From a virus: 62,095 bases of DNA. Positions 1 to 62,095 of the stretch are shown here, one piece after another. The stretch is taken from positions 1 through 62,095 of IMG/VR virus record IMGVR_UViG_3300005747_000076; one strand, 5' to 3'. Each line of letters begins with the position of its first letter. Position 1 is the stretch's first letter. The position numbers and the translations under genes are program-made. The notes below the pieces were generated by a model, which searched no databases, was not told the DNA's origin, and saw only the letters and a list, made by a program, of their open reading frames with translations.

Positions 1-578
1 CGTGTTTTTTGTCTTACACCAGGACTTCCTGTTGTTAAATCATCTTCCAAGTCGTCAATAACTACGACGTCAACGTGTGCACCAGTTATTTTACCTCCAC
101 TACCAATTGCTTCCAATGTTGGGTCAACCGAAGCACCGTCTCTTTTAACGTATAATTGTGTTGAAGTCCATTTAGTATCTGGCCCCTGAAAAGGAGGTAT
201 ATCATCACCGTTTGCCCAATCTTCTTTTATTTTCGGGCTTTCTAGGAATTGTTTTATTAATCTAACACGTTTCTCTGCTTGGCCTGCAGATGCGCTTATA
301 AAGAGTATTGATATATTTCTATTTAAACATATCTGCCTCACACAGTATGAAATAGCTAACAAACTTTTGCCATGCCCTCTCGGAGCCAGAACTAAGAGTT
401 TTTTCTTATCATTTGTTTCTTTAGCTTGATGGTGTAATTCTTCTACTGTGTTTAACCAATTATTTCTATGTTCAGCAGCTTGCATTGATAAATAATAACT
501 ATCAAAGAAAACGGGAGACGCAATACTTAATGCTCTTCTTCCTTCTCTTGTCGCAACTAATTCATGTATATTATTCAT
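1..578 (-). CDS. terL: Large terminase, N-terminal ATPase part (cut by window edge)
   Basis: This open frame starts at ATG 578 and runs off the left edge. It encodes the ATPase motor half of the packaging terminase. Visible motifs are a Walker A loop, APRGHGKS (about residues 65-72), and a Walker B strand, VVVIDDLEDD (about residues 165-175), just before the edge. The nuclease half is at the opposite end of the window on the same strand, which implies a circular map opened inside the gene. The ribosome binding site is weak, and the start overlaps the upstream gene by 8 bases, suggesting coupled translation. Terminases of this type translocate DNA into the prohead through the portal. Confidence 0.9.
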   Translation of the reverse strand, partial: MNNIHELVATREGRRALSIASPVFFDSYYLSMQAAEHRNNWLNTVEELHHQAKETNDKKKLLVLAPRGHGKSLLAISYCVRQICLNRNISILFISASAGQAEKRVRLIKQFLESPKIKEDWANGDDIPPFQGPDTKWTSTQLYVKRDGASVDPTLEAIGSGGKITGAHVDVVVIDDLEDDLTTGSPGVRQKT

Positions 579-1338
579 GTTTAATCTTTTCTATAAAGTC
601 TAATTCCTGTTCAGTTAAATCAAATTTCATGCATACACGTAATTCACTAGTTTTCTCTTTAAATGAAATAACAGGTGTTTTACTGAAAGGGATTGTATTG
701 CTTCGTTTAATTACTATTAATGTCGCTTTTACAACGTCCATATTTAAATAATTTACAAAGTTATTACATTCTTCTAATGTTTCAAACCAAAATCTGTTTT
801 TATCTGTCTTAGATATTTTAGAAGCAACGATATTTATTTTACCAAAAGAATAAAATTCATCATCACTTTCAGTTTTTTTATTAAGCTCAACAACATAACC
901 TTCTTCTTTATACTCATCACCCATTAACAATGATGCTAAAGATTTATTTTCTCTAATATAGTTAAATCTACTATACAACATGCCGTATCCTAGATCTCCC
1001 TCGTATAAATCTGGCTTTGTTTTTGGAAAAGTTAATTTCATTGAGCCAAAATTAATGTTATGGCCAGTTAAGTCATTTGAATAGTTATATATTTCATCAT
1101 TATCACTTAATAAAGTCCAACCTGTTAAATCTTGGGGTCTTCTGTTTAATACTTTAATATGATTTAGTTTCTTTTTAAAAGAATTAATAGTTTCTTTATT
1201 CTCGTCTTTTTTAGTTTGGTCAATAAATGATGTAATAGGATGAGCAGTTAAAACGCATTCTGCATTTTCTTGTGCTTGTGTTATATAGTCAATCCAATTT
1301 TTTTCATGACTTAGATTACTGATAATTGTGTTAAACAT
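571..1338 (-). CDS. Protein resembling the C-terminal half of an adenine DNA methyltransferase
   Basis: This gene encodes 255 residues from the ATG at 1338, chosen because AAAGG lies 8-9 bases upstream; an in-frame ATG at 1365 is possible but has no good site. No SAM-binding motif or NPPY is visible. The end, FWFETLEECNNFVNYL followed by FDLTEQELDFIEKI, resembles the target-recognition half of Eco57I-like N6-adenine methyltransferases. A matching SAM-motif fragment is encoded separately at 9562-9942. The function is therefore tentative: half of a split methyltransferase, or a decayed one. It is directly upstream of terL and overlaps it by 8 bases. Confidence 0.5.
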   Translation of the reverse strand: MFNTIISNLSHEKNWIDYITQAQENAECVLTAHPITSFIDQTKKDENKETINSFKKKLNHIKVLNRRPQDLTGWTLLSDNDEIYNYSNDLTGHNINFGSMKLTFPKTKPDLYEGDLGYGMLYSRFNYIRENKSLASLLMGDEYKEEGYVVELNKKTESDDEFYSFGKINIVASKISKTDKNRFWFETLEECNNFVNYLNMDVVKATLIVIKRSNTIPFSKTPVISFKEKTSELRVCMKFDLTEQELDFIEKIKHE

Positions 1339-1361
1339 AAATTTACCTTTTTTTGATTTGT

Positions 1362-1400
1362 TCATATACTTATTATATATATATTACGTGAATGTTTAAA
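1362..1400. promoter_or_regulatory. Candidate divergent promoter region
   Basis: The gap between the divergent genes starting at 1338 and 1414 contains a TATATATATA tract readable as a -10-like box on both strands, followed on the plus strand by AAACTGGATAAA. That sequence resembles the CTGGA boxes seen at late-unit borders elsewhere in the window. No convincing -35 box is seen. Confidence 0.35.
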
Positions 1401-1413
1401 CTGGATAAATAAA

Positions 1414-1686
1414 ATGAGTATACTTTATGATATTGGCGACACTGTGTGGTATTATGATTTTTATGGTGGCTGTGCAGGAATTGGTATAGTTATAGATCAT
1501 GAATTTGATCATAAAAAAACTTCTAAAACATCCCTTTCAGTTACTTACAAGATTTGGGACGCTCATACAGAAGTTTTATTAGGAGGATATGAAAATCCTA
1601 GTTTTATAAACATGAGAGCTTGTGATCTAGCTCCTTTATCTTGTTATAACAACAAAGAAGAATTTATAAAAAGCAGAGTAAATTAA
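1414..1686 (+). CDS. Hypothetical small beta-rich protein
   Basis: A 90-residue protein of unknown function. It opens with IGDTVWYY and has GIGIVIDHEFDH, a pattern like small SH3-type barrels that begin with GDxV and a conserved GxGIV strand. Similar openings occur in the 71-residue product at 9354-9569 and the 79-residue product at 14481-14720. It is first in a rightward run of four tightly packed genes that ends at 2647. The SH3-like idea is inference only. Confidence 0.7.
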   Translation: MSILYDIGDTVWYYDFYGGCAGIGIVIDHEFDHKKTSKTSLSVTYKIWDAHTEVLLGGYENPSFINMRACDLAPLSCYNNKEEFIKSRVN

Positions 1687-1732
1687 AAGTTTTTTTGTGT
1701 CTCCTATAATTATATTTAAAGGGGGACTTAAC

Positions 1733-1954
1733 ATGAAATATAAAATAGGAGAAATTATACCGATTTTAATAGATGATAAAATTCAATATTCTATAATTGT
1801 TTCTTATTACAATGAAAACTGGATTATACAGAAAGATCTAGCAATTAGAATTTATGAAGTTCTATGTAATAGTCAATTAATATTGGTTGACGAAAGCTGT
1901 ATATACAATGGAATAGCAAAAGAAAAGAGTTTAAATGAAATACAAAGAAATTGA
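1733..1954 (+). CDS. Hypothetical protein
   Basis: A 73-residue protein of unknown function. The start at 1733 is favoured over the upstream in-frame ATG at 1697 because AAAGGGGGAC lies 5-10 bases before it. The sequence begins MKYKIGEIIPILIDD and is rich in Ile and Tyr, predicted mostly beta. Its 3' end overlaps the next gene by 20 bases, so the two are probably translated together. Confidence 0.65.
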   Translation: MKYKIGEIIPILIDDKIQYSIIVSYYNENWIIQKDLAIRIYEVLCNSQLILVDESCIYNGIAKEKSLNEIQRN

Positions 1955-2327
1955 CGGATTTAAAATACCTTTAGGTGTGTGGGAAGAAATTAAAGATACA
2001 TATGTTAATATACCTACTGAATGGGAAATAAAATTAGCAGAAGAGGCATTAAATATTGCAAGAAACTCTGTTAAGCTTATAGATGAAACTATTAATGAAA
2101 AAGATTATACACCTTCAGCAAGCAGTGATGATATGTGGAATGTAGCACATCAATATGCTAATGATAAATTAATACAACAAGCTATATATAACGATGAAAT
2201 TCTAACTGAAAAATTAATTGAAATATTAACAGGAATTAACAGCAGAAAAAAAGAAAACGAAGTATTAATAATAATCTTTAAAACTTTTGATTTAATTACA
2301 GAATGTGAAAGGATGATGTATCATTGA
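1935..2327 (+). CDS. Hypothetical mostly helical protein
   Basis: A 130-residue protein not recognised. It starts with MKYKEIDGFKIPLGVWEEI and is predicted mainly alpha-helical, with acidic and Asn-rich stretches. It lies inside the four-gene rightward run, overlapping its neighbour on each side (20 bases upstream, 4 bases downstream). That layout supports a real translated gene, but there are no visible catalytic motifs. Confidence 0.7.
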   Translation: MKYKEIDGFKIPLGVWEEIKDTYVNIPTEWEIKLAEEALNIARNSVKLIDETINEKDYTPSASSDDMWNVAHQYANDKLIQQAIYNDEILTEKLIEILTGINSRKKENEVLIIIFKTFDLITECERMMYH

Positions 2328-2647
2328 AAAACAAATATGCAAGTAAACTAACTGAACAAATGTTGTTTGAAATTAAACAGCAAGAAGAAAATATAACTAG
2401 ATTAGCCCAAGATCAAGCTAGGACTGAAAGACAATTGGAAGAAATGTGGAATTTTTGGGTTCAAGTCCAAACTAAACTAGGTATGGATGAACATTTAGCA
2501 CCAACACCTCAAAAACAAGAAATTAGGTGTGATGATTGTCATACATTAACAGATAATTATCATATTATCTTAAGCAAATATCATTATCTAAGGTCAATTA
2601 AATGTCCTGATTGTATAACTGATGAGGAGTTAAAGGATGTTAAATAG
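2324..2647 (+). CDS. Coiled-coil protein with C-terminal zinc ribbon
   Basis: A 107-residue protein. The start is a TTG at 2324 overlapping the TGA of the previous gene, with AAAGGATG about 10 bases upstream. Residues about 5-55 are a Gln/Glu-rich helix (coiled coil). The C-terminal third has two Cys pairs, RCDDC and KCPDC, spaced as in a zinc ribbon. The function is unknown; such small phage proteins often bind nucleic acid or host factors, which is inference here. It converges with the gene ending at 2650, only 2 bases apart. Confidence 0.7.
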   Translation: MKNKYASKLTEQMLFEIKQQEENITRLAQDQARTERQLEEMWNFWVQVQTKLGMDEHLAPTPQKQEIRCDDCHTLTDNYHIILSKYHYLRSIKCPDCITDEELKDVK

Positions 2648-2649
2648 GA

Positions 2650-2859
2650 TTATGTGTATATAGGTCTTCCTGCACTAAACATCCATATAGGCATATTTTC
2701 TATTCCCTGTTCAGTAAAACATTTATAAACATTAACTTCGGTTCCACGTCCGGCAAATTCTCTAGTATTAGTTTCAATAATTAATACTATTTTTTTGTAT
2801 CTTCCACTTGCTCCCCACATTTCCAATTCCCATAAATCGCCGCTTTTAGGTTTATTCAT
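2650..2859 (-). CDS. Hypothetical small protein
   Basis: A 69-residue protein not recognised. It begins MNKPKSGDLWELEMWG and contains GRGTEVNVYKCF, again suggestive of a small beta-barrel. The start codon abuts the stop of the upstream minus-strand gene (2860-3306), so the two form a compact pair. No catalytic residues are apparent. Confidence 0.6.
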   Translation of the reverse strand: MNKPKSGDLWELEMWGASGRYKKIVLIIETNTREFAGRGTEVNVYKCFTEQGIENMPIWMFSAGRPIYT

Positions 2860-3306
2860 TTAAATATCCAGTATGTTAAAGCCAAATTCCATATCAACCT
2901 TCTCAATTTCAGGCTTTCCTTTAATCCCCTTAATAATCGTGCTAGACTTATCCTTAGTTCCAACCAAATTAATTAAAAACTCATAACCTTCAGCTAATGT
3001 CATAGTAATAGGATTTTCATTGTTTCCACCAGCAATATTGAGACTAACTGTATTTGCACGTTTTCTACATCCAGGTGTTATAACAATAACATTATTATCA
3101 GCTGCATCCATGTATTTTTCATTAACCAGATTTTTACAGAATTGATTGAAAAGATTTTCATTATTATCTTTATTAAAAATAAAACGGGGTGTTTCTGCAA
3201 TTAAGCTAGATACCTCATTAAATATATTATCATTATCTGCTTTCATAACTTTTAATTGTTCTTGTAAAGCTTTGATCTCGTTTTCAATCTCGTTAATTGA
3301 TTTCAT
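2860..3306 (-). CDS. Hypothetical protein with N-terminal coiled coil
   Basis: A 148-residue protein not recognised. Residues 1-30 form a heptad-like helix (INEIENEIKALQEQLKVM); the rest looks globular and contains a VIVITPGCRKRAN segment. It is followed directly by the 69-residue gene. A good SD (AAGGAAACAAAAAAC) precedes the ATG. An AT tract, TTATATTTAATATATAC, about 30 bases upstream could be its promoter. Confidence 0.65.
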   Translation of the reverse strand: MKSINEIENEIKALQEQLKVMKADNDNIFNEVSSLIAETPRFIFNKDNNENLFNQFCKNLVNEKYMDAADNNVIVITPGCRKRANTVSLNIAGGNNENPITMTLAEGYEFLINLVGTKDKSSTIIKGIKGKPEIEKVDMEFGFNILDI

Positions 3307-3408
3307 GTTTTTTGTTTCCTTGTTTTGATGTATATATTAAATATAACACAAAAACCGAATAAATACACTATTTTTTAAAAAAAATTAAAATTTGTAATGT
3401 AGCGCCAA

Positions 3409-3430
3409 TATATATAATATACTAATATAA
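3409..3430 (+). promoter_or_regulatory. Candidate promoter (TATATATAATAT)
   Basis: TATATATAATATACTAATAT lies about 40-55 bases before the ATG at 3465 and contains a perfect TATAAT. No clear -35 box is visible. The gene has a strong AAGGAG site. Confidence 0.4.
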
Positions 3431-3464
3431 TAGCATTGCGTCAATAAAAAAAGGAGAAAAATAT

Positions 3465-3926
3465 ATGCATAGCTTTGAAACACTCCAGATAAAAAACTGG
3501 AGCAGAGTAACTATTAAAGTAGTTAAAGGCTCAAAGATTACTAAGAAATGGGCAAGAGAAATACGTAAAATGCACAAAGAAAACAATATTGCAGGATTAC
3601 CAAAACATTCTTTTAATGGTGATAAACTTGAAATATGGGGTGTATGGTATTATTTATGGGAAATGTGCAGAAATAAATCATTAAATGGTGAACATAATAT
3701 CCAAACTTTTTATGTTCCTCACAATAATTTAGAGCATATAGATAAAATACCAAAAACTTTCTATTCAGCAAACGTAGAGTGGCAAGTTGTAATAGAAGCT
3801 AATAAAATAAGAAAATTATCTCCAGATCATCATGAGCTTATTCCAATGCTAACTTGGAAAGATAATAAATGGGTGCCATATCACTCACTTAACTGCAGCG
3901 TTGCTAGAAAAGCTTTGATGTTTTAG
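3465..3926 (+). CDS. Hypothetical basic protein
   Basis: A 153-residue protein not recognised. It is Lys/Trp-rich, with an N-terminal basic helix-rich part (KKWAREIRKMHKENN) and a hydrophobic WGVWYYLWEM segment around residue 60. A strong AAAAAGGAG site and a TATAAT-containing promoter tract precede it. It is a stand-alone gene between two minus-strand units, a position often held by early host-takeover genes in phages (inference). Confidence 0.7.
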   Translation: MHSFETLQIKNWSRVTIKVVKGSKITKKWAREIRKMHKENNIAGLPKHSFNGDKLEIWGVWYYLWEMCRNKSLNGEHNIQTFYVPHNNLEHIDKIPKTFYSANVEWQVVIEANKIRKLSPDHHELIPMLTWKDNKWVPYHSLNCSVARKALMF

Positions 3927-3945
3927 ATTTAAAGATAAACAAACA

Positions 3946-3968
3946 TAAAAAAAGGCCAGTTAAGGCCT
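3946..3968 (-). terminator. Intrinsic terminator
   Basis: AGGCC-agttaa-GGCCT is followed, reading minus, by a T run (the A run at 3947-3953). It sits just after the stop of the minus gene ending at 3998, and may also end the plus gene that stops at 3926. Confidence 0.6.
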
Positions 3969-3997
3969 AAATTTACAATTAAAAATTAAATTATTTA

Positions 3998-4267
3998 TTA
4001 ATCTATCAGCTCGCCTTTTTCATTTAAATACGAAGCTTGGCAATCCCATAGTATTATATTTTCAACTGAAACTGTATGAGGTTTGCCATTTGTTAATAAT
4101 TCCCAAATCATTCCGCCTCTTTTACTATCATATGATTGGCTAACAAATATAGAAACATTAGGTTTAATATCTTTCTTACGTCTATCTTTGCTTTTAATCC
4201 AGTATAATAATTCACCGCCACGGCATTGGAAAATAATATCTTGCATTTTCTTCTTTTTAAATGTCAT
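3998..4267 (-). CDS. Hypothetical basic protein
   Basis: An 89-residue protein not recognised. The N-terminal half is strongly basic (MTFKKKKM, then KSKDRRKKDIK). It starts one base after the stop of the polymerase-like gene upstream, so it is co-transcribed and probably translationally coupled with it. A role with nucleic acid or as an accessory to the upstream gene is possible but not shown. Confidence 0.65.
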   Translation of the reverse strand: MTFKKKKMQDIIFQCRGGELLYWIKSKDRRKKDIKPNVSIFVSQSYDSKRGGMIWELLTNGKPHTVSVENIILWDCQASYLNEKGELID

Positions 4268-4268
4268 C

Positions 4269-5270
4269 TTAAATTTCTTTCACTGTAATTGGGTATTGGT
4301 TATTATTATATATTACTGAATTTGTGTTAACCTTGTTTTTTGTAATAATTCCATCATGGATATTAAGAACTGTATCATTGTTAGTTAATTGGCCAATAAT
4401 TTGTTGCTCGATGTATGTGAAGTATTTGTGAGGAGTATTAATTTCTACATCTTTTCCATTGTGTTGAACTGATGTGTATTTCTGTTTTACTCTTCTTTCA
4501 ATTTCAATGTGTAATTTATCAAACCATTGGACGCCAAAAAAGTTTTTCTTAGTTGTTGTTAAGTAGCAACGATACCTTTTAGCTTCTTCTTCATTACATT
4601 TAAAATCATTCATAATCCTGTCAATTAAAACGTCCTTATTATCAGGATGTAGCGCCCATGCCATTTCTAAATTACATTCATTCATGTTTAATTCATTAAA
4701 AGCAATAGTTGTGTGAGCAGATTTTAGATCAACGTCATAGCAACCTTGAAAGAGTTTATTGCGTAGTGATTTAGGAAGCAACTGAAAAGGATTATATTTA
4801 CGGAATGGGCTAGCATGTGTTGATGTGTAATAATCTTGGAAAGGTTTATCGGTCCATTCTTCCCATTTTTCAGTTAATAAATCTTTATTTTCTAGATCTG
4901 TTGTTGAATGTGAATAACCTTTAATAATTTCTTGGGGTATTACTAAATCACTAGCATCGTCCAATAACTGTTGAAATCCAGGAGTAAAGTTTTTAATAAC
5001 TCTACATTTGCCTTTCACCCATTCCCATTCATTACTAACAAATTCAATTGCATAACTAAAAACTTTTTGGTATGTTGTTCTATGAATTCCCATGTTCTGT
5101 AAATGAGTTGTGCTTACAAACATTTCACAATCATCATCCATGTTTTTATGCATATCTGCTACGTGTTTAATAGCATAGAATGTATCAACTGCTTGTGTCT
5201 TAGGTCTTCTAGTATAATTTCCTAATTCCTTCAGTCTAAATCTTAATTCGTTTTCGTTAGTAATTTTCAT
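4269..5270 (-). CDS. Polymerase-palm-like protein, candidate replication protein
   Basis: A 333-residue protein starting at ATG 5270 (GTGGGGAC upstream; the in-frame GTG at 5279 is less likely). Three blocks appear in the order expected of single-subunit family A-type polymerases. Block A is YDVDLKSAHTTIAF (about 178-191), block B RYRCYLTTTKKNFFG (about 232-246), and block C VLNIHDGIIT (about 301-310). It is far shorter than normal family A enzymes, with no exonuclease domain visible. No other replication polymerase, primase or helicase is seen in the window, so this is the best replication candidate. The fold assignment is inference from motif order. Confidence 0.5.
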   Translation of the reverse strand: MKITNENELRFRLKELGNYTRRPKTQAVDTFYAIKHVADMHKNMDDDCEMFVSTTHLQNMGIHRTTYQKVFSYAIEFVSNEWEWVKGKCRVIKNFTPGFQQLLDDASDLVIPQEIIKGYSHSTTDLENKDLLTEKWEEWTDKPFQDYYTSTHASPFRKYNPFQLLPKSLRNKLFQGCYDVDLKSAHTTIAFNELNMNECNLEMAWALHPDNKDVLIDRIMNDFKCNEEEAKRYRCYLTTTKKNFFGVQWFDKLHIEIERRVKQKYTSVQHNGKDVEINTPHKYFTYIEQQIIGQLTNNDTVLNIHDGIITKNKVNTNSVIYNNNQYPITVKEI

Positions 5271-5401
5271 AGTCCCCACTATTCTTAATCTATATTAATA
5301 TATATTAGGCAACAAGCCAAAAAACCAAATTTTTATAAAAAAATATTAATTAATTTTGGTTCCTGTATAGATTATATGAATTCGGGTCAAAATGTATACA
5401 T
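5271..5401. other. Short intergenic region
   Basis: A 131-base A+T-rich gap with no gene seen. The AT tract TAATATATATTAATATAG (minus sense, near 5292-5309) is a candidate promoter for the polymerase-like gene. Confidence 0.3.
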
Positions 5402-5806
5402 TTAAAATTCAAAAACATAAAAATTACATGGTCCTGAAATGATGTATGTTTGATCATAGTCGTCCCAGCTCCAATGACATGTTTTATAGCTTTCTTTGTA
5501 ATATGTGTAATAAACCTTTGCGTTAATACAGTGAGGACCTCTGCATGGATTATAAACATAATAATCAATTCTTTCTATCCAGCCTTTTTCATTTAAAAAG
5601 CACTGATGAATTCTTATATAGTGTGTATTAGGTCCTACTTCTTCTCCCCCTACTAAGCCAGGGTTTGGGCATATATCTGTAATTCTTTCTTCATGTATTT
5701 TATTAATAGATATCTGTTTATCTTCTGTTTTAATTTCATTACTGCAGCCTATTGGATATATGAGAAAAGCATAAAGATTTAACAGAAGTAAAACAGAATA
5801 TCTCAT
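5402..5806 (-). CDS. Lipoprotein
   Basis: A 134-residue protein. It has an N-terminal signal peptide (MRYSVLLLLNLYAFLIYPIGC) with a lipobox-like IGC at about residues 19-21, so it is likely lipidated. The mature part is rich in Cys, Tyr and Trp (several Cys pairs such as CRGPHC), suggesting a disulphide-bonded extracytoplasmic domain. Phage lipoproteins can block superinfection or act as outer spanins; neither is shown here. Its start is 3 bases from the stop of the upstream gene. Confidence 0.7.
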   Translation of the reverse strand: MRYSVLLLLNLYAFLIYPIGCSNEIKTEDKQISINKIHEERITDICPNPGLVGGEEVGPNTHYIRIHQCFLNEKGWIERIDYYVYNPCRGPHCINAKVYYTYYKESYKTCHWSWDDYDQTYIISGPCNFYVFEF

Positions 5807-5809
5807 TTC

Positions 5810-6274
5810 TTATTCTCTATATTGTTCTTCCCAATCCCATAAATTATTTAACTGATAATTATAAACGAATTCATGGTGTTTCTCCAAATGAGAAGCAATT
5901 AAAACATGCGTTCCTAATACAAATGCGTCAAATGTGTTTAGGTAAATATTTACTAATTTCATAGTATCATCGTCTACTGGGAAAAACTCTGTATTTTCAT
6001 ATACAATATTATCATTACTACATTTTAATTGAGGTAATTTTCCATCCCATTCAACGTCTAATTCATTACTAACTTGATCATAAATCCAGTCTAACTCACT
6101 AGATGCTAATCTGTCAATGCCTATCTTAGTAAAATAAGGATCTTTACTAACATCATTCATTAATTCAGTATTTCCAACCCAATTTCCCCAAACAGTTATA
6201 CCTAAATTATTTAAATATTCATTTATATTTTCTCGCATTGGATGATGTAATGTATCATAAAACTCTATTTCCAT
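5810..6274 (-). CDS. Hypothetical acidic protein
   Basis: A 154-residue protein not recognised. It is acidic and Trp/Asn-rich, with no signal peptide or membrane segment. It lies in a leftward run of small genes (6882 to 5402) and is followed by the lipoprotein. No motif supports a function. Confidence 0.65.
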   Translation of the reverse strand: MEIEFYDTLHHPMRENINEYLNNLGITVWGNWVGNTELMNDVSKDPYFTKIGIDRLASSELDWIYDQVSNELDVEWDGKLPQLKCSNDNIVYENTEFFPVDDDTMKLVNIYLNTFDAFVLGTHVLIASHLEKHHEFVYNYQLNNLWDWEEQYRE

Positions 6275-6287
6275 TGTTTAAACACCT

Positions 6288-6563
6288 TTATTTCTTATGT
6301 GTTTTACTTGCAGTTGACGAAGCTAATGATGTTGCAGATACAGCGCTTCCTAAAGGTCTACCCTTAGCATCAGTCGTGCCATATCCATCTCTAAACCAAC
6401 ACCCGCCTTTTAAATGAAATGAAGGAACTGAAATACATTTTGTTGTAATTGTTTCACAAAACGGACAAGGAATTTCTTTATCATATTCACTCATCGGTCG
6501 TTTATCCTCAAATACTTCCATTTCACATTCTTCATTATTACATTTATGATTGTAAATAGCCAT
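6288..6563 (-). CDS. FmdB-family zinc ribbon protein
   Basis: A 91-residue protein. It has the start typical of the FmdB/CxxC family: a YxxKCxxxxC opening (IYNHKCNNEEC), a second pair (PCPFC) and the trailing FHLKGGCWFRDGYG. The tail is Ser/Ala/Thr-rich and flexible. Family members are common in phages near terminase and structural genes, but their role is not established. The 19-codon reading frame ending at 6568 lies 4 bases upstream. Confidence 0.75.
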   Translation of the reverse strand: MAIYNHKCNNEECEMEVFEDKRPMSEYDKEIPCPFCETITTKCISVPSFHLKGGCWFRDGYGTTDAKGRPLGSAVSATSLASSTASKTHKK

Positions 6564-6567
6564 TATA

Positions 6568-6627
6568 TTAACCTACAAACAATCTAACCCATGTATCTAG
6601 AGTCATTTCTTTATTCTTGTTATTCAT
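6568..6627 (-). CDS. Very small reading frame (19 residues)
   Basis: MNNKNKEMTLDTWVRLFVG then stop. An excellent AAGGAGAG site lies 6 bases before the ATG, and the stop is 4 bases before the next ATG. This fits a leader peptide or a translational coupler for the FmdB-like gene. It is too short for homology judgement. Confidence 0.4.
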   Translation of the reverse strand: MNNKNKEMTLDTWVRLFVG

Positions 6628-6654
6628 ATTAAGCTCTCCTTTATAAATTATTTA

Positions 6655-6882
6655 TTAATCAACTAACTCAACGTCGTCTTCTTCTTTTAACATCATTTCC
6701 AAATCTTCACGCCCAAGGTAATAGTCGCCGCTGTCCAAAATGTATACGCCTTCAGGAAGTAATTTCTCTAATTCCATGATTTTAGTATAAACTTCTTCCC
6801 AACTTACTTTGCCGTTTTTAACTGCCATGTCAATATTAAATGAAACTTGAATGTTAAGTGTTTTATTAATTGAGTTGCTCAT
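6655..6882 (-). CDS. Hypothetical small acidic protein
   Basis: A 75-residue protein not recognised. It begins MSNSINKTLNIQVSFNID and has an acidic end (MLKEEDDVELVD). AAAGGAAATTAAATT precedes the ATG. The AT tract at about 6908-6930 is a candidate promoter. First gene of a leftward run. Confidence 0.65.
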   Translation of the reverse strand: MSNSINKTLNIQVSFNIDMAVKNGKVSWEEVYTKIMELEKLLPEGVYILDSGDYYLGREDLEMMLKEEDDVELVD

Positions 6883-6971
6883 AATTTAATTTCCTTTCGG
6901 TGTTTTGTTGTATATAGTAATTATATACTAAAACATAAAAATGTATAAATATTTTTAAAAAAAATTGAAAA

Positions 6972-7187
6972 TTACACACATGTATACTTATAACACTTTT
7001 TTCCGTCAATTATCTTTATAGACCTTTTAACAGTGATTAACTGAATATTATCTAATACTGTTGGGAATTGACTCCGAGGACGCCAACTATATTCATTACC
7101 CCATACTTCAAATACAAATGGACTTATTTTAATTTTTATCTTTGACCCAATTAAATCACTATCAATTACAATATGGATCCAAGACAT
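6972..7187 (-). CDS. Hypothetical small beta-rich protein
   Basis: A 71-residue protein not recognised. The sequence alternates hydrophobic and charged residues (IKIKISPFVFEVWG), consistent with a small beta-sheet protein. It lies directly after the 63-residue gene (4-base gap) and ends before an AT-rich gap holding the next promoter candidate. Confidence 0.6.
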   Translation of the reverse strand: MSWIHIVIDSDLIGSKIKIKISPFVFEVWGNEYSWRPRSQFPTVLDNIQLITVKRSIKIIDGKKCYKYTCV

Positions 7188-7191
7188 AATA

Positions 7192-7383
7192 TTACTCAGT
7201 TAAGTATTTATCTTTGTATTTTACTTTCCAACCACATGCTTCTGCAATCATTAACGTCGCTTCCAAATCTTCAGGTAAACCTATATAGTGTATAACTGAT
7301 TGGTCGTTTTCTGTAATTACTTCAACTGTTGTTGGTGTCTTTATCTTTATTTGTATCTTCGCCATTGCTATTTTCTTCTTCAT
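7192..7383 (-). CDS. Hypothetical small protein overlapping the terS 3' end
   Basis: A 63-residue protein. The first 62 bases overlap the end of the small terminase gene in another frame. The ATG at 7365 (MAKIQIKIK) is an alternative start. It contains a VEVITENDQSVIHYIG strand pair and a helix ending in CGWKVKYKDKYL. The function is unknown. It is probably translated by coupling to terS, since no separate strong site is present. Confidence 0.55.
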   Translation of the reverse strand: MKKKIAMAKIQIKIKTPTTVEVITENDQSVIHYIGLPEDLEATLMIAEACGWKVKYKDKYLTE

Positions 7384-8071
7384 TTTCTTCTTCTACGCTT
7401 TCTAATGAAGGCAGCATTTTTGTTGCTAGTGTATCACCTAATTCTTTTAATGCATTAACACTTACTCCTAGCTTTGCAGCTGCCTGAACTTGTATTTGCT
7501 TTGTATCAATATTTTGCGTCTCAATCTGGCCAACTGCCAATGTAATTTGTTCAGCACCTACTAATCTACTTCGCCTTTGATTAGTATCTCCTATAATTTT
7601 TAAATACTGAGGAACTTCTTTAGCTAACGGATCCATTTGTATTAATTGCCAACAAAAATCTGCAATTCTTTCATTTTCACCGTATAACTGTTCTCTTCTA
7701 ACGTTTACCTTTCCAGGAGTTAAATCAGTTTGCCACTCTTCACGTATTTCATTAATAAACTTATTAGCAGTAACATGTGTTAATCCGCATATATCTCCTA
7801 TCTTTCTGCTACTCTTAACTCCCCTTACTAATAGTGTTTCTACTACGTTTTTCCATCTTTCTTTATCTCCCTTACTGAATGGGCCTTTAGTTTGACTAGG
7901 AACTTCGCAGTCTCTTATAAAATTATGCACTTTATCAGGATGTTGCAGTGGTGAGACATAATCTTCAGGTCTTATAATTTCAGTTTTATCTACTTTAGCT
8001 ACCTTACTCACTTGTTCTATGAGTTTTTTATCAGTTTCTAAAGTTTCATTTATCTTTATTTTCTCTTGCAT
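7322..8071 (-). CDS. terS: Small terminase subunit (DNA recognition)
   Basis: A 249-residue protein with a helix-turn-helix at about residues 87-112 (SSRKIGDICGLTHVTANKF), used by small terminases to bind the packaging site. A helical middle part follows (DPLAKEVPQYLKIIGDTNQRR), then an acidic, Asn/Asp-rich tail (EEENEEENSNGEDTNKDK) suited to contact TerL. AGAGGACGAG precedes the ATG. It lies about 6.7 kb upstream of terL on the same strand with many small genes between, an unusually wide separation. The assignment is by domain layout. Confidence 0.7.
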   Translation of the reverse strand: MQEKIKINETLETDKKLIEQVSKVAKVDKTEIIRPEDYVSPLQHPDKVHNFIRDCEVPSQTKGPFSKGDKERWKNVVETLLVRGVKSSRKIGDICGLTHVTANKFINEIREEWQTDLTPGKVNVRREQLYGENERIADFCWQLIQMDPLAKEVPQYLKIIGDTNQRRSRLVGAEQITLAVGQIETQNIDTKQIQVQAAAKLGVSVNALKELGDTLATKMLPSLESVEEENEEENSNGEDTNKDKDTNNS

Positions 8072-8317
8072 TATCTCGTCCTCTTATTTAAATATATGTG
8101 GTCTTTTCAAAATATTATAATAAGTGTAAAATAATTTGACTCTTTTTAAAGTTATAACTTTTATTTTATATAGCTTGCTATATAAAGAGCCTAGAGATGA
8201 AAGTTTACAGGGCACGAATTGTAAACAAAAAAAATCCTTGGTTTTTAGGCCAAGGATCCAAAAGCTGAGTAGTTTTGATACGAAAGGAATAGCTGGGGAA
8301 GCTATGATTAGATTATA
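8072..8317. other. Intergenic region with several hairpins
   Basis: A 246-base region without a supported gene. It holds four inverted repeats in a row: TATATAGC-tt-GCTATATA (8167-8184), GTTTACA/TGTAAAC (8203-8226), the terminator stem (8234-8257) and ATAGCT/AGCTAT (8289-8305). It could be an operator/promoter area for terS or a small structured RNA. Confidence 0.5.
8227..8257 (-). terminator. Intrinsic terminator after homing endonuclease
   Basis: Stem ATCCTTGG/CCAAGGAT (8234-8241 with 8250-8257), followed, reading minus, by a T run (the A run at 8227-8234). It lies about 60 bases after the endonuclease stop and insulates terS. Confidence 0.75.
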
Positions 8318-9226
8318 TTAAGCAGTAGCAATTTGTTTAAATCTTTTTTTCATTTTATTGTGCTTCCAAGATTTATCAATAATGGCTCCTTCCATGCGGG
8401 GAGGTCTTCCTGGTATAAAGCCTTGTGTGATATAGTGCATTACATTTTTAGTATCACTGCTTATTTGTTTCCAGTTCTGGCCTCTTCTATATACTGATTG
8501 ATTAGGAATATGAACCCATAGTTTTGTGCTTTTAACTTTCCATTCTCTATTAAGATACTGAATAAGATTTGCTGTAGGAACATCTATTTCATTATATTTT
8601 TCTTCTTTATCTAGCTTCCACAATTTTACTGTTTTGTTCTTCTCAACAATTGATTTTAGTGTTCCGTTGTTCCAGTGTGAGTTGAGTATATCTGTTGGGC
8701 TTAGGCCTTCTTTAAAGTTATCCCATGTTCCTAGAATTCTGTTAAAGGCCTGAATATTACATTTGAATGTTTTGTTTGTATCCTTACAGTGGAAATATTT
8801 AGAAGGCTCTGAAAAGTGATCTACGCCGCCAACTGCCATATTGTATGTATCTGCATTTAATAAATATGTTTCATCAACAATTTGTCTTTCAGCAATTTCT
8901 GTTTCTTCTTTAGTATCATAAAACGCCATAATATGCTGTTCAAAGTTTTTAATTCCTTTCTGAGCAATCATATAACGAAGTAGAGTTCCGCTTCCAACAT
9001 ATTTTTTAAATTTAGAAATTGATCCTGTATTAATCTTACCCCAGTATTCAAAGCCGTTTGTATTATCAACCAGTTTATATATACAGTGAATTTTTGCGTC
9101 TGCCTTAAGGTTATTATCAAACAACGCCTCAATTGTGTCGCCACATAATGCTCTGTTATTCCAGTATTTTGCGATGTTGTTTGATGATGAACCGAATAGA
9201 ATTTTATTTGTTTTAGATGTCTTCAT
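8318..9226 (-). CDS. GIY-YIG homing endonuclease
   Basis: A 302-residue protein from the ATG at 9226, which has AAGGAG 6 bases upstream; an earlier in-frame ATG at 9247 lacks one. The GIY-YIG catalytic core covers about residues 46-135: CIYKL (48-52), EYWGKI (60-65), YVGSG, then the conserved Glu in AERQIVDE (113). The C-terminal part has repeated DNA-binding-like modules (IQYLNREWKV; YITQGFIPGRPP). Free-standing enzymes of this kind cleave related phage genomes to spread. It sits between small genes and terS, with its own terminator and AT-rich promoter tract, like an inserted cassette. No intron core was recognised around it. Confidence 0.85.
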   Translation of the reverse strand: MKTSKTNKILFGSSSNNIAKYWNNRALCGDTIEALFDNNLKADAKIHCIYKLVDNTNGFEYWGKINTGSISKFKKYVGSGTLLRYMIAQKGIKNFEQHIMAFYDTKEETEIAERQIVDETYLLNADTYNMAVGGVDHFSEPSKYFHCKDTNKTFKCNIQAFNRILGTWDNFKEGLSPTDILNSHWNNGTLKSIVEKNKTVKLWKLDKEEKYNEIDVPTANLIQYLNREWKVKSTKLWVHIPNQSVYRRGQNWKQISSDTKNVMHYITQGFIPGRPPRMEGAIIDKSWKHNKMKKRFKQIATA

Positions 9227-9353
9227 GTTTTTTCTCCTTAGAACCAATGTTTGTTTTCTTCTTGTTATTTTTTTTGGTTCCTATATCTATATATACTGTT
9301 AATATAGAAAGTTGAAGAAAAAAGTAAATTTTTTTTAAAATATTTTTTTAGTA

Positions 9354-9569
9354 TTAATTTTTGATTACTTTTTCAACATGTTGTGAAGATGTTTTGTATA
9401 TTGTATTGTCAGAGAGAATTGTAAAGAGTAGTAATTCATAGTCATGATCTTCTTCTATGTCAACTACTATTCCTACTCCTTCATGTGTGTCTTCAAAATC
9501 CCCTGTTAAAGCTACAAATGATACTAGATCTTTTAATTGTACGTTGTTTTTATTTTCATATTCATGCAT
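9354..9569 (-). CDS. Hypothetical small SH3-like protein
   Basis: A 71-residue protein. It contains VQLKDLVSFVALTG and EGVGIVVDIEED, similar to the GIGIVIDHEFD block in the product of 1414-1686. This suggests two members of one small beta-barrel family. It overlaps the upstream methyltransferase-like fragment by 8 bases. The function is unknown. Confidence 0.65.
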   Translation of the reverse strand: MHEYENKNNVQLKDLVSFVALTGDFEDTHEGVGIVVDIEEDHDYELLLFTILSDNTIYKTSSQHVEKVIKN

Positions 9570-9942
9570 GTGTATTATCCTTTACAATGTTTTTCCAATC
9601 AATAATTTTATTTTCTGTATGTGTTATTCTTTCATTTATTAGTTTATTAATGTCTTTATGCATTATAGCAGCTGAAATACAATCTGGTGCAAACATATCC
9701 AAATATTTCTTCATTAAAGTAGATAATTTCTTTTTTGTTTCTAACACATTGTTTTCATCAGTATCTACACCATAAACATTCATAGCAATCTTGTATGGAT
9801 CTTGATTTAAATCCATTTTCTTTTTATAAACTGCTTCCAAAATTTGTCCATTACCTATAAGCGGATCTAAGAATGTTTTATCTTCATTAAATTGTTCTTG
9901 AGGTAAATTATTAATCATGTCTTTAATTTCTTCTTTAGTCAT
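9562..9942 (-). CDS. Fragment resembling the SAM-binding half of an adenine methyltransferase
   Basis: A 126-residue protein from the ATG at 9942 (TTGGAG 7-8 bases upstream). FLDPLIGNGQILEAVYKK matches methyltransferase motif I (FLDPxxGxGxFLxAV), and YGVDTDENNVLETKKKL matches the following acidic-loop strand. The protein stops before any NPPY motif, so it lacks a catalytic centre. Its natural counterpart could be the C-half-like protein at 571-1338. It could be a relic, a decoy, or half of a two-subunit enzyme. A separate complete methyltransferase exists at 59469-60398. Confidence 0.55.
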   Translation of the reverse strand: MTKEEIKDMINNLPQEQFNEDKTFLDPLIGNGQILEAVYKKKMDLNQDPYKIAMNVYGVDTDENNVLETKKKLSTLMKKYLDMFAPDCISAAIMHKDINKLINERITHTENKIIDWKNIVKDNTHA

Positions 9943-10052
9943 TGTTGTCTCCAATCGTTGTTTATTATTATATTAAATATGCAAGAAAAATATAATAAAT
10001 TTTAAAAATAAATAAAGTTATTATAATAATTATGCCTGAACGGGAGATTTAT

Positions 10053-10295
10053 ATGAAATACAAAGCTACTTACATTCTTTTACAACGTTATCCGTATGAA
10101 ATCATTGTTTGGAATAATAAACTATATAACAAGGAAGAGTTAATTAAGTTTATAATTGAAGATAAACTTGATATTGAACCTAAAACTTTATTTAAAGAGC
10201 TTGCAACAGCAATTCGTGCATGTAGTAATTGGAAATTGGAAGATTACAAAGAGCCTATAGATGTTGATAAAGCTATAGACGATTTATTGGCATAA
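10053..10295 (+). CDS. Hypothetical small protein
   Basis: An 80-residue protein from the ATG at 10053, chosen because GGGAG lies 6 bases upstream; an in-frame ATG at 10032 has none. It is mixed alpha/beta with an acidic C-terminal helix (DVDKAIDDLLA). The function is unknown. It stands alone between two minus-strand units. Confidence 0.65.
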   Translation: MKYKATYILLQRYPYEIIVWNNKLYNKEELIKFIIEDKLDIEPKTLFKELATAIRACSNWKLEDYKEPIDVDKAIDDLLA

Positions 10296-10321
10296 AAAAA
10301 GACCAAGGTGGAGAGCCTTGG
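10294..10321 (-). terminator. Intrinsic terminator
   Basis: Stem CCAAGG/CCTTGG (10303-10308 with 10316-10321), followed, reading minus, by a T run at 10300-10294. It would end transcription of the minus genes that stop at 10566, leaving a 250-base untranslated tail. Confidence 0.6.
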
Positions 10322-10565
10322 CCTTAATTAAAAGAAAAATGGAGGAGTTTCATCACTCCTATTACAAATTGTTTGAGGTTGTGCAGGCCTCGTTGTTGTC
10401 AAGTGTGTTAAGGTGCTTCGCTTGTAGTAAGTAGAATATTTAAACTAACCAAATCTTCTCAACAGGGAGTTTAGAACACCTAAACAATTACGTAATAACC
10501 TGTGTAAATAGAAAAGAAAGGTGGAAGTTCTATATTATTATATGTGTTAGCCTGAAAGTGTATAA
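10322..10565. other. Non-coding region with hairpins
   Basis: A 244-base region without a supported gene, less A+T-rich than other gaps. Inverted repeats: AGGAGT/ACTCCT (10343-10360), GAGG/CCTC (10375-10391) and GTTTAG/CTAAAC (10469-10485). It lies between a plus gene and the 3' end of a minus operon. It may be a long structured 3' untranslated region or a small RNA. Confidence 0.4.
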
Positions 10566-11093
10566 TTATTTTTTGAAATTAAGAAAAATAAGTGTTCCTG
10601 TAAGAGCAAGTATAGTTGTTCCTCCTGTCCACATAAGGAGTTTACTAAATCTTTCTTCTTTCTGTAATGATATTTCAGTAATCTTTAGTTTTTCAGTTAA
10701 ATTATCTTTATCTTCTATTAAATCAGCATTCAATTTTTTACATGCTTCATCACGCTCTTCTAATGTTTTATCAAATAATTTACGTTCTGCATCTAGTCTA
10801 TCTTGACACCATAAACTTTGATTGTTCATTATGTATTCAATCTTTTCAAAAGTATCTTTATCTACCATAATTCCGTAAATCAATGAAGGTGATCCTGGCA
10901 TTAAATAATATGCTGTTATATCTAGGTCTCCTAACTTCAATTCAAACCCGCTAGGGTCCAGTATTATATTAGGATTATACTCAGAAGTTATGACGTTAAA
11001 TCCAGATGTATTTTCTATTCCGTTTGGTGTATTACCATATGCGGGAGGTAAAAGTAAAAACAGAGATAAAAATAATGATAGTATCTTTTTCAT
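10566..11093 (-). CDS. Exported protein with signal peptide and C-terminal membrane anchor
   Basis: A 175-residue protein from the ATG at 11093, whose start overlaps the stop of the upstream gene as ATGA; AAAGG lies 9-10 bases before. An N-terminal signal peptide (MKKILSLFLSLFLLLPPAYG) is followed by an extracytoplasmic part with a charged coiled coil (about 95-145) and a C-terminal membrane helix (MWTGGTTILALTGTLIFL). This two-ended anchoring resembles one-piece spanins, but there is no lipobox Cys. With its two upstream neighbours it forms a compact membrane/coiled-coil operon. A spanin or envelope role is inference. Confidence 0.65.
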   Translation of the reverse strand: MKKILSLFLSLFLLLPPAYGNTPNGIENTSGFNVITSEYNPNIILDPSGFELKLGDLDITAYYLMPGSPSLIYGIMVDKDTFEKIEYIMNNQSLWCQDRLDAERKLFDKTLEERDEACKKLNADLIEDKDNLTEKLKITEISLQKEERFSKLLMWTGGTTILALTGTLIFLNFKK

Positions 11094-11446
11094 TTCCATA
11101 AGCCTTTCTTCTTGCATTGAGGTGCAATGGCTTTTGCGATACGACAATCAAGCTTTGGTGCTTTAGTTTTAAACTTCTCTAATTCATCAACAACTCTCTT
11201 ATCACATTCAGTATGTTGTTTATCTTTAACTTCTCTTAGTTCTGTTATATGTGCTTTTCTTTCTTCTTTAATTTGTGTAAATAGTTTTTCATTATTACTT
11301 ATTTCTGCTTCACAAATTACTGCCTTGGGTGGAATATGAACTGAATATCTTCCTCCAACAAAACATAAAACACACATAATAAATGCCAATGCAATAGTTG
11401 CTTGATTTTTATATTTAAGAAGTAGTTCAATATACTCTTTACTCAT
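11090..11446 (-). CDS. Membrane-anchored coiled-coil protein (i-spanin-like layout)
   Basis: A 118-residue protein. It has one N-terminal membrane helix (about 15-33, ATIALAFIMCVLCFVGG), then a charged coiled coil (about 50-95) and a Cys-containing tail (CRIAKAIAPQCKKKG). This is the layout of inner-membrane spanins of the Rz type. It overlaps the genes on both sides (8 bases and 4 bases), so expression is tightly coupled. No lysis gene is adjacent; the amidase lies 4.7 kb away on the other strand. Function is tentative. Confidence 0.6.
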   Translation of the reverse strand: MSKEYIELLLKYKNQATIALAFIMCVLCFVGGRYSVHIPPKAVICEAEISNNEKLFTQIKEERKAHITELREVKDKQHTECDKRVVDELEKFKTKAPKLDCRIAKAIAPQCKKKGLWK

Positions 11447-11660
11447 TTTTTCTCCTTTTGTTTTCTCTTAATGTTTTTTCATATTCTAAACTCTTTTTAA
11501 CAGCATCATTCGCTGCATCTCGAAGTTCTCTTAATTGTTTTCTTAAAGCTCTTCCTCTAGTTAGTTTATGTTGCAATACAAATTCTTCAAGTTCTACGTT
11601 TGTTTTATTAATAATCCTTGTTATTTCTGCAAATGATAACATAATTTCTTCTTGCTTCAT
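11439..11660 (-). CDS. Small coiled-coil protein
   Basis: A 73-residue, highly charged, fully helical protein (FAEITRIINKTNVELEEFVL, then RKQLRELRDAANDAVKK). It has no membrane segment. It starts within ATGA shared with the upstream gene and overlaps the downstream one by 8 bases. Probably cytoplasmic; function unknown. Confidence 0.6.
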   Translation of the reverse strand: MKQEEIMLSFAEITRIINKTNVELEEFVLQHKLTRGRALRKQLRELRDAANDAVKKSLEYEKTLRENKRRKNE

Positions 11661-12310
11661 GCTGACACCTTACTTAATACTTGTTTATTGTTTAGCATTA
11701 CATTGAAGCCTTCACATTTAAATAAACATCTAGTACGAGATAAGATAACTGAAGGATGTGTTAAAATTCCGTATTTGTGCATTATTCCATCAAAATAATA
11801 TTTATCTGCTTTTCTATTGTAGCCTCTATACTCAACAAGTATTACACCAAACAAAGCAGCATATGCTTCTTTAACTTCAATAGTTGCATCATTCCATAAA
11901 TCAGCAACACCAAACTGTGTATATAGTTTTTGTGTAGTATAGCCAGTTAAGAGTTCTGTAGATTTTTTAAAAACATAATTGAAGTCATCTTCTTTTAGTT
12001 CTTTCTTAAATTCTTCATAAACAACATCATGCCACGCTAACTGCCTATCAATGGTATTATTAATATTATTATTTGGCTCGTCTGTAGCAGTGTCTGTTAA
12101 CTGCCTATCAATGGTATTATTACTATTATTGAATGATTTTTCGTATTCTTTTAGTAATAGCTCTGAAAATACATATTCTTCATTAACTTTATTATAGTAT
12201 AGGTCATCATTACCTTTACTGAGAAGTTTTTTGGTTGATTTTAAACCTAGCCATTGCCCAGGTGCTTTACCATTTCTATCATTTAGTTCATAAATTTCTT
12301 TTGCATTCAT
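11657..12310 (-). CDS. Hypothetical protein carrying two in-frame copies of a dispersed repeat
   Basis: A 217-residue protein. The N-terminal region (AKEIYELNDRNGKAPGQWLG) and a C-terminal helical domain (about 95-215) flank a Asn-rich linker holding two copies of the peptide NNTIDRQL 20 residues apart. At DNA level these are two 35-base copies of the phage's dispersed repeat (12036-12070, 12096-12130), exactly 60 bases apart and in sense orientation. The linker thus looks like an insertion of regulatory-type repeats tolerated in frame. The function of the protein is unknown; a DNA-binding N-terminus is possible but not supported by a clear motif. Confidence 0.65.
   Translation of the reverse strand: MNAKEIYELNDRNGKAPGQWLGLKSTKKLLSKGNDDLYYNKVNEEYVFSELLLKEYEKSFNNSNNTIDRQLTDTATDEPNNNINNTIDRQLAWHDVVYEEFKKELKEDDFNYVFKKSTELLTGYTTQKLYTQFGVADLWNDATIEVKEAYAALFGVILVEYRGYNRKADKYYFDGIMHKYGILTHPSVILSRTRCLFKCEGFNVMLNNKQVLSKVSA
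12036..12070 (-). repeat. Dispersed sense repeat, copy A
   Basis: Minus-strand core TACCATTGATAGGCAGTTA preceded by an AATAATATTAATAA tract. It is inside the gene 11657-12310, in the sense of that gene, and encodes NNTIDRQL. Confidence 0.9.
12096..12130 (-). repeat. Dispersed sense repeat, copy B
   Basis: Same core as copy A, with GTTAAC rather than GCTAAC at the edge, 60 bases away and in the same reading frame. Confidence 0.9.
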
Positions 12311-12325
12311 TGTTTTCTCCTTATC

Positions 12326-12715
12326 TTAAAACGGTTTCATGTTTTCGTTTTCATCTTCTACTTGAAATAAGTATCTGTATTCTTTAATGTCATAAAAATA
12401 ATATTGATCATCTCTTATTATCAGGCCAAATATACAATCATACGGTGCACATTTCTTTTTATTAGTGCTAAACACTGCTTCTTTGTTTAACATAGGTGGA
12501 CATACATCAAAAAATCTTTTAATAAACTTTAAGTCTTTCATTAATTCTAACTTAATAGTTATATTTTCTCTGTAATAGTAATAATCTTCTAAATCAACAA
12601 TCATTTCAGTATCAATACAAAATAATTCTTTATCTTTATTAAATTCACGTCTTACATCAATAACTCTTACAGCGTATATACCATCCTTCAGGCCTTTTAA
12701 AAATAGATTGTTCAT
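12326..12715 (-). CDS. Hypothetical protein
   Basis: A 129-residue protein not recognised. It begins MNNLFLKGLKDGIYAVRV and has regular hydrophobic strands (YDCIFGLIIRDDQYYFYDI), suggesting an OB-like or other small beta fold. It is first in a leftward operon of five overlapping or closely spaced genes ending at 10566. AGGATATATATAG upstream may act as both ribosome site and promoter tract. Confidence 0.65.
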   Translation of the reverse strand: MNNLFLKGLKDGIYAVRVIDVRREFNKDKELFCIDTEMIVDLEDYYYYRENITIKLELMKDLKFIKRFFDVCPPMLNKEAVFSTNKKKCAPYDCIFGLIIRDDQYYFYDIKEYRYLFQVEDENENMKPF

Positions 12716-12826
12716 AACTATATATATCCTATATTAACTATAAAGTTAACATTTTGTTTCTTTTTATTAGCAAAACTTAAAAAAGTTTTACTTCTTGTAT
12801 AATATATATATGTATGAGGAAAAATT

Positions 12827-12895
12827 ATGAACAAAAAAAAGCCTAAACAGATAATACTTAGCCCCTTGTTAAATTGGGAATTATTAGTTCCCTAA
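12827..12895 (+). CDS. Very small reading frame (22 residues)
   Basis: It begins MNKKKPKQIILSPLLNWE and ends LLVP. TATAATATAT lies about 30 bases upstream and GAGGA 6 bases upstream of the ATG. It could be a leader peptide, or the region may be a small RNA instead, since the 3' end of the frame forms a GGGAA/TTCCC hairpin. Confidence 0.3.
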   Translation: MNKKKPKQIILSPLLNWELLVP

Positions 12896-13091
12896 GCATT
12901 TAATATGCCCTAGCTTTATGTGTGTGGCCGTGTTTATCAGTTCAGGTCTTTTGTTAATAATATATCTTTATAAACTTTAATTTACTACAAACAAGGCAAT
13001 AAAAAACAAAAGAAATATAAGAGAGATATACTAATTACTATTGAATCGCTATTTTTCATATTAATTTATTTATCCTTTTAAAAGTTTTTGT

Positions 13092-13105
13092 TATATATAT
13101 TATAA
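13092..13105 (+). promoter_or_regulatory. Candidate promoter tract
   Basis: TATATATATTATAA lies about 15 bases before the ATG at 13119, partly merging with the AAGGAG site. This leaves a very short leader if it acts as a -10 box. Confidence 0.3.
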
Positions 13106-13118
13106 AAAGGAGCTAATT

Positions 13119-13487
13119 ATGACAATTATTGCAGATAAAAATCAAGAATTACTAGAAGAAGTTATTACTAATTTTATGACAGCTTACCCATGGTTTGATA
13201 GAAGATTAACAAATATGGATCAAGAGCATAGAGACGCTGTTGGTATTTTGTTAGAAACTCATCCAAATATCATGTATCATTTAATTGAAGTTTTTGATAG
13301 AAACTTAGATGAAGATAGGTTTGAACTGAAAGAGGAAAATCATTGGTATTTAACTAGAGAAGAATACACGATGTTTGGTATGCTTGGTATTATGAATGAT
13401 GGTGATGAACTACATCTTCTTAATTACAAGAAAGGTAGTGGAGTAATAGGATTAGATGGTGTTGAAATGGATAGCACACAATCATAA
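13119..13487 (+). CDS. Hypothetical acidic protein
   Basis: A 122-residue acidic protein, predicted helical in its first half (NQELLEEVITNFMTAYPWFD) and mixed after. AAAAAGGAG lies 6-7 bases before the ATG. No known motif. It converges with the small Pro-rich gene at 13497. Confidence 0.7.
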   Translation: MTIIADKNQELLEEVITNFMTAYPWFDRRLTNMDQEHRDAVGILLETHPNIMYHLIEVFDRNLDEDRFELKEENHWYLTREEYTMFGMLGIMNDGDELHLLNYKKGSGVIGLDGVEMDSTQS

Positions 13488-13496
13488 TATTATGTT

Positions 13497-13691
13497 TTAT
13501 AAATCTACAACAAACTTATCGTCTGGGTCTATATCAACGGTGTCAATAATAATAACACGTTTACTTTCAGTCTCTTCTTTAGGTTTGTTAACTACAGGCG
13601 GCGGAATAGGTAATTCTAAAAAAGGTCTTTCACCTTCTTGTTCTATCCGTTGCCTTTCTTTAATTTGTTCTATTATATAATAATCGAGCAT
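13497..13691 (-). CDS. Small proline-rich protein
   Basis: A 64-residue protein. Helical charged start (IIEQIKERQRIEQEGERP), a central Pro patch (LELPIPPPVV) and an acidic C-terminus (VDIDPDDKFVVDL). Small proteins with an EERP-LELP-type linker are common and uncharacterised in phages. A strong GGAGGT site precedes it. Confidence 0.65.
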   Translation of the reverse strand: MLDYYIIEQIKERQRIEQEGERPFLELPIPPPVVNKPKEETESKRVIIIDTVDIDPDDKFVVDL

Positions 13692-13734
13692 TTTATTACC
13701 TCCATATAATTATATATAACAGAAAGTATTTAAA

Positions 13735-14484
13735 ATGGTACGCAAAACACAAAAAGGTTTAAATCATACAGTAAGATCAAGTCTTCCCGCTAACAGAGAA
13801 AACATGAAAAAAGCAGGAAAAAGAGCTTATAAAAACGGGATTACCTTGGAAAAAGCAGTTGAAGCTTATGGCAGATACTTAATTGATGAAGATAATTTTG
13901 AATGTGAATTATTTAGAAATCATGATGCAATGCAAAAAGCAAGAGGACGAGGTGGTAATCTTACAGCTTTTACAACAGGAGTAAGTTCATGTGATTTTAC
14001 ATTCTTTGTTAATGCAAAAACATTTAACTGGATGGAAGGAGGAATGATTGAGGCTAAAAGTAGAAATAAAAAATCTATTAATAAATCTGCAATAAGTCAT
14101 CACCAAAAAGATCAGTTAATTAGAATGGAAAAATTAGGTAAACAAGGATTAGTTTTAGTTTCTTTGATGGATGACAATGACGAAGCAGTATTTTTTATAG
14201 TTCCTATTGTTCATTGGTATAGAGGCCAGAAAAAAAGTCATAACATAGATAATTTACGTGATATTGGTTATGAAGTCCCAACAATAACTATATGGGATGA
14301 TAACCAAAAGGAGCACAAAGCACCAGATATACTTCAGATTTTAAAACAAATAGATATTGATGGTGAATATAAAGATGTGCCAAGTGCTTACAGAGAGCAA
14401 TATGATAACCGTAAATTAAAAAATCCAATATACTCTACAATTGATGAAGAAATTGATAGTATATATGATGATCATGAATTATGA
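13735..14484 (+). CDS. PDDEXK nuclease, RecU-like
   Basis: A 249-residue protein. A RecU/PDDEXK-type core is visible: SSCDFTFF (Asp near residue 86), MIEAKSR (E-x-K near 102-106), then HHQKDQLIRMEKLGKQGLVLVSL. The latter follows the Q-x(n)-G pattern of Holliday-junction resolvases of the RecU group. Expected role: cutting branched DNA during replication or before packaging. A Lys/Arg-rich N-terminus and an acidic C-terminus flank the core. The next gene overlaps its stop by 4 bases (ATGA). Confidence 0.65.
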   Translation: MVRKTQKGLNHTVRSSLPANRENMKKAGKRAYKNGITLEKAVEAYGRYLIDEDNFECELFRNHDAMQKARGRGGNLTAFTTGVSSCDFTFFVNAKTFNWMEGGMIEAKSRNKKSINKSAISHHQKDQLIRMEKLGKQGLVLVSLMDDNDEAVFFIVPIVHWYRGQKKSHNIDNLRDIGYEVPTITIWDDNQKEHKAPDILQILKQIDIDGEYKDVPSAYREQYDNRKLKNPIYSTIDEEIDSIYDDHEL

Positions 14485-14720
14485 GAAAACGGGAATATAG
14501 AATACCTGATAAGTTGCCACAACTAAAAAAAATACCTCAAGTAGGTGATTTAGTGGCAATACAAGATTTAGATGGAACTATATTCCCATGTATCGTTTTA
14601 CAAATAAATAAAAAGCTTACCAAAAAAGGTAAGCCTTCTAAATTAGTTTCCAATATTTCAGTTTTATGTGATAATAGAGTTTGTGCTGTTATGCTACATC
14701 AACTGAAAATGTTATATTAG
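14481..14720 (+). CDS. Hypothetical small SH3-like protein
   Basis: A 79-residue basic protein beginning MRKREYRIPDKLPQLKK, then VGDLVAIQDLDGTIFPCIVL, the GDLV...G...IV pattern shared with two other small proteins in the window. Translation is coupled to the RecU-like gene by an ATGA overlap. The gene ends tail-to-tail with the minus gene at 14717 (4-base overlap). A hairpin (AAGCTTACC/GGTAAGCCTT, about 14626-14653) lies in its coding sequence. Confidence 0.65.
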   Translation: MRKREYRIPDKLPQLKKIPQVGDLVAIQDLDGTIFPCIVLQINKKLTKKGKPSKLVSNISVLCDNRVCAVMLHQLKMLY

Positions 14721-15526
14721 CTAGCGTCTCCAAATGCTCTTATTAATTTCATAGCATCTTCATATTGCTTAAGTCTTTTAATAAGATTTTCATTGTTCTT
14801 TTGTAAATGTTTAAGTTGAGTATCTTTATCTTTTAACTGTTGTTTAGTTATTTCAATAGTAGATTTAGTATCATTCAACTTATTTTCAACCATTGTTAAA
14901 TATAAATCTTTATACTTATTAACATACTCATCACGGTTTTTAAATGATTTACCTAAGAACTCTGAAATTGATTTATTTACTAAGGTCATGATAATACTAT
15001 TTAAATCAGCTTCACCTGTTTTCTGTAGTATATTTTTATGTTTCTGCTCAATATCCATTAGTTCTTTATAATCATCACATGAATTCATATGCCTTTCAAG
15101 GTTAACACTCATAATTTTTTTATTACAACCTGGGCATTTATCTTTTTGTTGGAAGTTATGGCTTCCATTTTTTTTGTTTGTTCTATATCTCTTTTGCCCA
15201 GTTGGCAAATCTTTAATCAAACCTTCATCTTTTAATTCACGTAATTGTTTCTTCTCATCTTGGCAATCTGAGTTATATAAAAACCAATGTTCATGTTTTA
15301 CACAATAATCTGTTGATCCTTTTTGTCTTGCGGCACATCCGCAAATATTCCATGCTCTCCAATCACCTTCAGGCAATGGACCATGTAATGCAGATAATTT
15401 ATCAACCATCATTTTATCTTTTTTATCACGCTCAGCTTTATTTCTTGCTTTATTAATTTTACATTCATCAACAGTTGTAATAGTAAAATTCAATCTTTCT
15501 CTTAATGGTAAATCTTTATATAACAT
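14717..15526 (-). CDS. Zinc-finger/coiled-coil protein
   Basis: A 269-residue protein from the ATG at 15526 (TTGGAG 6-7 bases upstream). Two Cys/His clusters are visible: NICGCAARQKGSTDYCVKHEH (about 60-80) and CPGCNKKI...ERHMNSC (about 133-152), the second resembling a C2HC zinc finger. The C-terminal 100 residues form a long coiled coil (ITKQQLKDKDTQLKHLQKNN). Probably a nucleic-acid-binding or scaffold-like protein; the function is unknown. Confidence 0.65.
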   Translation of the reverse strand: MLYKDLPLRERLNFTITTVDECKINKARNKAERDKKDKMMVDKLSALHGPLPEGDWRAWNICGCAARQKGSTDYCVKHEHWFLYNSDCQDEKKQLRELKDEGLIKDLPTGQKRYRTNKKNGSHNFQQKDKCPGCNKKIMSVNLERHMNSCDDYKELMDIEQKHKNILQKTGEADLNSIIMTLVNKSISEFLGKSFKNRDEYVNKYKDLYLTMVENKLNDTKSTIEITKQQLKDKDTQLKHLQKNNENLIKRLKQYEDAMKLIRAFGDAS

Positions 15527-15834
15527 ATTTGTCTCCAATCTTTAATCTTTAGTATGTTATGTTATTATTATAACTAAGTATTATTGATTTTATAAAAAAT
15601 TTTAAATAAAAAAAAATTAAGAATTATTTGATATATATTAAGTAAGTATAAAAAAGAAAAAAAGTTATAAAAATACTTTCATTTTATTATACTATATATG
15701 TCCCCAATCAAATATCATACATTTTCTAATATTAGATTTTGTATGATTAATAAAAAATACTAAAAAAAAATCTAAAATATAGTTATACTACATAATTAGA
15801 TTAAGAACATCTATAAAAGAAAGCGAAACACAAT
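15527..15834. other. Divergent intergenic region
   Basis: This 308-base, extremely A+T-rich gap lies between a minus gene and the amidase. It holds the nested palindrome at 15714-15747 and AT tracts able to act as promoters in both directions. No reading frame with a ribosome site was found. Confidence 0.5.
15714..15747. promoter_or_regulatory. Nested palindrome, operator-like
   Basis: ATCATACA (15714-15721) and TGTATGAT (15740-15747) are perfect complements around a 12-base perfect palindrome, TCTAATATTAGA (15725-15736), with three T on each side. The symmetry suggests a dimer- or tetramer-binding site about 90 bases before the amidase start. Confidence 0.55.
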
Positions 15835-16626
15835 ATGCTAGAACACTTAAACAGTAATAAAACTTATGTGCGACTACTACAACAAGAAATAGGAACAACT
15901 GCTGATGGTGTTGCAGGACCTAATACTTTAAAAGCTGCTGAAGAATTTTATGGTAAACCTGTTATTTCACACAATGGTAAATTAATTCCTATTAACTTCA
16001 GTGGAAAAATTAATCACAGTTATAGTTTACATGAATTACCTGATGGAAGTAAAAACTGGTATAGCAGAAAAACTCCTATTGACAATATTGTAGTTCATTG
16101 GGGAGGTTTAAATGCTCCTCATTGTTATCAGGTATTTTTTAATCCAAAATATGCACATACTTCATCACATTTCTTGGTTGGACATAATCCAAAAAGCGGT
16201 GAACTTGAAGTTTTCCAATGCCTAGATACAGCGCAAGTTGCTTATCATGCAGGAAAAGCTAATAAACAATCAGTAGGTGTTGATATTTGCCAGCATCCTT
16301 CAATTAAATATTTAGATAAAACTAAGTCTTGGTATCCAGGTGCTGAAGTAATTACTAATCCTAGCAAACGCGGGCCGCAAGGTGATATTGTTGATATTGA
16401 CCCACAGCTAGCAGAATTTGCAAGAGAATTCCTTAAAGCACTAAGAACTGCAATGGACTTAGATCATAAGCCAGTTTGTGAAGATGAACAAGTTTATAAG
16501 ATTGAAGATGTAAAACAAAGATACTCAATTCTAGGTCATCACAACTTCTCAGTCCAAAAATGGGATGTTATTCCTTGGGCAGATAGATTATATCATGGAA
16601 TAGACGACGAAGAAAATATTTGCTGA
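15835..16626 (+). CDS. N-acetylmuramoyl-L-alanine amidase (endolysin)
   Basis: A 263-residue protein. The N-terminus (about 10-40, QQEIGTTADGVAGPNTLKAA) is a single peptidoglycan-binding repeat. An amidase_2/PGRP zinc domain follows, with expected ligands H88 (IVVHWGG), H138 (AYHAGKA) and the H235/H236...D244 block (LGHHNFSVQKWDVIPW). It cleaves the bond between muramic acid and the stem peptide to lyse the host. No signal peptide is seen, so release would need a holin. The next gene overlaps its stop by 1 base. A weak GAAAG site and the upstream palindrome suggest controlled expression. Confidence 0.85.
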   Translation: MLEHLNSNKTYVRLLQQEIGTTADGVAGPNTLKAAEEFYGKPVISHNGKLIPINFSGKINHSYSLHELPDGSKNWYSRKTPIDNIVVHWGGLNAPHCYQVFFNPKYAHTSSHFLVGHNPKSGELEVFQCLDTAQVAYHAGKANKQSVGVDICQHPSIKYLDKTKSWYPGAEVITNPSKRGPQGDIVDIDPQLAEFAREFLKALRTAMDLDHKPVCEDEQVYKIEDVKQRYSILGHHNFSVQKWDVIPWADRLYHGIDDEENIC

Positions 16627-17288
16627 TGAATATGGTGCATGATATGACATTATCTATTGAAGAAAAGCATAAGCAAATAAAAGAATACTTATGGGATACG
16701 TGGAAAAATAGCGACAGATACGGTGAATTTATAATTGAATTAGACGATTATGATGTTGAAGGAGCTAAAGAAGTTGGAATTAGACGTTATGAAAACAATA
16801 GAAAAGCTAAAGTAAAAAATCGCAAACTATCTAATAAACCTATTAATGGCCATGAAAGAGATATTTTAGGTGCTTGCGGTGAATTAGCAGCTATTAAGTG
16901 GCTTAAGAAAAACGGATACGAAGCTTCATTTGAAAAATTCCACAATGTTAATAATATTTCAGGTGAAAATGATAAATTTGATACAGATATAGTATTTGAT
17001 GGAAAAGAATTAACAGTTGAAATTAAAACAACTGAAAAACCTTTAAATAGTAAATTAATTTATCCACTTCACAAAGGTAAGAAACAAAATCAGCCTGATA
17101 TATTTTTACTAGTATGCCAGATAGATAGAAATAGGCACGTAATAAAAGGTTTTACAACAGCAGAAAATGTATTAAATAATATAGATGATGATTTACCAAC
17201 TAAGGCATATTCAATACACGAAAAAAACCTTTCAGCAGATTTAGACAAAATAATTAATGAAATTTTATTAGGAGAAGAAAATGAGTAA
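16626..17288 (+). CDS. PDDEXK-like nuclease
   Basis: A 220-residue protein. The start at 16626 overlaps the amidase stop (TGATG). A restriction-nuclease-like core is visible: GACGELAAIKWLKKNGYE (helix with Glu), FDTDIVFDGKELTVEIKTTE (D-x(n)-E-x-K) and a following KKQNQPDIFLLVCQ strand. The N-terminal third is helical. Such enzymes act in recombination, host DNA degradation or defence; which applies is not visible. It is co-transcribed with the amidase and the 59-residue gene. Confidence 0.6.
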   Translation: MNMVHDMTLSIEEKHKQIKEYLWDTWKNSDRYGEFIIELDDYDVEGAKEVGIRRYENNRKAKVKNRKLSNKPINGHERDILGACGELAAIKWLKKNGYEASFEKFHNVNNISGENDKFDTDIVFDGKELTVEIKTTEKPLNSKLIYPLHKGKKQNQPDIFLLVCQIDRNRHVIKGFTTAENVLNNIDDDLPTKAYSIHEKNLSADLDKIINEILLGEENE

Positions 17289-17460
17289 TTTACAACTAGA
17301 TAATGAACAAATTAAAGCAGTTAATATTCTTATTGCTGCAGCTGGTGTAGCACAAAAAGCTGGTGCATTTAGCCTTGAGGATGCAAAAACAATCTTTCAG
17401 GCAATTAAAACACTAGCTCCTGAACAAGAAGTTGAGAAAAAGGAGGAAGTTAGCGCATAA
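17281..17460 (+). CDS. Hypothetical small protein (59 residues)
   Basis: A short helical protein starting MSNLQLDNEQIKAVNILI and ending in Glu/Lys repeats. GGAGAAGAAA lies directly before the ATG at 17281, and the frame overlaps the previous gene by 8 bases. It is the last gene of the amidase unit, followed by a terminator 43 bases on. Its function is unknown. Confidence 0.6.
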   Translation: MSNLQLDNEQIKAVNILIAAAGVAQKAGAFSLEDAKTIFQAIKTLAPEQEVEKKEEVSA

Positions 17461-17503
17461 TAATTTGAATTCCTTTTTTATGATTGATTAATGTTAACAT
17501 AAG

Positions 17504-17534
17504 AAGCTGTAAATCCCCACTTACGGCTTTTTTT
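17504..17534 (+). terminator. Intrinsic terminator of the amidase unit
   Basis: Stem AAGCTGTAA/TTACGGCTT (one G-U pair), followed by seven T. Confidence 0.8.
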
Positions 17535-17575
17535 GTGCCTAAAATTAGTAATTATAAAAAGTTATGGCAGTAAAC

Positions 17576-17614
17576 ACAAAAAAACCTGTCCATATATTTT
17601 AATATAAACAGGTT
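17576..17614 (-). terminator. Intrinsic terminator of the late region
   Basis: Stem AACCTGT/ACAGGTT (17583-17589 with 17608-17614), then a T run on the minus strand. It ends the lipoprotein transcript. Confidence 0.8.
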
Positions 17615-17615
17615 T

Positions 17616-17633
17616 AAGATTTAACAGAGATAA
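17616..17633 (-). repeat. 18-base 3' untranslated repeat, copy 1
   Basis: The sequence (minus) TTATCTCTGTTAAATCTT lies between the lipoprotein stop and its terminator. An identical copy is at 36622-36639 after the tail tube gene. Confidence 0.85.
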
Positions 17634-17659
17634 TTCTGGTGTTTGTTGCCTATATTAAA

Positions 17660-17944
17660 TTAACAGGCACATCCTTCATCTTCACAGTCAGGATCTTCAC
17701 AAGCTTCTGGCTCCATATCCATTTCTTCTGGCATCATTTCGCCTCCTTCTTCTGGCATTTCCATATCCATTTCCATACCAGCTTCAGGCATTGCCTCTTC
17801 ACCAGCCATTTCTTCACAGCCTTCTTCCTGCTCCATAACACATTCAATGCCTGCAACAGGATCTTCTTCTTTTTCTTTCTTTTTACCTTCACATGCAACA
17901 AACAATGATAAAGATAACAATAAAACGGTTAATAGTCTAAACAT
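17660..17944 (-). CDS. Acidic Met/Glu/Cys-rich lipoprotein
   Basis: A 94-residue protein. A signal peptide (MFRLLTVLLLSLSLFVAC) with a lipobox-type FVAC at residues 15-18 is followed by a very acidic mature part built of Met/Glu/Pro runs (EMDMEMPEEGGEMMPEEMDM) and five Cys near the end (CEDPDCEDEGCAC). It may bind metal or cations in the envelope. Last gene of the late minus-strand run, with its own AT-rich tract upstream and a strong terminator. A small outer-membrane lipoprotein at the end of the late region could serve lysis (o-spanin-like) or exclusion; not shown. Confidence 0.7.
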   Translation of the reverse strand: MFRLLTVLLLSLSLFVACEGKKKEKEEDPVAGIECVMEQEEGCEEMAGEEAMPEAGMEMDMEMPEEGGEMMPEEMDMEPEACEDPDCEDEGCAC

Positions 17945-17979
17945 AACAATTCCCTTTCTAATTTTAGTATTCTGTTATA

Positions 17980-17998
17980 TGACGTATATTATATATGA
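17980..17998 (-). promoter_or_regulatory. Candidate promoter tract
   Basis: CATATATAATATACG (minus), about 40 bases before the lipoprotein ATG, contains TATAAT. It could drive the lipoprotein separately from the cyclase cluster. Confidence 0.35.
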
Positions 17999-18013
17999 TT
18001 TTTACAAAGATTT

Positions 18014-18514
18014 TTAATCATTATTTTCTTTAGGCAACCAATTTTTAATATCTGTATGTAATTCAACCTCGTCAGGAGTTTGGCGCCTTATAATTTCTTT
18101 ATCTTTGAATATAGATAATTCAGTAATCATTGCTAACTGAAGATCACTTATTTGGTCTCTTAATATTTGTAATTGAATTTGACTATCACGCAATCTACTA
18201 ATTAATGCTTGCCTATCAGCATTTGCAACTGCTAATTTTTCCTTTAGTTCTTCTATTTCTGCAGGATCTCTGCCTGCTGCAATTGCTATCATACTGCCTA
18301 TTGACCCTGTTATAGTTCCTAAAACACCTACAACTATATCTCTATTATCAGGATTTATAGGGACAAATGCTAGAAATAAAATCATTAATATAACAAATCC
18401 AAGAAAAACTACTGAAAATACCCATCCTTTACGTGCTTTTTCACTTTGAGTAAATTCTTTTACTTTCTTTTTTACTTCTTCTTTTTCTTTCTGTTGATTA
18501 CTTGGGTCATTCAT
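18014..18514 (-). CDS. Two-helix membrane protein with cytoplasmic-type coiled coil, coupled to the cyclase
   Basis: A 166-residue protein. A charged N-terminal helix (about 8-28) is followed by two predicted membrane helices (about 30-53, VFSVVFLGFVILMILFLAFV, and about 58-81, GVLGTITGSIGSMIAIAAG), then a coiled coil (about 85-135) and an acidic tail. Both ends would lie on the same side. It overlaps the stop of the cyclase by 4 bases (ATGA), so the two are made together. No cyclic-nucleotide-binding domain is seen. It could be a holin-like, channel or effector protein; the pairing with a cyclase is the main clue. Confidence 0.7.
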   Translation of the reverse strand: MNDPSNQQKEKEEVKKKVKEFTQSEKARKGWVFSVVFLGFVILMILFLAFVPINPDNRDIVVGVLGTITGSIGSMIAIAAGRDPAEIEELKEKLAVANADRQALISRLRDSQIQLQILRDQISDLQLAMITELSIFKDKEIIRRQTPDEVELHTDIKNWLPKENND

Positions 18515-19383
18515 TTCTTTAAATCCTCTATAGTAATTTTAATAATATGTTTAACAAAATCAAATATAACATCAATCCATTCAAAAGGTCTAAGAATTAA
18601 ATAATCTATATTCCAACTTTGTTTTGCATAAGGATCACTTAACAGAGGCCATAATATCCAAAGCCAAGCAAACATTACAATAAATCCAATACGCCAGAAA
18701 AAATATTCAACTATTTCAATAATTCTTTTATTTCTTAACCTTACTCTTACTTTTCCTTTTCCACCAATCCTTTTACTTTTCTCGCTATCAGGCGGAGGCT
18801 GTAGTTGTGCTTCAATCAATCCCATTGCATAAACTTGTTCAGGCTCTGAAACACCTTTGAATTTATATAATCCAACAAATACACTTAATGCATTTTTAGG
18901 AATGTGTATATTTCTTTTCTTTCTTTCTTTAAATTTCATCATTGCAGAATGTGATAGTAATATTTGTTCTTCTGCACATAATGACATAATACGCGCAGCA
19001 ATGTTTTTTCCTAATCCATCAATATTAATACGCTTCGCACCGCCTGAAACTAAACTTTCTGCAGTTTTAGTTATAGTCATTTTATCCCAGTGTATACCTA
19101 TTCTGCTCCTGAAAGGAAATTTATGAACTCTTAAATATTTCTTATAGGCAAATGCAAATGCAACAGCGTCATGCACTGTTCCAAAATACATTAAAGTTCC
19201 ATCACTTGCGTCAATCCATTGTCCATTATGTTTAGTAATTAATGACATTACAACTTTATCATGTGTGCTAAACCATTTTGCCGCTGTTCTAGATCCGTGT
19301 TTTTGCACAAACTTCGTGCTCCCAATAATGTCTGTTATGACTATTGCTATCCAGTCATCAACCATTTCTTGTGGCATCCCCAT
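18511..19383 (-). CDS. Class III nucleotidyl cyclase with C-terminal membrane helix
   Basis: A 290-residue protein; AAAGGAAAAATAAT precedes the ATG. The cyclase homology domain covers about 10-190. The two metal Asp are D18 (VITDIIGST) and D61 (DASDGTLMYFG). The Asn/Arg pair of the transition state is N127 and R131 (GKNIAARI), and the substrate-side Asp is D122 (IDGLG). The usual base-selecting Lys is not found; Ile or Asp stands there, so the product nucleotide cannot be predicted. The end shows the familiar GLYKFKGVSEPEQVYAM block, then a basic linker, a membrane helix (about 228-248) and an amphipathic tail. It sits in the late operon between holin-like and coiled-coil membrane proteins. 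Cyclases are rare in phages. Confidence 0.85.
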   Translation of the reverse strand: MGMPQEMVDDWIAIVITDIIGSTKFVQKHGSRTAAKWFSTHDKVVMSLITKHNGQWIDASDGTLMYFGTVHDAVAFAFAYKKYLRVHKFPFRSRIGIHWDKMTITKTAESLVSGGAKRINIDGLGKNIAARIMSLCAEEQILLSHSAMMKFKERKKRNIHIPKNALSVFVGLYKFKGVSEPEQVYAMGLIEAQLQPPPDSEKSKRIGGKGKVRVRLRNKRIIEIVEYFFWRIGFIVMFAWLWILWPLLSDPYAKQSWNIDYLILRPFEWIDVIFDFVKHIIKITIEDLKK

Positions 19384-19395
19384 ATTATTTTTCCT

Positions 19396-19677
19396 TTATG
19401 TAGGTTTAATATGTATCGTGCATTTACAGTGTTTAGCAATATTTAAACACATTGGACAAGGGCAATTATCTGTAGGCCATTTACATTCTGTTGCTAATAT
19501 ATTACATGGACACTTTTGAATTGTGCAAATACAATCAACTTTTCCACATAATGCACATACTGTTGGGTCATCCCAATTAGTATTTTCAGGAGACCAATCA
19601 TATAAAGTTTTACTCGGGTCAAACGAAGGAGGATTAACTTGTTGTGGGGGAATTAAATGTTTATTTTTTCTTTTCAA
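19396..19677 (-). CDS. Cys-rich protein, probable metal binder
   Basis: A 93-residue protein from a TTG start at 19677 with GAGGAG about 8-10 bases before. Residues about 40-90 carry about 12 Cys in closely spaced CxxC, CxC and CPxxC pairs (CALCGKVDCIC; CPCPMCLNIAKHC), a pattern of metal-binding or disulphide-rich proteins; no family was recognised. It is placed 12 bases before the cyclase start and may belong to its pathway. No membrane helix or signal peptide. Confidence 0.6.
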   Translation of the reverse strand: MKRKNKHLIPPQQVNPPSFDPSKTLYDWSPENTNWDDPTVCALCGKVDCICTIQKCPCNILATECKWPTDNCPCPMCLNIAKHCKCTIHIKPT

Positions 19678-20025
19678 GTGAAATCTCCTCAGTTTCTATT
19701 AATTCATTTAAGTCTTCACCCTCACTTACTTTTTTTTTAATTCATCCAGCTCTTTTTTAAGCTTTTGATCTTCTCTATCAAATATCTCCACGGCTGAATG
19801 TAAATATTTATCCAAACTTGATTGCCCAATGACATACCCAATTGTAAGTGCTGAAGATGATACGACCATAGCAAGTAATATTGACATTTCATATAAATCA
19901 ATTGTGCCAATATGTGTTATAAGCCAGCCCATCAAGCCTTTTGTAGTAAGTTCAGCTATTAGATAAGCCAAAAACTTTTTACTTTGCATAGGCTTACTGC
20001 CATCTGCTGTTGGTTTGTTTGTCAT
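19661..20025 (-). other. Possible -1 frameshift product of the holin-like gene
   Basis: The last codons of the 19726-20025 frame contain A-AAA-AAG immediately before TAA, identical to the dnaX slippery heptamer. A -1 slip would add 22 residues (beginning VSEGEDLNELIETEE) and stop at 19661, filling the gap to the next gene. A homopolymer sequencing error in the nine-A run would give the same picture. Confidence 0.35.
19726..20025 (-). CDS. Holin-like two-helix membrane protein
   Basis: A 99-residue protein. Two hydrophobic segments (about 22-42, LAYLIAELTTKGLMGWLITHI, and about 48-68, SILLAMVVSSSALTIGYVIG) are followed by a highly charged C-terminal helix (DREDQKLKKELDELKKK). This is the size and layout of class II-type holins. 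It overlaps the upstream structural gene by 4 bases. No endolysin is adjacent; the amidase is on the other strand at 15835. A -1 frameshift could extend it. Confidence 0.6.
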   Translation of the reverse strand: MTNKPTADGSKPMQSKKFLAYLIAELTTKGLMGWLITHIGTIDLYEMSILLAMVVSSSALTIGYVIGQSSLDKYLHSAVEIFDREDQKLKKELDELKKK

Positions 20026-21932
20026 AATAAATTCCTTTGTGGTTCAACATAAATTTCTTCTGCAGGTGCAATTTGTGGATTAAAATAAGTTCCAAAAACG
20101 CTATTACAACGTTGATATAAATAAATTTTATCATCTATGTTTGCTGCTAGCATTTCCATAAAATTAAATCCTCTATTAGTATCATTACTAACATCTTCTT
20201 CGCCATTTAATGCACTAATAAACATATCAAATTGTATAAAGTTTCTATCAATAAAACTATCAATACCTTTAAAGCATGTTCTTTCAAATCTTATATGGAA
20301 TTTTCCGTCTTGATCTCTAAAAATAATCCAAGGTAATATTTCAATTTCTACATCATTTACATTTGAGTTTTCAAATAATTCTGCAGTTTCTTCATCCATT
20401 CCGTTCCAGTATGTGCATCCATAACTATCTAACTGATAATTTCCGTTTCCGTTATTATCAATAAATCTATTTTTAATGAAGTAGAATTTTTTATTTATTC
20501 TGCATAATCTTTGAACATGTGAACAATTTAAACTATTGTTTCCGTAATCATAAATTACACCAACATTAGGCTGATAAGATGTATCATTATATGCTAATCC
20601 AACTGCCCACCTATCAGCTGCTCCTAACTCATTAGGGAAAACTCTAAATTCAACATCATTTCCTTTAAGTCTTACAGGAAGATTTAGTTTTTTAAATATC
20701 TCATAAAAATATTCAAATATAACACGTGTTAATTCTCTTTCACCGTATTCAATTCTGTTAAATGCTCTTTCCCACTGTGTTTGACTAACTAATTCAGGTT
20801 TTACAAAGCCAGTATTTAATAGTTTGTAAAAATTCTCAATAACTGAAAAATCAAAATGGTCTGTATGCAGTCGTGTTCCTTTATATATAATAGGATTTTC
20901 AATACTATCAGTTAAAACAGCGTCTTCATGCGGAGGAATTTGATCATCACCTGCATAGATTTTTGGATTTTCTAAATCATGTTGCCTAGGACCTTTTCCA
21001 CTAGTTCTTACAAGTTTTTTAAGTCCAGTTAAGAAATGAATATTCCTATCAGTTCCTCTACCAACTGCTTCATATTCATATTCACCATTTCCTATTATAA
21101 TTCTGCCTCCAGCTGGATTTAAACCTAATGAAGTTTCAATATAAAGTCTATCATCACCTTTATTCCAGTCTTGAGTAATAATTGTGTATGAGTTATTGTA
21201 AAGATTTTGTAAACCTTCACCTACTGCCTGTAGTAAATAACTCCAATTGCTATCTTGTCCTTTAATATAACCTTTACTTGCATCATATGCGTCAGTTCTT
21301 TCACCCGCATCCCAAAAGCTAGGTAAATTATGGCGCAAACTCATTGTTTTATCAAATCTTAATCTAGTTATAACTTCAAAATCTTCTAATTCAATAGGCT
21401 TATAAATTCCAAATCCATTAACTATAGGCTGAAGTTGTAATCTATAATTACCTTTTGGCATAACAGGAGTTGTAACTAATAATTCATCTTGCTGAGAATT
21501 TGTAAAACAACGATGTCTAAGATTAGGAATTGAAGATTGACCTAGGAAATATGTATCTGTTAATTCATCATTTTCGTCTAATAAAATAAATTTCAACTGA
21601 AATGGGCCTAATGGATTACCTGGAGTAGCATTATTTCCTGCTCTAGATATTAAATTTCTTATACTACTAAAATCTCCATGTATTCTTATTATTTCTCCAC
21701 CATTATCTGCTAATTTTTTGTAATTAGGAGGAATACCGGGAGGTGTTTCAATACTAATTGAAGGTTTTAAAAAAGGATCACCATGGCCAGTTTCTGCAAT
21801 ATTAATATAATCATTACTATTTACTGCCAATGGCCAAGGTGCACCAAAACCTGCGTCTCTCGGTGGAGCATCGCCACTAAATGTTGGTGAACCAAAACCT
21901 ATCTCGACGCCATTAAATCTTATTTCGGCCAT
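20022..21932 (-). CDS. Virion protein, probably tail or baseplate
   Basis: A 636-residue protein not recognised at family level. It is beta-rich, with many Gly/Pro/Asn turns, and has no signal or membrane segment. It is placed directly after the fiber-type genes in the late run, with GGAG upstream and a GACATCAAAC-containing leader. A peripheral baseplate or receptor-binding accessory is the likely class from position. A conserved-looking region is RHNLPSFWDAGERTDAYDAS (about 200-219). Confidence 0.6.
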   Translation of the reverse strand: MAEIRFNGVEIGFGSPTFSGDAPPRDAGFGAPWPLAVNSNDYINIAETGHGDPFLKPSISIETPPGIPPNYKKLADNGGEIIRIHGDFSSIRNLISRAGNNATPGNPLGPFQLKFILLDENDELTDTYFLGQSSIPNLRHRCFTNSQQDELLVTTPVMPKGNYRLQLQPIVNGFGIYKPIELEDFEVITRLRFDKTMSLRHNLPSFWDAGERTDAYDASKGYIKGQDSNWSYLLQAVGEGLQNLYNNSYTIITQDWNKGDDRLYIETSLGLNPAGGRIIIGNGEYEYEAVGRGTDRNIHFLTGLKKLVRTSGKGPRQHDLENPKIYAGDDQIPPHEDAVLTDSIENPIIYKGTRLHTDHFDFSVIENFYKLLNTGFVKPELVSQTQWERAFNRIEYGERELTRVIFEYFYEIFKKLNLPVRLKGNDVEFRVFPNELGAADRWAVGLAYNDTSYQPNVGVIYDYGNNSLNCSHVQRLCRINKKFYFIKNRFIDNNGNGNYQLDSYGCTYWNGMDEETAELFENSNVNDVEIEILPWIIFRDQDGKFHIRFERTCFKGIDSFIDRNFIQFDMFISALNGEEDVSNDTNRGFNFMEMLAANIDDKIYLYQRCNSVFGTYFNPQIAPAEEIYVEPQRNLL

Positions 21933-21966
21933 TTACAATCTCCTGTTTTAATTCTGTTTAATTTGT

Positions 21967-21985
21967 TTGATGTCTTTATATATAT
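21967..21985 (-). promoter_or_regulatory. Late-type control element (TATATATAAA + GACATCAA)
   Basis: Reading minus, TATATATAAA is followed at once by GACATCAAAC, about 35 bases before the ATG at 21932. The same GACATCAAAC...ACAGAAT leader occurs before 41295. Confidence 0.45.
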
Positions 21986-22021
21986 ACTCCAATTTACTGC
22001 AAAGATTAATCTGGAGTATAT
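21982..22021 (-). terminator. Large inverted repeat between late units
   Basis: ATATACTCCA (21982-21991) and TGGAGTATAT (22012-22021) are perfect complements with a 20-base loop, located 20 bases after the fiber stop. No T run follows, so it may end or process the transcript, or overlap the promoter of the next gene. Confidence 0.45.
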
Positions 22022-22040
22022 TCTCGTTATTGATATGATA

Positions 22041-24497
22041 TTAAGCGTGTAGCTTTTCACAATCAAATGAAATAACTATTCTTCTATCGTCTCTATTCAA
22101 AGCAGGAATATCTGTGCAAACTATTCCTAAGTATTCTCCAGCTAAAAGCGAAGTTGTTGTATATTGTGAAGATTGAGCTTGGCCAATAACATTATCTACT
22201 CCTGATGAGTTTGTTATTGTAAATGCACTTCCTACCTGCGTCCAAGTATTTGAAAGAGCATTAGCATCACTAGTTGCTTTAACAAGACTGAAAGATAATG
22301 TTAGGTTTCTCATTTCACCAACATGAATATGTGTTGCCTTCAAATCAATAGTTGTTCCTGTATTGTTTTTAATCCAATACATACAAGCTTGTTGATTGCC
22401 AGAGAATATTAAGTTTCCACTTACATCAAAGCTTCCCTCTTCAGTAACTTCTCTAGAAACGTGTGTTGAATAAACAATTCTTTCTTTAACAGCTTCAAAC
22501 TCAACTTCAACATCTCTACCTGAAACAACAGTTGTTCTTAGAAAGTCTCCAACAGATGGAGCGCTTACCATTGCAGGAAGTTTGATTGAGTTGTTATTAG
22601 AAAGTTTTGCACTGTTTGATAAAATCTTTTGTGTTGCAATAGCTCCTGCACCTGCCTTAAATTCCAATGAAGCTTCACCACCACTTGCAACGCTTTCAAT
22701 AATAACATTATCTGTTAAATTTCTAATGCTACCTGAAACTACACCGTTTTCACCTGCAGTAAACAATAAACTTCCAGCAGCTCCATCATCATTTATAAAC
22801 GCATAATCCTGCATTATTTGCTGGCCAGCAACTGTTAAATCACCTTCAACTCTTACGTCATCATAGAATTGACCATCATAAGCATAAATCTTCCTAACAC
22901 GATTTGTTGAAGTTCCAACATCATAAGCATTAGTTGTAACTGGGATTAAATGTGATGATGTATTAACTTGCCAGTTTGCTGCAACAAATCCACCACTTCC
23001 ATCTGCCAATTGTATATCTCTAACATCTCCAACTGAAGAAGCGCCTGCATTAGCTTGAACTAAATCATTAATAGCAGCTGCAGTCATAATAGAAGTATCG
23101 CTATCAGCAAAAACATCAGCTGAAGTTATTAAAGCAGTTGAGTCAATGTGTGTAGTATTAATATCACTTGCCACGAGTGTAACAGATCCTGCAGTTCCTC
23201 CGCCAGAAAGTCCACTTCCAGCAATAACTGCTGTTATATCACCTTCACCTGCAGTTAATGTTTCTGTTACCCAATTTGTTCCATCCCATTTAACAAATCC
23301 GTTTGTAATTAATGTAGTATTATCAACTGAAACTAGATCTTTAGTTATTCCTCCATCTGCAACTCTCATTACACCGCCAGCGCCCATAGAAATTACACCG
23401 TTTTCCATATCAATACTATCAGCTGAAACATATAATTCATTCCAACGTCTGTCAGGATGTCCTAAATTAATTCCTTTATTTGATACAGGTGAGAATGCAA
23501 AAATACCACCAACTTGTAATTCTTCATCAGTCCATTCATAACCCATTTGAGCAAATTGATTAGAACCTTTTTGCCAGTTAATTATACCAACTGTGTCTAT
23601 CTCTTCGCTTGGAGTAAATGCTTCATCCTTAATATTTAATGTAATACCATTAGTAAACCTATAATGATGATATGGTTCCCATATTTCATTTATTCCATCC
23701 CATCTTAATCTGTCGTCGTCTTCTGGGTCTCGTGTATAAGAAACATCACTTAAAACTGAAACGCTTTCTCTTTTCATTTTAATTAATGCTCTATCTTCAA
23801 CAGCTTTAGCTAATTCATTTGTTCCGCCAACATCTATACCTGGTATACCTAATGTTAGGCTATCATTAATAGCATCTGTAAGAAAATCTGGTCTTATAAC
23901 ATACTGAGGAACATTACCTAATGCTAAATCACCTACTCCGAACGTCGCAGTATCATAATATCTACCTTCTGCAATGTCTTTAATAGATGCTAACTGAACC
24001 ATACCACTTACTCGTGTTGTTCTATCAGGCTCATCATCTTTATTTGCAAATGGGACAGAAGCAGAGCTTTCAATTGTATGATTTGATAACCAATCAACAA
24101 CTTCCCAATATTCATCTTGCCAGTTTCTTTGGCTTCTAGCAGGTTTTTTTAGGCTTGTTCTAGCATGTGAAACTACAATATCACAAAAATGTGAATTAGG
24201 TGCCTGAAGTGGATCTTCTTCACTGCTTTCACCTGTATCTGGATTAGTTGCGATACAGAATAGACGAACTGTTCCCCATGTATCAATAATGCCTGAACAT
24301 ACTCTGTTAGTAGGGTCTTCAATAGCATAAGTGCTGCCTGGAGGATTATCTATAATAGTCCAACTATAATTAAAATCATTTACGGATCTTGTAGGCTCCG
24401 AACTATCTGCCGCAGCAGCTGTAATACTTACGGGCTGAGGTAAATCTACCTGGCTTATCCCGAAGTTATTTGAACTCATTGTTAGTGTAATTGCCAT
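22041..24497 (-). CDS. Tail fiber or tail appendage protein
   Basis: An 818-residue protein. An Ig-like N-terminal region (about 15-100; FNYSWTIIDNPPGSTYAI) is followed by long beta-rich stretches with fiber-type phrases (SGLSGGGTAGSVTLVASDI; VEGDLTVAGQQIMQD; WDGTNWVTETL) and a compact C-terminal domain. LGHPDRRWNELYVSADSID resembles repeats of other phage fibers. Probable receptor-facing appendage; trimerisation and receptor unknown. It precedes the 636-residue protein. Confidence 0.7.
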   Translation of the reverse strand: MAITLTMSSNNFGISQVDLPQPVSITAAAADSSEPTRSVNDFNYSWTIIDNPPGSTYAIEDPTNRVCSGIIDTWGTVRLFCIATNPDTGESSEEDPLQAPNSHFCDIVVSHARTSLKKPARSQRNWQDEYWEVVDWLSNHTIESSASVPFANKDDEPDRTTRVSGMVQLASIKDIAEGRYYDTATFGVGDLALGNVPQYVIRPDFLTDAINDSLTLGIPGIDVGGTNELAKAVEDRALIKMKRESVSVLSDVSYTRDPEDDDRLRWDGINEIWEPYHHYRFTNGITLNIKDEAFTPSEEIDTVGIINWQKGSNQFAQMGYEWTDEELQVGGIFAFSPVSNKGINLGHPDRRWNELYVSADSIDMENGVISMGAGGVMRVADGGITKDLVSVDNTTLITNGFVKWDGTNWVTETLTAGEGDITAVIAGSGLSGGGTAGSVTLVASDINTTHIDSTALITSADVFADSDTSIMTAAAINDLVQANAGASSVGDVRDIQLADGSGGFVAANWQVNTSSHLIPVTTNAYDVGTSTNRVRKIYAYDGQFYDDVRVEGDLTVAGQQIMQDYAFINDDGAAGSLLFTAGENGVVSGSIRNLTDNVIIESVASGGEASLEFKAGAGAIATQKILSNSAKLSNNNSIKLPAMVSAPSVGDFLRTTVVSGRDVEVEFEAVKERIVYSTHVSREVTEEGSFDVSGNLIFSGNQQACMYWIKNNTGTTIDLKATHIHVGEMRNLTLSFSLVKATSDANALSNTWTQVGSAFTITNSSGVDNVIGQAQSSQYTTTSLLAGEYLGIVCTDIPALNRDDRRIVISFDCEKLHA

Positions 24498-24511
24498 TTG
24501 TGTATGTCTCC

Positions 24512-26308
24512 TTAATTAATCACGTTATTATTTCTTAGAGTAAGAGAAATTTTAAATCCTGTAGGAACTGAATTAATACTAGTAGCAATGCTGTTTAATA
24601 CCGTATTAGGGCCTAATACAAATCTCATTCCATATCCTGCAGTTTTTCCTCCTGTGCTGTTAGTCCAGTTAATAGATTTAACTTGAATTAATCCTTCACT
24701 TCCAGGAGCAGTTTGCCAAGATCCTTCATTTCCTTCTAATAAATTGTCTCCATCTAGCATCATAAATCCTGATATTGTATTTTGGACGCCACCAACATTA
24801 TCTAGAATTGGTCCTGAATTAGGATGGAAACTTGTAATAGGCATTAGATTTAAATCAACAATATGCCAGTTAGCATACTCTGAAGGTATTTTAACAATTA
24901 AATTTCTCATCCAAGAAGTTTGTGCTTGTGCGCTAGTAATTGCTGTTCCTGAAGTATTAACTAATGCACCTGTTATTGAAGATGCTGATGCATCACCTAA
25001 AGTCATTTGTACGTCTTCACTTCCTGGTGCACTTACTCCTAAATATGATGTAAATGTATCATAAAAGTCAAATTCAAATGTAATTGGAATACTTCCGTTT
25101 GGTCCTGCTTGAACTGCTTTAACTACTGTTCTAGTAATACCATCAGGAAATGCATCTGTATCTGTTGTATATCTTTCAAATAAAACATCAACACTAGCAG
25201 TAATTGAAGTATTATGTTCATGAACGTCAATAAATCTTTTCAGGCCGCGCAGTGAGTAAGGAGGATGTTCATTAACTAATGAATTATTTACTGCTTTAGT
25301 AAGTCCTGTAGCAACACCAAAATTATCAATAATAGAAACGTTTTCATTTAAATCACCCAAATCTGTTGTAGTTGGGTCTTCTGTTCCATTACATTGAATT
25401 CTATTAATAAGACGCTGAATATACTTAAATGCCAATCTCATATCATGCAGTGTATTTGCGCCTGAATTTGTATGTCTTAATGTTTCAGGTGATGTAATTG
25501 CATTAGGAAGTCTTAAAGCATTAGGTGTCGCATTATCACCTACTAAGCTAGCTCCATCAAAATAATCCATACCTGAAATCATTTGACCCCAAACTAAGTT
25601 TGAAACGAATGATGCGAGTGTAAACCATTGTTCAACAGGATTAAGAACAAAGTTTCCGCCACCTGCATCAGTTCTTACATTGTCTTCAATTCTTCCAAAC
25701 TCATATTTACCTAGTAATGTTGGATATTGCCCACTATCATTAGTTGTATTAATATGTTTTTCATATAATCCAGCAAATAATCTTAATCTGTTTGTATTTC
25801 TAACAGTAGTAACATTAGAAACTGTTGATGATGTTGCAATATCATAGAATTGCCTGCTTTCTCTTTCAGTATCATCAAGTAAATAAGCAAATATACCAAC
25901 ACCTGAATAAGTTGCTGTTAAATCATTTTGTCTTAAAGCATTAGGATCATCATCAACCTCAGATTGTAATGATGCTAAATCAATAACACCATAACCTAAA
26001 TCAATTTCTTCCTGAGTAAAGGTAATTAATTCACCAGTATTTCTTTCAATGACTGAAAACTCATCAAGGATGTTAAGTCTTGCTTCTGCTTGATCAATTC
26101 CTAATGTAACAATAGGACTTAATGGGCCGTGTGCTGCTGTTCTTCTTATGTTTAAGTCTTGCTGTGTAGCATTTGCAACTGAATATTGGCCACTTTTAAA
26201 AGTTTTTGACGTTAATTCATCAATAATATTATAAAGTAATTCTTGTAAGTCATTAGCATCAACAAGGTCTAATCTCTGTAGTGCGCTAAAGTTTATCTGT
26301 TTTTTCAT
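24512..26308 (-). CDS. Virion protein, baseplate-associated
   Basis: A 598-residue protein not recognised. It starts MKKQINFSALQRLDLVDAND and has a helical N-terminal 40 residues and a beta-rich body. It lies between baseplate J and the fiber, the usual place of proteins that join fibers to the baseplate (gpI-like or adaptor). The ribosome site is GGAG, with a 14-base gap to the fiber. The structural role is inferred from position and composition. Confidence 0.6.
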   Translation of the reverse strand: MKKQINFSALQRLDLVDANDLQELLYNIIDELTSKTFKSGQYSVANATQQDLNIRRTAAHGPLSPIVTLGIDQAEARLNILDEFSVIERNTGELITFTQEEIDLGYGVIDLASLQSEVDDDPNALRQNDLTATYSGVGIFAYLLDDTERESRQFYDIATSSTVSNVTTVRNTNRLRLFAGLYEKHINTTNDSGQYPTLLGKYEFGRIEDNVRTDAGGGNFVLNPVEQWFTLASFVSNLVWGQMISGMDYFDGASLVGDNATPNALRLPNAITSPETLRHTNSGANTLHDMRLAFKYIQRLINRIQCNGTEDPTTTDLGDLNENVSIIDNFGVATGLTKAVNNSLVNEHPPYSLRGLKRFIDVHEHNTSITASVDVLFERYTTDTDAFPDGITRTVVKAVQAGPNGSIPITFEFDFYDTFTSYLGVSAPGSEDVQMTLGDASASSITGALVNTSGTAITSAQAQTSWMRNLIVKIPSEYANWHIVDLNLMPITSFHPNSGPILDNVGGVQNTISGFMMLDGDNLLEGNEGSWQTAPGSEGLIQVKSINWTNSTGGKTAGYGMRFVLGPNTVLNSIATSINSVPTGFKISLTLRNNNVIN

Positions 26309-26320
26309 CTGTTATCTCCG

Positions 26321-27754
26321 TTAAATTAAGTTAATATCTATATCGTTTACGGTTGACCTAAAAACTGTCCTATTGTTTGGTGGATATCTATCATCCAATA
26401 ATGAACAAGCTCCCTCGGCCCCTCTCGCTAAAATATTTGCTGAAATAATTGGTTGTGTGTCTAATAATCTTCTAACCAATTGACTAGGTAGGAAAGGTTG
26501 ACCTGGTGCTAAATTATTTACAAATTCAACAGCTGCATCCCTTACGTCTCTTGATATAACATTAAAATCTGTATTAGGAGTTAACCTAATTGAAATATCA
26601 AATGTCAAAATTTGTTTATTAGGTGGAATAACTCTTACACGAGTTCCTGCAGCTCTCCATCCTCTTAATGTATTTCCTCTATTTACATTTCCTTCAATTT
26701 CTTCTTGGAGTTCTGCAATAAATCCTTTATAAACTGTATAAGGTAATAGAGTAACTGTATCACCCTCATCTAATGCACTATCTTCAAAAAATATAATGCC
26801 TCTTTCAGGTATTACTTTATATTCGTTTGCATAATTTCTTGCATTACCATTTACATCAACTTTTTCATTACCTGAACTATCTGTTATTATAAAGTCATCA
26901 CCGTATGTAAATGTAGATTTAACTGCAGGCCTTTCAAATGAAACAAAGTTTGCGCCTCCTTCAGGAACTCTAAAATTAACACCGTATCCACGTCCAAGAG
27001 ACCCATATTCACCGCTTCCATCATCAACAATTAATTCACAGTAGCCAGGTTGATTTGGGTCTTCATAAATTGCATTAAATGGGAAAGAAACATTATTACT
27101 ATCAATGAATGATGATGCCAAGAATTGTAAAGCAGAAGTTGATGTTCTACCCATTGAATTTAAATAACGTATTGCTCTGTCTCTTAAACTTTGATCACTT
27201 TCAACATCTAATCCATTAACTAATGGGCCTGTGTTTGTAACTGAAGATGCATATGGGACATTAACTATAGTTGTAATTGTGCCTGTATCTGCATTACCTA
27301 CAACACCTTGAGCATTACAAACTATTGAAACGTTTTCTGCTTCTATTTCACCAGCTAAAATAATCACATCTTCAACAATAACATATGTTGTTCCGTCTTC
27401 TGTTGATGAAACTAATGATCCTGCTGGAATTGTAATATCTTCTGTTGCTGCTACTGGGAGTGTAATCTTTAAAACAGATCCGCTCGCACTAGTCCCTCTT
27501 TTTCTTGCAATACCTATGGGTGGTAATTCAGCAACACGTGCATCTAAATCCGACCCACTAGCATTTTCTATAGCATAACTTTGTCGCAAGTTAAACATAC
27601 GACCTTCAGTATTACTTATTTCCGTTGCTATAGCATTAAGAATAGTAAATAAAGTTGAACCTACGTTAACATCGTTTAAGTCTGTTCTATTAACTACTTT
27701 ACTTAATAAGTCTCTTAAAACTGGCAATGGAAGACGCGGTGTAAATTGTGGCAT
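26321..27754 (-). CDS. Baseplate J-like wedge protein
   Basis: A 477-residue protein. It has the baseplate_J pattern: a helical start (LPVLRDLLSKVV...GSTLFTILNAIATEI), ASGSDLDARVAELPPIG (about 60-76), a beta domain with DITIPAGSLVSSTEDGTTYV (about 106-125), then VNGLDVESDQSLRDRAIRYL (about 180-199). It forms the baseplate wedge ring of contractile tails and links hub to periphery. It is followed 12 bases later by the next tail gene. Confidence 0.85.
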   Translation of the reverse strand: MPQFTPRLPLPVLRDLLSKVVNRTDLNDVNVGSTLFTILNAIATEISNTEGRMFNLRQSYAIENASGSDLDARVAELPPIGIARKRGTSASGSVLKITLPVAATEDITIPAGSLVSSTEDGTTYVIVEDVIILAGEIEAENVSIVCNAQGVVGNADTGTITTIVNVPYASSVTNTGPLVNGLDVESDQSLRDRAIRYLNSMGRTSTSALQFLASSFIDSNNVSFPFNAIYEDPNQPGYCELIVDDGSGEYGSLGRGYGVNFRVPEGGANFVSFERPAVKSTFTYGDDFIITDSSGNEKVDVNGNARNYANEYKVIPERGIIFFEDSALDEGDTVTLLPYTVYKGFIAELQEEIEGNVNRGNTLRGWRAAGTRVRVIPPNKQILTFDISIRLTPNTDFNVISRDVRDAAVEFVNNLAPGQPFLPSQLVRRLLDTQPIISANILARGAEGACSLLDDRYPPNNRTVFRSTVNDIDINLI

Positions 27755-27814
27755 ATCATCTCCTACTTTCTATTATTATATATCATTTATATTAGTTTTT
27801 TTCCTAAATTTTTA

Positions 27815-29623
27815 TTAAATAGGATAAGGAACTCTGAACTGAATGTTATTATTTAATATGGTTTTAACGTTGAAACTAACATTTACTGTATCTTGTTTAA
27901 TTTCAATGTCAATATTATTTATATCAATTATTCGTGTATCTGCAATTAATGTGTCTCTAATGTAAGTTGATAATAGTCCTGTATCACTAATTCTACTTAA
28001 TGCACGCAATCCATAAGTTTCAAATCCAGGCACCTCACCTGCAACTGTTAGCAAAGCATTCTTTATATACTGTTTTATATTTTCCGCTCCACTTACTGTT
28101 TCTATTTCATTATTTAAATCGTTTAAACTGCAATCATTCCAGTCCATTCTAATATCATTTCCTATTAGGTCGCCTCGGTCCAAGAATGGGTTAATAGCTC
28201 TAATCAAAGTATCAGGTATATAAATAATGTCTCCAGGCTGAGGATAGTCGCCTTGGTTATTTCTTCTATAGTCTACCCAATCATTAAATTCTTGTATAAG
28301 ATCTGCATTTGCTGCTTCACCTGTTAACTTAGTTGCTATTTGAATTAAATCATCATTTTTATTAATTTCATACGGGAATGCATTGCGTCTATCAATGTTG
28401 CCTGAACCTTTGCCTATATTTGTATTAAGAAGACTTAAGTTCTGTTCATTTGAAAGCCATTCACCTAATTTATATTGTTGTAAGTGTCTTTGATTGAAAT
28501 ATCTTCTATCAACTACGCCTCTTAAATTTTGGCTTTCATTAATAAACTGAGATAATTCTGCAATAAATTGACTATTTCTTAAGTCTCTAGTAAAATCACC
28601 TGTTAATCTAGGAGTATTTAACATGCCTGAAACTAATTCATTTCTAGTTTTAACTAGTTCAGGACTTCCTAGTGTTTCAAGAGCATCTGTTAAATCATTA
28701 AAAGTTTTTCCAACACCTGTAATATTATCTCCTAATGCAACTACATCACTAATAACACCTGCAGCATTTGTAGTTAAAGACCCGATACTCTTAGAAACAT
28801 CACCTACTTTATTAAGTGCTGCGCTGGCATTTCTTATTGTTCCTCTTACACCTGAAATATAGTCATTTGAAACATTGTCAACTACATTTGATAATGTTCC
28901 TATAGCTCCTCCTACTGCGTTTATATAGCCATTTGCTGTATCTAAAGCACCTAATATAATATTATTATATGCTGAGGAATATGCATAATCATAAGCTTTT
29001 AATTGAAGTCTATATCTATAATCATGTTTATATTGTGCATTTTTACCATATGAAAAAGATAAAGGTTCTACTGCTAAATGTAAATCTTCATCAATACAGC
29101 GCAATATTAACTGTATTGTTTTAGCGTTTGAGCCTGTTTCTAATATTTTATTACTATACTCTTCTGTTGAAACAATTAATTTATCTTTAACACCGTAATC
29201 TAGGTTTGATAATTCAGTATATCTTTTTAAAAACTCATCAAATTCTTTAAAAGCATCATTTCCTGTTAAATTTGATATTCCACCATCACGTGTATATGCA
29301 GTTCTAAATGCCGTTCCTGATCTACCTTCAAATACAATGTCATGAGACCTGATAGTATTGACTTCCCTTAAAACTCCTCCTAATGTATATGTTATACTAT
29401 GCGGATTTATTCTGTTATATTGCATACTATCAGGGTCATAGGGAAAAGATATAACACTATCTACTTTACTTCCTCTTCTAATTTCTAAATAATATTTAGC
29501 AGGAATTCTTTGCAGTTGACCCCAAAAACCATTAGGATCTGCACCAAATCTATTAAACCCGGGTATTTCTTTTCTACTCCCAGGTAATGTTAAATTACTT
29601 GATAATGTTTTTGAACTGAACAT
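27815..29623 (-). CDS. LysM tail protein fused to a gp25-like baseplate wedge domain
   Basis: A 602-residue protein. The N-terminal domain (about 25-220) resembles XkdP-type inner tail proteins (FPYDPDSMQYNRINPHSITY). A hydrophobic/helical middle follows, then a LysM-like segment (about 415-470, ending QPGDIIYIPD). The last 90 residues match gp25/gpW wedge proteins (ALLTVAGEVPGFETYG...IRDTLIADTRIIDINNIDIE). These are usually separate genes. It carries a good AAGGAG site directly after a copy of the dispersed repeat. Role: links tube end, hub and baseplate wedge. Confidence 0.75.
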   Translation of the reverse strand: MFSSKTLSSNLTLPGSRKEIPGFNRFGADPNGFWGQLQRIPAKYYLEIRRGSKVDSVISFPYDPDSMQYNRINPHSITYTLGGVLREVNTIRSHDIVFEGRSGTAFRTAYTRDGGISNLTGNDAFKEFDEFLKRYTELSNLDYGVKDKLIVSTEEYSNKILETGSNAKTIQLILRCIDEDLHLAVEPLSFSYGKNAQYKHDYRYRLQLKAYDYAYSSAYNNIILGALDTANGYINAVGGAIGTLSNVVDNVSNDYISGVRGTIRNASAALNKVGDVSKSIGSLTTNAAGVISDVVALGDNITGVGKTFNDLTDALETLGSPELVKTRNELVSGMLNTPRLTGDFTRDLRNSQFIAELSQFINESQNLRGVVDRRYFNQRHLQQYKLGEWLSNEQNLSLLNTNIGKGSGNIDRRNAFPYEINKNDDLIQIATKLTGEAANADLIQEFNDWVDYRRNNQGDYPQPGDIIYIPDTLIRAINPFLDRGDLIGNDIRMDWNDCSLNDLNNEIETVSGAENIKQYIKNALLTVAGEVPGFETYGLRALSRISDTGLLSTYIRDTLIADTRIIDINNIDIEIKQDTVNVSFNVKTILNNNIQFRVPYPI

Positions 29624-29635
29624 TTATTACTCCTT

Positions 29636-29671
29636 GCTAACTGCCTATCAATGGTATTATTAATTATTTTT
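29636..29671 (-). repeat. Dispersed sense repeat, copy C
   Basis: It fills the gap between the spike gene stop (29660) and the LysM-gp25 gene start (29623), in the sense of transcription, ending just before the AAGGAG site. Confidence 0.9.
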
Positions 29672-30523
29672 TAGAGGTGTTTGTATGTAAGGATTGATTG
29701 CCTTACGACTATTTGTTTTTGCTGTTGACGATGTTATAGATAATGGTGAACCTACTATAGGTCCATTAGTTTTCATATATAACGCGCTTTGTGTATCTTC
29801 TATAGCTTTTTGTGTTTCTTCTGCTGCTTCTGTAAAAAAGTTATTAGAAGTATAAATAAGAGCCTGTGCAGTATGTTCTTCAGCAGCTAAAGTAAATTGT
29901 TGTTCTAGTATTGGAGATGCTTGTTTAATCCACTCAGACTGTGCATTAATTTTATCTTCTAAAACCTTTATATAACTGAAAAGAATATCAATGAATTGAC
30001 TTCCATCCAATATATTATCTCCACATTTTCCATATCTACTAATTCTTAAAACTGCTTCTTCGTTTAATTGTAGCCTTATTGATTTTTTACTATCTAAAAC
30101 AATACCATTTAATGATGTCAAGTTTATATAATTTCCATCATTCAGCATTATATAGTCTCGAGTTGTAAAAGCTTTTCTATCACTATCATTTGCTGCTATA
30201 GATACACCTTTTTCTAATACAAGATGTGAAGGTTTTAAAGCTCCTCCTATTGCTAAAACAGGAGCATTTTCCGAGAACATTAAAACATGAACTAGACCTC
30301 CTACTTCTAATGGGTAATGTGTATAAGCTGATCCATTAGAGCTCCCAGAATTAATAACTTCAACATTTCTATGTATCTGCCCGTCATTTAATTTAATAGT
30401 TAATATAGGTTTAAGATCACTGCTTCTAATAACAACGTCTACTATTTCACCCAGTAAAGCTCTTGGATTAGATATTTCAGTTATTTCTTGACCTAATGAT
30501 TGGTATACTGGTGCATGTATCAT
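29660..30523 (-). CDS. Baseplate spike/hub OB-fold protein
   Basis: A 287-residue protein. The first 110 residues look like an OB-fold of gp5/gpV/gp138-type spikes (LGEIVDVVIRSSDLKPILTI; YPLEVGGLVHVLMFSENAP), then a linker and a helical C-terminal region rich in Ala/Glu (about 185-250). Its position between hub and LysM genes fits the central spike complex that pierces the envelope. Confidence 0.65.
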   Translation of the reverse strand: MIHAPVYQSLGQEITEISNPRALLGEIVDVVIRSSDLKPILTIKLNDGQIHRNVEVINSGSSNGSAYTHYPLEVGGLVHVLMFSENAPVLAIGGALKPSHLVLEKGVSIAANDSDRKAFTTRDYIMLNDGNYINLTSLNGIVLDSKKSIRLQLNEEAVLRISRYGKCGDNILDGSQFIDILFSYIKVLEDKINAQSEWIKQASPILEQQFTLAAEEHTAQALIYTSNNFFTEAAEETQKAIEDTQSALYMKTNGPIVGSPLSITSSTAKTNSRKAINPYIQTPLKNN

Positions 30524-30533
30524 TATCTTCTCC

Positions 30534-33500
30534 TTAAGGTTGTGTTATTCCTGCTTCTTCATCAGTAAAATTATAATCGTCTCTATCTTCAGCAACTGGC
30601 TCTGGAGCAGTTTTTCCTGCATCAACTTTAATAGGTGTTGTATATCCATCTCTTACTAATTCATTAAAATCTGCAAATATAAAATCAGTAACACCAGGTC
30701 TATCTTTAGGTAATATTAAGTAAGCATTCCCGCTAGCATCTTTATACCATTCATATTTACCATCACCATCAATGTCATAATAAAAACTTCCAGGTTCATT
30801 ACCTTCATTAGCTCTTGTTGTGCCTTCTATAACTGAAGATGCTCCTGCGTATATTGTTTCAAATACTTCGTTTCTTTTTTCTTGCGTCGCTGCGTCCCCA
30901 TAAAACCCATATTCATCTGCTAAATATCTTACTCTAGGTATTTCAGCTAAAGATGTTTTTTCTAATGTTCCAGTAATTTCTGTTGAAGAAACTTTTCCAT
31001 CAACGTATGTAATATGTTTAGTATCAGGTAATTCAGGTATTAAGCCTCCGTATGAGCCACGTTCAAAATTAACTTGAGTTCTAGTTAATATATTACCATT
31101 TGATTGATCTACGGTGTATGTATATGAAATATTTGTGCAATAAGCAATAAATTTATTTACTCTATCATCACTCGAGTTTCCTCCATAATCAAATCCTTCT
31201 TTGACTTCATAAGTTGGAGGTGTAAAATTAACAATAAACCAACATCCCTGTTTAAGTGTAAATGTTGTTTCTAGGGGTAATAGAATTGAACCTGTTGAAT
31301 ACTTTGAGCCATCACCTATAGTCATATATAGGTTTTCTGCCATAACGTTTCCTAGATTAAATTTTCCTTTTTCTGGACTATTAACCTGAAGGAATGGGTA
31401 ATTTGATTGATAAAACCTAAATCCAAATCTAGAAGCATCTAATGCATTAACATAAGGTTCTGTTAATAAATTACCTGAAGTGTTTGGGTCTACTTGACTA
31501 TAAGGATGTTCTACTTGTATACCGTTAACACGCATTGTATCACTATGACTAAAATTCATAGTAAGTATATCTTTTATATTTAAAACAGGAAGAGGAGTTT
31601 TTTCTGTTGCATATTCTTCATTTCCTGTTAATTGAAAGGTGTTATCTAGGTCTACAAATGTTTCCTGCTGAACTTCTAATTCCTCTGCGTTTAACTTGTA
31701 ATTAATATCCTTATAATATGGATCATCGGTTTTAGAAGTAAAAACGCGCCTATAAACAGAGTATTCTTTGTTAATAGAATTTTTATTTAAACTGATATAT
31801 GGGTGAATTGGCTTTTTTCTATAAACTACACCTAATATTCCACCAATTGCTCTTTCAAAGTCATTAGCTCTTTCAAACCATTTTTTATCCATGAGTGGAA
31901 TAACTACTGGGAATAATTCATGTGTTTTACTATCAGGTTGGAAAGTTGATACGCATGCGCCCCATATAGTTTGGCCTTTAGCATATAGATTACTAACCTT
32001 GTTGAGATTTTCAATAATTTCTTTAGAAGTTCCTAAGCCTGTAACCCAAGGAAATACATCATTTCTATTATTAGGTAAATCATCAGTTGAATTGACTGAA
32101 AATACTCTTATTACATCACCTAATCTAAATTCTTCACCTTTACCAAAACTAAAATCTAGTTTTGATCCAGCACCCTTAGCTAATTCTTCTTTCAGTAATT
32201 CAGCAGCTACTGTTGTGTCTCCAGGTCTTTCTTCAACTTTAAATAATGTTTGATAACCATTTGACCTAACTTCTGGTGGCTCATCACTAATAAATCTTCT
32301 ATTAGCAAATATACCTCTAGAACCAACTCCTGGCTGATTTACAACAGTTGTATCAAATACTCTTAATAATTCTTTTCCTAATGTTTGAATTTGTTCTTCA
32401 GGCACGCCTTGTGTTCTTAATAATCTTACATAAAAAACCGCACCTTTGTCTAATTCACGTTGTGCTAATTGATACCATTTTTCAATTCCAAGATTAAATG
32501 TTAGTGATGAAGGTGTTTTAGGATATGCTAAGAAAGAAAGCATATTTTTTAAATCTGCTCCACTATCTTTTCTTATAACAGAGCCTTCCATCATTAATGT
32601 TAAAAATCTATTATAAAGTTGTCCTTCAAACCAAAATTCATTAATTACTTCCTTACCATCTGCTGATTTTACTGAAGTTACAACAGGACGGGATGAGACT
32701 TTACGGATTGGATCTGTGTCTGGTATACCTAAAGCTTCCCATAATGCTTGTTCGCTTTCAGTTTGAACTTTAACACCAGCAGCTTCTACTTTTTCATCTT
32801 TAATTTCAGGATCTGTATAACTATAATTTCTTCTCTTAGTCTCTGAAACTTTATATTGACCCATAATTAAAGGATGTAAAAACGATGTGCAATCTAAATT
32901 TAACGTGCAATCAATAATCCCATCTGCTGTAGCACTTACACCATAGTTTATATTATTAACTACGAGTAATTGTGTTAGAAAATGATTGTCTCTTATTCTT
33001 TCGTCTTCAATCTTGTTAGTTAATGAAGGAAAAGATTTTTGATTAATTGAAATAAATCCGCCTGAGTCTATTCTGCCACCCGCACTTTTAAATATAGTTT
33101 GAATGTGTTCAAATGGTATTTTTAATTCAATATTACCTGAAACATAAGGTGCGTTAATTGTTTCACTTAAACTTAGATTAGTTATAAAGGGAGTAAGAGG
33201 AATTGGAATAGGAATATCATGATTATGATAATTTATATCAAAATGGTATTTATGTTTACCTGGACCTTTTAAGTATTCTGCTACTCTTTTCAAAAGCCAT
33301 TCAATTAACTTAACTACTGCTTTTCCTGTAGTTCCACCACTTTGTGCATCTTGTAATCCGGCAGCTTCTGCAATAGGAAAAGGTATAGGAGATCTATTAT
33401 CTTGTATAGACTGAAATGTATCATCAGGCTTTAAGACGCTTCCTGTAATTACATCATCTTCAGTAAAATTATAATCATTTGTGCCTGTTCTTCCTCCGCT

Positions 33501-33551
33501 TTGACTAGGAGTTGAAGGACCCCCTGCTGAAGGTTGATTTTGTTTTGCCAT
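30534..33551 (-). CDS. Large baseplate hub protein
   Basis: A 1005-residue protein between tape measure and spike, the usual place of the hub (gp27/gpD-like). The N-terminus is Gly/Ser/Gln-rich and disordered. A beta domain follows (about 105-260). A calcium-loop-like YDIDGDGKYEW lies near 925-935. The peptide DYNFT occurs near both ends (about 26-30 and 993-997). The hub is expected to anchor the tape measure and spike; a tail lysozyme domain is not evident. Confidence 0.65.
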   Translation of the reverse strand: MAKQNQPSAGGPSTPSQSGGRTGTNDYNFTEDDVITGSVLKPDDTFQSIQDNRSPIPFPIAEAAGLQDAQSGGTTGKAVVKLIEWLLKRVAEYLKGPGKHKYHFDINYHNHDIPIPIPLTPFITNLSLSETINAPYVSGNIELKIPFEHIQTIFKSAGGRIDSGGFISINQKSFPSLTNKIEDERIRDNHFLTQLLVVNNINYGVSATADGIIDCTLNLDCTSFLHPLIMGQYKVSETKRRNYSYTDPEIKDEKVEAAGVKVQTESEQALWEALGIPDTDPIRKVSSRPVVTSVKSADGKEVINEFWFEGQLYNRFLTLMMEGSVIRKDSGADLKNMLSFLAYPKTPSSLTFNLGIEKWYQLAQRELDKGAVFYVRLLRTQGVPEEQIQTLGKELLRVFDTTVVNQPGVGSRGIFANRRFISDEPPEVRSNGYQTLFKVEERPGDTTVAAELLKEELAKGAGSKLDFSFGKGEEFRLGDVIRVFSVNSTDDLPNNRNDVFPWVTGLGTSKEIIENLNKVSNLYAKGQTIWGACVSTFQPDSKTHELFPVVIPLMDKKWFERANDFERAIGGILGVVYRKKPIHPYISLNKNSINKEYSVYRRVFTSKTDDPYYKDINYKLNAEELEVQQETFVDLDNTFQLTGNEEYATEKTPLPVLNIKDILTMNFSHSDTMRVNGIQVEHPYSQVDPNTSGNLLTEPYVNALDASRFGFRFYQSNYPFLQVNSPEKGKFNLGNVMAENLYMTIGDGSKYSTGSILLPLETTFTLKQGCWFIVNFTPPTYEVKEGFDYGGNSSDDRVNKFIAYCTNISYTYTVDQSNGNILTRTQVNFERGSYGGLIPELPDTKHITYVDGKVSSTEITGTLEKTSLAEIPRVRYLADEYGFYGDAATQEKRNEVFETIYAGASSVIEGTTRANEGNEPGSFYYDIDGDGKYEWYKDASGNAYLILPKDRPGVTDFIFADFNELVRDGYTTPIKVDAGKTAPEPVAEDRDDYNFTDEEAGITQP

Positions 33552-33572
33552 TTAATTACTCTCCTTATTATC

Positions 33573-35612
33573 TTATAATCCGCCAGAACGTTTAGGTCCT
33601 GGAGCAGTTCCAACTTTATCCAACTGAGCAGATTTAGGAAGAACTTTGTTAATTGATCCAATCATGTTATTAACTTTCTTCATTACATCTGTTAAATCAC
33701 TTCCCACATCAGTAAACACCTTACTTAAACCAAGAAGTGCACTAGTATTGGCTTGTGTATATTCTGCATTATTGAATAATTGTCTTTCTAAAGCAGCTTG
33801 ACCTCTAATAACATTTTGAATTTTTTCTATATTTTTTTGATCACCATAAGTATCAATAACATTTGAAGCTTTATTAGCAGCAATTTCACTACTAATTGGC
33901 ATTGCTGCGCCTTGTCGTTCTAAGTCTGTTGTTGTTTTAGCTCTGCCTAATTGTTTGCGTCTATTTATTTCACTTCTTCCTCTACCAAATGTATTATCCA
34001 TTGCAAAAGAAATTTGTGCATCTGTTAGATTTTCACCTAATAATCTTGCTTGAATAACATCATCACTAAAGCCTTGTGATCTCATAAAAGCAACTTTTTG
34101 CTGTGCTGTGCCTTCTCTAGCAATTATTGTAGCTCTTCTAGCTATTTCTACTCCAGTAGCGCCAGCTCCTAATTCACCTTGAGCTTGTCGCATAGCCATA
34201 GCCATACCCATACGTTGAGATATTCCGCTAAATAAACCTGATATTTGACCAGTTGCACCTTGTGCTAATGTTTGATGGGTCATAAATGATTGGTTAACTG
34301 CGTTCTGCATTCCTTGAAATGATTGATAGTCTGTGTCCATTTCAAATCCTATAGCTTCAGTAAATAATCTTTTTCTTGCTCTTATATTATCCATCCCAAA
34401 CATATTAGCTTGTTGGCCGAATGATGTCATTGCAGAAATTAATTTACCCATACCTCTAGCATTAAATCCCATTCCTGCGCCAAATTCTGCAACACCTGAT
34501 GGGCCACCAGATATTAAACCTCTTGAACCTGTGCCACGCATTTGCATTTCTTGCACAGCACCCATTACTGAAGAACCAAAGCCTACTTGTTTGAATTTGA
34601 AAATTTCATCAACTGTAAGACCTCTTTCTTTAGCGTCTCTTCCTGTTCCTCCAATTGTTCCTGTTGTAAATCCACCTGTTGTATAAACGTCTTGCACACT
34701 TTCTAATGCCTGATCAGGTGTCATACCAAATGCTTTTGCGTATTTATGTAAATCACCTCTTTGTAACATATTGGCAGTTGCTCCGGCACCTAGTCCCCTG
34801 AAATTAATACCTACTGCAGCAGCTGTTTGAAATGCTCTTCTTTCAATTCCAGACATTTCACTAGCTCTACCTTGTATTACATCAATATTTTGAGCAGTTT
34901 GTAATCCTAAACCCATTGGAATTTGTGCAGCTAGGCCTGAAAGTGTAGTTCCCATGCCTAATTGATTTATACCAAATTTAGTTTTATAATAACTTCCTGT
35001 TAATCCTGATGTTGCTAAGAAAGCATGTTTTGCAATAGTCTTAATACCATATGTTTCAGGTAATTTATCAAAAGCTGCATCAATTGCGCCTACACCAGCA
35101 TCTTTTGAAGGAGGCTTGAAGCCAGGAGGTCTAGTTTGGGTTGCACCTGAAACACCAGCACCTGGATAATGCCCACCTCTAATTTCCTGGCCTTTTTGAA
35201 GGTTTAACTGTTCAAATACACCCATTCCATAAGTTCCGCCTTCACCGCCAGAAACTCCGGAAAAACCTCCGCCACCGCCTCCGCCTCTGCTTCCCATTAC
35301 TCCTGCTAATTTATTAATAGCAGCAATGAGTTTATTGTTAGAAGCAATAAGTTTATTAATTGATCCTCCTAGGTTTGCGTTTCCTACACCAGCATTAGCA
35401 CCCATATTAGGTAATCTACTAGCTGCTGCACCAGCACCGGGGGACATTGAAAAAGGATTGGTTGCTTGGCCCGCATTTAAATTATTAAGTCCACCAAATT
35501 GCGCGCCACTAAAGTCCGGCATTCTTGGTCCACTTTTACCAAATTGGCTCAAAGCATCTAAGGCAGATGTTGATGCCGACATATTTTGACTACCTAAAGT
35601 TAGTGGCTGCAT
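33573..35612 (-). CDS. Tail tape measure protein
   Basis: A 679-residue protein directly after the tail chaperone genes and before the hub. It is Gly/Ala/Gln/Met-rich with a low-complexity start and a Gly run near residue 115 (SRGGGGGGGFSG), then long helices (RRAFQTAAAVGINFRGLG; MAMAMRQAQGELGAGATG). Hydrophobic segments around 195-235 may insert in the host membrane during DNA entry. Its length sets tail length. It is short for a myovirus tape measure, suggesting a tail of roughly 100 nm if one residue spans 1.5 angstrom. Confidence 0.75.
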   Translation of the reverse strand: MQPLTLGSQNMSASTSALDALSQFGKSGPRMPDFSGAQFGGLNNLNAGQATNPFSMSPGAGAAASRLPNMGANAGVGNANLGGSINKLIASNNKLIAAINKLAGVMGSRGGGGGGGFSGVSGGEGGTYGMGVFEQLNLQKGQEIRGGHYPGAGVSGATQTRPPGFKPPSKDAGVGAIDAAFDKLPETYGIKTIAKHAFLATSGLTGSYYKTKFGINQLGMGTTLSGLAAQIPMGLGLQTAQNIDVIQGRASEMSGIERRAFQTAAAVGINFRGLGAGATANMLQRGDLHKYAKAFGMTPDQALESVQDVYTTGGFTTGTIGGTGRDAKERGLTVDEIFKFKQVGFGSSVMGAVQEMQMRGTGSRGLISGGPSGVAEFGAGMGFNARGMGKLISAMTSFGQQANMFGMDNIRARKRLFTEAIGFEMDTDYQSFQGMQNAVNQSFMTHQTLAQGATGQISGLFSGISQRMGMAMAMRQAQGELGAGATGVEIARRATIIAREGTAQQKVAFMRSQGFSDDVIQARLLGENLTDAQISFAMDNTFGRGRSEINRRKQLGRAKTTTDLERQGAAMPISSEIAANKASNVIDTYGDQKNIEKIQNVIRGQAALERQLFNNAEYTQANTSALLGLSKVFTDVGSDLTDVMKKVNNMIGSINKVLPKSAQLDKVGTAPGPKRSGGL

Positions 35613-35620
35613 ATAAACTC

Positions 35621-36028
35621 CTATTTAAATTTATTTAACATTTCTAAAACGTCAGCAGTATTTCCTTCAGCAAATGCTCTTTCCATCTCAAATATAGTTT
35701 TATCCTGAACTATTTCTTGTTCAATAGTTTCAGTATCTATTTCCTGATCTGTTTTTGGCTTTCTAAAATCAATCTGCTTAATTTTTTCCTTATATTTCTT
35801 ATTAGACTTAACAAAAGAATTCCATAATATTTCAAATTGTTCTTTTTCTAGAGTTAATATACTCCATTCCAAGTTTTCCCAGCAATCAATATATTCGCTG
35901 CTAATAACTGGCAATGTATCACTCATGTTTTGTCTAATTAAAGCGAAAGCGAGGTTTGCTCTCTTCTCCTTCATTCTTGGTATTATTGTTGCGAAAGAAA
36001 TCACCTTCATGCTGAAGGAGCCTCCCAC
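35621..36028 (-). CDS. Tail assembly chaperone, downstream (T) frame
   Basis: Up to 135 residues; the frame opens at 36028 with GTG and has internal ATGs at 36010, 35974 and 35926. It overlaps the G-type gene by about 95 bases in the +1 (or -2) frame. It could be expressed as a G-T fusion by frameshifting, or from an internal start; GGGAGG lies 10 bases before the ATG at 36010. Helical and acidic (DTETIEQEIVQDKTIFEMER). The pair sits between tube and tape measure, where such chaperones always lie. Confidence 0.6.
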   Translation of the reverse strand: MGGSFSMKVISFATIIPRMKEKRANLAFALIRQNMSDTLPVISSEYIDCWENLEWSILTLEKEQFEILWNSFVKSNKKYKEKIKQIDFRKPKTDQEIDTETIEQEIVQDKTIFEMERAFAEGNTADVLEMLNKFK

Positions 36029-36422
36029 CTAATTCAAAACAAAATTCTAAATCTTCGCCTGCAACTTCTAATAGCCAATTAGGTGGATTATCTAACTGGC
36101 AAATAATACGCGCAATACATAGATGCCTGTTTTTAACTTCAAGAGGCAAATTATCAAAATATACACCATCAGCAAGTGCAGTTAAAACTCTTTCATATTC
36201 AAGTCTAGCTTTGCTATCCATTACTTTTGAAACGATTTTTACCTTTTTAATTTCACCGTTATCTAAAACATATTCCAAAGGTATTTCTTTACTGCGTTTT
36301 TCAAATTTAAGATGATCATCTTTTTCAAGTTGTTTAGTCTTTTTCTTTGACTTGATTTCATGCATTGACGGTGCTTCGTCAATTTTATTTTGATGTTGCT
36401 CTTTTAGTTTAACTAAATCCAT
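35934..36422 (-). CDS. Tail assembly chaperone (G)
   Basis: A 162-residue, Lys/Glu-rich helical protein (IDEAPSMHEIKSKKKTKQLE at the start; FELGGRLLQHEGDFFRNN near the end). It coats the tape measure during tail assembly. Its last 30 codons overlap the T frame. Two TTT-CGC sites (35991-35996 and 35943-35948) in the overlap would allow a tRNA-Phe slip from TTT to TTC before a rare CGC codon (+1). Good GGAG site; AT-rich promoter tract upstream. Confidence 0.65.
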   Translation of the reverse strand: MDLVKLKEQHQNKIDEAPSMHEIKSKKKTKQLEKDDHLKFEKRSKEIPLEYVLDNGEIKKVKIVSKVMDSKARLEYERVLTALADGVYFDNLPLEVKNRHLCIARIICQLDNPPNWLLEVAGEDLEFCFELGGRLLQHEGDFFRNNNTKNEGEESKPRFRFN

Positions 36423-36483
36423 TTTTACTCTCCTGTTAATTAGTTATATATAATAAATATATCTTTAAACTTCATTTTTTATC

Positions 36484-36492
36484 TAGATGTCG
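36484..36492 (-). promoter_or_regulatory. Late-type control element (CGACATCTA)
   Basis: Minus sense AAATATACGACATCTAG, about 60 bases before the ATG at 36422. It matches the other CGACATC sites of the late region. Confidence 0.4.
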
Positions 36493-36552
36493 TATATTTT
36501 TAAAAGGATTATGATTAATTCTTCCAAAAAGTTTAATTTATTAAGTTAATAC

Positions 36553-36587
36553 AAAAAAACCACTGCTTAATGATAGAAAAACAGTGG
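36553..36587 (-). terminator. Intrinsic terminator after tail tube
   Basis: Stem CCACTG/CAGTGG (36560-36565 with 36582-36587), then a T run on the minus strand (A run 36553-36559). The plus strand also has a T run after the stem. Confidence 0.75.
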
Positions 36588-36621
36588 CTAATTTTTTATG
36601 TGTTTATATTAGAAAAATATA

Positions 36622-36639
36622 AAGATTTAACAGAGATAA
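36622..36639 (-). repeat. 18-base 3' untranslated repeat, copy 2
   Basis: Identical to 17616-17633, and again between a minus-strand stop codon (36660) and its terminator. Confidence 0.85.
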
Positions 36640-36659
36640 ACGTCGTATCAAACAGAGTA

Positions 36660-37187
36660 TTAAGCCTCTAATCCATCAGGGTGCCTGATAAGATATAGTG
36701 CATCACATGTAACTTGGACACCCATTAAGGAGCCACGATCAACTACAATACTTTGTGATGATGGACGACATCCAACAACTGTATAAATCTTTCTGTCTTC
36801 CTCTTGTATACTTCCATCTGCTTCGCCTGGAGCTGCACTGTCATAAATCTCTAGGTCAAATGCTTGTGAAGAAAGTGCATTTTGTGTTCTAACTTGTGCA
36901 GTTGGATTTTGACCTTCTGCAACTTGTTCTGTTGTGATCATTGAGCCTTCATCAGCTTCTTCACCTTGAACTAAACCATTGTTTTCATTTGTTTTAAAGA
37001 TACGAATAAAATTAATAGTAGCAGTTACTAACCTAGAAATAGGTGTAATTTCTCTGCTATCAATGTATCCTAAACTTTCAATGCGTCCGTTAAGTTGACT
37101 TTCCTGAATAGATATACCTGTAGCATATCCACATGTTTGACCATTAATCTTAACTATTGCTTTTGCGCCTGTAATTACGTTTGCCAT
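36660..37187 (-). CDS. Tail tube protein
   Basis: A 175-residue protein directly after the sheath gene. It starts MANVITGAKAIVKINGQTCG and continues with beta strands typical of myovirus inner-tube proteins (ITPISRLVTATINFIRIF; RGSLMGVQVTCDALYLIRH). Strong AAGGAG site; dedicated terminator after it, as expected of a very abundant protein. The tube is the DNA conduit inside the sheath. Confidence 0.8.
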   Translation of the reverse strand: MANVITGAKAIVKINGQTCGYATGISIQESQLNGRIESLGYIDSREITPISRLVTATINFIRIFKTNENNGLVQGEEADEGSMITTEQVAEGQNPTAQVRTQNALSSQAFDLEIYDSAAPGEADGSIQEEDRKIYTVVGCRPSSQSIVVDRGSLMGVQVTCDALYLIRHPDGLEA

Positions 37188-37198
37188 TGTTTATCTCC

Positions 37199-38896
37199 TT
37201 ATTGTCCGGCTACAATATTTGCTGTAATACGGATGAAGTTGAGAGGTTCAATGAGTGCAACATCAAAATCAATAAAAATAGTATCGCCTTCTCTACGGAG
37301 TTTGATATTTTTAAAGTCTTGGATAATAGCAGCATCTCGCATCTCGCTTAAGCGTCTCTTGGTCAACGCTTTAACTTTATCCTGAGTTGTTCTAGTAATA
37401 CGTGTTCCTAACTGAAGATTTAGGAATTTACGTAAGTCTCTCACGCACGTATCAATACTTTCTTTAGTTGAAATTTCAGTATTAACTGATAGATTGTCTT
37501 TGCGCCAAGAAGTAAGTCCTCTAATAACTTCTAATTGGTTATTAACACCTAATTTAATACCAAGAATTGATTTTTGTGCTAAAGAATTTGAGTCTTTTTC
37601 ACGGTCCCAAACTTCTGTTGTTTCAAAAATATTAATTGCTTTTCTTGTAAGTGGCTCAGAAGGAGGTAATGCACCTTGTGCACACATCATCATAAATGCC
37701 AAATATTCAGGTCCTTCAACTCTTCTTCCGCCTTTATGATCTGTAAATGTAATTCCTTGGCCACAAACTGAAATACGCGCATCATTCATCTTTAAAACAT
37801 ATCCACTATAAAGATCTGCAATTGAGGTATTTAAAGGTGCACCAACAAATCCATTTCTTTCACGTCCAGCAATTAATGCTAGTTCAATATGTCCTTTAAG
37901 TAATGCGTGGTGATCTGCTTCATCACTTAATATAGTAATAGAAGTAATATCACTGTTTTCTACTGCTGCAAAAGCATCTGCATATTGTGCATCTGTAATT
38001 GCGCCACCATCAACACCAAGTGTTGTAGGTCCTGCTAGGTCAAACTGATCCATTAAAAGATAACCACCAGAAAGTTCTGCCTCAAATGGTATACTATCAA
38101 ATTCATTGATTGTTTGAACTAGTTCAGCAGTATGTGCATGTAATACTAGATCATTTTGGCCAACTGAAGCATAATCAATAACATCTAATTCCTCAGGCTT
38201 ACTGAAAGATAAAGCTATTGGGTTTAATACTTCAGGTAATACAGCAACTAATTCATCCATTCTGGTATAAGCAGTTAGGTCAAATGTTTGTGATGCGCCG
38301 CCGCCAGATGGTGTATATACCAATTGTTTGCTGCCAGTAATTGCTAGAGTATCACCATCTTCTAGACTTACTTGTAATTTAGAACCACCGTCAATCTCAT
38401 AAACTGCATCGCTGTCAAACCAAGGTGCTCTTACTGTTAATTTATAGTAAGGGCCTGCATCGTTTAATTCTGCATTAGCATCAGGATCTTCAAGTTTAAT
38501 TCTAATGTCGTTTCCAACAGTTCCATAATAAGTTGATGTAAGTTTAAGTATATCACTATCACCTATTGCTTCGCTATCAATCTGGAATTCTGCTGCAGTT
38601 GATTGATTTGCAGAAACGTAAGTCATAGATGTTGATACTCCATCAACAGTTGCTAATGCGCTTTTCCAAATCTTATCTAGTGTAAGTAAAGTCGCATCCA
38701 TTGGGTAGACTTCGGAAAGTTCATAAGCTCCTGTATTAAAAGAAACTGGTGTATTTTTTTTGAGGATAGGGAAGTTCCCTACTACGCAAAGCTTTTTAGC
38801 ACCAAGTCCAGGTTCCGCTGCTAGAGTATTGACGACGTTAACGACTACACTCGGCTCAAAAAGTCTTTTGCCTCTATATGTAATAGATGTTGGCAT
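37199..38896 (-). CDS. Tail sheath protein
   Basis: A 565-residue protein, the contractile sheath subunit. The N-terminal arm (MPTSITYRGKRLFEPSVVVN) and C-terminal domain are sheath-like: GYVLKMNDARISVCGQGITF (about 365-384), the LTRKAINIFETTEVWDR region and INFIRITANIV near the end. It lies just before the tube gene, 11 bases apart. An inserted beta domain (about 120-300) is variable in the family. Confidence 0.85.
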   Translation of the reverse strand: MPTSITYRGKRLFEPSVVVNVVNTLAAEPGLGAKKLCVVGNFPILKKNTPVSFNTGAYELSEVYPMDATLLTLDKIWKSALATVDGVSTSMTYVSANQSTAAEFQIDSEAIGDSDILKLTSTYYGTVGNDIRIKLEDPDANAELNDAGPYYKLTVRAPWFDSDAVYEIDGGSKLQVSLEDGDTLAITGSKQLVYTPSGGGASQTFDLTAYTRMDELVAVLPEVLNPIALSFSKPEELDVIDYASVGQNDLVLHAHTAELVQTINEFDSIPFEAELSGGYLLMDQFDLAGPTTLGVDGGAITDAQYADAFAAVENSDITSITILSDEADHHALLKGHIELALIAGRERNGFVGAPLNTSIADLYSGYVLKMNDARISVCGQGITFTDHKGGRRVEGPEYLAFMMMCAQGALPPSEPLTRKAINIFETTEVWDREKDSNSLAQKSILGIKLGVNNQLEVIRGLTSWRKDNLSVNTEISTKESIDTCVRDLRKFLNLQLGTRITRTTQDKVKALTKRRLSEMRDAAIIQDFKNIKLRREGDTIFIDFDVALIEPLNFIRITANIVAGQ

Positions 38897-38924
38897 TTAT
38901 TTTCTCCTTATGTTAAAAGTTTAT

Positions 38925-39503
38925 TTAGCTTTTGATGATATTAGGATTTAGCTCCCAAGGTCCGTCAAACTCTTCAACAGGCTCGCTTGCTTTAAGTTGC
39001 TTTTGAGCTACAAATGTTATAGACCTAGTGTATAAATCTATGTTTGAAGTAGTTAGTTCGTTTTCTATTTCAATTTTTGACGCTTTTTCAAACTGTATAT
39101 TTAAATATCCAATTGCAAGGAAATTTTGTTTAAAAATTAACATAGAAGCCTGAATTACTCTATGTAGTATTCTTAGTGTATCTAAATCATCAGCAAATAT
39201 ATTAACGTCGCATGTTTGATTAACTAATAAGACTAACTTTTCATTAAATCCTCTATTACCTAACATTTGAAATGTATCAGAGCTGTTTTCTTCAACTGAA
39301 ACTGTTATGAGAGGGAATTTTTCAGTCTTTTTTCTTAAAGCAACATCAAATGACGCCTGAATATCATTTAATTTATTGAAATATGTTGTTCTTAGTGTGC
39401 TACCAATATCATAAAATAATTCATTGAATTTGACTTCATTATCTTTAAAATATTTTATACCATTTGATATTGTATGTGTTATGTGTAAATCAACTACGCT
39501 CAT
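38925..39503 (-). CDS. Neck or tail-terminator-like protein
   Basis: A 192-residue protein between the adaptor genes and the sheath, the usual place of the tail completion/terminator protein. The N-terminal helix (HTISNGIKYFKDNEVKFNEL) is followed by alternating strands (FPLITVSVEENS). Family not recognised. Its ATG overlaps the stop of the upstream gene by one base. Confidence 0.55.
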   Translation of the reverse strand: MSVVDLHITHTISNGIKYFKDNEVKFNELFYDIGSTLRTTYFNKLNDIQASFDVALRKKTEKFPLITVSVEENSSDTFQMLGNRGFNEKLVLLVNQTCDVNIFADDLDTLRILHRVIQASMLIFKQNFLAIGYLNIQFEKASKIEIENELTTSNIDLYTRSITFVAQKQLKASEPVEEFDGPWELNPNIIKS

Positions 39504-40291
39504 TATTCTATCTCCATTTTACATTCAACTTGGACTGGCATTGGAGAAGGTATTTCAACTTGATTTGTTCTTACAAAAGTATCTCTAATTGAGTGTGGAT
39601 GATTTATTACTACATATGATGGATTAATATAATATGCAATAGAAAGTTTACTGCCAATAACTGGTGTGTTTGCTGCGTTATTAAATGTTATAACGTTCCC
39701 GTTCAATGTTATATCATCAACAGGAATTTCACCACCAACTATAGCATTTCCATCTGCATCGCTTCTATGCATGTATAATATATTTACAGGAGTTAATCCA
39801 CTAACTAGTGTTAAATTCCTTGTTTCAGGTGTTTTAGATAATGTGCAACTTCCAAAAACTGAAATTTCTATTTTATCTCTGTAAATAATTACGCTATCTT
39901 TCATTATAAATCTGTCGCCGTAAGAAGGTAGGTGTTCAGGCTCTAAAGTAAATTTAACTTTTTCTTTTCTGTAAGATCCATATTTACCTACTTCTTCATT
40001 TCCACCTGCATTAGTTGTTATAGCTTTAATGTTTTGTGAACTATGTCTTATAAATCCTTTTCCTTCACATACAGGACAAGAAGAACTAGATCCTGCTTCG
40101 TTTGCGTCAATATCATTAACTGCTGAAAGGTTTAGGTTTAAAGAAGTTGTGCTTTTCATAAAACAAGGGCATTCAATTGTTTGTTGCCATTCAATATTCA
40201 GGCCTTTTTGTTGAATAAGTTTTCTAAACTCTTCAATTCTAAAATCTGTTCTAGTTTTAACTAATGATTGTTGAGGTGTTTGTAAAATCAT
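39503..40291 (-). CDS. Neck protein with zinc-binding Cys motif
   Basis: A 262-residue protein. The N-terminal helix (RIEEFRKLIQQKGLNIEW) is followed by a four-Cys site, ECPCF and SCPVCEGKGF, like a DnaJ-type zinc motif, then beta-rich repeats (LTPVNILYMHRSDADGNAIV). Position suggests head-tail joining. It may be structural zinc; exact role unknown. It is tightly packed with both neighbours. Confidence 0.6.
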   Translation of the reverse strand: MILQTPQQSLVKTRTDFRIEEFRKLIQQKGLNIEWQQTIECPCFMKSTTSLNLNLSAVNDIDANEAGSSSSCPVCEGKGFIRHSSQNIKAITTNAGGNEEVGKYGSYRKEKVKFTLEPEHLPSYGDRFIMKDSVIIYRDKIEISVFGSCTLSKTPETRNLTLVSGLTPVNILYMHRSDADGNAIVGGEIPVDDITLNGNVITFNNAANTPVIGSKLSIAYYINPSYVVINHPHSIRDTFVRTNQVEIPSPMPVQVECKMEIE

Positions 40292-40293
40292 AA

Positions 40294-41295
40294 TTAAAAT
40301 CCTGCCGCAAGTTTAGAAACTTTATATTTCTTTTTAAGAACTGCCATAGCATTTTTTAATTGATCTTTATAACTAATTATCTTAGCACCATAACCTGCAG
40401 AAGTTGCGGATGATGTAGTAGAAATACTTTGTGATAATCCATCAACTCCTAATGTAAATTGTCCTACACCGGCGCCTGCTAATAAATCACCTGCAGTATC
40501 TAATGGCAACATTGCTGCTGTATATAATATTGCTTTAACTAAGACGGGAGGAACAGTGTGTAATTTATAATCAATAACTACATCACCTTGTAATCCTGCT
40601 GCGCTTATTTCAACATTAAATGTTTTATCACCTATTCCAAAGGCTTTAACTGAAGGAGATGAGGCACCCTGTATATTCCCGTTTCCATCATCTATAACTT
40701 CAAATATAAATCTAGGTTTATCAATTAAAGTTTCACCAATCGCAATATCAGTTAATTCTGTTGTTCCTTGCGGAATTGTTATTTGACCTTCTAATAATGT
40801 AAATCCTGCTGTATAATCAAAATTAAAATAAGCAGGAACTCTAGCATATCTACCATAATTTGATATTGGGTCAATAAGTAAAGGTAATACATTGTTAAAT
40901 CTAAATGTTCCAATACTTTCTGCTGTTGGTATAAGACTTACTGAAGATGTTTCAGGTGATGTTATATTTAGCCATGCATCAGGAATATCTACTGGGCTGT
41001 AATTTCCGTATGATATTTTTAATCCATCAATAGTTTTTAATGGCCTTCTATCAAGTTGACTACCATACCAAGCATTTCTTTGATCATTATATAAATCATG
41101 TCTTTCACTAGAAACTTTAAAAGGTTCAATAGTTATTTCTAGTTCTTCTTCCATTAATGAAATTGCCTGATCTATAGCTTCTTCAAATAATTCATCAGGG
41201 TATGCATTTCCTGCATCATCGGTCAAATCAACACCAACTAACATCGTCTTTTTTAGTAAATCTACAGTAATAATGTCTTTTAATGTTAGTGCCAT
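40294..41295 (-). CDS. Head-tail connector/adaptor protein
   Basis: A 333-residue protein directly after the capsid gene in transcription order. The N-terminal helical block (YPDELFEEAIDQAISLMEEELEITIEPFKV) is typical of head-completion adaptors of the gp6/gp15 type. An inserted beta region and a helical C-terminus (LKNAMAVLKKKYKVSKLAAGF) follow. It has its own leader with a GACATCAAAC element. Confidence 0.65.
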   Translation of the reverse strand: MALTLKDIITVDLLKKTMLVGVDLTDDAGNAYPDELFEEAIDQAISLMEEELEITIEPFKVSSERHDLYNDQRNAWYGSQLDRRPLKTIDGLKISYGNYSPVDIPDAWLNITSPETSSVSLIPTAESIGTFRFNNVLPLLIDPISNYGRYARVPAYFNFDYTAGFTLLEGQITIPQGTTELTDIAIGETLIDKPRFIFEVIDDGNGNIQGASSPSVKAFGIGDKTFNVEISAAGLQGDVVIDYKLHTVPPVLVKAILYTAAMLPLDTAGDLLAGAGVGQFTLGVDGLSQSISTTSSATSAGYGAKIISYKDQLKNAMAVLKKKYKVSKLAAGF

Positions 41296-41319
41296 AATAT
41301 AACCTTCCGTTTATTCTGT

Positions 41320-41345
41320 TTGATGTCTTGAAACTTTTTATATAA
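41320..41345 (-). promoter_or_regulatory. Late-type control element
   Basis: TTTATATAAAAAG followed by AAGACATCAAACAG (minus), about 25 bases before the ATG at 41295. Confidence 0.45.
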
Positions 41346-41402
41346 ATCTATAGATAATTATAACTTTAAAGTTTCTTTTTAACTGCGTTTAATTTAATAA
41401 CT

Positions 41403-41495
41403 AAAAAAAACCTCTCATTTTGACCGGGAGAGCAAGAAGTCAAATTGAGAGGCTAAAAACATAAAGTTTTTGAAAGGACATACACCTCTCCCGGT
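41403..41495 (-). terminator. Terminator with pseudoknot-like partner after capsid gene
   Basis: Main stem: CCTCTCATTTTGAC (41411-41424) pairs with GTCAAATTGAGAGG (41439-41452) with one mismatch, then a T run on the minus strand. The loop contains CTCTCCCG, which is complementary to ACCGGGAGAG at 41486-41495 (10 perfect pairs with 41423-41432). Confidence 0.75.
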
Positions 41496-41522
41496 TTGCC
41501 TAACTATTAAGTTCTAATAATA

Positions 41523-43034
41523 TTATTTAGAAACGTTGCGAAGAACGAAGTTCTTCTTAGCAACCTTAACGGAAGGTGCACCGAAAAGCATGAGGAGGAA
41601 TTGCTTCGCAGCACCAACCTCAGCAAGAGGACGACGAATAAAGTCAAGGAGTCGTGCAAATTCCACAACGCCCGCATCAAGCTGAGTAATAAGAACTTGA
41701 TCACAGTCGAGTCTCTCAAATCCAGCGTCGTACCAATCAGCTCCGATAATCTCAGAAGCTTTAACTTCACCAATTAGTTGTGCTGCGCGCAATACTTCAC
41801 CATCAGATGCTGCATCACTCTTAGCTGCGCGGTATACGCGAACATAAAGTGCAGATCCATTCGCCATTGCGTTAAGTTGGAAACGAGGAACAGCGTCATC
41901 ATGTGCATCAACAGCAGCTGAAATTACTGGTGCGCCGTAGCCTTTTTTATTAACAGGAACGAATACGTATCTAAATTCACCATCATGACCAGCACCGGTG
42001 CCAGATGCGTCCCAACCATTTTCAATACCAAATACAGCGTCAGCAGCAAGGAATTGAGCAGCTGTTTGTGTATCCTCAGTTGCAAGGCCGTTAGCAACCA
42101 AATCTGCACCTGCGCTAGCAGCTGAAGGAGGAGCTAAACGACGTGAGATAAATGGAGCAGCTACTACAGGAACAGGCCCCATAGGTCCCATAATATGAAT
42201 GCGAGGGCCAGCGCCAAGAGTATGAACACCTTGATCACCTTGGTTAACGAGAACCATAGAGTCATGGCGACCATTTTGTGCACTATCTGCAATCAATTTG
42301 CTGTAAGCTTTAGGAGACATGAAGATTGCATCAGGATTACCAAAGCGAGGAGCTGAGTAAAGCTCACCAAGAACTTCATGGAGTTTCTGGCCTGAAAGTG
42401 ATGCACCTTGCATATCTTCCTGGTGTTCACTAAAGCTACGACCGAATTGGTATGGGTTGCGATCAGTGTCTAGATCACGCTCAATTTGCTTAAGAACACC
42501 ATCAAAAGCAAGACCATTTACATCTTCATCACCGTGGAAAAGTTGAACTTCCATTTTACGAAGAAGGCTCATTGTGCCGCGCTCGGTCTCCTCAGCAAGT
42601 GCGTCAGCGTTAGGACCAACGATACCAACAAGAGTAGAAACATCAGAGATGCTGCGTTTCTCGGCCATATATTTAATTTTAACTGATTTTCTCTCATACT
42701 GTGAAGCAGAAGAACCGAAGCTGCTGTCGCCGCCACCTTCAGCAATAAATGGATCAAGGTCCTCACCGTGGCTACTAATAACTGCATACTCATGTAGAGT
42801 GTTTGTAGCTTGGATCTTAGGCATCATAGGCCAAAGCGCAAGGTCGCGCATTGTATGTGCTGCAGAAGCAAGAGTTCCTTCAATTGACTGAGGAACGATA
42901 GGAGACAAAGGACCACGAAGATCATTGCCAAGTGCATCAGTTGCTTGATAGCCTACATTGCTGTTTTTGCGAAGAGACTCATTTAGACGGGTTAATTCGT
43001 TAATAGTAACGTTTTCATTGATATTAGGTAACAT
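41523..43034 (-). CDS. Major capsid protein
   Basis: A 503-residue protein of HK97-like character: a helical N-arm (INELTRLNESLRKNS), an E-loop-like region (about 100-120), spine-helix region (DALAEETERGTMSLLRKMEV), FMSPKAYSKLIADSAQNG (about 245-262) and the A-domain end. It is flanked upstream by a scaffold-like gene, protease and portal. Its codons look richer in G and C (CGC, GCG, CTC) than those of the surrounding genes, as expected of a very highly expressed gene. A strong AAGGAG site and an elaborate terminator structure frame it. Confidence 0.85.
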   Translation of the reverse strand: MLPNINENVTINELTRLNESLRKNSNVGYQATDALGNDLRGPLSPIVPQSIEGTLASAAHTMRDLALWPMMPKIQATNTLHEYAVISSHGEDLDPFIAEGGGDSSFGSSASQYERKSVKIKYMAEKRSISDVSTLVGIVGPNADALAEETERGTMSLLRKMEVQLFHGDEDVNGLAFDGVLKQIERDLDTDRNPYQFGRSFSEHQEDMQGASLSGQKLHEVLGELYSAPRFGNPDAIFMSPKAYSKLIADSAQNGRHDSMVLVNQGDQGVHTLGAGPRIHIMGPMGPVPVVAAPFISRRLAPPSAASAGADLVANGLATEDTQTAAQFLAADAVFGIENGWDASGTGAGHDGEFRYVFVPVNKKGYGAPVISAAVDAHDDAVPRFQLNAMANGSALYVRVYRAAKSDAASDGEVLRAAQLIGEVKASEIIGADWYDAGFERLDCDQVLITQLDAGVVEFARLLDFIRRPLAEVGAAKQFLLMLFGAPSVKVAKKNFVLRNVSK

Positions 43035-43047
43035 ATTAGTTTTCTCC

Positions 43048-43572
43048 TTAAAAATTCACTTTATCAATTTCAACACCCGCCTCTAAGCGACTAATTGCTT
43101 TGAAGAGTTGGGCTTTTCTTTCAAAATTAGCAGAAGGAAGTTCTGCCATTGCTTTGTTAATTAGGTCTTGACGTCCAAGAACAGGAGTTTCAACAACTTC
43201 CTCTTCTACTTTTTCGTCTTCAATAATAACTGTTGCTGATTTAACAACTGGCTCATTCTCAAGGTCTTCTACCTTTTTGTTAAGCTCTTCTGTTTTCTCA
43301 TTAACAGATTTTGCAATTTCTTCAGCTTTAATTTCAATAGCTTCGTCAATTTCCTCTTTACTAGGAATATTAAGCGACTTAACTACATCAAAGATGCTGT
43401 CGAGTTTGCTAGAAAGTTCATCTACAGATTTACTAAGACCCTCAAACTTAGCCGTATGCTCGGCCACTAAGGCGTCTGCTGATTTAGCGAGTTCTGTAGA
43501 AACTTTATTTTCAATTTCAAGAGTTTCCTTGATTTCTGCAAGGATCTCTTCAACTTTATTAGTCTCTGACAT
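43048..43572 (-). CDS. Scaffold-like coiled-coil protein
   Basis: A 174-residue protein. Glu/Lys/Ser-rich and almost all helical (KVEEILAEIKETLEIENKVS; EEIAKSVNEKTEELNKKVEDL), it lies 13 bases before the capsid gene, the classic scaffold position. It would guide prohead assembly and be removed by the protease. The C-terminal part (GRQDLINKAMAELPSANFE) is likely the capsid-binding end. Confidence 0.65.
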   Translation of the reverse strand: MSETNKVEEILAEIKETLEIENKVSTELAKSADALVAEHTAKFEGLSKSVDELSSKLDSIFDVVKSLNIPSKEEIDEAIEIKAEEIAKSVNEKTEELNKKVEDLENEPVVKSATVIIEDEKVEEEVVETPVLGRQDLINKAMAELPSANFERKAQLFKAISRLEAGVEIDKVNF

Positions 43573-43672
43573 TTTGTTTCTCCTTATTGTTTATATTACA
43601 TTTGATGCCGTATTGCATAGGCTGAAGTTTGTTTTATTGCTGTGCTTAATACTGTAATATACTGCTTCACAA

Positions 43673-43697
43673 TAAAAAAACTACAATGCGAAATTGT
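43673..43697 (-). terminator. Intrinsic terminator upstream of scaffold gene
   Basis: ACAAT/ATTGT stem (43683-43697), then a T run on the minus strand (A run at 43674-43680). It would end the portal/protease transcript, before a new leader to the scaffold gene. Confidence 0.5.
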
Positions 43698-43773
43698 GCT
43701 TTCCTATATTATATATATCTTAAACATTAATTTTTATTATTTTAAGATAAATTTTTTTATTGGTTTTAATGTT

Positions 43774-43782
43774 TAGATGTCG
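43774..43782 (-). promoter_or_regulatory. Late-type control element (CGACATCTA)
   Basis: Minus sense TTAACGACATCTAAAC preceded by TATATAAAATTTAAG, about 200 bases before the scaffold ATG. Confidence 0.4.
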
Positions 43783-43885
43783 TTAACTTAAATTTTATAT
43801 ATCTTTTTTAAGTTGTTTATATTTTTTTTCTAGATTTAAAGAAAACTTTTTTTTATATGGATATTAATATTTTTTGTTTCCTTTA

Positions 43886-43906
43886 AATCTGGATTAAACT
43901 GGATAT
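43886..43906. promoter_or_regulatory. Paired ATCTGGA box
   Basis: AATCTGGATTAAACTGGATA on the plus strand, directly after the protease stop. A near-identical copy in reverse orientation is at about 60902-60923. Confidence 0.4.
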
Positions 43907-43907
43907 C

Positions 43908-45116
43908 TTATTTTTTATCTTTGTAATATCTTTGTATGTAATTCATCATATCTTTTACAGGCATGTTTAATTGTAGCATTCCCATAATAAGTTCTTTGAT
44001 TTGTTCAGGAGTAAGACCTTCAAGTTCAATTTCCATTTCTGGACCTTCTTCTTCTTCTTCCTCGTCGTCTTTTCCTATATTCATATCTGCAGAAGCTAAT
44101 TCTTTTTTCTTATCTTCCAAACTTTCAGGCTGAATTGGACTGAAATCTGTTTCTTTCATTAGACCTTGTAGAAATCTCATATAATCAAGCATTTCTTTTC
44201 GGTCCATTTTATCCATTTCTTCATCAGTCTTATATTGACCTTTTTCAAATTCATGCGGGAACATATCTTTGTCCTGAGGAGGATTTACTTTGCTTGGTGC
44301 AACGACGCTTTCCTCTTCTAAATCTTTTAAATAGTCAGGATTTACATCTTTATCCATTTCAGGTTTAATCATTTCTTCTTTATGTTCTTGCTCTAAATAA
44401 TGAAATGATGTTTGTAAATATTCTTTAGACATTGAGATTTTCTTTTGCACCCATTCTGGTAAATCTGCTTCTTCACCAAAGCTCTCAAGTAAATTTACAA
44501 GTTTTTCTGCATACTCACAACTAAGTCTTGCCTCACCTAAACTCATATGTAAGTCATTATATTCATCATTCTTTTGTAAATCTTCAGTCATTGTTTCTTC
44601 TTTCTCTATGTTATTTAATATTGATTTTACTAATGCTACAGTAGCTTCTGTATTACATGGCTGATGTGTTAAACTAACATTAAGAACTTTAGACCTTGTA
44701 ATAATATTAGGATTTTTATTATCACGTGCTAAAACTTGACCTTCAATACTAAATCCTATTTGTCTAATATTGCCTGCGCTTTTCATTGCTTTATAATTTT
44801 CAACAATATCTTTAACAATTTGTTTCTTAGCATATAAAACACCTTTTATAGATGTTGCAGGCTTTCCTTTATGTATAATTTTATTAACTGAAAGAGGTGC
44901 GCCAACAATATGACCAGGTAAATTAGAATGATCATAATTAAATGCGCCGTTTTTTAGGCAATAACTCCAATCAATTCCATCCTGTAATATTACTTCACCA
45001 GCAGTGTCTTGGTGTTCTGTTGTTGCAATTCCTTCAATATCAATTGTTTCTTTATCTTCTGCCTTTGACAAATCAAATGTTAGAGGCTGAAATTTACTAA
45101 ATACGTCTATACTCAT
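43908..45116 (-). CDS. Prohead maturation protease (HK97-type)
   Basis: A 402-residue protein from the ATG at 45116 (GAGAGGAATTAAT upstream; a TTG further up is less likely). The serine protease core covers about 1-170: DIEGIATTEHQDTAGEVIL, NYDHSNLPG with the catalytic His at about 63, and IGFSIEG with the catalytic Ser at about 123. An acidic, charged C-terminal extension (about 180-402) with an EEEEEEGPEMEIELEG stretch probably serves as scaffold or is self-cleaved. It cuts scaffold and capsid N-arms during head maturation. Confidence 0.8.
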   Translation of the reverse strand: MSIDVFSKFQPLTFDLSKAEDKETIDIEGIATTEHQDTAGEVILQDGIDWSYCLKNGAFNYDHSNLPGHIVGAPLSVNKIIHKGKPATSIKGVLYAKKQIVKDIVENYKAMKSAGNIRQIGFSIEGQVLARDNKNPNIITRSKVLNVSLTHQPCNTEATVALVKSILNNIEKEETMTEDLQKNDEYNDLHMSLGEARLSCEYAEKLVNLLESFGEEADLPEWVQKKISMSKEYLQTSFHYLEQEHKEEMIKPEMDKDVNPDYLKDLEEESVVAPSKVNPPQDKDMFPHEFEKGQYKTDEEMDKMDRKEMLDYMRFLQGLMKETDFSPIQPESLEDKKKELASADMNIGKDDEEEEEEGPEMEIELEGLTPEQIKELIMGMLQLNMPVKDMMNYIQRYYKDKK

Positions 45117-45117
45117 A

Positions 45118-45579
45118 TTAATTCCTCTCAAATCTCGTGTTTAGCGCCTCATTTAAAGGCTTTCCGTTATCTAATAGTTTTCGAAGCTGGTTTAAAGCAT
45201 GCCCTCCAACAACATACCATTCAGGTCGCTTATTACCATAACGTTTTTGTATGTCAAATGCTTTGTTTAATTGTGATAATTTAATATTTTTGGCAGCAAT
45301 TGATTTAGCTATACGCCTAGAAGCTCCGCATGGACTTCTTAATTTACTCTTTTTAACACCAATCATTGCAACTATTGATTGTTCTATAATCGCGTCTCCT
45401 ATTGTTATAAAAGAATTATCCAGTTTATCTTCTGTTTTATTTTCTTTTTGTATAGGAGTATTTATATTAGTTTCTTCTAAAGTTTTTTCTGCCTTAATAA
45501 CAGTATCTTCTTTTTTAACAGAATAAGATTTCTTAATATCTTCTCTTGCTCTTTGAAGTATTTCAGTAAATGTAGTCAT
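45118..45579 (-). CDS. Hypothetical protein between portal and protease
   Basis: A 153-residue protein. The N-terminal half is Lys/Glu/Thr-rich and probably disordered; the C-terminal half is helical and basic (RSPCGASRRIAKSIAAKNIK; EWYVVGGHALNQLRKLLDNG). Position suggests a head-assembly factor. Its ATG directly follows copy D of the dispersed repeat, whose GATAGG is the only ribosome-site-like sequence upstream, an unusual arrangement. Confidence 0.6.
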   Translation of the reverse strand: MTTFTEILQRAREDIKKSYSVKKEDTVIKAEKTLEETNINTPIQKENKTEDKLDNSFITIGDAIIEQSIVAMIGVKKSKLRSPCGASRRIAKSIAAKNIKLSQLNKAFDIQKRYGNKRPEWYVVGGHALNQLRKLLDNGKPLNEALNTRFERN

Positions 45580-45580
45580 C

Positions 45581-45613
45581 GTTAACTGCCTATCAATGGT
45601 ATATATTATTATT
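45581..45613 (-). repeat. Dispersed sense repeat, copy D
   Basis: It ends one base before the ATG at 45579, in the sense of transcription. The A+T part reads AATAATAATATA. Confidence 0.9.
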
Positions 45614-45615
45614 TA

Positions 45616-45720
45616 TTAGAGATAATAGTTTGATTTATATATCTTGTCTTGTATCTTATTATTAATATATATCCAATAATCTATTTGTTTTTGGAGTTTT
45701 TCTAAATTTTTATTGTTCAT
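45616..45720 (-). CDS. Very small reading frame (34 residues)
   Basis: It starts MNNKNLEKLQKQIDYWIYIN. The ATG at 45720 touches the portal stop (TAAATG) and GGAGGATTAA lies in front, so it is well placed for coupled translation. Highly charged/aromatic helix; function unknown. The stop is followed by copy D of the dispersed repeat. Confidence 0.5.
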   Translation of the reverse strand: MNNKNLEKLQKQIDYWIYINNKIQDKIYKSNYYL

Positions 45721-48306
45721 TTAATCCTCCAAGTCTCTTAAAATCTTTTCTGCCCATGCTCTACCTGAGTTCCCGCCCCACAAAAGCCAGCTTACAAATC
45801 CGTTATCTTCATACCATTCTTTACCTTCAGCAATTTCTTTATTTTTTTCATGCCTATCAAAGAAAGCTTTCATTCTTTTAACTGTTTCTAAAGATAAATT
45901 ATCTCTATTAGCTAATTGTCTTGCTCTAACTCTTCCTACTTGAGTTCCTGCTTTACTGTTGTGTTCCTCTATAGCAAGAATACCTCTTTTAGCTTCATCA
46001 GCAACTGACTGAGGAGGACGAAATGTTTCTGCTTTTGCTAGATCTTCAAATGTATCATTAAACTTCTCAGCAACATTAGAAGCAGCTTCAATAACTCTTA
46101 TATGACTTCTAGCATCTTCTTCATTTAAATGGCAAAATTCTCTAACATCACCATCTTCAGTAATCATTTCTAAAACGACGCCGCCTTTTTCACCGTCGCT
46201 TCTAACACATTCCCTATTAGTTATGTTAAATTTTTTATCCATATTCTCAACAAATATTTGTTTTGTTTCAATATTGTTTAAAGATTTTTTACTTTCTAAA
46301 TGTTCTTCCCATAAATCTTTATCTGCTGTTCTTTGTGTTTTACCACCTGTTAAGAAAGAATAGCAGCGAGCTTTTGCCCATTGAGGTGCAGTAGCGCCAG
46401 GCCTATGTGAACTTGCCCATGCTGCTAATCCTCTATCATATACTTGTTCAATGATTTTCTTAGAAACACCTGAAACTTTAGATGCTGCTCTAATGAATTC
46501 ATCTTTCCCAGGCTTTTTCATTTCTTCTCTAACAGCTTCAGCAAGTTCTGTTTTTGTGTATTTAGAAGGTTTTGTTTGTACGTTTTCATCACCAGGTAAA
46601 GGTTTATATACTGGTTTATCTAATTCTTTGCGTCTTTCCTTCTCTTTTTCGCGTTCTGCTTTTTCTTTTGCTGTTAATTTAGTTCTTTTCTCATCTTTTT
46701 TTTTTGATTTATCTAAATCTGCATCAAATTCATCTATAGTTTTATTACTTTCTTGTGTTTTTTCACCTTCTAGCTCTAATTCTTTTTCATGTTGTTCATC
46801 TAATGCAGCGTCTAATTCATCTTTTCCATCTACGTCGCCATATTCTTCAGCAACTTTAAGGCCTTCTTCTCTAATAACAGCAGCTTTTAATGTTCCATAG
46901 TAAGCAGCAATTATATCACCATCATCTAATTCAGGCAAATCATGAATTACACGTATCTCATTCAAAGTCATGTATTTCATTTTATGTTCTTCTAACTTTA
47001 ATTTATCTAAAGCTGAAACACTATCTAAACCTGTAAATATTAATTTATATCTGTCGTCAATTTGGTCAATAATATATCTATTAATCCAAGATTGCAATGA
47101 TCTTACTAAAGGACGTAAACCTTTTTCTTTCCCCATTAAAACTCTAGCAGATGGGTCTGTGCCAAATAAAGAAGATGATTGACTTTCAGTTCCAAAAACA
47201 AATCCTATTTCTGCAGGATCTATTTGGTAAACTGAACATGTAACTTTAATTAAATAATTCATCCAAGTATTATATTCCATTTCCCTATTACTAGGTTGTA
47301 AATTAATACTAGAAATATCTTCTTTCTCGTCTGGGTCTAACTGAATAAGAGGAGTTCTTTTAGCATTACCAACTCCATTTAACATTTGATAAAATTCACG
47401 CCTGAAAGAACGGAATAATTTAGGGTTCATTTTACTTTTAATAGCAATAATACCGTTTGCGTTTATTCCATTTGTAAAGTTTGCAGCGTTATATGTTTCT
47501 GCATTAAATAAATTATTTAGAACTCCATATAACTCATATAATTCGCTATATCCATAACCTTTTGACCTAATATCACTTCTAGGTCTTCTAACGCCAAAAC
47601 ATAATTCATCCTGTTTATATTCAGCAACAATTTTATTATTAATTATTTGTATATAACGCACACCGTCAGGGTCTCTCCTACCTTTAGAAATTTCTTCTTT
47701 AGTTAAAGGAGCTTTTTTAATTGTTGTTGCGTCTACAGGCATAAAACCTGTAATTTGCCCTTTTCTATTTTTAATAACCTCAAAACAAGCTTGATCATAA
47801 ATCAAACTATCTCTTATAACCTGTCTAATAAAACTTTCAAATGTTAATTCATAATCTGTTATATTAGTTCCGCATTGTTGAAGAAACTTATTGATTGCTA
47901 AAATGTTTTCACGGTCGTCATCTGTTAGTTCTTCGCGTTCATCTTTTAATACTATTCTATAACCTAAATCTTCATCTGCTGAATATTGTGCAAATTCTGC
48001 ACATTGATTTATACGACTTCCTATAATTGAACTGATAATATGGTGCCTTGACATATTATACAAAGCTTGGCTAGTAAGCCTATCAGTTTGACTTTCTTCA
48101 AAATAATATTTTTTCCCACTACCTTCATAACTTTGCATCATATGTGCATTGCTGTGATCAAATGGGTCAACATTGTGATATTTAGCTTCTTTTGCTATAA
48201 GATCAACAATATGCTCTTGCTGGACGTCATCTAAAGGTTCAACACTTTTTGCAAGTGTATTTTCCTCTTGCTTTTTATTAGGTAAAAATACGTCATACCA
48301 CGCCAT
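45721..48306 (-). CDS. Portal protein with long C-terminal extension
   Basis: An 861-residue protein. The first 500 residues are portal-like (YNMSRHHIISSIIGSRINQC; ADEDLGYRIVLKDE; MEYNTWMNYLIKVTCSVYQI; DPAEIGFVFG). A charged linker (about 510-600) joins an extension: AAWASSHRPGATAPQWAKAR (about 650-669), then QVGRVRARQLANRDNLSLET...RMKAFFDRH and WLLWGGNSGRAWAEKI at the end. The latter two resemble uncharacterised phage domains more often found alone or in protease/MuF-type proteins. The portal ring is the DNA gate and docks terminase. Confidence 0.8.
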   Translation of the reverse strand: MAWYDVFLPNKKQEENTLAKSVEPLDDVQQEHIVDLIAKEAKYHNVDPFDHSNAHMMQSYEGSGKKYYFEESQTDRLTSQALYNMSRHHIISSIIGSRINQCAEFAQYSADEDLGYRIVLKDEREELTDDDRENILAINKFLQQCGTNITDYELTFESFIRQVIRDSLIYDQACFEVIKNRKGQITGFMPVDATTIKKAPLTKEEISKGRRDPDGVRYIQIINNKIVAEYKQDELCFGVRRPRSDIRSKGYGYSELYELYGVLNNLFNAETYNAANFTNGINANGIIAIKSKMNPKLFRSFRREFYQMLNGVGNAKRTPLIQLDPDEKEDISSINLQPSNREMEYNTWMNYLIKVTCSVYQIDPAEIGFVFGTESQSSSLFGTDPSARVLMGKEKGLRPLVRSLQSWINRYIIDQIDDRYKLIFTGLDSVSALDKLKLEEHKMKYMTLNEIRVIHDLPELDDGDIIAAYYGTLKAAVIREEGLKVAEEYGDVDGKDELDAALDEQHEKELELEGEKTQESNKTIDEFDADLDKSKKKDEKRTKLTAKEKAEREKEKERRKELDKPVYKPLPGDENVQTKPSKYTKTELAEAVREEMKKPGKDEFIRAASKVSGVSKKIIEQVYDRGLAAWASSHRPGATAPQWAKARCYSFLTGGKTQRTADKDLWEEHLESKKSLNNIETKQIFVENMDKKFNITNRECVRSDGEKGGVVLEMITEDGDVREFCHLNEEDARSHIRVIEAASNVAEKFNDTFEDLAKAETFRPPQSVADEAKRGILAIEEHNSKAGTQVGRVRARQLANRDNLSLETVKRMKAFFDRHEKNKEIAEGKEWYEDNGFVSWLLWGGNSGRAWAEKILRDLED

Positions 48307-48309
48307 TAT

Positions 48310-48501
48310 TTACTCCTGATCGTTTAATTCTAATTTTTTTAAGTAGTCCAGATTATTAATAATATTATCAAGTTTTAAGTCAATGTTTTTTAAAAGATAA
48401 TCAATATCTGCAAACTCAACTTTTAAAGCTGCGCCAATATCTTTAATTTCTTCTGTTTCTTTTTTTACAAGTTCTGTAGTAATATTATAAGATTTTTTCA
48501 T
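48310..48501 (-). CDS. Small coiled-coil protein
   Basis: A 63-residue helix-only protein (TTELVKKETEEIKDIGAAL; LKNIDLKLDNIINNLDYL), 3 bases before the portal start, with GGGAG upstream. It may help portal or head assembly; unknown. Confidence 0.6.
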   Translation of the reverse strand: MKKSYNITTELVKKETEEIKDIGAALKVEFADIDYLLKNIDLKLDNIINNLDYLKKLELNDQE

Positions 48502-48565
48502 TATTTATCTCCCTGTCTATATAATAAATATGCGCTAAGAAAGAAAAAATAAAAATCTTATAACA

Positions 48566-48820
48566 TTATTTTTCCATAAGGTGTGTAATATTAGTATCAA
48601 CACGTGAAAGAGTTAAATTAATAACATTCATATCACCTTTAATTTCACTAATTTCAACCTTAAGGTCTCTAATATCTTGTTTATGTTCTTTTAACTGTTC
48701 TACTTCAGTCTCAAGTTTTTGGATTTGTTTGGCAGTATCTTTGCTATCTTTATGCCATGTGTAAAACATACCAACTAAACCTAGCACTGAACCCATACTG
48801 ATAATTAAACTGTTTTCCAT
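48566..48820 (-). CDS. Membrane-anchored coiled-coil protein
   Basis: An 84-residue protein. A short hydrophobic N-terminal helix (about 4-20, SLIISMGSVLGLVGMFY) is followed by a heptad-rich coiled coil to the end (IQKLETEVEQLKEHKQDIRD). The layout is similar to holin-associated XhlA-like proteins, but with reversed topology. First in the portal/protease run. The weak ribosome site suggests low expression. Confidence 0.6.
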   Translation of the reverse strand: MENSLIISMGSVLGLVGMFYTWHKDSKDTAKQIQKLETEVEQLKEHKQDIRDLKVEISEIKGDMNVINLTLSRVDTNITHLMEK

Positions 48821-49022
48821 TGGTAGTTTACTCTTTCTAAGTTATGTTTTATAAAAGTTTATGGGCTCCGCCTCCCATACTCCCCTAAAGGGGCCACACC
48901 ATTAAAAATGGGGTATCTCATTTAACTTCTGTTTAACTTTTATTTTTAATCAATGGATTTTTATAGAAACTCTTTTTAAATTTATCTGGAGTTAATCTGG
49001 TAATCCACTAATTAAATATAAC
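48821..49022. other. Intergenic region with three tandem hairpins
   Basis: TATGGG/CCCATA (48860-48879), CCCC-taaa-GGGG (48882-48893) and CCATT/AATGG (48899-48911) follow each other and are notably G+C-rich for this genome. An ATCTGGA-type pair lies at 48981-49002. Confidence 0.5.
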
Positions 49023-52000
49023 TTAGAAACCAGTTATTGCTACGCGCTTCCATGTATTAGATGCTGTGCAAATATATAGGAAGCCACTATCAAAGCGAAG
49101 ATCACCTGCAGTTCCTGTGTCAGTGCCTGAAAGAGGAGCTGAACCACCCATTCTCATCGCACCAATCAAGTTGCCGTTAGCTTCAACTGTTCCTGCCTCA
49201 ATATCCGCAAAAGCAAATCCTGCATCGCCTGTATCAACAGTAGTTGTAGGCTCCGAAGTAGCAGTAAATGCTTTGAATTTGTCGTCGGTCTCATCAAATG
49301 CAAATCCGCAGAAGCTAGAAGTATTGCGTTGTGAATAGAAACCATGATCAACTGCAGATGTATTATTAACACCAAGCTCGATAAGTGTATCGGAAAGTGA
49401 TAAGTTAGCACCTGATGAAATGATTTGGCCTGAAATTACTGCGCTTCCAAGAATAGAAGCACCGCCAGTAATAGTAAGATTACCACCAGCTTCAAGGTTG
49501 TTTGTAACAGAAACGTTAGAAGGAAGACCTACAGTATAAGTTCCACCGCTTTGTGCAACTTCACATTCATTCGCTGTTCCTTGAATTGTAAGAGTTCCGC
49601 CAAGAGCAACATCACTTGAAGTAGTGCCATCAGTAAATGATAGGTGATCATTCAAAATCATGCTGTTTTCTACTGCATCAGGTGCAATAGTAATAGCAAT
49701 GTTTGTGTCCCCTGTTCCATCAAATGAAGCACTACCTGCAGCATCACCACTAATTTGGATATTTCGTGCTGTTTCCAAAGCTGTTGCAGTTGCAGCATTA
49801 CCAGTTGTATCACTATCAATAATTGCCTCAAGTGCAACAGTAAGTTGATTAGCAGCTGCTGAGTATGAAATATCAATATCTTGGCCACTTACAAAATCAA
49901 CGTCGGAGCCAAGAGTAATATTTTCTTGTGCAACTCCATCAACCTTAAGTCCCCAATGGTCGTTAGCAAGTTTGGTATTTTGAATACTTCCAGTTTGAAT
50001 AACTGGAGATAACTGCACGTTCCCGGTGCCATCAAAACTAACTGATCCAGCAACAATTTCAGTTGAAGCCATATTAAAGTTTCTAGAAGTTTCTAGAGCA
50101 GTAGCAGTAGAAGCATTACCTGAAACATCAGCAGTAATTGTAGAAGGAAGGCCAATAGTGAAATCATTATTTAATGAAGACCAAACAACTTCAACTTCAT
50201 TGCTTGTTCCCTTAATTTCAAATTCACCACCAAGTGAAATAGCTTCAGAAGTAACACCATCACCAACTGAAATTGTGCTATTAGTAAGTTTACTGTTAGC
50301 AACGCTTCCTGCTTGGATAGAAGGAACTAATACTACGTTTCCTGTTGCATCATAAGAAACTGCAGAAGCAACGATTTCACTAGAAGAAATACTAAAGTCT
50401 CTTGCTGTTTCCTGAGCAGTAGCTGTAGCAGCGTTTCCTGTAGTATCTGCAGTAAGAATTGAAGGAAGATTATAGGTAATCTCATTATCAACAGCTGAAT
50501 AACTTAGAGTTAAATCACCACCCTTAGCAAATTTAAGTGTTGAACCGAGAGGACGATCATAATCTACAGAGTCTACCTGAATTACTAATTTATCATTTGC
50601 CAACATGTCGTTTGTAATTTGATCATCAGCAATAGATGTTGTAAGACTAACGTTCCCCGTTCCATCAAATGAAACTGCAGCTGCTTGAACTGGACCTGAA
50701 CCAATGCTAAAGTTGCGTGCTGTTTGTAGTGCAGTTGCTGAAGAAGCATTGCCAGTTAATTCAGCAGCAATAGTATCAGGTAAGCCAATAGTAAATGTGC
50801 CAGCTGAATAACCAACTTCTACTTCGCTACTTGTTCCTTGAATTACAACGTCGCCACCTAGTGCAATATCACTAGAAGTAATTCCATTGCCAAATCCAAT
50901 ATCACTATTAGTAAGTTTAGAATTAGCAACGCTGCCTGATTTCAATGAAGGTGCAAGCTGAACGTTTCCAGTTGCGTCATAAGATACTGCAGCAGCACTC
51001 ATCTCTGTTGAGTCAATGCTAAAGTCTCTAGCAGTTTCTTGTGCAGTAGATGTAGCTGCATTGCCGCTAGTATTTACGTTAATTGTTGAAGGAAGGCTGA
51101 AAGTAAGATCATTATCAACTGCGCTGTAAGAAACAGAAACTTGTGAAGCAGTTCCGTTAAAGTCTAGTTTTTCACCTAATTGGACTCTTTCTTGTGAAAC
51201 ACCATCAACAAAAATATCTAGTCCATTATTTACCATCATTGAGTTTTCAACAGAAGCTGCTTGAATTGTAGAAACGATGTTAGCATTTCCTGTTCCGTCA
51301 AATGAAACAGAGCCTGCAACGTCGCCGCTCAAAGAAAGAGTGCGAGAAGTTTCTAATGCAGTTGCTGTTGAAGCGTTTCCTGTAAGTGCACCAACAAAGC
51401 TTGTAGCAGAAACAGAAGAGAGTCCTGAAACGTCTGTTGCGAGTGATGCTGTGAAAACACCGTCAGTATAACCTATTTCAATTTCATCGTCGGTGCCATT
51501 AATTTGTAGAGATTGGCCAAGTTGGCGCTCTGTAGAAGTAACACCATCACCAAATGTAATACCTGGGTTAATCATCATTGAGTTAGCAACTGAAGAAGGT
51601 TGGATTGTTAAATCAACAGCACTTACATCAGCTGATCCGTCAATTGAAAAACTACCTTCAACATCACCACCTGTAAAACTAACAGTGCGTGCAGTTTGGA
51701 AAGCTGAAGCTGTATCAGCATTACCTGTCATATCACCAGTAATATCACCTTCAATATTAGCAACAATAACTGCTTTGTTTCCTGCAGAAAGTGTAGGAAC
51801 TGTAGAAGTAGGCTCTGTTGCTAAATCTTTAAATAGATAAAACTTCCCATCATCAGCATCACGGAAAAGCCCGTGGTATTTGTCGCTTCCATCATTTGAT
51901 AAACCATAAAAACCGATGTCAATTGCATCGCTGCTGTTATCTTTAGCAAGTTTAATGAGTGGATCAGTTGCTTCTACTGTTGAAACTGAAAGTGCTGTTT

Positions 52001-52154
52001 GAGTTCCAGTAACTGTTAAATTACCTTGAATTTCAACATTACTTGAGAATGTTCCTGTCTCGGCTTGAATATCTCCAATGTGAGCTGTGCCCCATTTCTT
52101 GGAAGAAGAGCCAAGATCATGGCCTTTATTTGTATTTGGTCTTAATGCAGACAT
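49023..52154 (-). CDS. Long tail fiber protein with tandem repeats
   Basis: A 1043-residue protein. The N-terminus has fiber-type LGSSSKKWGTAHIGDIQAET and VEIQGNLTVTGTQTAL. Seven repeats of about 105 residues follow, each with a block like GNASTATALETSRNFS, then SFDGTGNVxL and SIQxxSVxNSMLxN. The C-terminus repeats the ISSGANLSLSDTLIELGVNN/STSSFCGFAFDE type of the N-terminus. It probably forms a trimeric shaft. The high repeat identity permits length change by recombination. Confidence 0.75.
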   Translation of the reverse strand: MSALRPNTNKGHDLGSSSKKWGTAHIGDIQAETGTFSSNVEIQGNLTVTGTQTALSVSTVEATDPLIKLAKDNSSDAIDIGFYGLSNDGSDKYHGLFRDADDGKFYLFKDLATEPTSTVPTLSAGNKAVIVANIEGDITGDMTGNADTASAFQTARTVSFTGGDVEGSFSIDGSADVSAVDLTIQPSSVANSMMINPGITFGDGVTSTERQLGQSLQINGTDDEIEIGYTDGVFTASLATDVSGLSSVSATSFVGALTGNASTATALETSRTLSLSGDVAGSVSFDGTGNANIVSTIQAASVENSMMVNNGLDIFVDGVSQERVQLGEKLDFNGTASQVSVSYSAVDNDLTFSLPSTINVNTSGNAATSTAQETARDFSIDSTEMSAAAVSYDATGNVQLAPSLKSGSVANSKLTNSDIGFGNGITSSDIALGGDVVIQGTSSEVEVGYSAGTFTIGLPDTIAAELTGNASSATALQTARNFSIGSGPVQAAAVSFDGTGNVSLTTSIADDQITNDMLANDKLVIQVDSVDYDRPLGSTLKFAKGGDLTLSYSAVDNEITYNLPSILTADTTGNAATATAQETARDFSISSSEIVASAVSYDATGNVVLVPSIQAGSVANSKLTNSTISVGDGVTSEAISLGGEFEIKGTSNEVEVVWSSLNNDFTIGLPSTITADVSGNASTATALETSRNFNMASTEIVAGSVSFDGTGNVQLSPVIQTGSIQNTKLANDHWGLKVDGVAQENITLGSDVDFVSGQDIDISYSAAANQLTVALEAIIDSDTTGNAATATALETARNIQISGDAAGSASFDGTGDTNIAITIAPDAVENSMILNDHLSFTDGTTSSDVALGGTLTIQGTANECEVAQSGGTYTVGLPSNVSVTNNLEAGGNLTITGGASILGSAVISGQIISSGANLSLSDTLIELGVNNTSAVDHGFYSQRNTSSFCGFAFDETDDKFKAFTATSEPTTTVDTGDAGFAFADIEAGTVEANGNLIGAMRMGGSAPLSGTDTGTAGDLRFDSGFLYICTASNTWKRVAITGF

Positions 52155-52260
52155 ATTTTTTACCTTTCATTGTGCAATCTATGTGCGATTTTAATTGTTT
52201 TGATTAAATCTATTTAGACGCATACTATAAAATCTTAGTATAATTTATTTTATTGAATAT

Positions 52261-52270
52261 TTTGATGTCG
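52261..52270 (-). promoter_or_regulatory. Late-type control element (CGACATCAAA)
   Basis: Minus sense TTTACGACATCAAAATATTC, about 107 bases before the ATG at 52154. Confidence 0.4.
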
Positions 52271-52296
52271 TAAAGGAGAACATTAAAGTCCTCCTC
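52268..52296 (-). terminator. Hairpin after the 1519-residue fiber gene
   Basis: AGGAGGAC-tttaat-GTTCTCCT (minus; one G-T pair), followed by only a short T tract and then the CGACATC element. Confidence 0.5.
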
Positions 52297-52351
52297 TTAT
52301 TATATATTCACCAATATTTCTTTTTTCAAAGAATTGATGAAATATTTTTAA

Positions 52352-55300
52352 TTATGGGATTGGATAACCTGCATATTTTCCTGTAAATTCAACATTTCCA
52401 TCACCAATAACTGCGAAGTTTTTATCTCCATTAACAGGAGCTTTTTCTCCGTAAAATACTAGGTCTGAAACGTTAGTAGTAACAAGATCATTGAAGTTTA
52501 TTTCCCAAGGTCCAAGGTGTGCCTTAAACATAAGAAGTGAGCCATCCATCTCAACAGCGTCTGCAGAATTATCATCCCAGAATATTCCTCCTCCACGTGT
52601 TTCAATAGCATCAAGTCTAAGTTCAGCAGCATCCATATCAGTTTGATCTGCTTTAAGAGCAACTGCATCAGCATTAACTTTTGCTTGTGTATCAAGAGCA
52701 GAAATCTCACCAACAATTGATGTTGCACTGTCTAGATAATTTGTTCCGCTACGTGCAACATGTGAGCCATCAGTAGCTAATCCTACACCAGTTTGAGTAT
52801 CATCTAACTCACTTTGTAGGTTAGCAATATCGCTTCCTCCAAGGCCAGTAATATCATCAGCATTTGATTTAACTTGTGCATCGAGTGCTTCAATAGCAGC
52901 TTTGAGGCTTCCTGAAATATAGTTTGTTGAACTATAAGCAGTTTTTGTTCCGTCAGTGCTTAGGCCTGCAGAAGCCTTGATATTGAGTTGGATTTGATTA
53001 AGAAGATTTTGATTTGTATCAAGAGTTTCCAAAGCGCCAACAATAGATGATGAACTATCAAGGAAGTTTGTTCCAGAAATACTTAGACTTCCATCTGTTT
53101 GTAATCCAACGCTTGCCTCAACAGTATCAATCTTTCCACTTAATGTATTATCAGCAGAAATTCTAGAAGCTGCTTCTGTATCTATATTATCTTGTCTTGT
53201 TTTAACTGCTGCATCCAATAATTCCATGCCAGCTTTAAGTGAAGAAGCAGAGTTAAGATAATTTTGACCTGTGAATGAAACGAATGTTCCATCAGCTGCT
53301 AATCCTACTGCAGTTTCAATAGCATCAACCTCAGTTTGAAGTGCAGAAACACTTGCCGATGAAGCCTTAGTTCCTATCGCGTCTTCATTTAATTTAATCT
53401 GCGCGTCCAACAGAGTGGTTTCTCCAATAACGTTTGTCGCACTGTCCATATAATTACTTCCGCTTCGAGTAATATATGCACCGCTTGCTGATAAACCAAT
53501 TGAAGTTTCATGAGTATCTGCCAATGTTTGTAAACTAGAAATTGCAGATGAATTTGTTGCAATATCATCATCATTAGTTTTAACTTGGCTATCCAATGCA
53601 CCAAGATCTGCCTTGAGGCTACCTTGACCTAGATAATTGTGATCTGCTGGTGAGGTATAACTACCGTTTGCCGCCAAACCAATACTTGCCTGAGATACAT
53701 CTAATTCACTTTGTAAAGCTGAAACTGTAGCTGAAGAAGCTTTAGTAGCAATTGCCGAAGCGTTAGTAGCTATATCTGTCGCATTATCCAATATTCCATC
53801 AGTATTAACTTTAATTTGTGCGTCTAATTTATTATCTGCATCTTTTAAAGAAGTTGCTGCTGAAATATAATTGGCACCTGTATTAGCGCTATAACTTCCA
53901 TCACTTCCAAGTCCTGCTCCGCTTTGTGTAGTATTGACTTCACTCTGTAGAGTTGCAATATCTGTTTCTACATCTAAAATAGCAGAAGCTCGGTTTGTAG
54001 CTTCGGTAGTAATGGCATCTGCATTTGTTTTAGCTTGACTATCCAATAATCCTAATGCATTTCTAACAGATGTTGAAGAAGCTAAGTAATTAGAAGAAGC
54101 AGGAGCCTGATATGCACCATTAATAGTTAATCCAACTGAAGTTTCAATAGCATCTACTTCACTTTGCAATGATGTAAGAGCTGCTTCATCGGAAGTTAAA
54201 CGACTATCAAGTGAAGCAATATCGCTATCATTAGAAGCTATAGCATCTGCATTGTTCTTTACTTGTGTATCTAACTGGCTAACAGCGCCTTTTAATGTTG
54301 AAGCAGTTGCATAGTTGCCAGTAAGAGGTGTATAACTACCATCTGTATTTAATCCTACACCGCTTTCAATTCCATCAATTTCAGCCTGCATTGCAGTAAT
54401 AGTTGCTGAAGATGCGAGAGAAGCTACATCACTTTGTAGTGTAGCAATGTCGCTATCATTTGAAGCTATTGCATCAGCGTTAGATTTAGCTTGTGCATCA
54501 AGTAATGTAATTTCACCACGTATACTAGTTGCAGCGTCCAAATAATTTGATCCACTTCTTCCTTGGTAAGCGCCTGTTGCACTAAGACCAATAGAAGTTT
54601 CATGTAAATCAACAACTGCTTCGAGTGATGTAAGATCTGCCGCATCTGCTTTAGATGTATTTAGACCTGAAACATCGCTTTGCAATGTAGATACATCACC
54701 CTGTAATGAAGTAATATCACTAGCATTACCTGAAATATTGCTTGTATTTGTAGCAATGTTTGATGTATTAGTATTAACAGTAGTTGTTAATGAAGAAACA
54801 TCAGAAGCACTTGCCTTAAGTGCAATATTATCCGCATTGCTTTTAATTTGCGTATCAAGTAAACTATCTGCTGCTTTTAATGATGTAGCAGATGATAAAT
54901 AATTACTAACTCCAGGAGCAACATAAGCACCAGTATTAGAAAGTCCAGCGCCAGCCTGTGTTGTATCAACTTCACCTTGTAATGCTTGAATTTCTGCAGA
55001 AGTTGCACCACTGCCAGCTGTTAAAGTAGCTACAGTAGCTTCAAGGTTTGTAATATCATCTTCATTAATCTTAGTTTGTGCATCAACTAAAGATAAAGCT
55101 TCTTTTGTAGTTGTAGCACTATCCATATAATTGCTGCCACTATGTGCAGAATATGTGCCGTTTGCATTTAGACCAACAGCTGCTTGTGAAGCATCAAGCT
55201 CCGCTTGCAATGCTGTAACTGTTGAACTATCAGCTTTTCCACTTACTGAAGTTTGTAAAGAAGAAATAGATAATTCAGCAGTGTCTAGGTCGCTTTGTGT

Positions 55301-56911
55301 ATTAGAAAGTTGACTATCCAATGCATTGATTTCACCGCGGACCGAAGTTGCGCCTGAAATATAATTACCACCTGCATTAGCAGTAAATGATCCATCAGTA
55401 TTTAATCCTACAGAAGCTTCAATTAGGTCAACTTCGCCTGTGCTTGGTGTAGAAGCTATATGTGAAGCCAAATCTGCCTCAACTACATCCAACTCGGATT
55501 GTAATGTAGAAATATTACTTGTGTTAGTAGCTATGCTTGCTGTATGTGAAGAAATAGTAATTTCAGCTGCATCCAAATCGGTTTGAAGTGTATCAATTTC
55601 ACCTTCTGCTGCTGTTAGTCTTGTATCTATTCCACCAATACTAGCAAGATTTGTTGCAATACCTGATGTATTTGTAGAAACACTTGATTGGAGTGTCGCA
55701 ATATCACTATCATTTGCAGAAATTCCATCAGCATTAGATTTAACTTGAGTATCTAGTTTTGTTATTTCATTTCTAACTGATGTAGAACTACCAAGATAAT
55801 TTGTGCCAGTAGGAGCAGAATATGTTCCATCAACATTAAGTCCAACACTTGCTTCAATAGCATTTACTTCTGCAACGTTTGCATTGTGTTCTACTTCATG
55901 TGCGTCAATAGCATTATTAATAGAAATAATATCTGCAGCATTTGTAGCGGCGCTAGCTTCTACTGCATCCATTTCAGTTTGTAATGTAGAAATATCACCT
56001 TCAGCTGCAGTTAAATCTGCTGCCAATGCATAAGAAGATAATGAGGTTTGATCTGCTTTTAAGGAAATTGCGTCCTCATTAGTTTTTATTTGCGCATCGA
56101 GTAATGTAATCTCACCATAAACAGATGACTCACCATCTATATAGTTTGATCCACTTCTTACTTGATAATTCCCATTTGCATCCAATCCAACAGAAGATTG
56201 AGTTGCATCTAATTCATTCTGTAAATCTGTAATTGCTTGTGAACTACCTAAACTTGCAATTGCTGTTGTGTTAAGTGCTACTTGAGCATCAACACCTTCA
56301 ACAGCAGCTTTAATAGAAGCAGTGAGTCCAAAGTTGTTATTATTAGTATAAGCAGGAAGTGTTCCATCACTGTTTAAACCAACTGAGGTTTCAATAGCGT
56401 CAACTTCATCCTGTAAGTCTTGGATATTCCCGGCACCCATTGAGTTAATAGCATCTGCATTTGCTTTGATTTGCGCGTCTAATAAACTATCTGCATTCTT
56501 TAAAGAAGTTGCACCTGAAATATAATTGGATGATCCATCTGCTGTATATGTGCCATCGTTATTTAATCCTGCACCTGCTTGAGTATCATCTAGTTCTGCT
56601 TGTGATGCAGTGTTTGGAGGAACTGATTGACCGCTTTCAAGGTCGCTAATTCTATCTTCAAAATCATCTGTTAATGCTTGAATAGTTGAAAAATAATTTT
56701 CATCATCACCAATTGCTGCCGCAAGTTCATTCAGCGTATCAAGAGCTTGAGGTGCTCCATCAAGTAGCGCGTCTAGTTGGGCTTTTACACCGGCAGGACT
56801 TACTGCTAAATCCTCTCGTGTGCCGGCAGTAGTTTCTTCAACTGTAGCAATACGAACAGGACCTTCCGTAGTTTGGGAAGCGAGTCCTTTTGTTGATATA
56901 AGTGTTGCCAT
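52352..56911 (-). CDS. Very long tail fiber / appendage, repeat-built
   Basis: A 1519-residue protein, the longest in the window. The N-terminus is classical phage fiber (AVSPAGVKAQLDALLDGAPQ, ALDTLNELAAAIGDDENYF). The body is about 17 repeats of roughly 80 residues combining a coiled-coil phrase (LLDAQIKSNADAI, LQSELD) with a beta phrase (GLNTDGSYxxxxGxNYLxxATS). The final 80 residues form a distinct tip (WEINFNDLVTTNVSDLVFYG). Probably a trimeric long fiber or whisker that binds the host surface. Repeats vary, so it is likely a fast-evolving receptor probe. Confidence 0.75.
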   Translation of the reverse strand: MATLISTKGLASQTTEGPVRIATVEETTAGTREDLAVSPAGVKAQLDALLDGAPQALDTLNELAAAIGDDENYFSTIQALTDDFEDRISDLESGQSVPPNTASQAELDDTQAGAGLNNDGTYTADGSSNYISGATSLKNADSLLDAQIKANADAINSMGAGNIQDLQDEVDAIETSVGLNSDGTLPAYTNNNNFGLTASIKAAVEGVDAQVALNTTAIASLGSSQAITDLQNELDATQSSVGLDANGNYQVRSGSNYIDGESSVYGEITLLDAQIKTNEDAISLKADQTSLSSYALAADLTAAEGDISTLQTEMDAVEASAATNAADIISINNAIDAHEVEHNANVAEVNAIEASVGLNVDGTYSAPTGTNYLGSSTSVRNEITKLDTQVKSNADGISANDSDIATLQSSVSTNTSGIATNLASIGGIDTRLTAAEGEIDTLQTDLDAAEITISSHTASIATNTSNISTLQSELDVVEADLASHIASTPSTGEVDLIEASVGLNTDGSFTANAGGNYISGATSVRGEINALDSQLSNTQSDLDTAELSISSLQTSVSGKADSSTVTALQAELDASQAAVGLNANGTYSAHSGSNYMDSATTTKEALSLVDAQTKINEDDITNLEATVATLTAGSGATSAEIQALQGEVDTTQAGAGLSNTGAYVAPGVSNYLSSATSLKAADSLLDTQIKSNADNIALKASASDVSSLTTTVNTNTSNIATNTSNISGNASDITSLQGDVSTLQSDVSGLNTSKADAADLTSLEAVVDLHETSIGLSATGAYQGRSGSNYLDAATSIRGEITLLDAQAKSNADAIASNDSDIATLQSDVASLASSATITAMQAEIDGIESGVGLNTDGSYTPLTGNYATASTLKGAVSQLDTQVKNNADAIASNDSDIASLDSRLTSDEAALTSLQSEVDAIETSVGLTINGAYQAPASSNYLASSTSVRNALGLLDSQAKTNADAITTEATNRASAILDVETDIATLQSEVNTTQSGAGLGSDGSYSANTGANYISAATSLKDADNKLDAQIKVNTDGILDNATDIATNASAIATKASSATVSALQSELDVSQASIGLAANGSYTSPADHNYLGQGSLKADLGALDSQVKTNDDDIATNSSAISSLQTLADTHETSIGLSASGAYITRSGSNYMDSATNVIGETTLLDAQIKLNEDAIGTKASSASVSALQTEVDAIETAVGLAADGTFVSFTGQNYLNSASSLKAGMELLDAAVKTRQDNIDTEAASRISADNTLSGKIDTVEASVGLQTDGSLSISGTNFLDSSSSIVGALETLDTNQNLLNQIQLNIKASAGLSTDGTKTAYSSTNYISGSLKAAIEALDAQVKSNADDITGLGGSDIANLQSELDDTQTGVGLATDGSHVARSGTNYLDSATSIVGEISALDTQAKVNADAVALKADQTDMDAAELRLDAIETRGGGIFWDDNSADAVEMDGSLLMFKAHLGPWEINFNDLVTTNVSDLVFYGEKAPVNGDKNFAVIGDGNVEFTGKYAGYPIP

Positions 56912-56937
56912 TTTTTACTTGTCCTTTCTTTCTTTAA

Positions 56938-57306
56938 TTAGTCTTCAATAAAACCAACGTATAATTCAACGTCTGTTGCTGCAACGTTAGTAAAGGTTAA
57001 TTTTAAAGCATCAAATACTGGATCTGCATCTTTTCTTCCAATCAATACAACATCAACACCTGCATCTGCTAATGCACCTTCTTGTGAAATGAAAGGTAGG
57101 AAAAAGTCGCTGTCTGCGCCTGCTGGTCTAAAATCAACCTTAAATTTTCCTGCTGCATCGTATGAATTACAAGCAATTTGTGCTTTTGTGAACTGTTGGC
57201 TTGGATTAAAACCAATGTTTCCTGCATCTAATGTAATTGATAGTTCATTATTACCATCTTTATCAGCTGCTTCTAAAACAAATCTTCTTACTTTAACTTG
57301 TGCCAT
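56938..57306 (-). CDS. Small structural protein preceding the fiber
   Basis: A 122-residue protein from the ATG at 57306 (AGAAAGGAAAATAATA upstream; the longer frame lacks a site). It is a beta-rich protein (VKVRRFVLEAADKDGNNELS; VELYVGFIED) first in the fiber unit, 26 bases before the fiber gene. It may be a fiber adaptor or capsid decoration protein. The function is unknown. Confidence 0.65.
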   Translation of the reverse strand: MAQVKVRRFVLEAADKDGNNELSITLDAGNIGFNPSQQFTKAQIACNSYDAAGKFKVDFRPAGADSDFFLPFISQEGALADAGVDVVLIGRKDADPVFDALKLTFTNVAATDVELYVGFIED

Positions 57307-57385
57307 TATTATTTTCCTTTCTTTATTATATGAAATAAAATAGCTTGTTATGGGCGGCAATTACTGAAATATGTAATGTGCCTAA

Positions 57386-57637
57386 TTAACTGGGTAATTT
57401 GAGAAATGGATATACGTCTTTAATCTTCTTAGCAAAAAAACTTCCTTTACTTTCTGCCATTAAAAAAGACCTATATACTGAGGGAGGTAATGCAGAATAT
57501 AAATATACACCGCCTCCTGAAAATTTAATAATCATTGTATTAGTATAATTACAATATTTTACTTTATCTATATTGCTACTACAACAATCTTCATCATTGT
57601 CATTAAAAGAATACAATAATGGGCTTATACTTTTCAT
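57386..57637 (-). CDS. KTSC-domain protein
   Basis: An 83-residue protein. The C-terminal 50 residues match the KTSC domain: IIKFSGGGVYLYSALPPSVY and the final SKGSFFAKKIKDVYPF. KTSC domains occur in lysyl-tRNA-synthetase-linked and phage proteins; their job is not established. The N-terminus has two Cys (DEDCCSSN). It has its own AT-rich promoter tract GATATATAATATAGG upstream. Confidence 0.65.
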   Translation of the reverse strand: MKSISPLLYSFNDNDEDCCSSNIDKVKYCNYTNTMIIKFSGGGVYLYSALPPSVYRSFLMAESKGSFFAKKIKDVYPFLKLPS

Positions 57638-57649
57638 TTATTTACACTC

Positions 57650-57672
57650 CATCCTATATTATATATCACATG
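57650..57672 (-). promoter_or_regulatory. Candidate promoter tract
   Basis: GATATATAATATAGGATGG (minus), about 20 bases before the ATG at 57637, contains TATAAT. It closely resembles the tract at 43700-43717. Confidence 0.4.
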
Positions 57673-57724
57673 ACATTTAATTTTATTATATTTTTACACA
57701 AATTTTTCTAAAATTTAAACATTA

Positions 57725-57740
57725 ACGACATAATTATACT
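57725..57740 (+). promoter_or_regulatory. Candidate promoter with ACGACAT element
   Basis: ACGACATAATTATACT on the plus strand, 28-43 bases before the ATG at 57768. It is the only plus-strand instance of the ACGACAT element. Confidence 0.4.
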
Positions 57741-57767
57741 ATATGTATAAGAAAAGGAAACATTTTT

Positions 57768-58031
57768 ATGGATAAAAAAAAATACGCTGCTTCTACTGAA
57801 TATATGAATTTGGTTGATATTGCTAAGATAATGACTGAAAGAGGATATAAAATGAACCACTCAACAACACGCAAATATCTTTTATCAGGATTATCAAAAA
57901 TAGCACATACATTACTAGTATATGAAGGCTATACAGAAGAAGAAGCAGATAACATGGCTTATGATATAGCAAAAAGCCCAGAATTCCATGAATATGTTAA
58001 GGATATGTTAACAGAAATCTATAACAAATAA
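57768..58031 (+). CDS. Small HTH protein, sigma-region-4-like regulator
   Basis: An 87-residue protein. EYMNLVDIAKIMTERGYKMN and HSTTRKYLLSGLSKIAHTLL resemble the conserved region 4 of sigma factors (MNLxxIAxxLG...VRxIxxxALxKL), extended by a helix. A small DNA-binding activator for phage late promoters is a good guess. It lies on the plus strand beside the late region and is followed at once by a copy of the dispersed repeat. No other transcription regulator is recognised in the window. Confidence 0.6.
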   Translation: MDKKKYAASTEYMNLVDIAKIMTERGYKMNHSTTRKYLLSGLSKIAHTLLVYEGYTEEEADNMAYDIAKSPEFHEYVKDMLTEIYNK

Positions 58032-58060
58032 TATTAATATACCATTGATAGGCAGTTAAC
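58030..58060 (+). repeat. Dispersed sense repeat, copy E
   Basis: Core TACCATTGATAGGCAGTTA on the plus strand, just after the stop of the HTH gene and 90 bases before the next plus gene. Thus it is again sense to transcription. Confidence 0.9.
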
Positions 58061-58149
58061 AGATTATTTTTTTAAAAATAAGTAATTTTTTATACAACTT
58101 TATAAACGTAAATAAAATATAAACACTAAAAACATAAGGAGTTAAATAT

Positions 58150-59319
58150 ATGAATAAACACTGTTTTTACATTTTGGCGAGTAGATATGATTTATTCGAG
58201 TATCAAATAAAAAGTTTTTACTATAAAAATAAGATTGATACAGATTTATTTATTGTTGTTGACGAGAAAGAGGACGTTAAATTACACCATTTTCAGGATA
58301 TTATAAAGAAAAACAATAATCCAAACTTTAAACCTGAAAATGTATTGAGTTTACTTGATATTGATATAAAGGCAGCAGAAATATTAGGTCTAAGCGAGAA
58401 AGGTAAACAATGTTTATTGAAATTCGCAATGTCTGGCATGAATTCACCTGTTATTTATTTTAATGATTTAGGGTATAAAACAGTTGGTGTATTTGAAGAT
58501 GATATGTTGTTTACTGGCCCGTTTGATGAAATGATTAAGTCAGGAAGAGAATTTGCGCACAGCACTTGGTCGGTGGCTACTTATCCAAAAGGCTGGGGTT
58601 CACATAATCATTCACAAGGTAAACAAGATCCTAGAGTTTATGAAGCCATGGGAATTGATAGAAGCAGATGGGATACATTAAAGAATGATTATAAAGATTA
58701 TGTAACTAGAAATCCTCTTATTGCCGGCCCAATATATACTAATGAACTGAAAGGTGTATTTAAAAAATATTTGGAAAATGAGTTTATTCAATCATGTTGG
58801 GAAGGGCATGCATTCTCTGATACAAGTAGAAACGGTATTAAATATATTTTCTTCCACCACAACGACGTCATTTCTCAGTATGCTATGCTTTTAGCTTGGG
58901 AAAAAGATTTTAATGTTCTTGGTCGCTATCCAAAAGCTCAAAAGGTATTAGGTAAACGTGATATTGAAAAACTTGATAAAGAAATTAAAAATTCAATGAA
59001 AGAATATATTATTCACGTTGCTTGTGGGCACATTAAAAAAGAAATGTGTGAAAAAATAATGGTTATACTTGATGATTTAGGATATAACGGTGAATTTACT
59101 AAGAAAGACTGGACGACTCCTCATTTCTATACATGCAGAAAATTTAAAGTAGAAAGCCATCTTTACCTTAAAAAATCTTTACAAAGAGGCCTAGATCCTA
59201 AATGGTATGATATTTATGCAGAAGGTAGTTGGCTTAACCCAAATGCTAGGCATGATGAGTTAATGAGAACCAAAAAAGGCCAAAAGATACTTAAAAGTGA
59301 ATTGAAAGAGGCAAGTTAA
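58150..59319 (+). CDS. Glycosyltransferase-like protein
   Basis: A 389-residue protein. It begins with a GT-A-like Rossmann pattern (CFYILASRYDLFEYQIKSFY; DLFIVVDEKED) and has a candidate DxD-type metal/sugar-nucleotide site FEDDMLFTGPFDEM (about 115-128), followed by WSVATYPKGWGSHNHS. The fold and motif resemble sugar transferases, but no donor or acceptor can be read. It could modify phage DNA bases, virion proteins or host surface glycans. It has a strong AAGGAG site and a structured terminator after it. Confidence 0.5.
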   Translation: MNKHCFYILASRYDLFEYQIKSFYYKNKIDTDLFIVVDEKEDVKLHHFQDIIKKNNNPNFKPENVLSLLDIDIKAAEILGLSEKGKQCLLKFAMSGMNSPVIYFNDLGYKTVGVFEDDMLFTGPFDEMIKSGREFAHSTWSVATYPKGWGSHNHSQGKQDPRVYEAMGIDRSRWDTLKNDYKDYVTRNPLIAGPIYTNELKGVFKKYLENEFIQSCWEGHAFSDTSRNGIKYIFFHHNDVISQYAMLLAWEKDFNVLGRYPKAQKVLGKRDIEKLDKEIKNSMKEYIIHVACGHIKKEMCEKIMVILDDLGYNGEFTKKDWTTPHFYTCRKFKVESHLYLKKSLQRGLDPKWYDIYAEGSWLNPNARHDELMRTKKGQKILKSELKEAS

Positions 59320-59468
59320 TCAATATTTAACCTAAAAATTACCAGATTTAATTCTGTTAAAAGGTTTTTTGAAACTAATGGTAATATATAGGTTGAATTA
59401 AGAAAATTAACTGGTGATATATCCCTGGACAACTTTTTTTGATATGTTGTCCTTTTTTTTGTCTCGAG
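59320..59468. other. Intergenic region with competing hairpins
   Basis: Arm AACCTAAAAATTACCA (59329-59344) can pair with TGGTAATATATAGGTT (59379-59394; two mismatches), or its first part can pair with AAGGTTTTTT near 59361-59370. A standard terminator follows. Confidence 0.55.
59427..59460 (+). terminator. Intrinsic terminator
   Basis: GGACAAC/GTTGTCC stem (59427-59433 with 59446-59452), then eight T. It ends the HTH/glycosyltransferase-like transcript. Confidence 0.8.
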
Positions 59469-60398
59469 TTAGATTTTTGGCTTAAATGTGTTTTTTTGGA
59501 TTAAATATTCTGTAATTAATCCGCTTAACTGCTTGAAGGTCAATCTTTTTCTATAAGTTCCGTCTGGCAATGTAGACTTGAATGGAGTTAACCAAAAATC
59601 ATTTGTTTGTGCTCTCCAATTATTAATAAACCTATTTAAATCTTCAATGTCTTCATTACAAATTCTTTCGTCTTTAAATGCAACATAAAATCTGCTAGAA
59701 GTCTTAAGATATTTTTTAAAATTAAAATTATCTAATGTGTTTACTCCTATGTTTTTATATTGTGTATTATCAATTAAACAAACTGAAAGATTGGCGTCTT
59801 TGGTGTTAAATTCTGTTTTATTATCTAGATAATGAGAATTATTATTAACTCTTTTACCATTAAGATATAATTCAGTTTTTTCTACTTTCTCCTTACTAAA
59901 ATAAGCAACGCCTATACTCATCCCAGTATCAGTAAAAACTTCTTTATCTATTTTATCCCACATCCAAAGTCTATCTTTAAAAACTTTTTTATTGTAAAAA
60001 GTTGCAGGAATAATTGCCGCAATATATTCACAGTTCTCTAACATTTTATCTAACGCGTCCAAGTATAGGTCGGAAAACTGAGAATTGAATTTTATATTTT
60101 TACTTCTTGCAGTTCTAATGTCTAGATAAGGTGGATTTGTAATACAAGTTTTAAAACCTTTAGGAAAGTTTTTCAACGTATCTTGTTTAATAATATTATC
60201 ACCTTCAGGCTTAATGTCATATGAACACCAATTAAATTGAGGCAGCATGTTTGGTATATTATTTGATCCCGCAAAAGGTTCAATAATTACTTCGTTTTTA
60301 TCAATCATTTCCTTAAATTTTTCCCATGCTTGCCCTATAAAAGGATTAACAGTTGTATAAAACTTTCCTAACTCAACCTTTTCTTTATTTCTAGTCAT
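59469..60398 (-). CDS. DNA adenine N6-methyltransferase
   Basis: A 309-residue protein. Motif I IIEPFAGSNNI (about 38-48), the acidic strand CSYDIKPEG (about 58-66) and motif IV TNPPYLD (about 87-93) appear in the order of Dam/gamma-type adenine methyltransferases. The start ELGKFYTTVNPFIG is motif X-like. The C-terminal half is the target-recognition part. Probably protects phage DNA from host restriction or modifies host gene control. It is isolated between plus genes, without a partner nuclease, so an orphan enzyme. Confidence 0.8.
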   Translation of the reverse strand: MTRNKEKVELGKFYTTVNPFIGQAWEKFKEMIDKNEVIIEPFAGSNNIPNMLPQFNWCSYDIKPEGDNIIKQDTLKNFPKGFKTCITNPPYLDIRTARSKNIKFNSQFSDLYLDALDKMLENCEYIAAIIPATFYNKKVFKDRLWMWDKIDKEVFTDTGMSIGVAYFSKEKVEKTELYLNGKRVNNNSHYLDNKTEFNTKDANLSVCLIDNTQYKNIGVNTLDNFNFKKYLKTSSRFYVAFKDERICNEDIEDLNRFINNWRAQTNDFWLTPFKSTLPDGTYRKRLTFKQLSGLITEYLIQKNTFKPKI

Positions 60399-60455
60399 TA
60401 TTAATCTTTCTTTTTTTAAAAAAATTTAAAATTACTTAAACATTTTTAAGCTTAT

Positions 60456-60470
60456 TATATAATTATATAT
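60456..60470 (+). promoter_or_regulatory. Candidate promoter tract
   Basis: TATATAATTATATAT, about 25 bases before the ATG at 60492; contains TATAAT. Confidence 0.35.
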
Positions 60471-60491
60471 AGAAATAGGAAATAAGAAAAC

Positions 60492-60833
60492 ATGAACGAA
60501 AATATTTTTGATAACAATGATTTAAGTGTTGGCGTGATTTATGAAGAGACTTTAGGAAATAAAAATTTAAAGTTTAAATTAGTAATGAATGATGAAAACA
60601 TTGAAATGGATAATGGATTATTAAGTATATATTGTATGATGAAAAACGAGAATATTCCTGAAAATATACATTGGGACCTAAATGATTTATGGAACGGTGA
60701 TTTTATTGTAAAAGTTTATGATTGTGATAGATTTTGGTTTGAAAGAAGATTTGCAGATTGTGATACTGAAGATTTATTTGAATTTGCCAATACAAAAGAA
60801 GAATGGGAATATCATGATAAACTAGTTAATTAA
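60492..60833 (+). CDS. Hypothetical very acidic protein
   Basis: A 113-residue protein with about 26 Asp/Glu against about 10 Lys/Arg, spread over the whole chain. No family recognised. Strongly acidic small phage proteins include DNA mimics that inhibit host enzymes; this is only an analogy. It lies between an orphan methyltransferase and terL on the opposite strand. Ends 30 bases before a bidirectional terminator. Confidence 0.65.
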   Translation: MNENIFDNNDLSVGVIYEETLGNKNLKFKLVMNDENIEMDNGLLSIYCMMKNENIPENIHWDLNDLWNGDFIVKVYDCDRFWFERRFADCDTEDLFEFANTKEEWEYHDKLVN

Positions 60834-60865
60834 ATTTCCAGGTCTAATATAAATTAGAATAAAAG

Positions 60866-60889
60866 AAAACCCCTTCATGGGGTTTTTTT
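60866..60889. terminator. Bidirectional terminator
   Basis: AAAACCCC-ttcat-GGGGTTTTTTT. It serves the plus gene ending at 60833 and, by symmetry, terL on the minus strand. Confidence 0.85.
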
Positions 60890-60901
60890 ATGTTTGTATG
60901 A

Positions 60902-60923
60902 ATATCCAGATTTAATCCAGATA
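60902..60923. promoter_or_regulatory. Paired ATCTGGA box
   Basis: ATATCCAGATTTAATCCAGA on the plus strand; reading minus it is ATCTGGATTAAATCTGGATA. It lies between the terL stop and the terminator. Related to 43886-43906. Confidence 0.4.
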
Positions 60924-60976
60924 AATTTTCTTTTAAAAACTATATATTCATATTAACTAATAAATTAAGTTTACTG

Positions 60977-62095
60977 TTAATCAAATAATCCTGTAAATCT
61001 TTGTGTTTTATCATCATCATAATCTAGATCTTCATCTAAATCATTTCTTTGTGCTCCAATCTCGTTTAGGACTGAAGAAACTATATTATCAGTCAATCTT
61101 TCAGTAACTTCATTACCCATATAATCTAGGACTTTATCTCCAACGGCGATACTATATGTATTTCCTACCTTTTTAACTGCGTCTAATGCATGAATTAATG
61201 ATGTGAGAGTATCGTCATGCGGAGCTCTTGGATATCCTACAGCTTCGTCTCCCATTATATCAATTTTCTTTTGGCAATAAGCGTCTCCGTAAGGTAGATT
61301 TAATAATTCATTTTCAAATAAAACTGCAATGTGGTGTATTGAATTTCTTAAAGCGTTTTTAGCACTCATTATAACAGGTTTGACTGGAAGAGAAGTTCTT
61401 TGTAATTGTTGCACATATAAAGCACCAAAACTATTTTTCTCAACCCATATTTCTTTCACATAGTCTTTCCATTTATTATACATACTTACAATAGCATTCA
61501 TTATCTGTTGTTGTGTTATGCCTCGTTCATGGAACATATCTAAGATCCAGATTTTTCCGTTTTTATCTCGTGCTAGTGTATAGCCACATGTATAATCTGT
61601 ATCTTTAGTTTGTGCTTTCTTTTTATCACCTTCAATACTCAAGTCCCAGCCACATACTACGGTGCAGGCTGATAGATTGATTGGTGGCGGATTATTAAAT
61701 GAATAAGTGTTTCTTTTAGCTCTATCAATCCATTCCCTTTTAATAATAGCATCGTCTTCACTCTGCACTTCATTCTGCATTTCTCTAGCAAACAAGTGTG
61801 AGCCCATAGATCTGCGTTCCATTAATAAATATTCTATAGGTCTAAATTCAGGCCATAGAACTTCATAATCACCTTTAACAGCAACTTCTTTTAAAAATTC
61901 ATTTCCTTTACTATCAGTCTCTGTTATATAACTATAGTCATCAGGCCATTTAATAATAGCATTATCTTCTATTACTCTGTATGTTGGGTCAGTTTTCATA
62001 TGAGCATAAACATCATCGTCATGCTTTCTCGTACCAATTACCAACATCACACCTCCTTGGTTTAATATAGGTGTAACAGTAGCAGCAAGCCAATC
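60977..62095 (-). CDS. terL: Large terminase, C-terminal nuclease part (cut by window edge)
   Basis: The frame is open to the right edge (WLAATVTPIL just inside), continuing the ATPase half at 1-578. The coupling motif VIGTRKHDDD comes first. An RNase H-like nuclease follows, with Asp in CGWDLSIEG, Glu in EIWVEKNSFG and the final Asp pair in PHDDTLTSLIHAL. It cuts concatemers during packaging. The C-terminus is acidic (NDLDEDLDYDDDK). Joining base 62095 directly to base 1 gives a one-base frame error; one extra base would give an uninterrupted ...VRQKTR-DWLAATV... sequence. Confidence 0.9.
   Translation of the reverse strand, partial: DWLAATVTPILNQGGVMLVIGTRKHDDDVYAHMKTDPTYRVIEDNAIIKWPDDYSYITETDSKGNEFLKEVAVKGDYEVLWPEFRPIEYLLMERRSMGSHLFAREMQNEVQSEDDAIIKREWIDRAKRNTYSFNNPPPINLSACTVVCGWDLSIEGDKKKAQTKDTDYTCGYTLARDKNGKIWILDMFHERGITQQQIMNAIVSMYNKWKDYVKEIWVEKNSFGALYVQQLQRTSLPVKPVIMSAKNALRNSIHHIAVLFENELLNLPYGDAYCQKKIDIMGDEAVGYPRAPHDDTLTSLIHALDAVKKVGNTYSIAVGDKVLDYMGNEVTERLTDNIVSSVLNEIGAQRNDLDEDLDYDDDKTQRFTGLFD

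Follow-up and report, generated by a model that had tools for sequence, protein, structure and literature searches.

Background

The TV-Pols have been proposed as primases (Iyer, Abhiman and Aravind 2008, PMC2579912), and the divPolA2 proteins are divergent phage family A polymerases that have no exonuclease (Yutin et al. 2024, PMC11348598). For CcPol-MP, encoded by SCCmec, a role as an A-family primase has been shown experimentally (PMC7581432, PMC10061031); CcPol needs its small partner MP for de novo priming, and other polymerases then extend the primers (PMC7581432, PMC10061031). Here we describe a phage gene whose product would be a minimal, exonuclease-less polymerase of the TV-Pol/divPolA2 type, acting as a primase-like initiator that hands over to the host replisome; we give this reading a probability of roughly 0.6.

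Genome and gene content

The window, meaning the whole stretch of DNA that was analysed, is virus record IMGVR_UViG_3300005747_000076 (62,095 nt) and is an essentially complete phage genome. The gene for the large terminase subunit is split across both ends of the record, with the N-terminal half, including Walker A (APRGHGKS) and Walker B, at 3..578 (-) and the C-terminal half at 60977..62095 (-); compared with the intact terminase of sister contig L003 (...GVRQKTRDWLAATV...), the two halves join minus exactly one base, which falls inside one Arg codon. The record has no end repeats although the genome is complete, and the joining of the split gene across its ends indicates a circular or circularly permuted 62-kb genome, which bears out the supposition of the first-pass annotation that little or nothing of the genome lies outside the window. 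Sheath, baseplate wedge and portal are found among the structural genes, making this a contractile-tailed phage (myophage).

That annotation had also recognised no polymerase, primase or helicase elsewhere in the window, and the scans agree with it. Among the matches listed for 50 proteins (the early-region proteins against PHROGs and Pfam, the structural half against PHROGs alone, with the best 25 families for each alignment scan) there was no helicase, primase or polymerase; the hits were to a Holliday junction resolvase, DNA methyltransferases, a GIY-YIG endonuclease, an endolysin and structural proteins. PF00476 is not found in the window genome, although the search recovers it in 10 of 14 control genomes. 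A Walker A scan of the window proteins picked out the terminase together with a single site, of the kind expected by chance, in a structural protein; the terminase is thus the sole credible P-loop protein predicted for this phage. The absence of other replication enzymes is thus strongly, though not absolutely, indicated.

Elsewhere in the genome, a 249-aa helix-turn-helix-like protein of no matching family (7322-8071, (-)) reads like a small terminase subunit, and a GIY-YIG (SegE-like) endonuclease, slightly below the Pfam cut-off, lies at 8318-9247 (-); part of it also occurs in sister contig L003 near 11002-11250. The 290-aa protein encoded at 18511-19383 (-) matches class III adenylate/guanylate cyclases below the threshold (PF00211, E 0.0068); it has apparently hydrophobic C-terminal segments and no relative in phage records. 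Should it be a cyclase, it would be an unusual case of a cyclic-nucleotide enzyme encoded by a phage.

The polymerase-like gene and its motifs

The gene for the TV-Pol-like putative family A polymerase lies at 4269..5270 (-), with its ATG at 5270 and its stop at 4269, and encodes 333 aa (336 aa from an alternative GTG nine bases upstream); the codon-position GC of 0.40/0.29/0.23 is coding-like. The blocks VDLKSAH, KKNFFG and IHDG follow one another in the order A-B-C, with D181, K242-N-F-F-G246 and H305-D306-G307 (numbering from the ATG). To these three, which the first-pass annotation had pointed out, a fourth element can be added, namely a hairpin Arg together with NPFQLLPKSLR.

This hairpin or template element (residues 154-173, SPFRKYNPFQLLPKSLRNKL; 4752..4811 (-)) contains R157 and R170 and is in register with GGRFYSDFQNVPSEWRQHM of the Bacteroidota TV-Pol L086. 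By sequence alone, the hairpin Arg of the TV-Pols has its counterpart in R157 of FRKYNPFQLLPKSLR, aligned with GGRFYSDFQNVPSEWR of L086. The corresponding segment of Pol I in the 8jrb alignment is GRMSSLKPNVQNVPREER, with NPFQLLPKSLR resembling the Pol I segment PNVQNVPREER. Motif A (residues 178-189, YDVDLKSAHTTI; 4704..4739 (-)) carries the predicted metal ligand D181, at a spacing of 11 from R170 where 14 is usual, and motif C (residues 300-311, TVLNIHDGIITK; 4338..4373 (-)) the predicted metal ligand D306; in the block model described below these two take the places of the catalytic Asp pair of the TV-Pols, in order. The putative helix before motif C (residues 283-295, YFTYIEQQIIGQL; 4386..4424 (-)) includes E288, comparable to the Q..E of the NSQP family that is also introduced below (e.g. 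LLQSIESYVV).

The fingers region (residues 229-249, EAKRYRCYLTTTKKNFFGVQW; 4524..4586 (-)) is where the case for KKNFFG as motif B divides: KNFFG is matched by KVFFG of the NSQP family, but the defining RxxxK is not in register, the FFG-aligned positions being Y233 and L237 and the nearby basic residues (K231, R232, R234, K241, K242) all falling out of register. By direct reading, [KR]xRCxL[ST]T replaces it in the window protein and its sister. In Pol I, RxxxK holds the incoming nucleotide; with this motif out of register, the protein could have little catalytic activity left, or none. Motifs B and C lie about half as far apart as in Pol I.

The protein has no exonuclease, and its N-terminal 150 residues resemble nothing tested. 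Structure prediction with a fold search, which the first-pass annotation had proposed as a check, brought out no confident fold, whether a palm or the two antiparallel thumb helices of TV-Pols: AlphaFold gave a pLDDT of 32 for the protein alone and 36 for the core with the sister sequence, and Foldseek on the latter was uninformative. The low confidence reflects the small number of relatives, and as no usable model was obtained the palm fold is a prediction from sequence.

Related phages

Two sister contigs, L003 and L002, have a terminase 78-79% identical to that of the window phage and encode, on the same strand and directly upstream of it, a 459-aa protein reading CGRFFSVGMTLQNFSSSILKTLFRGNGYEIDQSTSHPTII...RCILSTCYG...LLCWRHDGVIM; the motifs of the L003 protein run GRFFS..YEIDQSTSHPTII..HDGVIM. 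BLASTP aligns it with the window protein at E 0.001 (as a single comparison), colinearly from hairpin to fingers, and in both proteins the motif C His lies 124 positions after the motif A Asp. In decoy tests the sister ranks best from the window side and the window protein second (self excluded) from the sister side; the margin is small, so that the BLASTP match by itself is only suggestive. Although the sister protein has diverged strongly, it retains the hairpin Arg and the predicted metal ligands, a conservation that argues for catalysis.

These residues weigh on the view that the protein serves repair or recombination as an accessory polymerase, or is a decayed pseudo-enzyme, in a phage whose replication is host-reliant and begun by an unrecognised phage initiator encoded elsewhere. 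The missing RxxxK would suit such a protein, many early-region proteins of no known family could be initiators, and divPolA2 occurs beside a main polymerase (PMC11348598); but the two phages have kept the residues just named, and no main polymerase is recognised in the window genome, and we consider this view unlikely.

A more distant phage, G003 (78.5 kb, terminase 38% identical), encodes a helix-turn-helix protein and a DnaB helicase (L012:10456-11844, (+); PF03796, E 2e-91). No DnaB is found in the window phage, so the replication module differs between phages with common morphogenesis genes.

Relationship to family A polymerases

A profile was made from 15 divPolA2 proteins (phrog_4756). 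When hhalign was used to compare 322 non-divPolA2 proteins of at least 200 aa with it, the sister and window proteins were placed exactly on motif A and had the two lowest P-values (0.0013 and 0.011, respectively; the next was 0.016). The same profile gives a weak match (E 0.014) to DNA polymerase I (8jrb) that covers hairpin and motif A, and over Bacteroidota genomes it led to TV-Pols (L082-L086) and to a divergent family with DI.NSQP as its motif A (L089), here called the NSQP family. Members of the latter (L089, L092-L110) come from Bacteroidota (among them L089 and L092-L101) and from huge phages (among them L106-L110, phage records of 595-735 kb), and the two members tested had no Pfam match. 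Behind the NSQP polymerase of L089, and in frame with it, comes a segment resembling a GIY-YIG endonuclease.

From 37 proteins of the divPolA2, TV-Pol and NSQP families, with the window protein and its sister excluded, a three-block model was built of an ungapped R-block, motif A and motif C at loose spacing. The blocks were picked after the resemblance had been noticed, and the families had been gathered via the divPolA2 profile, not the window protein. Against this model the window protein reaches 43.4 bits, with the blocks falling exactly on R170, D181 and D306, while the sister reaches 29.2 and the highest-scoring of 320 decoys 21.5. Shuffling the window protein 5000 times gave at most 27.4 bits, so that no shuffle attained 43 (Gumbel p about 6e-6). 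With blocks from single families its scores are 40.2 (divPolA2), 29.2 (NSQP) and 22.1 bits (TV-Pol). The polymerase-like arrangement that the first-pass annotation had read in A-B-C order within 333 residues is therefore more than chance. A score so far above decoys and shuffles points to a palm polymerase of the family A/TV-Pol type with a degenerate fingers motif, and we regard the polymerase-domain identity as very probable on the strength of these motifs. Of the same annotation's proposal of a possibly new polymerase, the family A-type palm motifs A and C are upheld and the novelty is not: the hairpin register and the block test suggest a very divergent member of the known TV-Pol/divPolA2 branch of superfamily A rather than a new kind of polymerase.

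Direct look-ups of the window protein gave no acceptable match in Pfam, PHROGs (the divPolA2 family phrog_4756 included), NCBIfam, the PDB, 50,697 phage records or 72,556 plasmids (the last two by tblastn), and a peptide scan of IMG/VR came back empty. Degenerate DNA scans with three motifs returned chance matches or the two sister contigs only in IMG/VR, and chance matches only in GTDB genomes. Searched with a profile built from the window protein and its sister, 395 Bacteroidota genomes gave no match and therefore hold no more close relatives, and HMMER hmmsearch with the divPolA2 profile misses both proteins. These failures are what would be expected if the resemblance were due to chance and the protein unrelated to polymerases, but the three-block score and a syntenic sister counterpart with the same motifs make that very improbable. 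A match to TPR_HPS5_insect (E 0.0029, below its cut-off) is noise, and an N-terminal domain in common with the NSQP family is unsupported (rank 230 of 323). VDLKSAH resembles motif A of reverse transcriptases; a reverse transcriptase identity was dropped, since the protein has no YxDD and its hairpin and IHD fit superfamily A.

The likeness to divPolA2 extends to the register of the palm motifs (LDFKSIHPAIL...PIHDALIC in L028, VDLKSAHTTIA...NIHDGIIT in the window protein), the best single-family score, the lack of an exonuclease and an N-terminal domain of no known family. On the other hand, divPolA2 of tailed phages (Vibrio, ICP1, Aeromonas, Rheinheimera) has RxxxK and DPY, both absent from the window protein, and accompanies a main DNA polymerase, of which none is recognised in the window genome; neither HMM nor PHROG searches link the window protein significantly to phrog_4756. 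RNA polymerases were among the structural matches found by the authors who described divPolA2, and a single-subunit RNA polymerase, providing phage transcription or RNA primers, has been suggested for that family (PMC11348598). The IHD common to the two enzyme classes would allow the same for the window protein, but it does not match the Pfam model of T7-type single-subunit RNA polymerases and is far smaller than those enzymes, and no set of repeated phage promoters was noticed; we think such an identity improbable.

With the TV-Pols the window protein shares the hairpin Arg, the order from R to motif A, the two Asp, the minimal size and the lack of a nuclease, and with one Bacteroidota member (L086) also IHDG. 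It differs in that RxxxK is conserved in TV-Pols and out of register here, in its R-D spacing (11 vs 14), and in having no helicase match in its phage where a D5-like helicase is a frequent, though not universal, neighbour or fusion partner of TV-Pols. The NSQP family has R..[HY][TN].[LF]...LR with a 13-residue R-R spacing, K.FFG, the Q/T..E helix and IHD in common with it, but the motif A differs (DI.NSQP vs DLKSAHT) and the N-terminal domains have no detectable kinship. Pol I (PF00476) is similar in the hairpin (NPFQLLP, PNVQNVP in 8jrb) and in the Asp of motifs A and C; the window protein has neither a PF00476 match nor an exonuclease.

Possible role in replication

What the sequence offers for a role is a template-binding hairpin Arg followed, in order and with fitting spacing, by motifs A and C, in a phage that encodes, as far as can be recognised, no helicase, no primase of the DnaG or AEP type and no second polymerase. 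We moderately favour an initiator or primase role, modelled on CcPol-MP of SCCmec, over bulk replication. D181 and D306 would bind two metals for two-metal nucleotidyl transfer, and the polymerase, alone or with a small ssDNA-binding partner, would prime opened phage DNA at the origin, after which host DnaB helicase and the host replicative polymerase would copy the phage genome. CcPol has its small OB-fold partner encoded next door; here a gene for an 89-aa protein, with no Pfam match and a partner only by conjecture, lies at 3998..4267 (-), starting one base after the polymerase stop and possibly supplying that function. It has a terminator-like hairpin and T run on its 3' side (3953..3968 (-), a consensus match only), and the sister phage has a different gene at its position. 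Near the polymerase gene no iteron array or clear origin was found. Against an initiator stands the fact that TV-Pol- and CcPol-type primases usually adjoin a helicase, and the window phage has none.

It is also conceivable that the protein is the actual replicase, priming and copying most of the 62 kb with only a helicase from the host. It is the only polymerase recognised in the window genome, and small elements such as Sputnik replicate with a TV-Pol and a helicase (PMC2579912); however, 62 kb is large for an enzyme with a very small domain, a degenerate fingers motif and neither exonuclease nor helicase, and there seems little likelihood of it.

The unusual point, as far as the motifs can be trusted, is that, in a myophage with a complete genome of 62 kb, a divergent polymerase appears to be the one replication enzyme that can be recognised. 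Going further, we suggest tentatively, at somewhat less than even odds, that in this contractile-tailed phage a 333-aa enzyme without RxxxK, helicase or exonuclease is the sole dedicated replication protein, a stand-alone A-family primase or initiator with direct hand-over to the host replisome. The class of A-family primases is recent, and the few sampled so far come mainly from SCCmec and related elements. If the suggestion is true, it shows how little a phage of 62 kb needs in order to start replication and tests whether an A-family type of polymerase can prime without a helicase of its own; and phage genomes annotated as having no polymerase may hide enzymes that lie beyond the reach of Pfam, PHROGs and tblastn.

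Follow-up and report, generated by a model that had tools for sequence, protein, structure and literature searches.

What could a nucleotidyl cyclase do in the late region of a phage genome? At the phage-host interface, nucleotide second messengers are known chiefly as bacterial weapons, which phages destroy or sponge. The question is raised by the myovirus-like phage record IMGVR_UViG_3300005747_000076 from IMG/VR, the whole of which (62,095 nucleotides) is termed the window here and in which a predicted class III cyclase gene overlaps the gene for a two-helix membrane protein, termed the partner. All five open reading frames (ORFs) of the cluster are found on the minus strand, where a first-pass annotation made from the sequence alone had placed them:

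17582-17615, no strand: terminator-like hairpin with a T run, between the cyclase cluster and the convergent endolysin operon
17660-17944, minus: predicted lipoprotein, acidic and containing Cys, encoded 3' of the partner (ORF)
18014-18514, minus: partner, two-helix membrane protein, 166 aa (ORF, hydropathy, alignment)
18511-18514, minus: ATGA overlap of 4 bases, cyclase stop and partner start (sequence)
18511-19383, minus: class III nucleotidyl cyclase, 290 aa (ORF, profile, fold, residues)
19396-19677, minus: Cys-rich small protein, TTG start, CxxC and CxC clusters (ORF)
19726-20025, minus: holin-like protein, two hydrophobic helices (ORF)

Gene neighborhood and the case for lysis

Tail and baseplate genes upstream of the pair support the late-region position that had been proposed, and the predicted 4-base overlap with a coiled-coil membrane protein is present as ATGA, pointing at translational coupling of cyclase and partner. 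Three terminator-like sites were found in the region versus 1.9 +/- 1.6 in shuffled sequence, an enrichment that is not significant. At cyclase loci the Cys-rich family is not universal: of the 69 dereplicated loci, 12 have it 5' of the cyclase, directly next to it in 10 and with one ORF in between in two. A gene resembling that for the acidic lipoprotein, by eye only, is present in the sibling phage L002 (6666-6956). Apart from cyclase and partner, the most frequent neighbor family occurs at 28/69 loci only.

The first-pass annotation had considered a signal-controlled lysis timer. In such a timer the cyclase product would gate the partner, or the adjoining holin-like protein, as a holin. The window pair is indeed situated between the tail and endolysin operons and beside a holin-like protein, and holin-like relatives were detected in 26 of the 69 dereplicated loci (within the examined flanks, on either strand). 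On the other hand, 22/69 dereplicated neighborhoods are of a terminase-portal type and an amidase family was found within the examined flanks of only 13/69, several flanks being cut short in both counts, and holins normally need no second messenger. Lysis timing is thus not favored and appears improbable.

The best-ranked matches of the window portal protein stem from phages of Lysinibacillus, Bacillus and Exiguobacterium and those of the L122 portal from phages of Arthrobacter and Gordonia, all of them less than 60% identical. DUF481 neighbors suggest Gram-negative hosts in some lineages.

Fold and active site of the cyclase

The cyclase is divided as follows:

Residues about 7-194: catalytic domain
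Residues about 195-220: conserved basic linker
Residues 221-243: predicted membrane helix
Residues 262-289: predicted C-terminal helix, possibly embedded in the membrane or resting on its surface

Its predicted structure (pLDDT 94.5) matches the fold of the class III cyclases Ma1120 and Rv1900c with Z scores of 22-23; for Rv1900c (LipJ; 1ybt_B) Z is 22.9 at 1.8 A over 171 aligned residues. The metal-binding aspartates D18 and D61 and the transition-state residues N127 and R131 are present in the window and in all 52 dereplicated relatives of a first set (52/52 for each residue), so that the proposed class III cyclase followed by a membrane helix is upheld. In a wider set of 111 distinct near-full-length cyclases, D61 and R131 are each found in 111/111, D18 in 110/111, the exception being an ORF cut by the contig start, and N127 in 109/111; in the other two, L096 and L137, it has genuinely been replaced by Ala. 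These two loci keep the partner although the transition-state Asn is replaced; going by this substitution, catalysis may be weakened or lost in this sub-lineage. Together with L086, in which the ORF is split, they make up the exceptions to an otherwise intact family. Median pN/pS over 40 pairs is 0.18 for the cyclase and 0.11 for the partner, and both genes are therefore far beyond chance. A chance or pseudogene origin of the family is ruled out by the 52/52 catalytic residues combined with pN/pS well below 1. The cyclase is under purifying selection and membrane-anchored, and on fold and residues we confidently assign it to class III with a complete set of catalytic residues, its enzyme activity being putative.

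Which nucleotide would be used is a different matter. D122 had been listed among the residues of an intact cyclase domain, but it is not the canonical base-reading Asp: alignment to Rv1900c places this site at residue 120, which is N in the window and E (26), N (21), S (3) or A (2) among the 52 relatives. At position 122, 49 of them have E and three have D. The base-selecting Lys is absent, as had been noted, and its site is occupied by an Asp (D58) that is invariant (52/52), where Ma1120 has Lys and Rv1900c has Asn. The combination of Lys and Asp that reads adenine in ATP-specific adenylate cyclases was consequently not found. Two further differences from Rv1900c and Ma1120 are one residue fewer before the metal-binding Asp and an invariant K126. 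Among profile families, the catalytic domain resembles the N-terminal domain type of TIGR04510, a model of bacterial class III cyclases (putative peptide modification system cyclase; E 4e-34, model positions 7-204). This is an 814-position model with a cut-off of 400 bits, of which the window cyclase reaches only 118 bits, L002 and L003 also staying below the cut-off, and unlike proteins of that architecture the phage cyclases end after the catalytic domain and membrane part.

Linkage of cyclase and partner

Searches of IMG/VR yielded 292 cyclase stretches and 311 partner stretches. The partner is present at 88 of 91 cyclase loci examined; in the other three, a contig end truncates the cyclase itself. 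The cyclase is present at 75/75 further loci fetched through the partner, 10 of them on contigs that the cyclase search had also yielded. The pair was detected in 74/78 loci of a third set, which shares many contigs with the earlier ones; of the four misses, two have the partner at a distance (3.2 and 3.9 kb) and two are cut by a contig end. The search for the same gene pair in related phages, as proposed in the first-pass annotation, thus revealed both genes at every cyclase locus fetched that is uncut by a contig end, and this in several gene-order types (at least six among the 69 dereplicated loci, with 10 loci unassigned). Linkage persists across separation of up to 3.9 kb and across strand inversion, and the contigs carrying the pair include some larger than 200 kb. 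The cyclase and partner trees disagree: of 38 cyclase nodes with good support, 23 are contradicted by partner nodes that are themselves well supported, and specific cyclase-partner pairs are therefore not locked together. The distances within the two families correlate with r = 0.33 versus a permutation maximum of 0.17.

The partner is the better conserved of the two proteins (mean pairwise identity 0.61 versus 0.48 for the cyclase) and is predicted to cross the membrane twice, a conserved helix following the second crossing:

Residues 27-57 and 60-80: hydrophobic segments (hydropathy)
Residues 84-138: third helix with the near-invariant motif DRxALIxRLRDxQIQ

Invariant positions are found in the third helix and at N57/R58 in the loop between the membrane helices. 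By the positive-inside rule, the coiled coil is probably cytoplasmic. A sister family retains the membrane hairpin and is missing the coiled-coil motif: RLRDxQIQ is found in 0/24 of its members (three of them cut short) versus 49/52 of the cyclase-linked family, and a cyclase was detected in 0/24 sister records, with positive controls recovered in 2/2. The partner-like gene without cyclase in L014, which had been recruited by profile, belongs to this sister family.

The conservation of the third helix and of N57/R58 also bears on a different role, in which the partner would be an obligate activator or scaffold whose coiled coil positions two cyclase subunits or relays a membrane signal, the product reprogramming the host via a CRP-type receptor. 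Class III cyclases need dimerization, which would agree with such a function, and the classical receptor domain PF00027 (cNMP_binding) was found in 0/51 phage records (control: 10/14 genomes), which would leave a host receptor as target. A product aimed at the host, however, should not require a membrane protein beside the cyclase throughout the lineages, and the residues that select the base are unlike those of ATP-specific cyclases. We regard this explanation as rather unlikely; the partner may act downstream of the signal or may regulate the cyclase.

Comparison with known signaling systems and possible function

Pycsar (PycC with PycTM or PycTIR) shares the two-gene logic of a class III cyclase and a membrane protein. 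PADLOC PycC models match the cyclase weakly (best E 2.4e-6), the most frequent of four PycC models recognizing 17/52 (E<=0.001). Pycsar effectors carry a cyclic-nucleotide-binding domain. In this they differ from the partner, in which sequence profiles revealed no recognizable nucleotide-binding domain: PF00027 is not among the 25 families listed for it. Nor was PF00027 found in the 51 phage records, which also speaks against a classical receptor encoded by another phage gene.

In SLATT effectors a long helix comes after two membrane helices, a layout that the partner shares. SLATT two-TM models are its most frequent weak matches both in Pfam (39/52, best E 5e-4, SLATT_fungal) and in NCBIfam (37/52, best E 3e-3), but AbrB, an unrelated membrane family, matches about as often (Pfam 32/52, best E 1e-4; NCBIfam 33/52, best E 3e-4) and with better best E-values, and the window partner scores 13.9 bits versus a curated SLATT cut-off of 26.5 bits. 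Four holin-like proteins gave no SLATT match in Pfam. The partner model reaches a pLDDT of 74 only; VIA-align returned no usable match (best of five chains: Z 5.6, rmsd 6.2, 74 residues), nothing was found in BFVD at E <= 0.001, and a sequence search of the PDB gave no match. This lack of a structural match is no evidence for a new fold. SLATT two-TM effectors are predicted to be nucleotide-responsive pores (PMC7159879).

Panoptes is likewise a two-gene operon in which a synthase for a nucleotide messenger (OptS, an mCpol synthase) is followed by a two-pass membrane effector (OptE) with a beta-barrel nucleotide-binding domain, whereas here a class III cyclase is combined in phages with a partner that is predicted to be all-helical (PMC12657218). 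A further nucleotide cyclase from uncultivated marine phages, the adenylate cyclase of pelagiphage curli (T8SS) clusters, follows CsgG/CsgF/FecR genes; the accessible text mentions no two-helix partner, and it is by neighboring genes, not by sequence, that we set this cyclase apart (PMC9599517). A curli-type cyclase is not supported for our records, as CsgG was found in 0/51 of them, some of which may be fragments (control: 4/14 genomes).

The recurrent pairing of cyclase and partner suggests a virus-owned signaling switch matched to no known system, and Pycsar- or Panoptes-like logic with a different effector is the best reading by analogy. We tentatively favor, at somewhat less than even confidence, a phage-owned two-gene cyclic-nucleotide switch at the inner membrane, perhaps with late action against a competitor or a host response. 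The cyclase would work as a homodimer and form a 3',5'-cyclic mononucleotide. It would do so with none of the customary adenine selectors, given that an invariant Asp stands in for the Lys and, in most relatives, Glu or Asn for the Asp. The DRxALIxRLRDxQIQ helix would be the point at which this product, or the cyclase itself, engages the partner, which might then alter membrane permeability in the manner of the two-helix effectors of other nucleotide-signaling defense systems. The weakest step is the use, for which superinfection exclusion, i.e. late-phase action against a competing phage or host response, seems likelier than routine lysis timing.

It is conceivable, albeit unlikely and a shade more so than an activator role, that the pair forms a virus-borne immune guard. 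A non-canonical cyclic mononucleotide would then hold the partner on or off, attack by a rival phage or the host would lead to membrane disruption, and the partner would be a new coiled-coil receptor distinct from the CNB fold. A rival phage bringing an anti-Pycsar phosphodiesterase or sponge is an example of a trigger. The weak matches to Pycsar cyclase models could also be taken to point at counter-defense, with decoy cyclic nucleotides occupying host Pycsar-type effectors or competing with their signal and the partner only localizing the cyclase; attack by phages on this type of immunity has been described (PMC9117128). Yet an agonist would trigger, not block, classical Pycsar effectors and the universal membrane partner is left unexplained, making this the least probable of the explanations. 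As a switch, the pair would indicate that nucleotide signaling is owned and maintained by uncultured tailed phages of many kinds. It might show a membrane protein sensing a cyclic nucleotide in a novel manner, and as a compact two-protein system it offers invariant residues for mutation.

No earlier account of the cyclase-partner pair was found among the best-ranked matches in the open-license literature (titles and abstract openings). Family-wide patterns, nearly the same as and slightly stricter than those recovering the 292 viral stretches, found no relative of the cyclase in prokaryote genome contigs. No partner was found there either with narrower patterns built from three sequences, a weaker negative given that slightly looser versions recover only 12 viral loci. 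Tblastn with three queries gave no match to cyclase or partner in 50,697 phage records, and one partner sequence had merely two chance-like matches in plasmids (tblastn, E <= 10), neither named SLATT. Recent pickup of a host gene is not supported, given the negative scan of genome contigs and the plasmid matches of the cyclase, the best 20 of 71 of which are bacterial cyclase-like and 25-31% identical. In BFVD, the cyclase has 11 matches at E <= 0.001 (8-16% identical), the named ones being mostly from giant viruses, together with two uncultured Caudovirales proteins.

Cyclase and partner protein in the window

The window, a 62,095-base virus record, carries myovirus-like structural genes (portal, baseplate, major head, head protease and terminase), and its portal protein finds its best isolate matches in large phages of Bacillales. 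The five ORFs delineated in the first-pass annotation were all confirmed, coordinates included, in the window sequence. Four genes are of concern here:

18511-19383 (-): class III nucleotidyl cyclase, 290 aa
18014-18514 (-): partner, a two-helix membrane protein with a coiled coil, 166 aa
19396-19677: Cys-rich small protein with CxxC/CxC clusters
14717-15538 (-): 273 aa protein

The stop codon of the cyclase overlaps the start codon of the partner in the sequence ATGA, and the convergent operons of the window are separated by a terminator-like hairpin. In the 273 aa protein, a C2H2-like zinc finger is matched weakly (E 0.023) and the C terminus likely forms a coiled coil; a relative is found at the same place in the viral loci L002/L047 and L020.

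The cyclase stays under the cut-off for Pfam PF00211 (E 0.0068) and matches the first 204 positions of NCBIfam TIGR04510 with an E value of 4e-34. Among PDB sequences, Ma1120 and Rv1900c are hit by the window protein alone (about 5e-6 and 9e-4) and by the family profile (7e-14 and 2e-14). The AlphaFold2 model (mean pLDDT 94.5) resembles Rv1900c with a Z score of 22.9. The metal-binding D18 and D61 and the transition-state residues N127 and R131 each occur in all 52 dereplicated relatives of a first set, as are D58, S60 and K126. Among 111 distinct near-full-length cyclases, D58, S60, D61, K126 and R131 are again invariant, D18 is absent once owing to truncation and N127 is replaced by Ala in L096 and L137. 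These two loci (5084-5977 and 4321-5202, respectively) make up a sub-lineage with Ala127 that yet retains the metal Asp, the Arg and the partner; its cyclase is possibly weakened or regulatory. In L086 (227-1023) the cyclase ORF is in two pieces of 199 and 60 aa next to an intact partner, which may reflect misassembly or gene decay.

D122, previously proposed as an active-site Asp, did not hold up: residue 122 is Glu in 49 of the 52 relatives and the position of the canonical Asp corresponds to residue 120, which is Glu (26), Asn (21), Ser (3) or Ala (2). In the profile alignment, in which the phage cyclase has one residue fewer ahead of the metal Asp than Ma1120 and Rv1900c, D58 occupies the site of the Ma1120 Lys and the Rv1900c Asn. 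This site is Lys in three of four plasmid-borne bacterial relatives (Nitrosomonas, Bradyrhizobium japonicum and Sinorhizobium) and Arg in the fourth, from Bradyrhizobium sp. Ash2021. As both base-selecting sites, D58 and residue 120, are non-canonical, the nucleotide product is not readable from sequence.

Two hydrophobic segments are present in 50 of 52 partner proteins. The partner model (pLDDT 74) consists of long helices at 5-50, 58-79 and 84-138; N57 and R58 of the loop are invariant, as are D100, R101, L104, I105, R107, L108, R109, D110 and I113 of the third helix. A useful match was found neither among structures nor by sequence in the PDB. In Pfam, SLATT_fungal is touched by 39/52 members (best 5e-4) and AbrB by 32/52 (best 1e-4); in NCBIfam the figures are 37/52 for SLATT and 33/52 for AbrB.

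Linkage of the two genes

Scans of viral contigs yielded 292 cyclase and 311 partner stretches; linkage was counted for the best 80 of each, for 78 loci from an earlier scan and for a few loci from other searches. The partner is present in 88 of 91 cyclase loci, some of which overlap on one contig and one of which is the window itself. In the other three, L087, L088 and L091, the contig breaks off within the cyclase gene, which accounts for the missing partner. A single contig of 375,691 bases has L087 at one end and L052, with the partner, at the other. Overlapping pieces of the cyclase gene (residues 9-275 and 6-144) lie at these two ends, so this very large phage genome probably either forms a circle or has terminal redundancy. 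Many of another 78 cyclase loci are from contigs already covered; 74 of these 78 show the partner within the retrieved DNA. Of the remaining four, L189 and L191 belong to the contigs of L033 and L035, where the partner lies 3.2 and 3.9 kb off, and in L227 and L248 the contig stops just after or within the cyclase.

In the reverse direction, L014, found through the partner profile, has no cyclase, and all 75 new loci recruited by a wider partner profile contain one, spaced by less than 200 bases in 71 and by 1.5-3.9 kb in four; ten of the 75, including these four, are on contigs already reached via the cyclase. Fusion of both proteins was seen in none of the ORFs examined.

A sister hairpin family and the possible role of the partner

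PF00027 domains were found in none of 51 phage records, and the partner is therefore the only constant companion of the cyclase. In a sister family (24 loci, L249-L272, with 16 distinct C-terminal strings) the hairpin is the same as in the partner and the third helix is different. Cyclases were found in none of its 24 whole records (4-37 kb, many of them fragments), with both positive controls recovered. The motif RLRDxQIQ occurs in 0/24 members, three of which are cut before this region, versus 49/52 in the cyclase-linked family. At the sequence level, this contrast points to the coiled coil as the part involved. We infer from it that the third helix of the partner senses either the cyclase itself or the cyclase product. 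The main rival reading is that the partner acts as a regulator rather than as an effector. In its logic the pair is best compared with Pycsar and Panoptes, as a likeness only and with membership in neither being claimed. Pycsar is a two-gene system of synthase and effector. The same composition is given for Panoptes (PMC12657218). The cyclase-partner pair is real, its mechanism is something we infer in part, and a categorically new receptor mechanism is possible.

Distribution, exchange and neighbouring genes

The pair is found widely among contigs from uncultivated viruses. From 142 loci, 69 were left after dereplication at 90% identity of the cyclase; by shared neighbours these fall into a terminase-portal type (22 loci), a helicase/Nudix large-phage type (15), a tail/amidase type (six, including the window) and three types with 6, 6 and 4 loci, with ten loci left unassigned. 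Gene-order types are interleaved across the cyclase tree, and 23 of its 38 supported nodes conflict with supported partner nodes. Judged from these trees, both genes seem to move among phage lineages and to recombine, yet to remain together. Terminase phrog_2 is present in 19 of 51 records, many of which are fragmentary or carry a terminase of another family. With the cyclases of the window and L054 and the partner of L054, tblastn gave no match in 50,697 phage records. Prokaryote genome contigs yielded neither a cyclase, with patterns slightly stricter than those recovering the 292 viral stretches, nor a partner, with three-sequence patterns that in a slightly looser form find only 12 viral loci. 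No earlier description of the pair was found among the open-licence literature matches listed.

A DUF481 protein, presumably outer-membrane-protein-like, is encoded near the pair in 10/69 loci (L027 9085-9840, L054 10476-11210 and eight clustered relatives; two members were tested against Pfam). A small Cys-containing lipoprotein-like family occurs in 13/69 loci, at times close to the pair, and together these genes possibly form an envelope-remodelling cluster. The Cys-rich small protein, without a convincing Pfam match, is encoded upstream of the cyclase in 12/69 loci, immediately adjacent in ten; a similar unclustered Cys-rich ORF precedes the pair in L070/L003 (L070 5700-5993).
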